This document shows positions 1 to 33,963 of a DNA stretch of 33,963 nt, piece after piece (the first letter of the stretch is position 1; each line of letters opens with the position of its first letter). Location: positions 1 through 33,963 of the forward strand of contig JAJFLJ010000244.1 in NCBI GenBank assembly GCA_021772755.1, written 5' to 3'. Both the position numbers and the translations under genes were made by a program. This DNA comes from Candidatus Sumerlaeota bacterium. GTDB taxonomy: Bacteria > Sumerlaeota > Sumerlaeia > SLMS01 > JAHLLQ01. The notes beneath the pieces were generated by a model. It had not been told where the DNA came from and did no database searches. It saw only the letters and a list, made by a program, of their open reading frames with translations.

Positions 1-25
1 GGGATATATCCGGCCGTGAGACATA

Positions 26-916
26 GTGATCTACCACAGTCTGTTCGGCATGATCGTCGGAAGCGTCGAGGGCATCGTGAACACGCTCCCCGTCTATACG
101 AAGGGCATGGAGTCGGTGCGCTCGATCGGCGAGGTGATCGAGTGTCCCGACCTCGAACACAACGAGGGCCGCGCGGTGGTGACGGAAGTCCGGGGCGACG
201 TGGAATTCGAATGCGTCGGTTTCCGGTATCGCGGCGGCGAGGCGCCCGCCGTCGCGGACTTCGACCTTCGCGTGGCGGCCGGCGAGACGATCGCGCTGGT
301 GGGGCACTCGGGTTCGGGCAAGTCGACGCTGATGAGTCTGCTGATCGGGTTCCGCCGGCCGACGTCGGGGCGCATTCTGCTGGACGGCGCCGACATGGAA
401 ACCATCGACATGCGGACATGGCGGCGGTTCATCGGCATCGTTCCGCAGCAGCCCATGCTCTTTTCCGGAACGCTGCGGGAGAACATCGTTCACGGCCTGG
501 AGGGCGCGGATGGCGACCGCATCGCCGCCGCGATCGACATGGCGAACCTGCGCGAGTTCGTCGACGGCCAGCCGAACGGGCTGGATACGGTCGTCGGAGA
601 GGGAGGCGCGACGCTCTCCGGCGGCCAGCGCCAGCGCGTGGCCATCGCGCGCGCGTTCGTTCGCGATCCCCGGATCATCCTGCTGGACGAGGCGACGTCG
701 GCCCTCGACGTCGTCGCCGAGAAGCAGGTGCAGGAGGCCATCGAGCGCCTCGCCCGCGGCCGCACGACGTTCATCGTCGCGCACCGGCTCTCGACGATCC
801 GCAACGCGCACCGCATCGTGGTCATGGAGGGCGGCCGCATCGCGGAGACGGGGTCGCGCGAGGAACTCCTTCGGCGCGGTGGCGCGTTCCACGAGATGCT
901 GAAGCTGCAATCGTAG
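26..916 (+). CDS. ABC exporter, C-terminal part (end of membrane domain plus ATPase domain), 5'-truncated
   Basis: This is the C-terminal part of a fused ABC exporter (membrane domain followed by ATPase), which would use ATP hydrolysis to move a substrate across the inner membrane. Counting from the GTG at 26, residues 1-35 look like the end of the last membrane helix and its linker. The ATPase domain follows: Walker A GHSGSGKST (93-101), Q-loop QQ (141-142), signature LSGGQ (197-201), Walker B IILLDE (217-222) and H-loop H253, all intact. Full exporters have about 580 residues; only 296 remain. The frame is closed by TGA at 17-19, so the GTG is not a convincing natural start. A one-base indel near 17-25 would join it to the frame starting at base 3. 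The substrate cannot be told. It is either a damaged gene or, more likely, an error at a contig end. Confidence 0.9.
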   Translation: MIYHSLFGMIVGSVEGIVNTLPVYTKGMESVRSIGEVIECPDLEHNEGRAVVTEVRGDVEFECVGFRYRGGEAPAVADFDLRVAAGETIALVGHSGSGKSTLMSLLIGFRRPTSGRILLDGADMETIDMRTWRRFIGIVPQQPMLFSGTLRENIVHGLEGADGDRIAAAIDMANLREFVDGQPNGLDTVVGEGGATLSGGQRQRVAIARAFVRDPRIILLDEATSALDVVAEKQVQEAIERLARGRTTFIVAHRLSTIRNAHRIVVMEGGRIAETGSREELLRRGGAFHEMLKLQS

Positions 917-1164
917 ACCCCGGCGCGCGGGTCGAGTTCCTGCCCGCCGGGATCGGTTAAAGCGACCCTGATCCGGAAGCATCCATCCTGTCGCAGGCAA
1001 CGGCCCCGGTCGGGTCTGCCCCCTGGCACGCTCCGCGCCCTTGGGGAATGGCGGCGGTTCGCCCGACCCGCGTCCGGGAATTCGCTTCGCAGCGCGAGTC
1101 GCAAGGGATCCTCGCTGGGAGCGCGGTCGCAGCGCCAAAAAACACCGAAAGAGGTACACGAAGA

Positions 1165-1611
1165 ATGAATCGAAGAGGCAGAACATGGAAGATGTGGCTG
1201 GGAATAGTGGCCGTTTTGGGAGGAGGCGTGTACGCTTTCGTACGCATCGGAGCCCAGATTCCGCAAGGGAGCGACCCGGAGCGGGGAAGCGGGCCCTCCG
1301 TCGAGGACCGCCAGCGGTTGCGCGAAGCGGCCGTCTCGAAGGCGAACCTGAGCGACGAGCAGCGGCTGGCGATGGACAGGATCGGGCCGCCCCCGGAGGA
1401 GTTCGACGGAATGGGCGACTACCGAAAGCGGATGGAGGAGATTCTGACGCCGGAGCAGGCCGAGGTCATGCGGGAGACGATGCGCTCGGCGATGCGCGAG
1501 CGGATGGAGGAGAATCTGAGGGTCCTTCCCGAGGGGGAGAGGGAGAAGTTCGAGGCGAAGCTGGAAGAGCGCAGAAACCGCGGCGAGTGGGGACGGGCCA
1601 ATGCGCGATAG
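1165..1611 (+). CDS. Small membrane-anchored protein, charged C-terminal region, unknown function
   Basis: A 148-residue protein I do not recognise. A basic N-terminus (RRGRTWK) is followed by one hydrophobic segment at about residues 10-27, which should anchor it in the inner membrane with the rest outside. The remainder is very rich in Glu, Arg and Met and is probably helical or coiled coil. One stretch, LTPEQAEVMRE, recalls the LTxxQ motif of Spy/CpxP-type periplasmic proteins, but the match is too short to assign the family. The ATG at 1165 follows GAGG at 1151 and directly precedes the membrane segment; the frame is open further upstream to 1048 with no better signal. Its last 11 bases overlap the start of the pseudopilin gene, so the two are probably co-translated and may act together. 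Context is the only hint to its role. Confidence 0.7.
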   Translation: MNRRGRTWKMWLGIVAVLGGGVYAFVRIGAQIPQGSDPERGSGPSVEDRQRLREAAVSKANLSDEQRLAMDRIGPPPEEFDGMGDYRKRMEEILTPEQAEVMRETMRSAMRERMEENLRVLPEGEREKFEAKLEERRNRGEWGRANAR

Positions 1612-2149
1612 AACGGCGTTTACCCTGGTGGAGCTTCTGATCGTCGTCGCGATCATCGCGATTCTGGCGGGAATCGCGGTTCCCAACTTTCTGGAGGCAC
1701 AGACTCGCAGCAAGGTCAGCCGCGCCAAGGCGGACATGCGGACGATCGCGACGGGACTCGAGGCATACGCCGTCGACAACAACCGCTATCCGCCCAGCAC
1801 TCTTGTGCCGCGGTTCGCGAGACTGCGAAAGCTGACGACCCCCGTGTCCTATCTGACCAGCGTTCCGGCGGACGTGTTCAACAGCGCCGATGCGGGAGCC
1901 GGACAGTTCCGCCGCAGTGGCAATTTCGCGTACGGCGCGATGCCGATCGACGAAGAAAGCCGCTACGCCCTGACCAGCGACGGTCCCGACCTCGTTCCAC
2001 AGAACGAGCCGATCGAGTTCTATCCGGGATACCCCCAGGTCGCCTGGGAAGAACCGTCCAGCGGTTTCGACTACGTCCGATACGACCCCACGAACGGCAC
2101 GGTGAGCGCGGGCGACATCTGGCGTGTGAGCGACTATCAACTGGAGTAG
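1601..2149 (+). CDS. Type II secretion/type IV pilin-like pseudopilin (GspG-like)
   Basis: A 182-residue prepilin-type protein. The short leader MRDRTA is followed by FTLVELLIVVAIIAILAG, the class III signal: cleavage by prepilin peptidase would fall before F7, and Glu at +5 of the mature protein is present. The residue before the cleavage site is Ala rather than the commoner Gly. The following VPNFLEAQ and the ADMRTIATGLEAY helix are typical of GspG-like pseudopilins that are abundant in several candidate phyla. The C-terminal part (to 182) would be the exposed globular domain. The product should be inserted in the inner membrane and assemble into a pseudopilus. No other secretion genes are adjacent, as is common for these stand-alone pseudopilins. 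The start overlaps the preceding gene by 11 bases. Confidence 0.92.
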   Translation: MRDRTAFTLVELLIVVAIIAILAGIAVPNFLEAQTRSKVSRAKADMRTIATGLEAYAVDNNRYPPSTLVPRFARLRKLTTPVSYLTSVPADVFNSADAGAGQFRRSGNFAYGAMPIDEESRYALTSDGPDLVPQNEPIEFYPGYPQVAWEEPSSGFDYVRYDPTNGTVSAGDIWRVSDYQLE

Positions 2150-2239
2150 CCGCGAATGCCCGTGCGAGGAAGCGCCCCGGGGGTCGCGGGGAAGTCGCAG
2201 CCCGGACTGCGCGCCCCGACCTCCACCCTCCATCCCCCG

Positions 2240-2268
2240 TTGACAGCATGATCGCGGCGGGATACCGG
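2240..2268 (+). promoter_or_regulatory. Possible sigma-70-type promoter for the secreted protein gene
   Basis: TTGACA at 2240-2245 is a perfect -35 box. Seventeen bases later lies TACCGG (2263-2268), a poor -10 with only TA conserved. It stands 77 bases before the ATG at 2317. The -35 resembles those before several other genes here. Confidence 0.35.
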
Positions 2269-2316
2269 TCTCGTTCAGAATACCCGGTCGGTACCGGCGC
2301 GTGGGGAGGTGGCAGG

Positions 2317-4509
2317 ATGCAAACGAATACCTGGGGCGCGTGCGCCCTTGCGACGCTGGGGCTGCTTGTCGGCGGCAAAGCCGGTGCCGAGTCGGTGATC
2401 GTGGCGGACCGCGAGCTCGCCGCCATCTACGAGCGAACGACCGACGAGGGGCCCGGCCTGGGGCGCCTGCTTTCCGGCAAGGTTCCCTTCATCGCCGACC
2501 AGGCCGTCTTCGCCACCGCCGACGTCGCGTTCTTCCGGCTCGGCGAACGGATCGCGGAGTTCCACTTCTCCACCGGATCGCTCGAACAGATCGACACGAT
2601 TCCCGTCGGCCTCGCGGCAGCGGCGATCGCCGCCGACGCGGGACCGAACAACGTGGCGATTCTGCTGCACGATCCGATCACGGGGAATGTCTCGATTCGC
2701 GAGGGCAGCCGCAGCGGGCCGGGCCAGCCCTGGACGTTCGCCGACACCGGCGCTGTTCTTCCCAACGTGACCGGCAGCACGAGCACGCTGCGGATCGTGC
2801 AGCCCAGCGCCGACACATGGGCGGTGACGATCGATTCGAATCTGCTGCTGGTTTCGCGCGCCAATCCCGCGAGTCCCACAGCGGTTCCGACGGTTCCGCC
2901 GGGACTGGTCGGTGGCGCGGCGATCGGTTCGCGCGGAAACGGAGAGTGGATTCTCCACTGGCCGACGAGAGACGATCTGACGACGGTGGTCTACAGCGCG
3001 GGGGGCGGGATCGTACGGATGCTTCCGCCCGGCGAGGCCGGTCTGTTCAACGAATCCGTTCGCGCGCTGGACTGGAAGACGGCGACTCCCCCGGTCTACG
3101 CGTCGACGACCGACGGCATCTACTCCGCCGGCGATCCGGCGGCGGGCGCCACGGACTTCTCCCTGGCCTCTTCCTTCCTCACCGGCAACGCGTTCGATCC
3201 CTCCAGAGACGTCGGCGACGCGACCGATCTCGAGCGAACGTCCGGCGGCGACTGGCGCGTCTTTCGGAGCGCCGCCGGAACCGTTTCGACCGTGAGCGGA
3301 AGCGCCGGAACGCTCAGCACGGCGACGGTTCTCCAGCGCGGAAGCGGACCCCCATTCGGCCTCATCGTCGATTTCTCAGTCGATGGCGACAAGCTCTTCG
3401 TTCTCTGCGGAGCCTACCCACCCCAGGCGGTCGTGGAAGTCGATCGCCCGACGGGAAACAGGTCGATCGTCGCGATTCTGCCGGGCGACCGCTACTACAG
3501 CGGAATCACGCCGCAGCCGGACGGGTCGCTGCTGCTGGCCCACAGGCTCGTGCAGACCGCATCGCCGGAGCTCGATTCGCTCGACCGGATCGACCGCCTC
3601 ACGATCACCGGCGACCCCAACGCACCCGTGCTCGATCTCGTCGCCTCTTCTCCGCAATCGCGCGCACCGACGGCGGTGATCGCGGCGCCTTCCGGTGCGG
3701 CCCGCATCGTCCGGCTCCCCCTTGGTTCGCTGCCCATCCAGACGATCGACGGCGGAAACCTGGTGGACGCGCCGCCCGTCGGGGTCGATACCGTTCCAGT
3801 ATTCACCGACGATGCCGGCACGCTTGTCGCCCCGATCGACATTCCCGACTCCGTTCCGCTTCAGCAGGCGGACTCCCTCGTCTGGAACTTCGACTTCGAC
3901 AGCACCTCTGGAACCGCGATGCTGGAAGTCCGCGCACCCGACGACACGACGGTACACACCGGTTCGCTTCGCACCTTCTCGTCCCTGCGCAACCGATGGG
4001 AATTCCGCGTCGATATCACCGCAGTGGCCCAGCGCAGCGGCGAATGGGAGATGAGGCTCCTGAACGTCGTGCCGTCGAACGCAACGGTTACCGTGCATCC
4101 CCGCCACGCGCCGCGCATTCTGCATGCCGTCGCCGACGCGGAGGACTCCCTGCGAATCATCGAGCGCCATCCGCCGCGCGTGGGGCGGTACATGCTCGCG
4201 ACGGGAGAAGTCACCCGCGCGGACATCGCTCTGGCCTCCGGAGAGTCGTTCGACATCGACGAGCTGAACCGCGTGTCGAGCCTCGCTCTCGACGCGGAAA
4301 CCGGAGACCTGTTCGCGACGAACTTCGAGTCGCCGATGGTCTTTCGCATCGATCCCGGCACGGCGGAGGCGTCGCTCTTCGTCACGGGGCGCCCGTCGGA
4401 GATCGACGAGGACCTGCTCGGCGCCAGCGGCGAGTACGCCGGTTTCATCGTCCGAACGGGGCCGGTGGTCCTTCAGGAAGCGACCGTGCAGTTCTGGGCG
4501 GTGTACTGA
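2317..4509 (+). CDS. Secreted protein with propeller-like repeats and a possible P-domain-like region
   Basis: A 730-residue exported protein of unknown function. The ATG at 2317 has a good ribosome binding site (GGAGGT at 2305) and begins a classic signal peptide: hydrophobic residues 8-20, then KAGA before a likely cleavage at about residue 24. The rest is rich in short beta-strand-like segments with recurring Asp/Gly turns, as in beta-propellers. Phrases such as SLALDAETGDLFATNF near the C-terminus are typical of propeller blades. Residues of about 500-610 (DIPDSVPLQQ, SGEWEMRLLN) resemble the jelly-roll P-domain of proprotein convertases, but this is a weak visual match. No anchor, sorting signal or catalytic motif is evident. 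It may be periplasmic or extracellular. It converges on the membrane protein gene at 4526. Confidence 0.8.
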   Translation: MQTNTWGACALATLGLLVGGKAGAESVIVADRELAAIYERTTDEGPGLGRLLSGKVPFIADQAVFATADVAFFRLGERIAEFHFSTGSLEQIDTIPVGLAAAAIAADAGPNNVAILLHDPITGNVSIREGSRSGPGQPWTFADTGAVLPNVTGSTSTLRIVQPSADTWAVTIDSNLLLVSRANPASPTAVPTVPPGLVGGAAIGSRGNGEWILHWPTRDDLTTVVYSAGGGIVRMLPPGEAGLFNESVRALDWKTATPPVYASTTDGIYSAGDPAAGATDFSLASSFLTGNAFDPSRDVGDATDLERTSGGDWRVFRSAAGTVSTVSGSAGTLSTATVLQRGSGPPFGLIVDFSVDGDKLFVLCGAYPPQAVVEVDRPTGNRSIVAILPGDRYYSGITPQPDGSLLLAHRLVQTASPELDSLDRIDRLTITGDPNAPVLDLVASSPQSRAPTAVIAAPSGAARIVRLPLGSLPIQTIDGGNLVDAPPVGVDTVPVFTDDAGTLVAPIDIPDSVPLQQADSLVWNFDFDSTSGTAMLEVRAPDDTTVHTGSLRTFSSLRNRWEFRVDITAVAQRSGEWEMRLLNVVPSNATVTVHPRHAPRILHAVADAEDSLRIIERHPPRVGRYMLATGEVTRADIALASGESFDIDELNRVSSLALDAETGDLFATNFESPMVFRIDPGTAEASLFVTGRPSEIDEDLLGASGEYAGFIVRTGPVVLQEATVQFWAVY

Positions 4510-4514
4510 CGGAT

Positions 4515-4535
4515 GCGGGCGCGCTCTACGCCCGC
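4515..4535. terminator. Hairpin between convergent genes
   Basis: GCGGGCG (4515-4521) pairs perfectly with CGCCCGC (4529-4535) around a 7-base loop. It lies between the convergent genes ending at 4509 (+) and 4526 (-), and the stop codon of the minus gene (4526-4528) sits in the loop. There is no T-tract on either side, so termination strength is doubtful. Confidence 0.45.
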
Positions 4536-6139
4536 TTCGGAACCGTCTGCGGAAGCGGCGCGGCGGTTCCGTCCCAGTTCACGAAGGGGAGCTCCAGGCG
4601 CTCGAAGGCTTCGTGCCGCGCGGGAAGAATCCGCGCGGCGAGAATCATCAGAAGCAGCGGCGCGAGAACGGCGCCTCCGTGCGAGAGAACGTTTCCCGGT
4701 ATGCCGAGGTAGGTCTGCGGCGAAAAGAACCAGCGCCAGTAGACGGCTTGCGGAACCGCAAGGGAGTCGCCGATTCGCGCCGCGAAGAGCAGGTCCGTCG
4801 GGTTTCCCTGGGGAATCTGGGGTTCCATGACGGCCACGGGCATGTTCAGCGCGATCGCCACGGTCCCCAGGACGGCGAACGTCCACCAGAGGTACGGTCG
4901 CTTGCGCACGCGGACGACTTCCGCCAGCGCGACCGGCAAGAGCGCGAACATCGGCAGCATCAGCCGCGGCCCCATGCACCACCCGCCCCACCACATGTAG
5001 TAACCGGCGTTGAACAGCACGTAGAACGCGAACGAGACGGCGGCGGCCCAGCCGACGATGCGGCGCTTGCCAGCGCTGCGCGTCCAGAGAACGGCTCCGG
5101 CGACCGCGAGGACGATCCACGGCGACCAGAAGAGAATGCCGCGAAACGGGTGCAGCGTCAGGAACCAGAGCGCGTGCGGCGAGGGGGAGGTGACGCCCAT
5201 GAAGCCCTGTCGCATGCCTTCGCGGAAGAGCGGATCGAACTCGAACTCGTAGGGAATCGTCGGCGAACCGAAGATCGACGCGGAGTACCACGCGAAGAGC
5301 AGGACCGGCAGAGATGCGCCCGCGAACGACACGGCCAGCAGCGCGAGGCATGTCCTGCCGTTGGAGCGGTCGCCCTTCATCCGCGCGAAGGCGCGCATTC
5401 CGAAGAACGCCCCCTGGTCCACCAGGCGCATCGCCAGCACGCCGCCCACGAGGGCTGCGGCGGGAGCGAAGATGAAATCGCAAAGCGCGGAATATCCGCA
5501 GAGCAGCCCCACGACCGCCGTGTTCGCGAAGGTCACGCGCCGCGCGCGCGGAAAGAAGACGATGTACAGCGCGCCCAGCAGGCACGCGATTCCCGGCGCG
5601 TAGGGGAGAAACACGGTCGAACACCCGTACCAGAGCGAACCCCAGAAGGCGGCGCCGGCCGCGGCCAGCGCACGGCGCGGCGGTCCGCCAAGGCGCACGA
5701 CGAGCATCCAGAGCAGCGCCACCGACGCGGCCGCCGGCAGGGAGACGGCGAACAGCCGCAGGACGTAGTTGGCCGCCTGAAACGGCGGCGCCCCCCCGGC
5801 GAGGAGCTTCATTCCCTGGTAGAACGGCAGCGCCAGCAGGCTGACGCCGAAGACCTTGTCGCTGTAGAAGTGCCCCTCGAAGAACGCCTTGTCGCCCGTT
5901 TCCGTCTTTCGAACGGCGTGGTACGAATCGATGGAGAACGTGTGCTCGTCGGCGACGGCGAACACCAGCGCCAGCCGCGTGTTGACGTTCCATCCCGTCT
6001 GCGGATGGTGGACGAACGCCATGGAGAAGAACGCCGCGGCGAACACCAGCCACGCACCCGTGCGGAACCACCGCAGATCGGGCGGCGGAGGGGCCAGGTT
6101 CTCGTGTCGCCGCTGGTGGGCCTGCGTTTCGTCGGACAT
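4526..6139 (-). CDS. Polytopic membrane protein, GT-C-like (phospholipid-carrier-dependent glycosyltransferase-like)
   Basis: A 537-residue protein with roughly ten hydrophobic segments. After a cytoplasmic N-terminus and the first helix (about 28-44) comes a long loop with AVADEHTFSID (61-71), a GDK at 82-84 and GHFYSDKVFG (89-98). Loops of this kind, with acidic residues after the first helix and a GxxYxDK element, are typical of GT-C fold enzymes (GT39/ArnT-like relatives) that transfer sugars from polyprenyl-phosphate carriers at the outer face of the inner membrane. Acceptor and donor cannot be inferred. The ATG at 6139 is chosen because the first helix follows within 30 residues; the frame is open further upstream without homology. 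It is divergent from the amidohydrolase gene and convergent with the secreted protein gene. A non-enzymatic relative cannot be excluded. Confidence 0.8.
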   Translation of the reverse strand: MSDETQAHQRRHENLAPPPPDLRWFRTGAWLVFAAAFFSMAFVHHPQTGWNVNTRLALVFAVADEHTFSIDSYHAVRKTETGDKAFFEGHFYSDKVFGVSLLALPFYQGMKLLAGGAPPFQAANYVLRLFAVSLPAAASVALLWMLVVRLGGPPRRALAAAGAAFWGSLWYGCSTVFLPYAPGIACLLGALYIVFFPRARRVTFANTAVVGLLCGYSALCDFIFAPAAALVGGVLAMRLVDQGAFFGMRAFARMKGDRSNGRTCLALLAVSFAGASLPVLLFAWYSASIFGSPTIPYEFEFDPLFREGMRQGFMGVTSPSPHALWFLTLHPFRGILFWSPWIVLAVAGAVLWTRSAGKRRIVGWAAAVSFAFYVLFNAGYYMWWGGWCMGPRLMLPMFALLPVALAEVVRVRKRPYLWWTFAVLGTVAIALNMPVAVMEPQIPQGNPTDLLFAARIGDSLAVPQAVYWRWFFSPQTYLGIPGNVLSHGGAVLAPLLLMILAARILPARHEAFERLELPFVNWDGTAAPLPQTVPKRA

Positions 6140-6211
6140 GGGGCCAATGCAGGGGCGGAACGCTGGTATGGCGAGCGGAAAATCCCCCGATCGGCGCGGA
6201 GAGCGGCAGGC

Positions 6212-6240
6212 TTGACCGGACCGGCGGGACGGTGCACTAT
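6212..6240 (+). promoter_or_regulatory. Probable sigma-70-type promoter for the amidohydrolase gene
   Basis: TTGACC (6212-6217), 17-base spacer, CACTAT (6235-6240), the latter keeping the three most conserved -10 bases (A2, A5, T6). Transcription would begin near 6247, leaving a leader of about 22 bases before the TTG start at 6269. Confidence 0.5.
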
Positions 6241-6268
6241 TCCCGCATCCTCCCCCGGAGAGCGCCCT

Positions 6269-7156
<888 letters not shown>

Positions 7157-7172
7157 CCCCCCGGATGTTGTG

Positions 7173-7197
7173 TTGACAGTCTTTGCGCCGGAATGAT
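7173..7197 (+). promoter_or_regulatory. Possible -35 element before the LysM/M23 gene
   Basis: A perfect TTGACA lies at 7173-7178. The best -10-like bases are AATGAT at 7192-7197, but the spacer is only 13, so the promoter is uncertain. If used, it argues against the TTG start at 7183 and for a start at 7210 or 7258. Confidence 0.3.
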
Positions 7198-7209
7198 CCG
7201 CATGGGCGG

Positions 7210-8193
7210 ATGCCAGGCTGCGAGGACTCCGTTCTGCCCGTCGATTCGACAAACCCGGTGCGACCCGCGAGATGGCTCCGCCGCGCGCTTTGCGCGCTGG
7301 CGCTGGCGATGTGCGCCGGGTCGGTCTCCGCCCAGGGCTACTACCAGGTCCGCCAGGGCGAGACCATCGACGACATCGCGCGCCGGTTTCGCGTCAGCGC
7401 ATACGAAATCGCCAAAGCCAACCGCCTGGCGGTGAACGCACACCCATCGCCCGGCACCCGCATCTATGTGCCGAAGGGCAACGGCGCCCCCGCGCCCGCC
7501 CCGGCGCCGGTTCGATCCGCCCCCGTTCCCCGCCAGGTCGCCACCGCACAGGCGGGAACCGTCGTCGTGCGGAAAGGCGACAGCCTCTGGGCGCTGGCGA
7601 CGCGTCACGGATCGACCGTGAGCGAACTGGCCAGAGTGAACGGCCTGCCCTCCGACGCCGGCCTGGAAGTCGGCCAGGTGCTGCGACTGCCGGGCGCCGC
7701 CTCTCCGAGCCCTCAGCCGTCCGCCCGCACCAGTCCCCCGCAGTCCTCTCCCCCGCCCGTCTCGGCGCCTGTCCGGCAGCCGTCGCCCGCCGTCTCCTCC
7801 ACTCGCACCACGTCGGCGGTCAGCTCGCGGGGCTACGTCTGGCCGGTCGAAGGCCGTGTGCTGCGGAACTTCGCCGACAACTTTCGCGAGAAGCACGCGG
7901 GCCTGGACATCGCCGCGCCCGTGGGAACCGAAGTCCGCGCCGTCCGCGACGGCACCGTCGTCTTCGCCGGCAAGATCACGACGTACGGCCGCATGATCAT
8001 CGTCCAGCACACCGGCGGTCTGGCGTCGTGCTACGCGTACAACAGCCTGATCATGGTGGACGAAAACGACCGCGTGAAACGGGGCCAGGTCATCGCGCGC
8101 TCCGGCGACCCGGGCAAAGGCGACGAACCGTACCTGCACTTCCAGCTGCGCAAGAACGGCGACGCCATCGACCCGCTCCCCTGGCTGCCCTAG
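7210..8193 (+). CDS. LysM-LysM-M23 envelope protein, catalytically degenerate (NlpD/EnvC-like)
   Basis: A 327-residue exported protein. A signal peptide (RWLRR then a hydrophobic run, ending near SVSAQ at residues 38-42) is followed by two LysM peptidoglycan-binding modules (about 44-89 and 117-162), a Pro/Ser-rich linker and an M23 (LytM) domain (about 209-327). Zinc ligands are present: H229 and D233 in HAGLDI, and H310. The two catalytic histidines of active LytM enzymes are replaced: Tyr277 in CYAYN and Tyr308 in EPYLHF. Loss of activity is typical of NlpD/EnvC proteins, which bind and activate amidases during cell separation, so an activator role is more likely than hydrolysis. The start is unsure: TTG 7183, ATG 7210 and GTG 7258 are in frame; GTG 7258 would give the neatest signal peptide. 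Confidence 0.9.
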   Translation: MPGCEDSVLPVDSTNPVRPARWLRRALCALALAMCAGSVSAQGYYQVRQGETIDDIARRFRVSAYEIAKANRLAVNAHPSPGTRIYVPKGNGAPAPAPAPVRSAPVPRQVATAQAGTVVVRKGDSLWALATRHGSTVSELARVNGLPSDAGLEVGQVLRLPGAASPSPQPSARTSPPQSSPPPVSAPVRQPSPAVSSTRTTSAVSSRGYVWPVEGRVLRNFADNFREKHAGLDIAAPVGTEVRAVRDGTVVFAGKITTYGRMIIVQHTGGLASCYAYNSLIMVDENDRVKRGQVIARSGDPGKGDEPYLHFQLRKNGDAIDPLPWLP

Positions 8194-8353
8194 ACGCGGG
8201 AGGCAAGCACCCGGACTTCTTCCAGAGAACGCGATGGCATGCCGCGACGAAGGTCGCCGATACCTCCGAGAACGAGCTTCACGATCACAACCTCTCCAGA
8301 AAAAGGACCACCCATCGAAGAGAGGTGTGCGATTCCCTGGACCCGACCTCGTC

Positions 8354-8704
8354 CTAATAGTCCCCGGTTGTGATTGCGATCAGGCGATTCGTGTCATCGA
8401 ATCGAAGAATAATTACGTAGTCCAGGTGCATATTCCGCCGCCCATCTATTACGGATCCCTGCTTGGGCTGCATCCTGAGCCATATGGTATCGCTCCCACG
8501 CCGATCGATCTTTGTGTACCCGGTCAATAGCCGCAGCGCTTCGTTCTCGGTCATTCCTTCATGAAGGAGAGCGGTCTGCGAAAGATAATCAGCGGGAAGC
8601 ATGGGATAGGGAGACCGGGACAAGAACCTCCAACCCATCACAGACACTGAAACAAGACAAGAAACTATTCCAAGTATCAGCAGTACTCGTTTCGCCCTGG
8701 ACAT
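8354..8704 (-). CDS. Small membrane-anchored protein, possibly BamE/SmpA-like
   Basis: A 116-residue protein beginning with a basic tip and one hydrophobic segment (about 6-26), then a periplasm-type domain. LHEGMTENEALRLLTGY (47-63) resembles the GMTxxEVxxLLG helix of the BamE/SmpA/OmlA fold, and the C-terminal LDYVIILRFDDTNRLIAI looks like its last strands. There is no lipobox Cys in the usual place (a Cys at 16 lies inside the hydrophobic run), so it is probably anchored by the N-terminal helix. The ATG at 8704 follows GAGGG; the frame is open upstream to 8776 but with nothing recognisable. It lies 109 bases downstream of the HEAT lipoprotein gene on the same strand and shares its lower GC (28 of 60 bases at 8401-8460). 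Family assignment is tentative. Confidence 0.65.
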   Translation of the reverse strand: MSRAKRVLLILGIVSCLVSVSVMGWRFLSRSPYPMLPADYLSQTALLHEGMTENEALRLLTGYTKIDRRGSDTIWLRMQPKQGSVIDGRRNMHLDYVIILRFDDTNRLIAITTGDY

Positions 8705-8813
8705 CCCGGAACCCTCGTGTCGCCATATCCTGTTTCGTATCAGAGACCCCGCCGCAGGATCGGCCTGCGGCCTCACCTGCGGCTACCCGAATGCGTCCCC
8801 CTTTGGGGGTGGA

Positions 8814-10523
8814 TCACTTCGCGAGAATCGCTTCCAGGCACAAGCGCCTAAAGGGGTCTTCCTCCACCTCTCGTGCCGCCTCGTACGAACGCCTGACCTC
8901 CTCATCGAGAGTGAACGTCGCCCCGTGTATGGCTTCCATGGCGAACAGCGGAAAGTCCGGTGCATGCGTGTACAATACGAAAAAGGGAAGGAACGGATCC
9001 AGTTTTTCCTCCAATTCTCTGGCGGCAAACGTGAGGTCTACCGAAGGATACCCCGATCCGTAGGCGACGAGAGGCCCGGTCACGATCTCGGGGAAGCTTT
9101 TTCCCTCGCCGGAAGCCTCGACATAATGTTGCAATATTGCGCTCGATCGAAGTGTTTCGTAACCCGGCTCGACGCTCTCGCCCTGGTTTCTCTCGAGCCT
9201 TCGAAGAGTCTCGGCTGCTATCCACCGTTCATCGCTTGTCTTGTCGAAATCCCGGGTGATCTCTCTGAGTTCGCCCACAAGTCTTTCGACATCGAAGGTC
9301 ATGTTCCGGAGGCAATGGAGCGCATCCCGCCGAACCTCCGGCGATGAATGGTGCATGTGGTATCTGACGAGCGGCAGGAATGCGTTCGGATCTTCCGTGC
9401 GCGAGAGCGAGTCGAGTGCCCCGCGAATCAATTCGTCGTCGCGAGAGGCCAGACAAATCTCCAGCGCATCTTTCGCATCCGGCAGCGAGAACGAACGGGC
9501 CCATTCGTAGCGCTGCCGCACGGGCTCGAACTTTTCGCACAGCCGGAGCTCCATTTTCGCGGCCAACCCGGCCTCCGCGCCTCCGCGGAGCATGGAGAAA
9601 TAGAGCAGCTCCTGCGATTCGCGGTCCGCTTCGCCGAAGAGACGGAAGAGTTCGTCGCCACATTCCGTTCCCGGAACAAGATCGGGGGCCAGGGACGCCA
9701 GGCGATCCATCGCGGCAAACTCCAATCCTTCCACGCGGTCGGATAGGTGCGGAACGATCAACGATACCGGACAATCCATATCCCCCCGGAAGAGAATATC
9801 CGCTTGCAGCGCCAGCCTGACCACTCCGGGGTTCTCGTCTTTCAGGAAACTCCGTGCAGATACTTCCTCCGCGATTATCCGGTCATACTGGGGAACGTGT
9901 CGGTCGCCAACATAACATACGATCCGGGCAACGTGATCGCGGATGTCTGGATCTCTATCGTGCTGAAGCCGAAGAAGCCCTCGAAGCGTTTCGGGATCCA
10001 CGTTCTCCACTGAGAACTCGTTGCAGATATCGAAGGCGGCTCTGGCGGCCGCGGAACGCAGAATGTCCGACTCGGACGCCAAGTAAACCTGAAGGATTCT
10101 CTGGGCTTCGGCAGAAAAAGACGAGTCTTCGAAATTCCGCAATGAGCGAACCAGAAACTCCTTCTCGATTTCGGACGCATCGCTGCTCAAGACGGACTGA
10201 ACCTCATCGAACACGACGATACTGTCGATCTCGAAGGAGAAGATGAGCCGTGCGATGGTAGTGCGGGCGTCTGCGGACCCCTGCCTGATCGAAGAAACGA
10301 GGAGAAGGTCGAAGCCCTCCGGATTGCGCTCCCTCAGCTCGCGAGTCGGAGAATCGGTCAATCCGGCTTCTATCGCTCGGCGAGCCTGGTCTTCGAAGGC
10401 TTCTTCTTCGACTGCAAGACAAGAGGCTATCACCCCGACGCTGATCGCGCAGCAAAGAACTTCGACCATTCGCTTTCGCAACTTGGGGGGGCGCTGTCTT
10501 CGCGACTTGGATAAGCCTTCCAT
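8814..10523 (-). CDS. HEAT-repeat putative lipoprotein, unknown function
   Basis: A 569-residue protein. The ATG at 10523 has an excellent AAGGAG seven bases upstream. A basic N-terminus and hydrophobic segment (about 19-34) end in VIASC, which fits a lipobox with C35 as the lipidated residue. The rest is a chain of paired amphipathic helices of HEAT type: recurring phrases such as SAAARAAFDICNE, DIRDHVARIVCYV and SPEVRRDALHCLRNM, each with the conserved Arg/Asp-Ala pattern. Such solenoids bind other proteins; no enzyme motif is present. It would be attached to the inner or outer membrane facing the periplasm. Its base composition (33 of 60 G+C at 9901-9960) and many rare-looking codons set it apart from its neighbours, suggesting acquisition. 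Probably transcribed with the BamE-like gene downstream. Confidence 0.78.
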   Translation of the reverse strand: MEGLSKSRRQRPPKLRKRMVEVLCCAISVGVIASCLAVEEEAFEDQARRAIEAGLTDSPTRELRERNPEGFDLLLVSSIRQGSADARTTIARLIFSFEIDSIVVFDEVQSVLSSDASEIEKEFLVRSLRNFEDSSFSAEAQRILQVYLASESDILRSAAARAAFDICNEFSVENVDPETLRGLLRLQHDRDPDIRDHVARIVCYVGDRHVPQYDRIIAEEVSARSFLKDENPGVVRLALQADILFRGDMDCPVSLIVPHLSDRVEGLEFAAMDRLASLAPDLVPGTECGDELFRLFGEADRESQELLYFSMLRGGAEAGLAAKMELRLCEKFEPVRQRYEWARSFSLPDAKDALEICLASRDDELIRGALDSLSRTEDPNAFLPLVRYHMHHSSPEVRRDALHCLRNMTFDVERLVGELREITRDFDKTSDERWIAAETLRRLERNQGESVEPGYETLRSSAILQHYVEASGEGKSFPEIVTGPLVAYGSGYPSVDLTFAARELEEKLDPFLPFFVLYTHAPDFPLFAMEAIHGATFTLDEEVRRSYEAAREVEEDPFRRLCLEAILAK

Positions 10524-10616
10524 CGAAGACTCCTTAGCTCGCGCATCGGGGCACTTCATCCCGAAGAACCAAACGCGCCGGTGTTGCGAAGCGGAAGGCA
10601 CGGCCATCATCGAACG

Positions 10617-11423
10617 CTACGTCCGGCGGTCGGTGGACTCGAAGATCTTGTCGGCGCTGGCGGCGACGAAGCCGTCGTAGATGCGTCCCGTCGCCGGGTC
10701 TTCGTAGCGCCGCGCGAATTCGTAGTAGCACGACGGCACCTTCGCGGTCTCGCCGTTGGCGAACCGCACGTCGACTTCGGCGGCGACGGTCGAGCCCTGC
10801 TCCAGCAGCACGTCCGGCGAGCCCTTCACGCGCCCGCCCGCCTCGTTGAGCGGATGGCCGAGTTCCTCGACGAAGTCCAGCAGCGCCTGGAGCGAGTCGA
10901 ACGTCCTGAGGTGGTTCACGCCGATGGTGAAGTGGTTCGCGTGGAACCCCCACACCGCCATCCATCCGGCATACTCGCTTTCCGCGGCGAGCTTCTCCCA
11001 CGTTTCCCGCGCGACCGGTTCCCAGAGGGGGCCGGCCCACATGACGTCGGGGCGTTCGACGCGCGCGGGATCGACCTGGGCGACGAGGCCGCGGATCGCT
11101 TCCTGGGCGAAGGGGGAAAGCTCGGCGGTCTTCAGTTCGCTGAGGAAGACGCGCGGCGCGCCGGGGGCGTCGTGGACGTAGCCGAAGGCGCGAAGCTTCT
11201 TGGCGGGGAATTCGTAGGGCGAGAAGCGGCGGTAGCCCAGCGCCAGGATGTGGCGTTCGAGAGCGGCCAGGCCGACGGGCGCGAGGTCGAAGGTGCGAAA
11301 GGCGACGTGGTCGTTGACGATAGCGCCGTCGCGGGCGGCCACGGCGTCGTGGATGGCCTTCACCCCCGGCGCGATGCGGCAGTAGTCGTTCCAGAGTTCG
11401 TCGAGAAAGGCGGCCATTTCCAT
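10617..11423 (-). CDS. DUF1338 protein (2-oxoadipate dioxygenase/decarboxylase family, compact form)
   Basis: A 268-residue DUF1338 protein. Characterised members (HglS of Pseudomonas putida) are Fe(II) enzymes that convert 2-oxoadipate to D-2-hydroxyglutarate in lysine breakdown. From memory the HglS metal ligands are two His and one Glu with a nearby Arg that binds substrate. Here H39 and R43 (DHVAFRTF), H164 (HANHFTIGVNHL) and E235 (YYEFARRY) fit that pattern, so it should bind metal. It is much shorter than HglS (about 450) and matches the compact bacterial type of about 265 residues, whose substrate is less clear. The ATG at 11423 is preceded by GGAG 11 bases upstream; a second ATG at 11417 is possible. 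No other lysine-degradation gene is nearby. It is cytoplasmic, and divergent from the HD-GYP gene. Confidence 0.88.
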   Translation of the reverse strand: MEMAAFLDELWNDYCRIAPGVKAIHDAVAARDGAIVNDHVAFRTFDLAPVGLAALERHILALGYRRFSPYEFPAKKLRAFGYVHDAPGAPRVFLSELKTAELSPFAQEAIRGLVAQVDPARVERPDVMWAGPLWEPVARETWEKLAAESEYAGWMAVWGFHANHFTIGVNHLRTFDSLQALLDFVEELGHPLNEAGGRVKGSPDVLLEQGSTVAAEVDVRFANGETAKVPSCYYEFARRYEDPATGRIYDGFVAASADKIFESTDRRT

Positions 11424-11506
11424 GAGGGTGCGTTCTCCGGGGGATTCGGTTCGAGCCTGGCGAAAGAGACCGCCGCCGCCGCGCGGGCGTCAATCCCCCG
11501 CTTGGC

Positions 11507-11535
11507 TTGACCGCGCCCCTCCGCCCGGGGACCGT
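11507..11535 (+). promoter_or_regulatory. Possible promoter for the FHA-GAF-HD-GYP gene
   Basis: TTGACC at 11507-11512, 17-base spacer, GACCGT at 11530-11535 (A2 and T6 kept). A reverse-oriented TTGACG box lies only 14 bases away (11493-11488 on the minus strand) and could serve the DUF1338 gene. The -10 elements are weak on both strands. Confidence 0.35.
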
Positions 11536-11564
11536 TCCGGCTTCCCGGTCCGGAGCGGTGGACG

Positions 11565-13169
11565 ATGGTCGAGATTCCCACAGACTGGCGGCTGACGGTC
11601 CAATCCGGACCGCTGGCGGGCACGCGGCTGGAAGTTCCGCAGCGGCGCCTGACCATCGGGCGCGACTCGGTCTGCGATCTGAAGATCGAGGACCCCAAGG
11701 CGTCCCGCGTCCACTGCTTCGTGGAGCGCCGCGCCGACGGCGTGTACGTCGCCGACAACGGATCGACCAACGGTCTGACGGTGAACGGCGAGAAGGTCGA
11801 CAGCTGCCGCCTGATGCCCGGCGACACGTTCCGCATCGGCTCGACGGAAATCGTGCTGCTGGAATCCTCCGACTTCTCCTCCATCGAGTTCTTCGAGTCC
11901 GACGCCGAGCTGACCGCCGAGCTGCGCGCCGACACGGTCTCCAGCGACGTGCTCGCGGGGAAGTTCGCCGACCTGATCCAGTCCTACGCCGCGACCGCGG
12001 CCGGCGACGACAAGGCGAAGGCCGCGGCCGAACGGCAGAGGAACGAGAAGCTCGCGGCGAACCTGAAGTCGCTCTTCGGCGTCAGCGGCCAGATGTCGCG
12101 CCTGCTGCCCGCCGACGAGGTGCTGAACGTCGTTTCGGTGGCGCTGTTCGAGGTCTTCCCCGGCGCCGAGAACCTCGTGATTCTGCTGCGCGACGAGGAG
12201 CGCGGCCACATGGTGCCGCGACTCGCCATCAACCGCGACGGCGAGCGCGACCTGGTCATCCACGTCAGCCGCACGGCGCTGCGCCGCGCCGTCGACACGC
12301 TCTCGACGGTGGTCGCCAACGACGCGTCGAAGGACGACCGCTTCGCGAACTCCGATTCCATCGTGGGGTTCCAGCTCAAGGCGCTGATGTGCGCCCCGCT
12401 GATCGCCGGCGAGGAGGTCATCGGCGCCATCTATATCGACAACCGCGAGAAGAACGTCTTCTACGACGAGATGGACGCGGAACTGGTGACGGCCTTCGCC
12501 AACCAGGCGGCGATCGCGGTCGGCAACGCGCTGCTCTGCGACCATCTCCAGCAGAGCTACCACCAGACCCTCCAGGCCCTGGTTCGCGCCATCGAGGCCA
12601 AGGACCCCTACACCAGCGGCCACAGCCAGCGCGTGCGCGACTATGCCGTCGCCATCGGCATCGAGATGGAGTTTCCCAAGAAGCGCCTCGACCGCCTCTC
12701 CATGGCGGCGGAACTGCACGACATCGGCAAGATCGGCGTCCACGAACGCGTGATCAACAAGCCCGGCGGGCTGACCGACACCGAGTTCGAAACCGTCAAG
12801 ATGCACGTCGAAATGGGCGAGAAGATCCTCAAGCCCATCGGCTACATGTCCGACCTGCTGCCGTGGATCCGCAGCCACCACGAACGGTGGGACGGCAAGG
12901 GATACCCCGACGGACTGAAGGGCGAGGACTGCCCGCTGGAAGGCCGCATCCTCGCCGTCGCCGACGCCTACGACGCGATGACCAGCAAGCGCGCCTACAA
13001 CAATCCGCTGGGGGCCGACGAAGCGCTCGACCGCCTCCGCAAGGGATCGGGAACGCATTTCGACCCCGCCGTCGTCATCGCCTTCGAGAAGGCCACCAAG
13101 AACGACCGCATGACGATCCTCTCGGACTCCGTCTCGCCCATCCAGAACCGCCCGCCCACGGAGTTCTGA
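11565..13169 (+). CDS. FHA-GAF-HD-GYP signalling protein (cyclic di-GMP phosphodiesterase family)
   Basis: A 534-residue cytoplasmic signalling protein with three domains. The FHA domain (about 10-98) has the phosphothreonine-binding residues: GR at 32-33, S47/R48/H50, and NGSTNG at 65-70. A GAF sensor domain follows (about 185-322), joined by a charged helical linker. The HD-GYP domain (about 330-520) has HSQRV with H353, the HD pair at 385-386 in AELHDIGKIG, HH at 438-439 and GYP at 446-448, so all metal ligands appear intact. HD-GYP enzymes degrade cyclic di-GMP to pGpG or GMP. The FHA domain suggests docking to a Thr-phosphorylated partner, so kinase signalling may control c-di-GMP turnover. 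No kinase is encoded in the window. The ATG at 11565 is the first in frame and begins just before the first FHA strand. Confidence 0.95.
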   Translation: MVEIPTDWRLTVQSGPLAGTRLEVPQRRLTIGRDSVCDLKIEDPKASRVHCFVERRADGVYVADNGSTNGLTVNGEKVDSCRLMPGDTFRIGSTEIVLLESSDFSSIEFFESDAELTAELRADTVSSDVLAGKFADLIQSYAATAAGDDKAKAAAERQRNEKLAANLKSLFGVSGQMSRLLPADEVLNVVSVALFEVFPGAENLVILLRDEERGHMVPRLAINRDGERDLVIHVSRTALRRAVDTLSTVVANDASKDDRFANSDSIVGFQLKALMCAPLIAGEEVIGAIYIDNREKNVFYDEMDAELVTAFANQAAIAVGNALLCDHLQQSYHQTLQALVRAIEAKDPYTSGHSQRVRDYAVAIGIEMEFPKKRLDRLSMAAELHDIGKIGVHERVINKPGGLTDTEFETVKMHVEMGEKILKPIGYMSDLLPWIRSHHERWDGKGYPDGLKGEDCPLEGRILAVADAYDAMTSKRAYNNPLGADEALDRLRKGSGTHFDPAVVIAFEKATKNDRMTILSDSVSPIQNRPPTEF

Positions 13170-13232
13170 ACCGCGTTCGCGGCGTCGGGCGGCTGAGGCG
13201 TTGTGAGTTTCGCGTGGTGGGTCGTGCGCTGG

Positions 13233-13252
13233 GGCGGGACTCAGAACCCGCC
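13233..13252. terminator. Hairpin between convergent genes
   Basis: GGCGGG (13233-13238) pairs with CCCGCC (13247-13252) around an 8-base loop. The stop codon of the minus-strand gene (13241-13243) lies in the loop. No T-tract follows, so this is a modest candidate for the junction of the HD-GYP gene and the sigma operon. Confidence 0.35.
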
Positions 13253-13513
13253 GGTCAGGACGGCGAGGGCGACCGCCACGGCGGCCACGACGACAAGCGC
13301 GACGAGCGCGGGTTTCCACGCGGCGGTGCGACCGGCAGGGCGACCGAATCGCGGACGCCGGGGCAGGAGCGGGTTGGCGTCGCGCAATTCCAGGTCCTCG
13401 CGAAACGCGTGGAGCCGGGCGCGCAGGCGTTCCTCCACGTCCGCCGGCACGGGAGTGGACTGGCGCTTTCGCACCAGTTCGTTGAACGCCTCACGGGGGT
13501 CCTTGCGAGTCAT
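13241..13513 (-). CDS. Tail-anchored small protein coupled to the ECF sigma factor (possible anti-sigma factor)
   Basis: A 90-residue protein: a charged, probably helical N-terminal part (1-45), a basic Pro/Arg linker and one membrane helix at about 67-88 that ends the protein. Its ATG overlaps the stop of the sigma factor gene as ATGA (13513-13510), which implies translational coupling and equimolar synthesis. That arrangement is usual for an ECF sigma factor and its membrane anti-sigma factor, with the cytoplasmic N-terminus binding the sigma factor. However there is no HxxxCxxC zinc motif and no periplasmic sensor domain, since the helix is at the very end. The role is inferred from context only. 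Confidence 0.72.
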   Translation of the reverse strand: MTRKDPREAFNELVRKRQSTPVPADVEERLRARLHAFREDLELRDANPLLPRRPRFGRPAGRTAAWKPALVALVVVAAVAVALAVLTGGF

Positions 13514-14064
13514 GCTTTCGCCGCTTTCGGAAATGGTCTCGGGGCCAGGTGCGCCAGAACCTCCTGCAACCGGTGGCGGCCCCGCGCCACATGGGTTCTG
13601 GCGGTCGCTTCGGTGCAATCGAGCGCCGCCGCAATGTCGGTGTACTCGAACCGTTCCACAAGACGCATTCTGACCGCTGCGGACTGCTGGGGGGAGAGTT
13701 CTTCGATGGCGGCCATGATCTCGAATTCCAGATCGGCGGACTCGAGGGCCTGACGCGGCGTCAAGCAGGGTCGCTTGATGGCATCGCGCAGGTCGTCGTA
13801 CAGTTGGTCGTCTTCCTCGGTGCGGCGGACGCGCTGCTTCTTGCGGAGAACGTCGCACGCCGAGTTGATGCAGATGCGCAGAATCAGGGCCCGGGGGTTG
13901 GGATGGGCGGAGATTCGGTCGAACCGGCGCCACATGGTCATCAGGGCTTCCTGCATGGCGTCTTCGGCGTCGTCGGCGTCGCGGGCGATCCTCCAGATCG
14001 TCCGGATCATCTGGTCTTCGAGGGGCTGGACGAGTGCATTGTAGTCGGCTTCGCGATCGGTCAT
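13510..14064 (-). CDS. ECF-type RNA polymerase sigma factor
   Basis: A 184-residue sigma-70 family protein of the extracytoplasmic function type. Region 2 spans about residues 10-80 (DADDAEDAMQEALMTMWRR and PRALILRICINSACDVLRKK), binding core polymerase and the -10 element. Region 4 spans about 120-172 (ELSPQQSAAVRMRLVE, then the helix-turn-helix YTDIAAALDCTEATARTHV), binding the -35 element. The linker is short and region 3 is absent, as in all ECF factors. The ATG at 14064 has GGGAGA upstream. Its stop overlaps the start of the small membrane protein, so the two form an operon. The target regulon and signal are unknown; no clear self-promoter was found in the 186-base divergent region 14065-14250. 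Confidence 0.93.
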   Translation of the reverse strand: MTDREADYNALVQPLEDQMIRTIWRIARDADDAEDAMQEALMTMWRRFDRISAHPNPRALILRICINSACDVLRKKQRVRRTEEDDQLYDDLRDAIKRPCLTPRQALESADLEFEIMAAIEELSPQQSAAVRMRLVERFEYTDIAAALDCTEATARTHVARGRHRLQEVLAHLAPRPFPKAAKA

Positions 14065-14250
14065 TGTACGTCTCCCGAAAGGGACCTGGCAGCGGGGGGT
14101 AGTCCGCCTATTTCCATCTCTCCATCCGGTAACGTCGGGCGCAGCAGGAATGTTGAGGTCCGGGGGCTTTTTTTTCTCCGGCCCGGGGCGGAATTCGATG
14201 GCCTTGCGGCCCGGCGGCCCCGCCCATGGTCGGGTCTCCGGTGACTTTCC

Positions 14251-14865
14251 ATGACGAAGCGCAAGAAGACCGTTCTGATCGTTCTCGCCATCGCCGCGGC
14301 GATCGTCATCCCGTGCGTGGGAGGCGTGGTCCTGCTCGGGATCGGGGTCTTCACGCTGGCGACGGTCGGAACTACGGAACTGGAGGTGACCGATGCGGAC
14401 CGCGACCTCATGGTCACGGCGGCGGACGTCGCCCCCCACACGACCGGGTTCGTTCCCTCGCCGATCCACGAGACCTTCACCAAGACCAGTCTCATCGACA
14501 ACTCGATCAAGATCCAATACGAGTACGACGCCGGCGGACTGGCCCACCCCTACATCGTCGTTACCGTCAGCCACGAGCAGACGCCCGCCGATGCGGACAT
14601 GCTGTTCGGCATCGAGTGGAACGTGATGAAGGGCGCGCTGGGGCTGGGCCCGGGAACGACGCTCCGGGAGGACAGCGCGTTCTACAGCGCGGGGGACCAC
14701 TCGCGGTTCGGAACCATTCTGGAGAGCGGAAGCCCCACAGGGAATCTCTTCGTCGCGCGCGAGGGAAACTCGATCTACGCGTTCACGATCATGGGTGCCA
14801 CGATCGCGGATGCGGATGCCTGGAAGACGCTCTTCGACGACCGCGTGGAAACGCTCGACGAATAG
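14251..14865 (+). CDS. Membrane-anchored protein of unknown function upstream of GPP34
   Basis: A 204-residue protein I do not recognise. The tip MTKRKK is followed by a long hydrophobic segment (about 8-41, Gly/Val/Ile-rich, possibly one long or two short helices). The rest (about 45-204) is a soluble alpha/beta-looking domain rich in Asp, Thr and Gly with no cysteine. Two elements stand out: PHPYIVV-like strand HPYIVVTVSHEQ and a C-terminal NSIYAFTIMGATIADADAWK. It should sit in the inner membrane with the domain outside, or be secreted after cleavage. The gene lies 37 bases upstream of the GPP34 gene on the same strand, so the two are likely co-expressed. It diverges from the ECF sigma factor and might belong to its regulon, which is untested. 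Confidence 0.75.
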   Translation: MTKRKKTVLIVLAIAAAIVIPCVGGVVLLGIGVFTLATVGTTELEVTDADRDLMVTAADVAPHTTGFVPSPIHETFTKTSLIDNSIKIQYEYDAGGLAHPYIVVTVSHEQTPADADMLFGIEWNVMKGALGLGPGTTLREDSAFYSAGDHSRFGTILESGSPTGNLFVAREGNSIYAFTIMGATIADADAWKTLFDDRVETLDE

Positions 14866-14902
14866 CCGCAGTTTCGCGATTTCTCCTGAAAGGTCGTTCG
14901 CC

Positions 14903-15586
14903 ATGAGTTCGTCCCCGCTGATGCTCCACGAGGAGATCATCCTGCTGATCCTGAAGGACCGCGAAGGCACGTTCCGCGGTTCATGGATTGCCATCGCGCT
15001 GGGTGCGGCGCTGCTGGCGGAGCTTCTCCTTGGCGGCCACGCCACGACCGCGGGCGATTCGAAGGACCGCCCCCTCGTTCGCGCCGGAAGCAGACCCGCC
15101 GACCCCTTGCTGGCGGAGTGCCATGCGCTGCTGTCGGCGTCGAAGAAGGAGCGCACCAGCGAGCACTGGGTGACGAAGTTCGCCGGGTCGAAGGACCTGG
15201 CGCACCGCGTGGCGGAGTGCCTGGTGGATCGCGGGATTCTGCGCGCCGACCGAAAGACCATGATGCTCTTCTTCGAGAAGAGGATCTATCCGGAGATCGA
15301 CCACCGCCCGGAGAGCGAACTGCTCGACCGGATGCGGAACGCGATCGAGGGCTCCGGCGACGTGGACGCGCGCACGGCGGTCGTCACCGCTCTCGCCTTT
15401 CGGACGGACCTTCTCCGGTACGGCTTCGACAGCGCGTTCATCAAGACGCACAAGGCGCGCATCGAGGCGATCTGCGACGGCCACGCGGTCGTCAGGGGCG
15501 CGCAGGAAGCCGTGGAGGCCGCCATGGCCGTGATCATGGTGATCGTCATTCTGCCGACGATCATGACCACCATCGCCCGGCCGTGA
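14903..15586 (+). CDS. GPP34 (GOLPH3-like) family protein
   Basis: A 227-residue protein of the GPP34 family, named after the eukaryotic Golgi phosphoprotein GOLPH3, which binds PI4P and sorts glycosyltransferases. Bacterial members exist, mostly in Actinobacteria, with unknown roles. Family landmarks are visible: LHEEIILLILKDREGTF near the N-terminus, the helix IALGAALLAELLLGG (about 31-45), VAECLVDRGILRADRK (about 100-115), and ESELLDRMRNAI before a TAVVTALAF helix. The C-terminal 22 residues are strongly hydrophobic (VEAAMAVIMVIVILPTIM), which could anchor the protein in the membrane or form the last buried helix. The ATG at 14903 follows AAAGG at 14889. It is probably co-transcribed with the membrane protein gene 37 bases upstream. 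Confidence 0.85.
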   Translation: MSSSPLMLHEEIILLILKDREGTFRGSWIAIALGAALLAELLLGGHATTAGDSKDRPLVRAGSRPADPLLAECHALLSASKKERTSEHWVTKFAGSKDLAHRVAECLVDRGILRADRKTMMLFFEKRIYPEIDHRPESELLDRMRNAIEGSGDVDARTAVVTALAFRTDLLRYGFDSAFIKTHKARIEAICDGHAVVRGAQEAVEAAMAVIMVIVILPTIMTTIARP

Positions 15587-15812
15587 ACGCGCTCCCCGAT
15601 CCGCTCGAATCGGTCTTCGAAGAGAACAGTTCGGGACCGGACTGAGGGATACAGTCAGCCCCTACGTCCCGCATCGGACATTAACCTGCCGTACAGCCGG
15701 TTTGCGGTTGTCGCGGACGCGGGACCTTCATAGCCACCCCTCGCGTTGCGGCGGAATACCCCGCCGCGACGGACATCACACATCGCAAGACACGACAGGG
15801 AGAAGAACGAGT

Positions 15813-16889
15813 ATGTGCAACCAGTGTATCCCCACCCAGCTCTCGACGGACGAATTCGCCGAACGACTCGTCGGATTCGTGAACGGCAGTGCCATGGCAC
15901 TGATGATCTCCATCGGCCACCAGACGGGTCTGTTCGACACGATGGGCCGCATCGGGCCCGCGACGAGCATCCGTCTGGCCGGCGAAGCGAACCTGAACGA
16001 GCGGTATGTGCGCGAATGGCTCGGCGCCATGACGACCGGCCAGGTGGTCGTCCACGACCCGGCGGCGAAGACGTACTCGCTGCCGGAGGAACACGCCGCG
16101 GTCCTGACCCGCGCGGCCACGCCCAACAACATGGCGGCGATGATGCAGTGGGTCGCGGAGCTGGGCTATATCGAGCCCCGCATCGTGGAGTGCTTCCGCG
16201 AGGGCGGCGGCGTTCCCTACGAGGAGTACCGCCGGTTCCACGAGGTCATGGCGGAGGAAAGCGGCCAGACGACGGCAGCCGCCCTGGAAAGCGCGATCCT
16301 TCCAGCGATTCCCGGAATCACCGACCGGCTGAAGGAGGGCATCGAGGTGCTCGACCTGGGCTGCGGCAGCGGACGGTCGCTCTGCACGATGGCCAAGGCG
16401 TTTCCCAGCAGCCACTTCACCGGCTACGATCTGACGACGGAGGCGATCGCGAACGCCAACGCGTTCGCCGCCGAGATGGGCGTGAAGAACGTTTCCTTCG
16501 TTCGGCAGGACGTCGCGAAGATGGACGATGCGAAGCGGTTCGACCTGATCTGCGCCTTCGACGCAATCCACGACCAAGCGCGACCCGACACGGTTCTGGA
16601 CAACATCCATCGCGCGCTGAAGAACAACGGCGTGTTCCTGATGCAGGACATCCGCGCGTCCAGCAGCGTCGCCGGCAACATGGACCACGTTCTCGGGCCG
16701 TTCGTGTACACGATCTCCTGCATGCACTGCATGTCGGTGTCGCTGGCCCAGGGCGGCATGGGGCTGGGGGCGGCGTGGGGGCTGGAGAAGGCGCTGGAGA
16801 TGCTCTCCGACGCCGGTTTCCGCAACGTCGAGATCAAGCAGCTCGAACACGACATCCTAAACGACTACTTCATCGCGCGCAAGAAGTAG
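15813..16889 (+). CDS. SAM-dependent methyltransferase with N-terminal winged helix (Rv2258c-like)
   Basis: A 358-residue class I methyltransferase. The N-terminal region (about 15-100) is a dimerisation/winged-helix domain like that of Rv2258c and small-molecule O-methyltransferases. The Rossmann domain (about 165-358) has the SAM-binding motif VLDLGCGSGRS (179-189), the acidic strand end in FTGYDLT, and QDVAKM and FDLICAFDAIHD as later motifs. The substrate is unknown. Cysteines are notable: MCNQC at the very N-terminus and CMHCM in the C-terminal half, which might bind a metal or be redox-active. The ATG at 15813 follows AGGGAGAA. The 226 bases before it (15587-15812) hold no gene and no clear promoter. 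A strong hairpin follows the gene. Confidence 0.93.
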   Translation: MCNQCIPTQLSTDEFAERLVGFVNGSAMALMISIGHQTGLFDTMGRIGPATSIRLAGEANLNERYVREWLGAMTTGQVVVHDPAAKTYSLPEEHAAVLTRAATPNNMAAMMQWVAELGYIEPRIVECFREGGGVPYEEYRRFHEVMAEESGQTTAAALESAILPAIPGITDRLKEGIEVLDLGCGSGRSLCTMAKAFPSSHFTGYDLTTEAIANANAFAAEMGVKNVSFVRQDVAKMDDAKRFDLICAFDAIHDQARPDTVLDNIHRALKNNGVFLMQDIRASSSVAGNMDHVLGPFVYTISCMHCMSVSLAQGGMGLGAAWGLEKALEMLSDAGFRNVEIKQLEHDILNDYFIARKK

Positions 16890-16917
16890 GCGGGCGGGAC
16901 CAACGGCGAACGCGAAC

Positions 16918-16947
16918 ACGGCCGCGGGCGGAAACGCCTGCGGCCGT
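16918..16947. terminator. Bidirectional hairpin terminator with GAAA tetraloop
   Basis: A 13-base-pair stem, ACGGCCGCGGGCG (16918-16930) with CGCCTGCGGCCGT (16935-16947), with a single G-U wobble and a GAAA loop. It is followed by TGTCGTTT on the plus strand and lies between convergent genes (methyltransferase and transglutaminase), so it can serve both. Confidence 0.75.
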
Positions 16948-16973
16948 TGTCGTTTCGCGGGAACTTGTCCGCG

Positions 16974-18077
16974 CTAGTCGGCGGCCAGGGTCTCGAAGCG
17001 GCGTTCGACGTTCGTCGAGATTTCGACTCCGGTGGCGAGCATCGTGTACGTCTGCATGAAGTCGGTGCGGCCGCCCTCGACCTCGCCGATGTCGTAGCGG
17101 GCCCATCCGGGCACCCCGGGCAGCGGAATATTGCGGCCGGCGGACATGGCCATGGCCTTGTTCGTCATCAGTTTCGCGAAGCCGAGTTCCGGCTCGTGAG
17201 TCGCGTCCATGGGCCACCAGGAACCGTCTGGCATCATGATTTCGGCCCACGCGTGGGAGCCGACGGCTCCGGATTCGACGATCACGAGTCCGCCGACGAA
17301 GCGCGCGGGAATTCCGTCGGCGCGACAGAGCGCGACGAACAGGTCGGCGTACTGGCCGCAGTCCCCCCTGCCGGTTTCCAGCGCGGAGAGACATCCGCGC
17401 GCCGGCGGCGGATAGACGTACGTCATGTGGCCGCGCACCCACTGGAAGATGGAGCGCGCGCGGTCCATCGGATGCGCGGCGTCGCCTCGCGCCTCCGCGG
17501 AGGCTCTGCGGATCTCCGGCGTGAGTTCGACGAACGGTTCGGACTTCGTGTAGAAGAGCCAGACGGGATCGAGCGTGTCGTACACTGCGGGAACGGTGGC
17601 GGCGTCGAAGGCGGGATGGTACTCGTTCAGGGTGCCCTCGTAGGTGCGCGAGAGGGTGAACGTGGCGCCCGGTTCGAGTCGGCCGCCGAGGTCCCAGAAG
17701 AGAATCTCGTTGTTGTTCTCGGGCTCGAAGACGCGGCGCGTCGGCTTCTCGTCGATGGCGGCCAGCCGGACGCCGCGCTGGCCGAAGCGGTCGCGCATGT
17801 TGGAGGACCAGACCGCGAGCGTGGGCGGCGTGTCGGCGGGGATGCCGAGGCGCTCGTTCTCGGCGCGCAGGGCGGCGCCCTCCAGCACCTCGTCGACGGC
17901 GATCTCGACGACGATGTCGAACCGGAAGGGTCGCGGATCGCCGAGCGCCGAGGACACGGGTGCGTCGGGAACGCGCGGCGCCAGGGGACGGCCCGGGAAC
18001 GTTCGGGGGGTTCTGGCGCAGGACGCGGCGAGAAGGAGCGCCGCCGCGAGGAGAGTCGTGCGAATCGAAGCGTTCAC
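16974..18077 (-). CDS. Transglutaminase-like exported protein (probable lipoprotein)
   Basis: A 367-residue exported protein. From the GTG at 18077 it starts with a signal sequence (about 5-19) ending in LAASC, a near-lipobox with C20 that suggests lipidation. Residues of about 45-190 form an N-terminal beta-rich domain like those before bacterial transglutaminase cores. The transglutaminase-like core (about 200-300) has the Cys-His-Asp triad: C240 in GRGDCGQYADLF, H275 in GSHAWAEI and D291 in PMDATHE. Such proteins cleave or cross-link peptides, and many act as periplasmic proteases; the substrate is unknown. The start is the GTG because the signal peptide begins there; the ribosome site is weak. 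It is divergent from polX (77 bases between starts). Confidence 0.9.
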   Translation of the reverse strand: MNASIRTTLLAAALLLAASCARTPRTFPGRPLAPRVPDAPVSSALGDPRPFRFDIVVEIAVDEVLEGAALRAENERLGIPADTPPTLAVWSSNMRDRFGQRGVRLAAIDEKPTRRVFEPENNNEILFWDLGGRLEPGATFTLSRTYEGTLNEYHPAFDAATVPAVYDTLDPVWLFYTKSEPFVELTPEIRRASAEARGDAAHPMDRARSIFQWVRGHMTYVYPPPARGCLSALETGRGDCGQYADLFVALCRADGIPARFVGGLVIVESGAVGSHAWAEIMMPDGSWWPMDATHEPELGFAKLMTNKAMAMSAGRNIPLPGVPGWARYDIGEVEGGRTDFMQTYTMLATGVEISTNVERRFETLAAD

Positions 18078-18154
18078 TGTTGCCAACCTGTCGGGAGGGA
18101 GTCTTGCATCGGGCGAACGGTGACCGAATCCCAGGGCGAAGGCAACACCTGACT

Positions 18155-19888
18155 GTGACTCCGAAGACCAGGCTCCTCGACCAGTTGAAGAAGATGGCCG
18201 TCCTGATGGAACTGGACGGCGCGAATCCGTTCCGCGTGAACGCGTACACGAAGGCCGTGCGGGCGCTCGGCGACGAGACCGTCGATGTCGAGCAGGCGGT
18301 GCGCGAGGGGACGCTGACGCGGATCGACGGCATCGGCAAGGGCATCGCCGAGAAGGTCGAGGAATTCGTGCGGCACGGATTGATCGCGGAGATGACGGAG
18401 TTCTCCGCGAAGTTCCCCCCCGGCGTGGTGGAGATGACGGAGATTCCCGGCTTCGGCGCGAAGAAGGCGCGCGCCGTGTTCGGCGAACTCGGCGTGACGA
18501 CCGTCGAAGAGCTCGAACGGGCGTGCCGCGACGGCCGCGTCGCGGAGCTGAAGGGATTCGGCGCGAAGACCGCCGACAAGATCGTGCAGGGCATCGCGTC
18601 GATGCGAAAGCACTCCGGGCGGTTCCGCATCGACGTGGCGTGGGAAACGGCACAGCCGATCCTGAAGGCGCTGCGCGGGCACGACGCCGTCGAACGCGTG
18701 GAGGTCGCGGGAAGTCTGCGGAGATGGCGCGAAACGGCGAAGGACCTGGACTTCGTCTGCGCCACGACGAAGCCCGGGGACGTGATGGAGTTCTTCACGA
18801 CGCTGGAGAGCGTCGATACCGTCACCGGCCAGGGGCCGACGAAGTCCAGCGTGGTTCTGGACACGGGGATGTCGGCGGACCTGCGCTGCGTCGCGCCGGA
18901 GCACTTTCCCTTCACGCTCCAGCACTTCTCCGGATCGAAGGAGCACAACACGGCGCTGCGCGGCCTGGCGAAGCGCAAGGGCATGAAGAGCAGCGAATAC
19001 GGGCTTTTCCCCGAGGGGTCGGAAACGTCCCTGCCCGCGACGGAGGAAGCCGACATCTACCGGCATCTCGGGCTGGCGTACATCGAACCGGAACTGCGCG
19101 AGGACATGGGCGAGATCGAGGCGGCCGCGAAGGGCGCGATGCCGGAACTCGTGACGGCCGGCGACGTTCGCGGCCTTCCGCACATGCACACGGAGTACAG
19201 CGACGGCCAGCCCACGCTCGACGCCTACGCGAAATGGGCGGCGCAGAACGGCATCGGGTGGATGGGCATCAGCGACCACAGCAAGACGGCGTCCTACGCC
19301 GGCGGCCTTCAGCCCGACCGCGTGCGCAAGCAGTGGGCCGAGATCGCCAAGGTGAACAAGGAATGGAAGGACAGCGGCGTGCGGCTGCTGCGCGGCATCG
19401 AATCGGATATCCTGGGGGACGGGTCGCTCGACTACGAAGAAGAGATGCTGAAGGAGTTCGAGTTCATTGTCGCGAGCGTTCACAGCCAGTTCAACCTGAC
19501 GGAGGAGGAACAGACGGCGCGGATGCTGAAGGCGGTGGAGAATCCCTACACGTCGATCCTCGGGCACATGACGGGCCGGCTGCTGCTGAAGCGCGACGGC
19601 TATCGCGTGAACCAGAAGGAGATCGTGCGACGCTGCGCCGCGGAAGGCGTGATCGTCGAGATCAACAGCAACCCGGCGCGACTCGACCTGGACTGGACGC
19701 TGGTGCGTTTCGCGCTCGACGAAGGGTGCTGTCTCTGCGTCAGCCCCGACGCGCACACGCTGGGAATGCTGGAGCACATGCGCTATGGAATCGGCATCGC
19801 GCGCAAGGGCTGGGTGACGAAGGACCGCCTGGCGAACTGCTGGAGCGCCGACGAATTCCTCGCCTTCGTGCGCAAGCGCCGCCCGTGA
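18155..19888 (+). CDS. polX: DNA polymerase X family (polymerase beta-like plus PHP domain)
   Basis: A 577-residue bacterial PolX, a repair polymerase with 3'-5' exonuclease activity. The N-terminal helix-hairpin-helix region (about 1-150) has the DNA-binding loops IDGIGKGIAEK, IPGFGAKKA and LKGFGAKTA. The nucleotidyltransferase domain has GSLRRWRETAKDLDFV (186-201) with catalytic D197 and D199, and the third Asp at 242 in SADLRCV. The C-terminal PHP domain (about 335-577) has HMHTEYSDG (343-351), ISDHSK, RGIESDI, ASVHS, GHMTGR and SPDAH, all typical metal ligands. The length matches the family. The start is a GTG at 18155, chosen because the conserved helix begins a few residues on; the ribosome site (GAAGG) is 12 bases off. 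Confidence 0.96.
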   Translation: MTPKTRLLDQLKKMAVLMELDGANPFRVNAYTKAVRALGDETVDVEQAVREGTLTRIDGIGKGIAEKVEEFVRHGLIAEMTEFSAKFPPGVVEMTEIPGFGAKKARAVFGELGVTTVEELERACRDGRVAELKGFGAKTADKIVQGIASMRKHSGRFRIDVAWETAQPILKALRGHDAVERVEVAGSLRRWRETAKDLDFVCATTKPGDVMEFFTTLESVDTVTGQGPTKSSVVLDTGMSADLRCVAPEHFPFTLQHFSGSKEHNTALRGLAKRKGMKSSEYGLFPEGSETSLPATEEADIYRHLGLAYIEPELREDMGEIEAAAKGAMPELVTAGDVRGLPHMHTEYSDGQPTLDAYAKWAAQNGIGWMGISDHSKTASYAGGLQPDRVRKQWAEIAKVNKEWKDSGVRLLRGIESDILGDGSLDYEEEMLKEFEFIVASVHSQFNLTEEEQTARMLKAVENPYTSILGHMTGRLLLKRDGYRVNQKEIVRRCAAEGVIVEINSNPARLDLDWTLVRFALDEGCCLCVSPDAHTLGMLEHMRYGIGIARKGWVTKDRLANCWSADEFLAFVRKRRP

Positions 19889-19907
19889 TGCGGCGCACAC
19901 GCCAAAG

Positions 19908-21602
19908 ATGACACGTCCGCTTCGGTTCCTCTTCGTCGCGTACCGCTGGGGCGACGACCTGACCGGCGGCGCCGAAATCCATCACCGCCGTCTGGGGCGC
20001 GATCTTCTGGAACTCGGCCACGACGTCGAGGTGTGGACGACGACCGGCCACGACATCGAGCCCGTCGCTCACTGGGCCGTGCAGTGGCACGACGGTCACA
20101 AGCCCGGAACGCGCGACGAGAACGGCGTTCGCGTGCGGCGGTTCCCGGCGAAGAGGACGGGCCGCGCGACGCTGGCGCTCGGGGCGAAGCTTCTTCAGCG
20201 AAGAGTGGAGCGGTGGAACGAGCGCGAACTCGATCTGCGGGCGCTACTGGAGCGGGCGAAGTGGCTTTCCGGTCTGGGGCCGGTGCATCCGTTTCGCGGG
20301 TGGCATCATCCCGAAGTGGCCGGCGATCGCGTCGAGCGGTGGTCGATGAAGCGCTCGAGCCTGCTGGTCGGAATCACGGCGGGGGGCGGCGTCCTGCGCA
20401 TCGAGGGAAGCGCGGCGCACGCGACGGCGGTAACGGTCGGCACCACACGCTTCGACGTGTCGGGCGACTTCGAGTTGAAAGTCGACGTTTCGAACCAGAC
20501 GGAAACGACGGAGCTTCCGATCGTCGTGCAGAAGCCGTTCCGGCCCGCACAGGACCATCGCACACTCGGGATTCGTGTGCGTCGCATCGCGTGGCGCCCG
20601 TCGAACGACGGTGCGGAGTTCACGTGCGACTTGTGGCGCGACCACCGCGCCATCGGACGGGCTACAGGCGACGAATGGCCGGCGGCGCTCTTGCGATCGA
20701 TGGAGAGCCTGCATTCGCGCTGGGGTGTTCTGTTCGACTTTCTGCGGGGGCCGCGTTCGCCCGCTCTGAAGAGGGCGCTGAGGAACCCGCCACCGGGATT
20801 CGACTTCGTGGTCGCCGCCAATCTTCCCTGGTCCATCGTCCCGATGGTCGCGAAGCACTGTCCGCTGCCGCTGATCGCGATGCCGCTCTGGCACGTCGAG
20901 GACGACTACTACTACTGGAGGCACTACGCCGCCGCCCTGAAAAAGGCGAAGCTCGTTCTGGCGAACACGCCCTACGCCGCCGAACGCTTCTACGGTCCGA
21001 TGGGAATCCATGCGCGATTCGTCGGACCGGGCGTCGTGCCGCCGCAGGACGACGGAACGAGTGCGGAAGTCGACGGCTCGGGAACGAAGGAGTTCGTCGT
21101 GCTGTCGGTTTGCCGCAAGTCGCCGGAGAAACGGTACGACACCGTCGCGGAAGCCGTCGGCCGGCTGCGCGGCGAGGGACGCGCCGTGCGGTTCGTGCTG
21201 ATCGGTCCCGACGCGGACGGGCGTCCGCTGCCGGATCATGTGGACTATCGCGGGCGCGTCGGCGACGCGGAACTCGGCGAGGCGTACCGCACATGCGACG
21301 CGTTCGCGCTGATGTCGGAAACGGAGTCCTTCGGCATGGTGCTGGCCGAGGCGTGGATGCGCGGCAAGCCGGTGATCGCGAACCGGCTTTGCGGGCCGGC
21401 CGCGTCGCTCGTGCGCGAGGGCATCGACGGCCTGCTGGCGGCGGACGCCGGGGAACTCGCCCGCCGGATCGCGGAGCTGATGGACGACCGCGAACTCGCC
21501 CGCCGAATGGGCGAAGCGGGGCGCGCGAAGGCGATGGAGGAATACACGCAGCGCGCCGCGACGGAGCGCCTGCTGGCGGCTCTCCACGAACTGGAGGCGT
21601 AG
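19908..21602 (+). CDS. GT4-family glycosyltransferase with an inserted beta-rich domain
   Basis: A 564-residue glycosyltransferase, longer than the usual 370-420 residues. The N-terminus has the GT-B hallmark FVAYRW-LTGGAEIHHRRL (9-29) followed by the usual strand-helix pattern. Residues of about 150-265 are an extra, beta-strand-rich insert: VLRIEG, FDVSGDFELKVDVSNQT and HRTLGIRVRRIAWRP. The last resembles the DxRxLGxxxRRI phrase seen in accessory domains of polysaccharide-synthesis proteins. The Rossmann fold then resumes at about 295 (FDFVVAANLPWSIVPMV), and the C-terminal domain (from about 395) has the donor-binding E-x7-E pair (E473, E481 in ESFGMVLAE). It is presumably cytoplasmic, transferring sugar from a nucleotide donor to a glycan or lipid; the specificity is unknown. 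It starts 19 bases after polX, so they may be co-transcribed. Confidence 0.92.
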   Translation: MTRPLRFLFVAYRWGDDLTGGAEIHHRRLGRDLLELGHDVEVWTTTGHDIEPVAHWAVQWHDGHKPGTRDENGVRVRRFPAKRTGRATLALGAKLLQRRVERWNERELDLRALLERAKWLSGLGPVHPFRGWHHPEVAGDRVERWSMKRSSLLVGITAGGGVLRIEGSAAHATAVTVGTTRFDVSGDFELKVDVSNQTETTELPIVVQKPFRPAQDHRTLGIRVRRIAWRPSNDGAEFTCDLWRDHRAIGRATGDEWPAALLRSMESLHSRWGVLFDFLRGPRSPALKRALRNPPPGFDFVVAANLPWSIVPMVAKHCPLPLIAMPLWHVEDDYYYWRHYAAALKKAKLVLANTPYAAERFYGPMGIHARFVGPGVVPPQDDGTSAEVDGSGTKEFVVLSVCRKSPEKRYDTVAEAVGRLRGEGRAVRFVLIGPDADGRPLPDHVDYRGRVGDAELGEAYRTCDAFALMSETESFGMVLAEAWMRGKPVIANRLCGPAASLVREGIDGLLAADAGELARRIAELMDDRELARRMGEAGRAKAMEEYTQRAATERLLAALHELEA

Positions 21603-21614
21603 CCTCGTTCGCCG

Positions 21615-22049
21615 TTACGTTTCGTCCGCCGCCCGAATCAGCTCGACCGCTTCCCGGGGTTTCAGAATCGGAATTCCGCGATGGCTTTCGAGTTCGAGCA
21701 GATGCCTGTCGCCGGAGACGATCGCGTCGGCGCCCGCCGCCACGGCCGTCGCCAGAATCGCGTCGTCGTCGGGATCGTCGGCCACGACGGGTTCGATGGA
21801 GAGCGTCTCCGCGAAGAACGCGCAGCTTTCGACGAGCAGTGCGCAGTAGCGCTTCGCGTCGTCCGCGGAGAACCGGGCGACCTTCCGCAGGCGCGGATAC
21901 GCCAGAACGCGCTGCAACTCGTCGAGCATCGCCTGCGACAACGCCAGCTCCAGCCGCCCGCTGCGGATCGCCTCGCGCAGCGCTCCGGGCGGACTGTCGG
22001 GATTCAGGAACGCGCTGACCAGTACGTTGGTGTCCAGAACCACCCGCAT
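21615..22049 (-). CDS. PIN-domain toxin (COG1569-type)
   Basis: A 144-residue PIN-domain protein, a Mg-dependent ribonuclease of the type found as the toxin in toxin-antitoxin modules. The acidic active-site residues are visible: D6 in VLDTNVLVSAF, E44 in MLDELQRVL, D94-D96 in DPDDDAILATA, and D114 in SGDRHLLEL. The sequence pattern (LDTNVLVSAFL, HLLEL and a final IPILKP) fits the 'putative toxin, PIN family' group of COG1569. Its ATG shares one base with the antitoxin stop (TGATG at 22051-22047), so translation is coupled. The GT4 gene converges on it with only 12 bases between. Activity as a growth inhibitor is inferred from the family, not shown. Confidence 0.92.
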   Translation of the reverse strand: MRVVLDTNVLVSAFLNPDSPPGALREAIRSGRLELALSQAMLDELQRVLAYPRLRKVARFSADDAKRYCALLVESCAFFAETLSIEPVVADDPDDDAILATAVAAGADAIVSGDRHLLELESHRGIPILKPREAVELIRAADET

Positions 22050-22321
22050 CAGTCGCCGGACCGGGCCTGCGTGACGGCCTCTTCAATGGCGGCTTCCAGA
22101 TCGGCGGGATCGGTGTCCCTGTTCCGGCCGGACACCTCATCCATCAGGTCGGCCAGTCGGTGGCGGCTGCGGCGGAGACTCTCGTGGACGTCCACCGGCA
22201 CAAGCACGGCGACCGGTTTGCCGCGCCGCTCGATCACGTAGCGATCCCCCCGAAGGCGGACGGAATCGACGATCTCCCCCAGGGAGGCTTTGAGTTCGCG
22301 GGTCGAGACATGCTTTTCCAT
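22049..22321 (-). CDS. Phd/YefM-family antitoxin
   Basis: A 90-residue antitoxin. The N-terminal DNA-binding half has the Phd/YefM signature STRELKASLGEIVDSV (6-21), followed by DRYVIERRGKPVAVLVP (26-42). The acidic C-terminal half (about 60-90) should wrap around and inhibit the PIN toxin. Phd/YefM proteins dimerise, bind operators at their own promoter and repress the operon, helped by the toxin. The upstream DNA carries a promoter overlapped by three direct repeats that would suit this role. The ATG at 22321 lacks a strong Shine-Dalgarno sequence. The gene precedes the toxin, the usual order. Confidence 0.92.
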   Translation of the reverse strand: MEKHVSTRELKASLGEIVDSVRLRGDRYVIERRGKPVAVLVPVDVHESLRRSRHRLADLMDEVSGRNRDTDPADLEAAIEEAVTQARSGD

Positions 22322-22334
22322 GGCGGTGCACTTT

Positions 22335-22357
22335 CATGCGATATATGCGAAGTATGC
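22335..22357 (-). promoter_or_regulatory. Triple direct repeat, probable operator of the Phd-PIN operon
   Basis: On the plus strand CATGC (22335-22339), TATGC (22344-22348) and TATGC (22353-22357) repeat with an exact 9-base period, separated by GATA and GAAG. On the transcribed strand they read GCATA, GCATA, GCATG. They overlap the predicted -10 and start site of the antitoxin promoter, as expected for autorepression. Confidence 0.55.
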
Positions 22358-22378
22358 TACTTGGCCCCCTAGCGTCAA
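22351..22378 (-). promoter_or_regulatory. Promoter of the Phd-PIN operon
   Basis: On the minus strand TTGACG (22378-22373), a 16-base spacer and CATACT (22356-22351), four of six -10 bases. Transcription would start near 22344, about 23 bases before the antitoxin ATG. The -10 overlaps the first GCATA repeat. Confidence 0.55.
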
Positions 22379-22527
22379 GCGGAGGATCCGTCTCCGACAG
22401 GGTGTCTGGAGCCACGTCCGCCGCGCCCTGAAAACCATTGGCACGGCGGACCCGCCCCCCTTACCCCTGCCGCCGGTCCGGCCGGGCCGTTTTCTCCCCC
22501 ACCCCCTTCTGGCATCGCACCTCTATC

Positions 22528-23628
22528 ATGGCTCTCAGCATCGGTATCGTCGGTCTTCCCAACGTCGGCAAGAGCACCGCCTTCAACGCGCTCACGAAGC
22601 AGCAGAACGCGGAGGCGGCCAACTATCCGTTCTGCACCATCGAGCCGAACAAGGCGATCGTCTCGGTGCCGGACGACCGGCTGCGGAAGCTGGCGGAGAT
22701 CGTGAAGCCGGAACGCGTCATGCCGGCCTCGATCGAATTCGTGGACATCGCCGGCCTGGTCGAGGGCGCCAGCAAGGGCGAGGGCCTCGGCAACCAGTTC
22801 CTGGCGAACATCCGCGAGACGGCCGCCATCGTGCACGTCGTCCGGTGCTTCGACGACGAGAACGTCATCCACGTCAACGGCGCGCCGAACCCGAAGGCCG
22901 ACATCGAGATCATCGAGACGGAACTGATCCTGGCGGACTACCAGGCGCTGGAGAAGCGCATGGACAAGATCGCCAAGCAGGCGCGCGGCGACAAGAAGGC
23001 GCTGCCGCTGCTGGAGCTCGCGAAGCGCATGCTCGACCACTTCGGCGAAGGCAAGCCCGCCAGCGCCTGGCCGGAGAAGGACGACGAGACGTACCGGCAG
23101 CTCGCCCGGGAGATGACGTTCCTGACGGGCAAGACGGTGATCTTCGCGGCGAACGTGGACGAAGCCGCCCTGCTGGAGGAGAACGACCACGTCAAGCGCG
23201 TGCGCGAACTGGCGGCGGAACGCGGCGACGAGGTCGTGGTGCTCTGCGCGAAGGTGGAGGAGGAGATGGCCGGTCTGAGCGACGAGGAGCGCGCGGAGTT
23301 CCTGAAGGAGCTGGGCGTGGAGGAAAGCGGTCTGGAGCAGGTGATCCACAAGGGATACGCGGCGCTCGGCCTGATGAGCTACTTCACCGCCGGCCCGAAG
23401 GAGGTTCGCGCCTGGACGGTGCGGCAGGGCGCGAAGGGCCCGGAAGCGGCGGGCGTGATCCACACGGATTTCGAGCACGGCTATATCCGCGCCGAGACGA
23501 TTTCCTACGCGGACTTCGTCGCGTGCAACGGCGAGGCGGGGGCGAAGGAGGCCGGCAAGCTGCGCATCGAGGGGAAGGAATACGTCGTCCAGGACGGCGA
23601 CGTGATGCACTTCCGCTTCAGTACCTGA
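22528..23628 (+). CDS. ychF: Obg-like ribosome-binding ATPase YchF
   Basis: A 366-residue YchF, a universally conserved P-loop NTPase that binds ribosomes and responds to oxidative stress. The P-loop is GLPNVGKST (9-17), followed by NYPFCTIEPN (switch I), DIAGLVEGASKGEGLGNQF (G3) and a G4 motif NVDE in place of NKxD, the change that makes YchF prefer ATP over GTP. A coiled-coil insert follows the G3 region and a TGS domain forms the C-terminus (HTDFEHGYIRAETISY, EGKEYVVQDGDVMHFRF). The length is standard (363-366). The ATG at 22528 begins immediately before the first strand (MALSIGIVG). It is flanked downstream by a strong terminator hairpin. Confidence 0.98.
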   Translation: MALSIGIVGLPNVGKSTAFNALTKQQNAEAANYPFCTIEPNKAIVSVPDDRLRKLAEIVKPERVMPASIEFVDIAGLVEGASKGEGLGNQFLANIRETAAIVHVVRCFDDENVIHVNGAPNPKADIEIIETELILADYQALEKRMDKIAKQARGDKKALPLLELAKRMLDHFGEGKPASAWPEKDDETYRQLAREMTFLTGKTVIFAANVDEAALLEENDHVKRVRELAAERGDEVVVLCAKVEEEMAGLSDEERAEFLKELGVEESGLEQVIHKGYAALGLMSYFTAGPKEVRAWTVRQGAKGPEAAGVIHTDFEHGYIRAETISYADFVACNGEAGAKEAGKLRIEGKEYVVQDGDVMHFRFST

Positions 23629-23648
23629 CGGAGCCTTCGCAAAGAAAA

Positions 23649-23671
23649 AGGGTCGGCTTCGCGCCGACCCT
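23649..23671. terminator. Terminator hairpin between ychF and the peptide-binding protein gene
   Basis: AGGGTCGGC (23649-23657) and GCCGACCCT (23663-23671) form a perfect 9-base-pair stem with a 5-base loop. On the minus strand the stem is followed by TTTCTTTGC, so it is a good intrinsic terminator for the peptide-binding protein operon. On the plus strand the tail (CGTGTTCC) is poor, so ychF termination would be weaker. Confidence 0.85.
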
Positions 23672-23697
23672 CGTGTTCCGCAGTTCCTCCGCCGCTT

Positions 23698-25347
23698 CTA
23701 CTCGCGCCAGCCCCGCGTCACGTCGACGCCCGCCAGCGGCGTCTGGATGATGCTCCTGGTGTCCGGCCTCAGAAGCACCGGCGAGTTGTATTCGTAGATG
23801 GGGGCGATGATGCAGTCCTCCACGACGATCAGGCGTTCGGCCTCGACGATGTACTCCAGACGCTTGTCGGGGTCGGACTCGGTGCGGATCTTCGCCAGCA
23901 GACCGTCGTACTTCTCGCTGGAGTAGCCCGCGCCGTTCTTCTCGTGGCCGGTCTCGAAGATCTCCAGAAACGTCAGCGGATCGAGATAGTCGCCCACCCA
24001 CGAGGAGCGCGCGCACACGAAGTCGTGCGAGCGGATCGCCTTCAGCAGCTCGCCCCACTCGACGTTCTGGATGTCCACGGTGGCGCCGAGATTCGTGTTC
24101 CAGAAGTTCTGCAGCGTCTGGCCGATGTCGAGGTGCACCGGATCGGTGTTCACGATATATTCGATGCGCGGGACCGACTTGCCGCTTCCGTAGCCGGCTT
24201 CGGCGAGAATCCGTTTCGCCTCCGCGACCTCGCCCTCGTAGTCCTCCGGGTGGAGCAGTGCGGGCGCCGCGTCGCGGTAGTCCCGACCGTCCTCCAGCAG
24301 CATTCCGCGGGGGATGTAGCCCGTCGACGGGAGTTCGCCGCGGCGGACGATGCGTTCGGCGATGAGCTTGCGGTTGATGGAGCGGCTGAAGGCCTTGCGC
24401 AGCGCCGGATCGGCGAAGGGGCCGCTGGTCGTGTTGAACGTGACGAAGTAGACGCAGAGCAGCGGCGAGCTCATGAAGTCGGGGCGCTTCATCAGTTCGA
24501 GCGCCTCGCGGTTCGGGACGGTGTTGGTCAGGTCGATGTCGCCGGCCTCGTAGGCGGCGAGTTCCGTCGGCGTCTCCTCGATGTAGTGGAACTCGACCTT
24601 CTCCCAGAATATCTCGTCCGGCGAGTGATAGAAGGGATTGCGCTTCGCGATCAGGCGGCTCTTCGGCTCGATCCTCTCGGGCACGAAGGGGCCGTTGACG
24701 ACGAACGTTTCCGGCCTGGTGTTCCAGTCGTCGTGCGCCTCGACCGTCGCGCGGTGCAGCGGATACCACGCGGGGTGCGAGAGCAGGCTGGGGAAGTAGT
24801 GCGTCGGGTTTTCGAGCGTGATCTCCAGCGTGTGATCGTCGATGGCTTCGATGCCGAGGAGATCGGCGTTGCGTTCGCTGCCGGTGAAGTACTCCTGGCC
24901 GCCCTTCAGGAAGGTGTAGACCATCATGCCCATGGCGGCGCCGGTCTCGGGCGTGAGGATGCGCTCGACGGCATAGACGAAGTCGCCGGCGACGAGGGGA
25001 TCGCCGTTGCTCCACTTCGCGTCGGGATTGAGGTGGAACGTCCACGTCGTGTATGTGCCGTCGTGCTCCCACGTGTCGGCGGCGCCGGGCATCACCGACC
25101 CGTCGTCGGCCATGCGGAGAAGCGGCTCGAACGTGTTGCGCAGAACGTTCATGCTGGCGATGTCGGCGGCGTGGCTCGGATCGAGGTCCGGCGGATCGGC
25201 GCCAAGGGCGAACCGGAACGTCTTCTTTCCGGTCTCCGCCTTAGACGACGCGCCTTCGTCCGAAGAGGTGGTGCGGTCGGCGTCTCCGCCGCAGCCGCCC
25301 AGCAGGGCCGTCAGCGCGACAGCCGGAATCCATGCGGTGTATCTCAT
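23698..25347 (-). CDS. Family 5 extracellular solute (peptide)-binding lipoprotein, OppA/DppA-like
   Basis: A 549-residue substrate-binding protein of ABC transporter family 5 (oligopeptides, sometimes other ligands). It starts with a lipoprotein signal, hydrophobic run ending ALLGGC (lipobox, C19), then a flexible Ser/Thr/Glu-rich linker (about 20-42). Family landmarks include FRFALGADPPDLDPSHA, NTFEPLL, AKWSNGDPLVAGDFVYAVERI (the conserved W-x-DG-PxxAxDF stretch) and RKAFSRSINRKLIAERI. The length is normal. The ATG at 25347 fits the signal peptide. No permease or ATPase gene adjoins it, so the transporter it serves is elsewhere or it acts alone. It lies 32 bases downstream of ridA on the same strand, and a terminator follows. 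Confidence 0.95.
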   Translation of the reverse strand: MRYTAWIPAVALTALLGGCGGDADRTTSSDEGASSKAETGKKTFRFALGADPPDLDPSHAADIASMNVLRNTFEPLLRMADDGSVMPGAADTWEHDGTYTTWTFHLNPDAKWSNGDPLVAGDFVYAVERILTPETGAAMGMMVYTFLKGGQEYFTGSERNADLLGIEAIDDHTLEITLENPTHYFPSLLSHPAWYPLHRATVEAHDDWNTRPETFVVNGPFVPERIEPKSRLIAKRNPFYHSPDEIFWEKVEFHYIEETPTELAAYEAGDIDLTNTVPNREALELMKRPDFMSSPLLCVYFVTFNTTSGPFADPALRKAFSRSINRKLIAERIVRRGELPSTGYIPRGMLLEDGRDYRDAAPALLHPEDYEGEVAEAKRILAEAGYGSGKSVPRIEYIVNTDPVHLDIGQTLQNFWNTNLGATVDIQNVEWGELLKAIRSHDFVCARSSWVGDYLDPLTFLEIFETGHEKNGAGYSSEKYDGLLAKIRTESDPDKRLEYIVEAERLIVVEDCIIAPIYEYNSPVLLRPDTRSIIQTPLAGVDVTRGWRE

Positions 25348-25379
25348 CTGTTCCCGTCCTGGTTCGTTGGTTGTCCGGT

Positions 25380-25847
25380 TCAATCCGCCACTTCGACGGT
25401 CAGTTCCACTTCGACGGGAGCGTCGAGCGGCAGCGCGTTGACGCCAACCGCGGAACGCGCGTGCGCGCCGGCCTCCCCGAAGACCGCCTGCGCGAACTCC
25501 GAGGCGCCGTTGGCCACCTTCGGCTGGTCGTGAAACGTGTCCTTCGACTGCACGTAGACGACGATGCGCACGACGCGCACGATGCGGTCGAGATCGCCGA
25601 TCACGCCCTTCACGCTGGCAAGCGCGTTGAGCAGGCACGTGCGCGCGAGGTCCGCGCCCTCCGCCACCGTCAACCCGCCATCGCCGACGCAGCCGGTGGC
25701 CAGCAGTTTCCCCTCCGCCATCGGCAACTGGCCGCTGGTCAGGACGAGGTTTCCGGTGCGAATCGCGGGGATGTACGCGGCGACCGGTTTCGGCGCCGCA
25801 GGGACACGGTGGCCGAGTTCTTCGATTCTGTTTTCGATGGCGGACAT
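25380..25847 (-). CDS. ridA: RidA family (YjgF/YER057c) protein
   Basis: A 155-residue member of the RidA family. RidA proteins deaminate reactive enamines/imines made by PLP enzymes and form trimers with active sites between subunits. The key substrate-binding Arg is present as R131 in GAHARSAVGV, and E146 lies 15 residues on, the same spacing as R105 and E120 of E. coli RidA. An early TSGQLPM stretch (37-43) matches the family's SGQ motif. It is longer than E. coli RidA (128) because of an N-terminal extension, typical of the COG0251 subgroup of about 150 residues, so its exact substrate may differ. It lies in a minus-strand run between the duplicated-module gene (37 bases upstream) and the peptide-binding lipoprotein gene. 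Confidence 0.9.
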   Translation of the reverse strand: MSAIENRIEELGHRVPAAPKPVAAYIPAIRTGNLVLTSGQLPMAEGKLLATGCVGDGGLTVAEGADLARTCLLNALASVKGVIGDLDRIVRVVRIVVYVQSKDTFHDQPKVANGASEFAQAVFGEAGAHARSAVGVNALPLDAPVEVELTVEVAD

Positions 25848-25884
25848 GCTGTCTCCCCTGTTGTCGTGTGCGGTGCGTTTCGCG

Positions 25885-26955
25885 TCAGGCCGGGTTCGGG
25901 GCCTTTTCGAGATGTTCGAGTGCGACGATGCGGTGGGCGATCTTGTCGGCCATCTGTGCGGTGATGCTCTCCATGCTCCAGAGGCTGCCTTTCAGTCCGA
26001 AGAACCGGGCGATGGCGGCGACGTAGTCCTCCGCCTTGTCGGAGTGGCACTTGCCGTCCATCCACTTTTCGAGGAGCGCCTTCTCCGCCTCGTCCGTCGG
26101 CGCGCCGTGAAGGCGGCCCTGCATCGCGCCGAGCAGCCGGTGGAAATCGCCCGGCAGCGTGCCTTCGGGCAGGTAGGGCTTGAACGGTTCGCAGGAGGGC
26201 ACTTCCTCCTCGGTCTGCGAATCGGAAACGTACTTTCGAAAGACGCCTGAATCGCGCGCCTGCTGCAGATACTTCTCCTGCGCGTCCTGCGGAAGTCCCC
26301 AGAATCCCGGAGCCGCGTCGTCGCCCGCCTCGGCGGCTTCGCTGACGGAGTCCGAAGCGGACGCGGCGGCGGCCTTTGCGGCGGCGGCCTTTTCGGGATT
26401 CTCCTTCGCCCACAAGTCCGCGGCCTTCGCCGGGGCTTCCTCGTCCTCCTCGGCGGCTCCGGACTTCTTCACCCACTCCTGCTGTTCGGATTCGGCGAGG
26501 CCGAAGAATCCGAGCGCCTCCTTGCCCGGCTCTGCGGCGGACTTCGAACCGTCCGCCTTCGACCCTTCGACGCGCGACCGGATCGATTCCGACGCCGCCT
26601 TCGCCGCGTCGGGGTTTTCCTTCTCCCAGAGGTCCGCAGCGATTTCCATCAGCTGCTCCTCCTCCTCGCCCACGTCGCCGGCGCCGTTCTCGTACATGAA
26701 CGCGAGGCGGTCCTGGGCGAAGAGACGGACGTCGAACCCCTCGCTGTTGTAGACGTTCAGTTCGATATGGGCGGCGGTGGGGAACTCGACGCAATCCTTG
26801 TAGGAAAGGCCCATCTCCAGGTAGACGTTGATCCACTTGCCGTAGGGCTTGCTGATGACGAGCGCCTGGGTGCTCTTGAGCAGAGCGCCGGCGATGACGC
26901 GGCCGGTGTCGTTGTCGGGAACATAGACGTGTGTCGCGTGCGCATAGACGCCCAT
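25885..26955 (-). CDS. Unknown protein with a tandemly duplicated helical module
   Basis: A 356-residue protein I do not recognise, with no signal peptide or membrane helix. Residues of about 1-92 form an alpha/beta domain (GVYAHATHVYVPDND, ALVISKPYGKWINVYLEMG, DVRLFAQDRLAFMYENG). Two copies of a module of about 70 residues follow: AADLWEKENPDAAKAA (106-121) with GFFGLAESEQQEWVKKSG (149-166), and AADLWAKENPEKAAAA (178-193) with GFWGLPQDAQEKYLQQ (217-232). Ala/Glu/Lys- and Ser-rich linkers join them. A C-terminal helical part (about 255-356) contains DFHRLLGAMQGRLHG and WSMESITAQMADKIAHRI. The ATG at 26955 has AGGAG eight bases upstream. It heads the run with ridA and the peptide-binding protein gene. 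Cytoplasmic and possibly structural or adaptor-like, but this is speculation. Confidence 0.78.
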   Translation of the reverse strand: MGVYAHATHVYVPDNDTGRVIAGALLKSTQALVISKPYGKWINVYLEMGLSYKDCVEFPTAAHIELNVYNSEGFDVRLFAQDRLAFMYENGAGDVGEEEEQLMEIAADLWEKENPDAAKAASESIRSRVEGSKADGSKSAAEPGKEALGFFGLAESEQQEWVKKSGAAEEDEEAPAKAADLWAKENPEKAAAAKAAAASASDSVSEAAEAGDDAAPGFWGLPQDAQEKYLQQARDSGVFRKYVSDSQTEEEVPSCEPFKPYLPEGTLPGDFHRLLGAMQGRLHGAPTDEAEKALLEKWMDGKCHSDKAEDYVAAIARFFGLKGSLWSMESITAQMADKIAHRIVALEHLEKAPNPA

Positions 26956-27069
26956 GGCGGCGGCTCCTGACGTGCGGTCAATCCACGAAGCCGACGGTTG
27001 GACCGGAGCCCGGCGGTTGGCAAGCAAAAGCCCAGGGGCGCACGGGACGGCGGCCACCCTTCGCGACGG

Positions 27070-27630
27070 TCACGCGCCGGGGAAGTCCTGGCGCGCAAGA
27101 AGCCGTTCCAGCTGTCCGAGGTGCCGCTCGGCGTGCACCGCGTGAATCAGAAATGCCTGGACCGCGCTGGCGCGCAAAAGCGGGCTGACGGGTGTGCCGA
27201 ACATGGCCCTGGACCAGTCGCGGTCGGCGAACTCCGACATCGCATCGACAAGCCCGCGATGGGCGGCCTCGAAACGGGCGAGCGCGTCACCTGTACCCGG
27301 CACCGGCCGAAACGCGCGGGGAGCGGGAAGGCGACGGCGCTTTGGCGACAGGAGCGTCTTGAGGATCAGCGCGCCTGCAAGCCCTCCCTTCATCGAAACG
27401 CTCTCGGGCGAGTCGGTTCGCGGAGCCTTCGCGAGCGCCGGTCGCATCTTCGCGAGATACCCTTCGACGGTCTGCGAAACGTGGTCGAGAACCTGCGCGG
27501 CGCTCCAGGTCTCGTCGTCCGGCGACCACGTCAGTCGCGAGCCGCTCAGCGGACCCGCCAGTTCGCGGGCGCGGGCGATCAGGGCATCGTAGCGCCCGGG
27601 AAGTTCGCGCAGCAGGTCGGCCTGGTTCAT
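27070..27630 (-). CDS. DinB-like metal-binding four-helix-bundle protein
   Basis: A 186-residue protein of the DinB/YfiT superfamily, four-helix bundles that bind a metal through three histidines and often act as thiol-dependent transferases. The likely ligands are H50 in AAQVLDHVSQT, and H166 and H170 in HAVHAERHLGQLERL, which is the normal spacing (one in helix 2, two in helix 4). The function of the individual member cannot be told. The ATG at 27630 starts MNQADLLRELP. It lies 84 bases downstream of metK on the same strand, but a hairpin terminator stands between, so it may have its own promoter. The next gene in this orientation starts 114 bases downstream. Confidence 0.82.
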   Translation of the reverse strand: MNQADLLRELPGRYDALIARARELAGPLSGSRLTWSPDDETWSAAQVLDHVSQTVEGYLAKMRPALAKAPRTDSPESVSMKGGLAGALILKTLLSPKRRRLPAPRAFRPVPGTGDALARFEAAHRGLVDAMSEFADRDWSRAMFGTPVSPLLRASAVQAFLIHAVHAERHLGQLERLLARQDFPGA

Positions 27631-27654
27631 TTCGGAGTCCTTTCGAAACGCGAA

Positions 27655-27684
27655 ATCCCCGGTCGCGAATTCGGGACCGGGGAT
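27655..27684 (-). terminator. Hairpin terminator after metK
   Basis: ATCCCCGGTC (27655-27664) and GACCGGGGAT (27675-27684) form a perfect 10-base-pair stem; the 10-base loop holds a CGAATTCG palindrome. On the minus strand the stem is followed by TTCGCGTTT, giving a partial U-tract. It lies 31 bases beyond the metK stop. Confidence 0.7.
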
Positions 27685-27714
27685 CGGATATCGGAGCGGT
27701 TGTCGCGGGTCGTG

Positions 27715-28881
27715 CTACTTCGCGGCCTTCTTGAAGGCTGCGGCGAGGTCGGTCTTCTCCCAAGTGAACTCGGGAAGCTCGCGGCCGAAGTGGCCGTATG
27801 CGACGGTCTTGCTGTAGATGGGGCGCAGCAGATCGAGACGCTCGATGATGGCGCGGGGGCGAAGGTCCACCGTCTTGCGGATGATGCGTCCGATTTCGGC
27901 GTCCGACACGGTGCCGGTGCCTTCGGTGTTGGCGAGAATGGACGTGGGCTGGGCGACGCCGATGGCGTAGCTGAGCTGGATGTGGCAGCGCGTCGCCAGG
28001 CCCGCGGCGACGACGTTCTTCGCCAGCCAGCGCGCGACGTACGCGGCCGAGCGGTCCACCTTCGACGGGTCCTTGCCGCTGAACGCGCCGCCGCCGTGGT
28101 ATCCCATGCCGCCGTACGTATCGACGATGATCTTGCGGCCCGTCAGGCCGGAATCGCCGTGGGGTCCGCCGACGACGAAACGGCCCGTCGGGTTGATGTG
28201 GTACTTCACCTTCCCGGTGACGAGCTTCTTCGGAAGCACGGGGTCGATGACTTCCTTCTGGATGAAGTCCTTGAGGTCCTTCATCTTGAAGTCGGGGTGG
28301 TGCTGTGTGGAGATGACGACGGTGTCGATGCGGACGGGGCGACCGTCCTGGTACTCGACGGTGACCTGGCTCTTGCTGTCGGGACGAAGGCGCTTGATGC
28401 CCTTCTTCTCGTCCTTGCGGCGAAGGTCCGCCATGCGCTTGGTGAGCTTGTGCGCGAGAAGGATCGGAAGGGGCATGAGCTCCTTCGTGTCGTCGCAGGC
28501 GAAGCCGAACATCATGCCCTGGTCGCCGGCGCCCTGGTTCTTGGGGTCCTTGCGGTTCACGCCCATGGCGATGTCGGGGCTCTGCGTGCCGAGCGCGTCG
28601 AGCACCGCGCAGGAGTCGGCGTCGAATCGGCATTCGGGGTCCGTGTAGCCGATGCGGCGAATGGTGTCGCGGACGATCTGCTTCACGTTGAACGTGGCGG
28701 TGGTGGTGATTTCGCCGCCGACGACGGCAAGGCCGGTGGAGACGAAGGTCTCGCAGGCGACGCGGGAGTTCTTGTCCTGGGCCAGGCAGGCGTCCAGCAC
28801 GGCGTCGGAAATCGCGTCGGAGACCTTGTCGGGATGACCCTCCGAGACGGACTCGGAGGTGAAGAGAATCTTTTCAGCCAT
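27715..28881 (-). CDS. metK: S-adenosylmethionine synthetase
   Basis: A 388-residue methionine adenosyltransferase, making SAM from methionine and ATP. The N-terminus has [20 protein letters not shown], with H16 and D18 of the ATP/phosphate site. The signature [10 protein letters not shown] and the glycine-rich P-loop-like [19 protein letters not shown] are intact, as is the [20 protein letters not shown] stretch. The length matches bacterial MetK (384-400). The ATG at 28881 has AAGGA 10 bases upstream. I looked for a SAM-sensing leader in 28882-29040 on the minus strand and found none that I could match. It is divergent from the AbrB-Doc genes. SAM made here would feed the methyltransferase at 15813 among many others. 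Confidence 0.98.
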
Positions 28882-29018
28882 TGTTTTGCGGTCCTTGGTG
28901 GCAACTGCGCCTCTGGCGAAGCGGCGCGAATCGTCGAGATGGCCGAAAGCGGGGTGCAAGCGGGAAGGGGCCGGGCGGGAGGCAATCCGCGATTCCGCAG
29001 AAAGCCCGGTTGTTGGGG

Positions 29019-29047
29019 TTGACGAACCGTCTCGTTATAACGAAGAT
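29019..29047 (+). promoter_or_regulatory. Promoter of the AbrB-Doc operon with palindromic operator
   Basis: TTGACG (29019-29024), 17-base spacer and GAAGAT (29042-29047; A2, A5, T6 kept). A perfect 12-base palindrome, TCGTTATAACGA (29032-29043), fills the end of the spacer and touches the -10, an ideal place for autorepression by the antitoxin. TATAAC inside the palindrome is an alternative -10 with TTGGGG at 29013 as its -35. Confidence 0.55.
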
Positions 29048-29067
29048 TACAATGAAAGGGGCGCACG

Positions 29068-29298
29068 ATGGGCACTCTCAAGGTCAAGGTCACCACGGTC
29101 GGCAACTCGGCGGGCGTCGTTCTGCCCAAGGAGGTATTGGCCGGTCTCAACGTCGAGAAGGGCGATTCTCTCAGCCTGGTTCGGACCCCGACCGGTTATG
29201 AACTGACGGCCTACGATCCCGGGTTCGAGGAGGAGATGGAAGCCGCCCGCGATATCATGAAGCGTTACCGCAATTCGCTGCGCGAGCTGGCGAAGTGA
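29068..29298 (+). CDS. AbrB/MazE-type antitoxin
   Basis: A 76-residue antitoxin with an N-terminal swapped-hairpin AbrB fold: VKVTTVGNSAGVVLPKEVLA (6-25) carries the GNSxGVxLPKxxL signature, followed by LNVEKGDSLSLVRTPTGYELTAY. Dimers of this fold bind DNA. The C-terminal helix (EEEMEAARDIMKRYRNSLREL) should contact the toxin. The ATG at 29068 has GGGG upstream. Its stop overlaps the GTG start of the Doc gene (GTGA, 29295-29298), so translation is coupled. It is expected to repress its own promoter at the palindrome upstream. Confidence 0.92.
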   Translation: MGTLKVKVTTVGNSAGVVLPKEVLAGLNVEKGDSLSLVRTPTGYELTAYDPGFEEEMEAARDIMKRYRNSLRELAK

Positions 29299-29681
29299 GT
29301 CGGCACTGGCTTTCACTGAAACTGGTCCTTGCGATTCACTCCGAGCAGGTCGCCGAACACGGCGGATCGGCAGGCGTTCGGGACATGGGCCTGCTCGAAT
29401 CGGCCCTGGCAAAGCCTCGGAATCTGGAGAACTATGGCGACCCCGATACTGCGGCGCTCGCAGCGGCGTACGGTTTCGGTATCGCCAAGAATCATCCCTT
29501 TCTGGACGGAAACAAGCGAACGGCGTTCGTTGCCGGTGCGCTCTTTCTGGAGCTCAACGGTCGCCGGGTAACGGCTGCGGAGACGGATGTCGTGGAGACG
29601 TTCCTCGCGCTGGCAGGCGGCGATCTGACGGAAGAGGAACTGGCGTCCTGGTTTCGGGAGAACTCGGTCCCCGCTTCGTAG
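29295..29681 (+). CDS. Doc-family toxin (death-on-curing, Fic fold)
   Basis: A 128-residue Doc toxin of the Fic superfamily. The core motif is HPFLDGNKR (67-75), the Doc form of the Fic motif HxFxxGNxR, with H67 as catalytic base. In P1, Doc phosphorylates EF-Tu and halts translation; that activity is assumed here from the family. IHSEQVAEHGGSAGVRDMGLLESAL at the N-terminus also fits Doc. The gene starts with GTG at 29295, overlapping the antitoxin stop by four bases. The pair is AbrB-type antitoxin with Doc toxin, while classical Doc is paired with Phd. The module is complete and looks intact. Confidence 0.93.
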   Translation: MSRHWLSLKLVLAIHSEQVAEHGGSAGVRDMGLLESALAKPRNLENYGDPDTAALAAAYGFGIAKNHPFLDGNKRTAFVAGALFLELNGRRVTAAETDVVETFLALAGGDLTEEELASWFRENSVPAS

Positions 29682-29712
29682 CCCGGGGGCTCCCTGTCGC
29701 CCCCGATTCCCC

Positions 29713-29742
29713 TTGCCAAATCCCCCGGGGCTCCCCTACACA
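29713..29742 (+). promoter_or_regulatory. Possible rpsB promoter
   Basis: TTGCCA (29713-29718), 18-base spacer and TACACA (29737-29742). It would give an rpsB leader of about 160 bases, long enough for feedback regulation by S2, though no known leader structure was recognised. A closer TTGACG box (29863) is too near the ribosome site to be a promoter. Confidence 0.35.
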
Positions 29743-29906
29743 GCGCGCCCCATTGGGGCAGTCTGGCGAAGTCGGCCCGGCTGTAAAGAACTGATTCCAC
29801 ACGCTTTCCGACGGCGTTCCGGGGTCTTCGGCCTGTGAGGCGGGTTCGAAGCCGGATGCCGGTTGACGAAAGCGGAGGCCAAACCGCGAAAGAAGGAGAT
29901 CGCCTC

Positions 29907-30809
29907 ATGTCCAGCGTTACCATGAAGCAGCTGTTGGAAGCGGGCGTCCACTTCGGCCACCAGAGCCGTCGCTGGAACCCCAAGATGAAGCCGTACATCT
30001 ACACCGAGCGCAACGGCATCTACATCGTCGATCTGAAGAAGACCCTTCGTCTTCTGCGCGACGCCACCCGGTTCATCCGCGAGGGCGTGGCCCAGGGCGC
30101 CGAGGTCCTCTATGTCGGCACCAAGAAGCAGGCGCGCGACATCGTTCGCGAAAGTGCCGACGAGTGCGGCATGCACTACGTCAACAACCGCTGGCTCGGC
30201 GGACTGCTGACGAACTTCAAGACCATCCGCAAGTCCGTGCTCCGCCTTCTCGAACTCGAGAAGATGTTCGAGGACGGCTCCATCAACCAGTACGTCAAGA
30301 AGGAGCAGGCCGCCCTCTCCCGCGAGATGGAAGCCCTGCGCAAGAACCTCAACGGCATCAAGAAGATGAACAAGATGCCCGACATCATCTTCATCGTGGA
30401 CCCCTCCAAGGAGCAGATCGCCATCCAGGAGGCCCGCAAGCTGGGCATTCCGATCGTGGCGGTGGTGGATACCAACTGCGATCCCGACGACATCGACTGG
30501 GTCATCCCCGGCAACGACGACGCCATCCGCTCCATCAAGCTGATGTGCGGCGCGGTGTGCGAAGCCGTGCGCGAAGGCCAGATGACCGTGTCCGAGGGCG
30601 AGATGGACGCCGGCGGCGAGACCAGCGCCGAGGGCGGCGACCGCCAGGCCCTGAGCGCAAGCGAGCTGGAAGCGCGCTTCGCCGTCTACGAGGGAACGGA
30701 ACAGGCAGCAGCCGAACCGGTCGGTGTGGCCGCATCGGCGCCGCCCGCTCCCGAAGCCGCGGCGCCCACGGCGCCGCCCCCCGCGCCGCCCCCCTCCGTC
30801 ACGGAGTAG
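29907..30809 (+). CDS. rpsB: Small ribosomal subunit protein S2
   Basis: A 300-residue S2. [62 protein letters not shown] and [18 protein letters not shown] are family hallmarks, and [20 protein letters not shown] ends the conserved core. The ATG at 29907 has a strong AGAAGGAGA. The core ends near residue 230; a tail of about 70 residues follows, acidic then rich in Ala and Pro ([20 protein letters not shown]). It makes S2 longer than the usual 230-260 and is probably disordered. Followed by an attenuator-like hairpin and tsf, the usual order. Confidence 0.98.
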
Positions 30810-30828
30810 GAACGGCAGACCGGCAACC

Positions 30829-30858
30829 GCCCCTGACTTTCCTCGGGGGCGTTCTTTT
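30829..30858 (+). terminator. Attenuator-like hairpin between rpsB and tsf
   Basis: GCCCC (30829-30833) can pair with GGGGC (30846-30850), flanked by partly matching AAC and GTT, and is followed by TTCTTTT (30852-30858). Lying inside an operon, it would lower tsf expression rather than end it. The TTGACC immediately after (30857) may be a secondary -35 box. Confidence 0.5.
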
Positions 30859-30895
30859 GACCCTCAATACCCGACCGAAAAGGAAGACGCGAACG

Positions 30896-31789
30896 ATGAC
30901 AGTGAAGATTGCGGCCTCTCAGGTCAAGGAACTGCGCGACAAGACCGGTATCGGGATGTCGGAATGCAAGAAGGCGCTGGAAGAGTCCGGCGGCGATCTG
31001 GACGCGGCGATCAAGGTGCTGCGCGAGCGCGGCGCGGTGAAGGCCGCCAAGCGCGAGGGCCGCACCGCGGCCGAAGGCCTCGTCGCCGCAGCCGTCTCCG
31101 CCGACTCCAGACGCGGCGCCGTGGCCCTGCTCGGCAGCGAGACGGACTTCGTCGCACGCAACGACGAGTTCTCGCAGCTGGTGCAGGACATCGCCAACGC
31201 CGGTCTGAACGGCGGAGCCAACACGCTCGCCGATGCGGCGGAGAAGACCCTGCCGGACGGCCGGACGGCGAAGACCGCCGTGGACGAGATCCGCACGAAG
31301 ATCGGCGAGAAGATCGAGCTTTCGGCCTACGCCGCCCTCGAGGGCGACGTCGTCGCCGCCTACCTTCACCCCCCCGGCAAGATCGGCGTTCTGGTTTCCG
31401 CGAAGGCGGAGGCACTCGACGCGGCGAAGACGGGCGAAGTCGCCGAAGGGCTGCGCGACGTCGCGATGCACATCGCCGCCTTCTCGCCGCCGTTCCTCGA
31501 CGAGGACGCAGTGGACGCCTCGGTCATCGAGGGCGAGCGCGAGATCTACGCGGCGCAGGCGAAGAACGAAGGCAAGCCCGAGAACATCATCCCCCGCATC
31601 GTCGACGGCAAGGTGAAGGCGTTCTACAAGGACAACTGCCTCGTCCACCAGGCCTTCGCGAAGGACTCCTCCGTCACGGTGATGCAGTTCGTCGACGGTC
31701 TCGGCAAGGGCGTCGGCGCGAAGTTGACGCTGACCGGCTTCCGCCGCGTCAACGTCGGCCAGAGCGCGGAACAGTCCGAGCAGAACTGA
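30896..31789 (+). CDS. tsf: Translation elongation factor Ts
   Basis: A 297-residue EF-Ts, the nucleotide exchange factor for EF-Tu. The N-terminal UBA-like part has ELRDKTGIGMSECKKALEE (11-29), and the core has LLGSETDFVARNDEF, the TDFVARN motif that contacts EF-Tu. The C-terminal region contains EREIYAAQAKNEGKPENII and the final CLVHQAFAKDSSVTV. The length is normal. The ATG at 30896 follows AAGGAAG. It is transcribed with rpsB. The usual next gene, pyrH, is absent; a terminator follows at once. Confidence 0.98.
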   Translation: MTVKIAASQVKELRDKTGIGMSECKKALEESGGDLDAAIKVLRERGAVKAAKREGRTAAEGLVAAAVSADSRRGAVALLGSETDFVARNDEFSQLVQDIANAGLNGGANTLADAAEKTLPDGRTAKTAVDEIRTKIGEKIELSAYAALEGDVVAAYLHPPGKIGVLVSAKAEALDAAKTGEVAEGLRDVAMHIAAFSPPFLDEDAVDASVIEGEREIYAAQAKNEGKPENIIPRIVDGKVKAFYKDNCLVHQAFAKDSSVTVMQFVDGLGKGVGAKLTLTGFRRVNVGQSAEQSEQN

Positions 31790-31823
31790 CGACCCTGCGG
31801 CGTTCGCAGTTCCCGAAAACGAC

Positions 31824-31851
31824 ACGGCCCGGAGCATTCGCTCCGGGCCGT
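31824..31851. terminator. Strong terminator after tsf
   Basis: ACGGCCCGGAGC (31824-31835) and GCTCCGGGCCGT (31840-31851) form a perfect 12-base-pair stem with a 4-base ATTC loop, followed by TTTCGTG. An A-rich stretch (GAAAACG at 31815) lies on the other side, so it also works for the minus-strand dipeptidase gene ending at 31882. Confidence 0.88.
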
Positions 31852-31881
31852 TTTCGTGCATGAACCGTGGGCGGGGAGACG

Positions 31882-33063
31882 CTACTCCGCGCCGTCGACC
31901 GCTTCCAGAAAGACCCGCCGCACGTTGTCGTGCATGATGCCGCGAATAACGTCCTCGCCGTGGCCACGCTTGCGAAGGCCATCGGCCACGTTCTGCCACA
32001 TCGACGCCTTTTCCAGTCCGACGGGGAACGCCCAGATGCCGTCGAAGTCGGAACCGAGCCCGACGTGTTCCCAGCCGGCGATCTCGATGGCGTGCTCGAT
32101 GTGGTCGAGATACGTGTCCAGCGTGACGCGGGAGTCCTCCGGCAGGTTGGCCTGGATCAGCTGGCGGCGCTGCTCGCGATAGAGGGGATCGCTCCTGTCG
32201 CCGCCGTGATTCTCGAGCACGTCGGCGATCTGCTCCGAAAGCTTCTCCTCCGTCTCGTCCCACGCCGGTTCCCACGCCGTGGAAAGATAGGATGGCAGGG
32301 CGTTGATGCCGGCCACGCCGCCGTTCTTCGCGAGGGCGCGCAACTGGTCGTCGGACAGGTTGCGCGGATGGTCGCAAAGCGCGCGGCAGCTGGAATGGGA
32401 CGCGACGACCGGTTTCGTCGTGACCTCCAGCGCATCGTAGAACGTCGCTTCGGAGACGTGACTGACATCGACGACGATGCCCAGGCGGTTCATTTCGCGG
32501 ACGACGTCCTTCCCGAAATCCGTCAGGCCCATCTCCGGGTTTTCCTTGTCGGTGGAGGCGCCTGCCCAGTTCAGGTTGTTCATCCACGTCAGTGTCATGC
32601 CGCGAACGCCGAGGCGGTGGAACGTGCGCAGCATCGCGAGGTCGTCGGCGATGGGCGCGCCGCCCTCCAGCCAGAGCCACATCGCGATGCGACCGGACCC
32701 GGCGATGGCATCGGCCTCCTCGACGCTTCGCGCCAGGGCGATGGACTCGGGATATCTGGCGGCCTGCTCCTCGAACAGGTCCATCATCCGGAGCGCGCGC
32801 TGCGTCGCGTCCAGGCCGGTCACGTTGTTGGAATTCACCCAGACGGAAAGCACCTGGTTCTTCACGTGCCCGGCGCGCATGGTGGGAATGGTCGCCTGGG
32901 TCCACTCGGGAGGCATGCCCATATCGACGTCGTTGTCGATGACCCGCAGCAGAATGTCGGAGTGCATGTCGAAGACGGGGACGGGTTCCTGGGCCATGGC
33001 GGGCGATCCGGTGACGGCGAAGAGGGCAAGGGCGGCGCCGGTCAGGGTTTTGGCGATTCTCAT
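31882..33063 (-). CDS. Membrane dipeptidase family M19 (renal dipeptidase-like), exported
   Basis: A 393-residue exported metallopeptidase of family M19, a dinuclear zinc amidohydrolase-fold enzyme that cleaves dipeptides. The signal peptide (about 1-25) ends SPAMAQ. All zinc ligands are present by comparison with human renal dipeptidase: H34 and D36 in FDMHSDILL, bridging E133 in WLEGGAPI, H202 in DVSHVSEA and H223 in ASHSSCRALCDHPRN. The GSDFDG motif near the C-terminus carries the acidic residue equivalent to D288. The ATG at 33063 starts the signal peptide directly. A possible promoter lies at 33159 (TTGACG, minus strand). It should act in the periplasm and might feed dipeptides from peptidoglycan or diet back to the cell. 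Confidence 0.95.
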   Translation of the reverse strand: MRIAKTLTGAALALFAVTGSPAMAQEPVPVFDMHSDILLRVIDNDVDMGMPPEWTQATIPTMRAGHVKNQVLSVWVNSNNVTGLDATQRALRMMDLFEEQAARYPESIALARSVEEADAIAGSGRIAMWLWLEGGAPIADDLAMLRTFHRLGVRGMTLTWMNNLNWAGASTDKENPEMGLTDFGKDVVREMNRLGIVVDVSHVSEATFYDALEVTTKPVVASHSSCRALCDHPRNLSDDQLRALAKNGGVAGINALPSYLSTAWEPAWDETEEKLSEQIADVLENHGGDRSDPLYREQRRQLIQANLPEDSRVTLDTYLDHIEHAIEIAGWEHVGLGSDFDGIWAFPVGLEKASMWQNVADGLRKRGHGEDVIRGIMHDNVRRVFLEAVDGAE

Positions 33064-33130
33064 GAAATTGCTCGCTTTTCGGGGACTGGTAGTCCTACCT
33101 TTGCCTTCCTCCGCGCCAGCGCAAACGGGA

Positions 33131-33159
33131 ATTTCGGCGCGGGGCCCCTGAAGCGTCAA
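33131..33159 (-). promoter_or_regulatory. Possible promoter of the dipeptidase gene
   Basis: On the minus strand TTGACG (33159-33154) and CGAAAT (33136-33131) with a 17-base spacer, or GAAATT with 18. The box also lies within the alternative hairpins at 33151-33180. It is 96 bases before the ATG at 33063. Confidence 0.3.
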
Positions 33160-33180
33160 ACCGCCGACGCTTTTCGGCGG
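33151..33180 (+). other. Two mutually exclusive hairpins before the VanZ-like gene
   Basis: AAGCGTC (33151-33157) can pair with GACGCTT (33166-33172), or CCGCCGA (33161-33167) with TCGGCGG (33174-33180). The two stems share bases 33166-33167, so only one can form. It lies 31 bases before the VanZ-like start; a leader role is possible, but a shared divergent promoter region is equally likely. Confidence 0.35.
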
Positions 33181-33211
33181 TCGTGTGGCAGGCGAAAGCG
33201 GGGTTCCCGAC

Positions 33212-33733
33212 ATGACATTTCCCTTCCGGGTCTCGGTCTCCGACTTTCGGAGAGCCCTGCCGCTGCTGGGGCTGACGCTCCTGTTCGCAGGGCTGATCGC
33301 CGCGGGGCACGCGCTGACGACCGCCCCGAGAACCTCCATCGCCCAGATGGAAACGGCGGTCCGCCGAAACGACTTCGTCCAAGCCTGGGTTCCCCAGCCC
33401 GTCCGCGACTTCCGACCGGAGTCCTGGGACCTGTACCAGCACTTTCTTCTCAACGTCCCCTTCGGTATCCTCGCGGGATTCGGCGGGGTACTGGCCGGAA
33501 TCGCGTTTCGCGGAAACGTCCGGCGATGGGCGGTGGCGGTCTTTCTGTCTCTGGCCGCCGGGTGGGCGCTCTACACCGAGTGGCGCCAGGTGGCTCTGCC
33601 GGACCGTTCGGCGGGGTGGGACGACCTGCTCGCGAACTGGGCGGGTCTGGCGGCGGGGTTCGCGGTCTGGAGCGGCGGGGCGTTTCTCTTCGCGCGGTTC
33701 AGCCGTTCTCGCGCAGCAGCGAACGGTTCCTGA
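33212..33733 (+). CDS. VanZ-like membrane protein
   Basis: A 173-residue protein with four hydrophobic segments (about 17-34, 78-98, 105-121 and 143-162). The region 77-150 fits the VanZ-like family: HFLLNVPFGILAGF, then E123 and Q125 in YTEWRQVALPDR, and D137/D138 and N142 in WDDLLANWAG, matching the family's ExxQ-LPGR-DxxxN pattern. VanZ gives low-level teicoplanin resistance in enterococci, but most family members have no known role. The ATG at 33212 is preferred; a GTG at 33185 would add nine residues. Its 3' end overlaps the convergent PgsA-like gene by 35 bases. Confidence 0.8.
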   Translation: MTFPFRVSVSDFRRALPLLGLTLLFAGLIAAGHALTTAPRTSIAQMETAVRRNDFVQAWVPQPVRDFRPESWDLYQHFLLNVPFGILAGFGGVLAGIAFRGNVRRWAVAVFLSLAAGWALYTEWRQVALPDRSAGWDDLLANWAGLAAGFAVWSGGAFLFARFSRSRAAANGS

Positions 33734-33963
33734 CCAGATAGAGACCGCCCGACAGCACCGTGAGCGTCGTCGCGATCGCCAGCAGGACGTTCAGCAGAAT
33801 CAGCGAAATCGCCTCGGCCTGCATGCCGTTCGGCAGCGGGCGGTCCCAAAGGCCTTCGGCGCGAAGGAACTCGCGCGCCGAGAGATAGACAAGCGACGTG
33901 ATGATGGTGGCCAGCTGCCACCCCGTCTTGTGCTTCCCCCACTTGTCGGCCGCCATGACCTTG
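33699..33963 (-). CDS. pgsA: PgsA-like CDP-alcohol phosphatidyltransferase, C-terminal fragment
   Basis: The last 87 or so residues of a protein that continues beyond the window's right end. VMAADKWGKHKTGWQLATII (starting at the edge) matches the GKxKTxxQ element of CDP-diacylglycerol-glycerol-3-phosphate phosphatidyltransferase, and the following hydrophobic segments (about 18-33 and 51-74 of the fragment) fit its final helices. The enzyme makes phosphatidylglycerol phosphate in the inner membrane. The catalytic DGx2ARx8Gx3Dx3D motif should lie upstream and cannot be checked. An ATG at 33956 is internal, since the frame is open through the edge. It overlaps the VanZ-like gene by 35 bases, tail to tail. 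Confidence 0.65.
   Translation of the reverse strand, partial: KVMAADKWGKHKTGWQLATIITSLVYLSAREFLRAEGLWDRPLPNGMQAEAISLILLNVLLAIATTLTVLSGGLYLVRNRSLLRENG

Follow-up and report, generated by a model that had tools for sequence, protein, structure and literature searches.

A lineage-restricted gene of Candidatus Sumerlaeia-type bacteria that is paired with a Rid-family gene and carries a duplicated module

Introduction

An arginine of Rid proteins is reported to be essential for imine hydrolysis, and Rid proteins have been linked with FAD-dependent amine oxidases (PMC4433059). Here, we describe a gene of a Candidatus Sumerlaeota bacterium that lies next to a Rid-family gene, with which it forms a compact pair for which a shared repair step is proposed. 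The gene is under constraint, carries an internal duplication, has a restricted distribution and is constantly paired with its Rid neighbour. It was found in a stretch of 33,963 nucleotides (contig JAJFLJ010000244.1), referred to below as the window; the coordinates of its features and of the adjacent genes are compiled in Table 1.

Table 1. Features of the gene and its downstream neighbours in the window.
Feature	Position	Strand	Remarks
Whole gene, 356 aa	25885..26955	minus	ATG at 26955, stop at 25885; homologues present; dN/dS 0.077 against genus-mate (rough value)
N-terminal domain, residues 1-92	26680..26955	minus	best-conserved part
Block A copy 1, residues 106-121, AADLWEKENPDAAKAA	26593..26640	minus	AxxLW core invariant in 5/5 homologues
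Block B copy 1, residues 149-166, GFFGLAESEQQEWVKKSG	26458..26511	minus	restricted to the genus of the window (2 genomes)
Block A copy 2, residues 178-193, AADLWAKENPEKAAAA	26377..26424	minus	restricted to the genus of the window (2 genomes)
Block B copy 2, residues 217-237, GFWGLPQDAQEKYLQQARDSG	26245..26307	minus	copy common to 5/5 homologues
C-terminal domain, residues 253-356	25888..26199	minus	conserved in 5 genomes; low-confidence predicted helices, pLDDT <50
Rid-family gene, 155 aa	25380..25847	minus	directly downstream, 37-base gap; Pfam YjgF_endoribonc E 1.6e-19, Ribonuc_L-PSP 1.9e-18
Family 5 solute-binding lipoprotein	23698-25347	minus	Pfam SBP_bac_5 E 7e-74; start by eye; separated from the Rid gene by 32 bases

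Constraint and domain layout

One homologue was found in a genus-mate, a Candidatus Sumerlaeia MAG (L009), whose protein is 80% identical to that of the window. Comparison of the two genes revealed a dN of 0.13 and a dS of 1.7, corresponding to an overall dN/dS of 0.077, which is to be read as a rough value because this dS is near saturation. Under the same restriction, the lowest regional values were those of the two A regions (0.01-0.02) and the N-terminal domain (0.02); the C-terminal domain had 0.09, blocks B1 and B2 had 0.16 and 0.11, and the linkers 0.10 and 0.40. With more distant homologues, overall values of 0.3-0.4 were obtained, which are unreliable through saturation. Residues 1-111 share 63-93% identity with the window protein across the four other genomes. 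We conclude that the gene is real and that its protein is under purifying selection, which is strongest on the N-terminal domain and the A blocks, while the tether evolves fast.

The layout that best explains these data is a conserved N-terminal domain, followed by an Ala/Glu-rich tether, in which the predicted helical blocks A and B lie, and then by a C-terminal domain. No signal peptide was apparent by eye in the 356-residue protein, and we take the protein to be cytosolic.

Outside the gene pair, a gene of the Fic/DOC family was noted in the window at 29295-29681 on the plus strand (Pfam Fic E 2.8e-20), between metK and rpsB, the latter assigned by eye; it may encode the toxin component of a toxin-antitoxin pair.

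Duplication in the tether

The original prediction had described two copies of a module whose two blocks stand in the same order, and this description was confirmed: AADLWxKENP starts at residues 106 and 178 (spacing 72), GFxGL starts at residues 149 and 217 (spacing 68), and the local alignment of the two copies scored 103, a value reached by none of 2000 shuffles (mean 38, maximum 69). At the DNA level, the alignment between the copies is confined to a 32-base stretch of block A. The linkers are Ala/Glu-rich, with an entropy of 2.75 bits over residues 176-217; yet the blocks are better conserved than the linkers in the genus-mate. Identity amounts to 25/26 for the A1 region, 18/19 for A2, 15/20 for B1 and 24/31 for B2, compared with 19/30 for linker 1 and 9/20 for linker 2.

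As proposed, the module was predicted to be helical. Two AF2 models, each calculated from two rows, had mean pLDDT values of 43.7 and 41.0 and were unusable apart from the tether helices; in the model with mean 43.7, block-mean pLDDT was 67-74 for residues 101-120 and 77-81 for residues 151-190. The check for a packed solenoid relied on AF2 from two sequences with this mean pLDDT of 43.7.

The further proposal, in which the two A-B copies would act as helical binding repeats of a scaffold, was not supported, and we consider it unlikely. It agrees with the duplication being real, with the retention of both copies between the two genus members and with the predicted helices (block-mean pLDDT 67-81) in part of the module. 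Against it, L003, L004 and L005, which represent two further genera, each have a single AxxLW block and a single FWDL..Q..Y..QA..SG.F block, so that several tandem copies across homologues, as expected of a helical repeat scaffold, are not seen (one copy in 3/5). Furthermore, block B had no match below E 0.088 in proteins outside its own family (15 genomes), the linkers evolve fast, and the strongest constraint falls on the N-terminal domain and the A blocks.

Since the three homologues of the other two genera carry one copy, and the second A/B pair is confined to the window's genus (two genomes), the repeat is, judged from these alignments, no scaffold but a flexible connector that was doubled at genus level, by tandem duplication within the tether. 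The A-linker-B segment was duplicated once in this genus, which made the tether about 70 residues longer.

Distribution and searches for known families

A sequence search matched 5 of 61 genomes. With a profile built from these five rows, matches were obtained in 5 of the 40 genomes of the phylum, comprising all five genomes of the taxonomic family and none of the 35 elsewhere in the phylum, and the identical five were recovered among 386 genomes bacteria-wide. Plasmids and viral contigs contained no relatives of the protein, and the ten genomes searched in the phylum of genome G054 gave no match. All occurrences seen so far thus fall within a single family of uncultured Candidatus Sumerlaeia-type bacteria.

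That the protein is unrecognised, as originally stated, was upheld, with no convincing family found in Pfam (all five homologues), NCBIfam or PHROGs (window protein only), or the PDB. Several sub-threshold matches were taken as chance, namely those to the PDB (best E 1.3 with the protein and 0.083 with the profile, the latter a partial match to DOA1) and to PHROGs (best 0.024, residues 143-236). Pfam DNA_alkylation (PF08713) was rejected at 10.6 bits for the window protein against a gathering cut-off of 21. At a lax E-value, the N-terminal profile matched 45 genomes outside the family (E 0.011-2); as a group, these matches were taken for chance.

Remote relatives of the N-terminal domain

The N-terminal 92 residues had been said to match nothing. 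This stands for named families; they probably do match an unnamed bacterial domain family, of which we consider the N-terminal domain a likely remote member on the strength of profile comparisons. The unnamed family was chosen by eye before testing, and a consensus probe was typed by hand. With an E cut-off of 0.001, this probe picked up 9 of the 386 genomes; two of these, with short open frames, were followed up, and seven (E 2.6e-4 to 9.4e-4, long open frames) were set aside. A three-row profile made from two sequences and the typed consensus then gave matches in 25 of the 111 genomes searched in one phylum, taken as Deinococcota from the look of the sequences, and 2 of 249 genomes of another, one of them being the source of a profile row. 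The proteins (loci L058-L085) are mostly of about 140-220 residues, one having 350, and their hosts were labelled by eye as Deinococcota-like, Thermus-like and Firmicute-like.

In profile comparisons, residues ~7-91 of the window protein were collinear end to end with the unnamed family. Pairwise E-values were 0.0008-0.009 for three of four groupings and 0.0024 in a further comparison, while the Deinococcota-like group alone gave E 0.17 over 22 columns. The scores of the N-terminal domain (22-31) exceeded every column shuffle in six overlapping comparisons, which are not independent because the groupings share sequences: 30.6 against a maximum of 24.8 (148 shuffles), 29.1 against 22.8 (150), 27.9 against 22.0 (150), 22.2 against 18.7 (100), 24.3 against 18.9 (100) and, with the thinnest margin, 25.1 against 24.5 (200).

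A chance match, which would leave a true orphan domain, is the less favoured explanation, although one of appreciable weight. It is in keeping with the hhalign probabilities, which were 0.3% when the Deinococcota-like group was compared by itself and 4-32% with the remaining groupings, and with the selection of the unnamed family by eye. The single-sequence test was also weak: 22 of 28 unnamed-family members were equalled or exceeded by 9 or more of 111 other ORFs, just 6 of 28 were beaten by fewer than 5 of these 111, and one unrelated ORF, itself a chance match, reached 29.9. What speaks against chance is the collinear alignment above all column shuffles, together with the behaviour of one of the 111 ORFs, L092, which ranked third with a full-length alignment and proved to be an unnamed-family member. 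Remote homology to the unnamed family is the more probable reading for the N-terminal domain.

For the C-terminal part (ALRxWLxRRxGLGFLSExERL type), a collinear alignment scored 15.1, compared with a mean of 11.8 and a maximum of 18.6 for 99 shuffles, at least five of which scored higher; for two other groupings the scores were 14.5 (12 columns) and 9.3 (2 columns).

Two unnamed-family members matched nothing in Pfam or NCBIfam down to a threshold of 0.05, and three members had no match among plasmids. Comparison of the unnamed family with the PDB gave a best E of 0.096. Separately, when 19 members were compared with Pfam, one matched MRB1590_C at 2e-4.

Gene order and the Rid neighbour

The adjacency to ridA, proposed as a check in relatives, was kept in 5/5 genomes, where the Rid-family gene follows 14-51 bases downstream. 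The gap measures 37 bases in the window; in L009 it is 27 or 51, depending on which of two possible starts is used. L003 and L005 have gaps of 14 and 17 bases, and L004 one of 37 or 43. Upstream of the gene, DinB and metK are found in the window and in the genus-mate L009; L003, L004 and L005 have divergent genes, by eye an ABC ATPase, a protein kinase and a GGDEF/EAL protein. The pairing with Rid is thus constant while other neighbours change between genera, and the two genes are presumably co-transcribed.

The view that the gene heads a run with ridA and a peptide-binding lipoprotein survived in its first half, ridA following in all five genomes, but not in its second. In the two genomes with room downstream, no tblastn match to the lipoprotein was found at 1e-5 in the 18-19 kb around the gene; the comparison is limited to these two, since the contig ends soon after ridA in the other two.

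All five Rid proteins keep the arginine of an R(S/T)A(V/I)G stretch, which was equated by eye with the catalytic arginine. Because of this arginine and the constant Rid partner, a role in the imine-repair step of Rid is favoured. At a probability of roughly 0.4, the reading put first here is that the protein may act in the same damage-repair step as its Rid neighbour, joint action with Rid being a guess. It is suggested by the pairing in 5/5 genomes while the upstream neighbours differ between genera; against this, pairing in five related genomes may reflect inherited order, not function. It could, for instance, be a non-enzymatic partner whose N-terminal domain binds a substrate-producing enzyme or the Rid trimer. 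A more specific version, in which a lineage-specific dedicated partner would tie the Rid trimer to an imine-releasing enzyme by a tether whose length was altered by duplication, we regard as unlikely.

Equally probable to us is that the protein is independent of Rid, with the two genes merely adjacent in this lineage and the N-terminal domain having its own ligand or partner. Of the 40 phylum genomes, 17 contain Rid relatives (E up to 1e-20), and in 12 of these, all from outside the family, the gene itself had no match. In a search for diverged versions at these 12 Rid loci, the upstream ORFs were, by eye, unlike the gene. Moreover, six loci of the unnamed family, taken from a filtered list, had no Rid neighbour by eye. 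Both observations point to independence and away from joint action, while the persistence of the pair amid changing neighbours is what independence explains less well.

Other arrangements around Rid genes were noted in the phylum. In four other genomes, Rid is preceded by another uncharacterised ORF, of about 150 residues (L032 357-815, L033 1055-1495, L034 129-584 and L035 892-1350); it touches Rid in three of them, whereas in L035 some 90 bases or more separate the two, and identity to the first of the four is 38-66%. Rid is thus paired with different uncharacterised genes across lineages. In L030 (reverse complement 274-1476, same order), the ORF that ends immediately upstream of Rid was taken by eye for an FAD-dependent oxidoreductase.

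Should the pairing of the gene with Rid be functional, it would provide a handle on the in vivo role of Rid proteins of this type, and the unnamed bacterial domain would gain a testable context. Otherwise, this is an ordinary lineage-restricted gene without assigned function.

Comparison with known systems

The Rid family (PF14588/PF01042) supplies the constant downstream gene of the locus in 5/5 genomes and has no similarity to the N-terminal domain (hhalign 11.3). To DNA_alkylation (PF08713), there is a weak likeness in two of the five members, located at residues 138-206 of the window protein in the tether, but the best E was only 0.11. The unnamed family differs in that the A/B blocks were not seen in its proteins, that its match to the C-terminal part stays within shuffles, and that the six loci lacking a Rid neighbour have, by eye, cytochrome b-like and amino-acid kinase-like genes instead. 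What it has in common with the window protein is an N-terminal domain that aligns collinearly, with the W-x-x-V/L-Y and hairpin positions in agreement, followed in similar order by a helical-looking C-terminal part.
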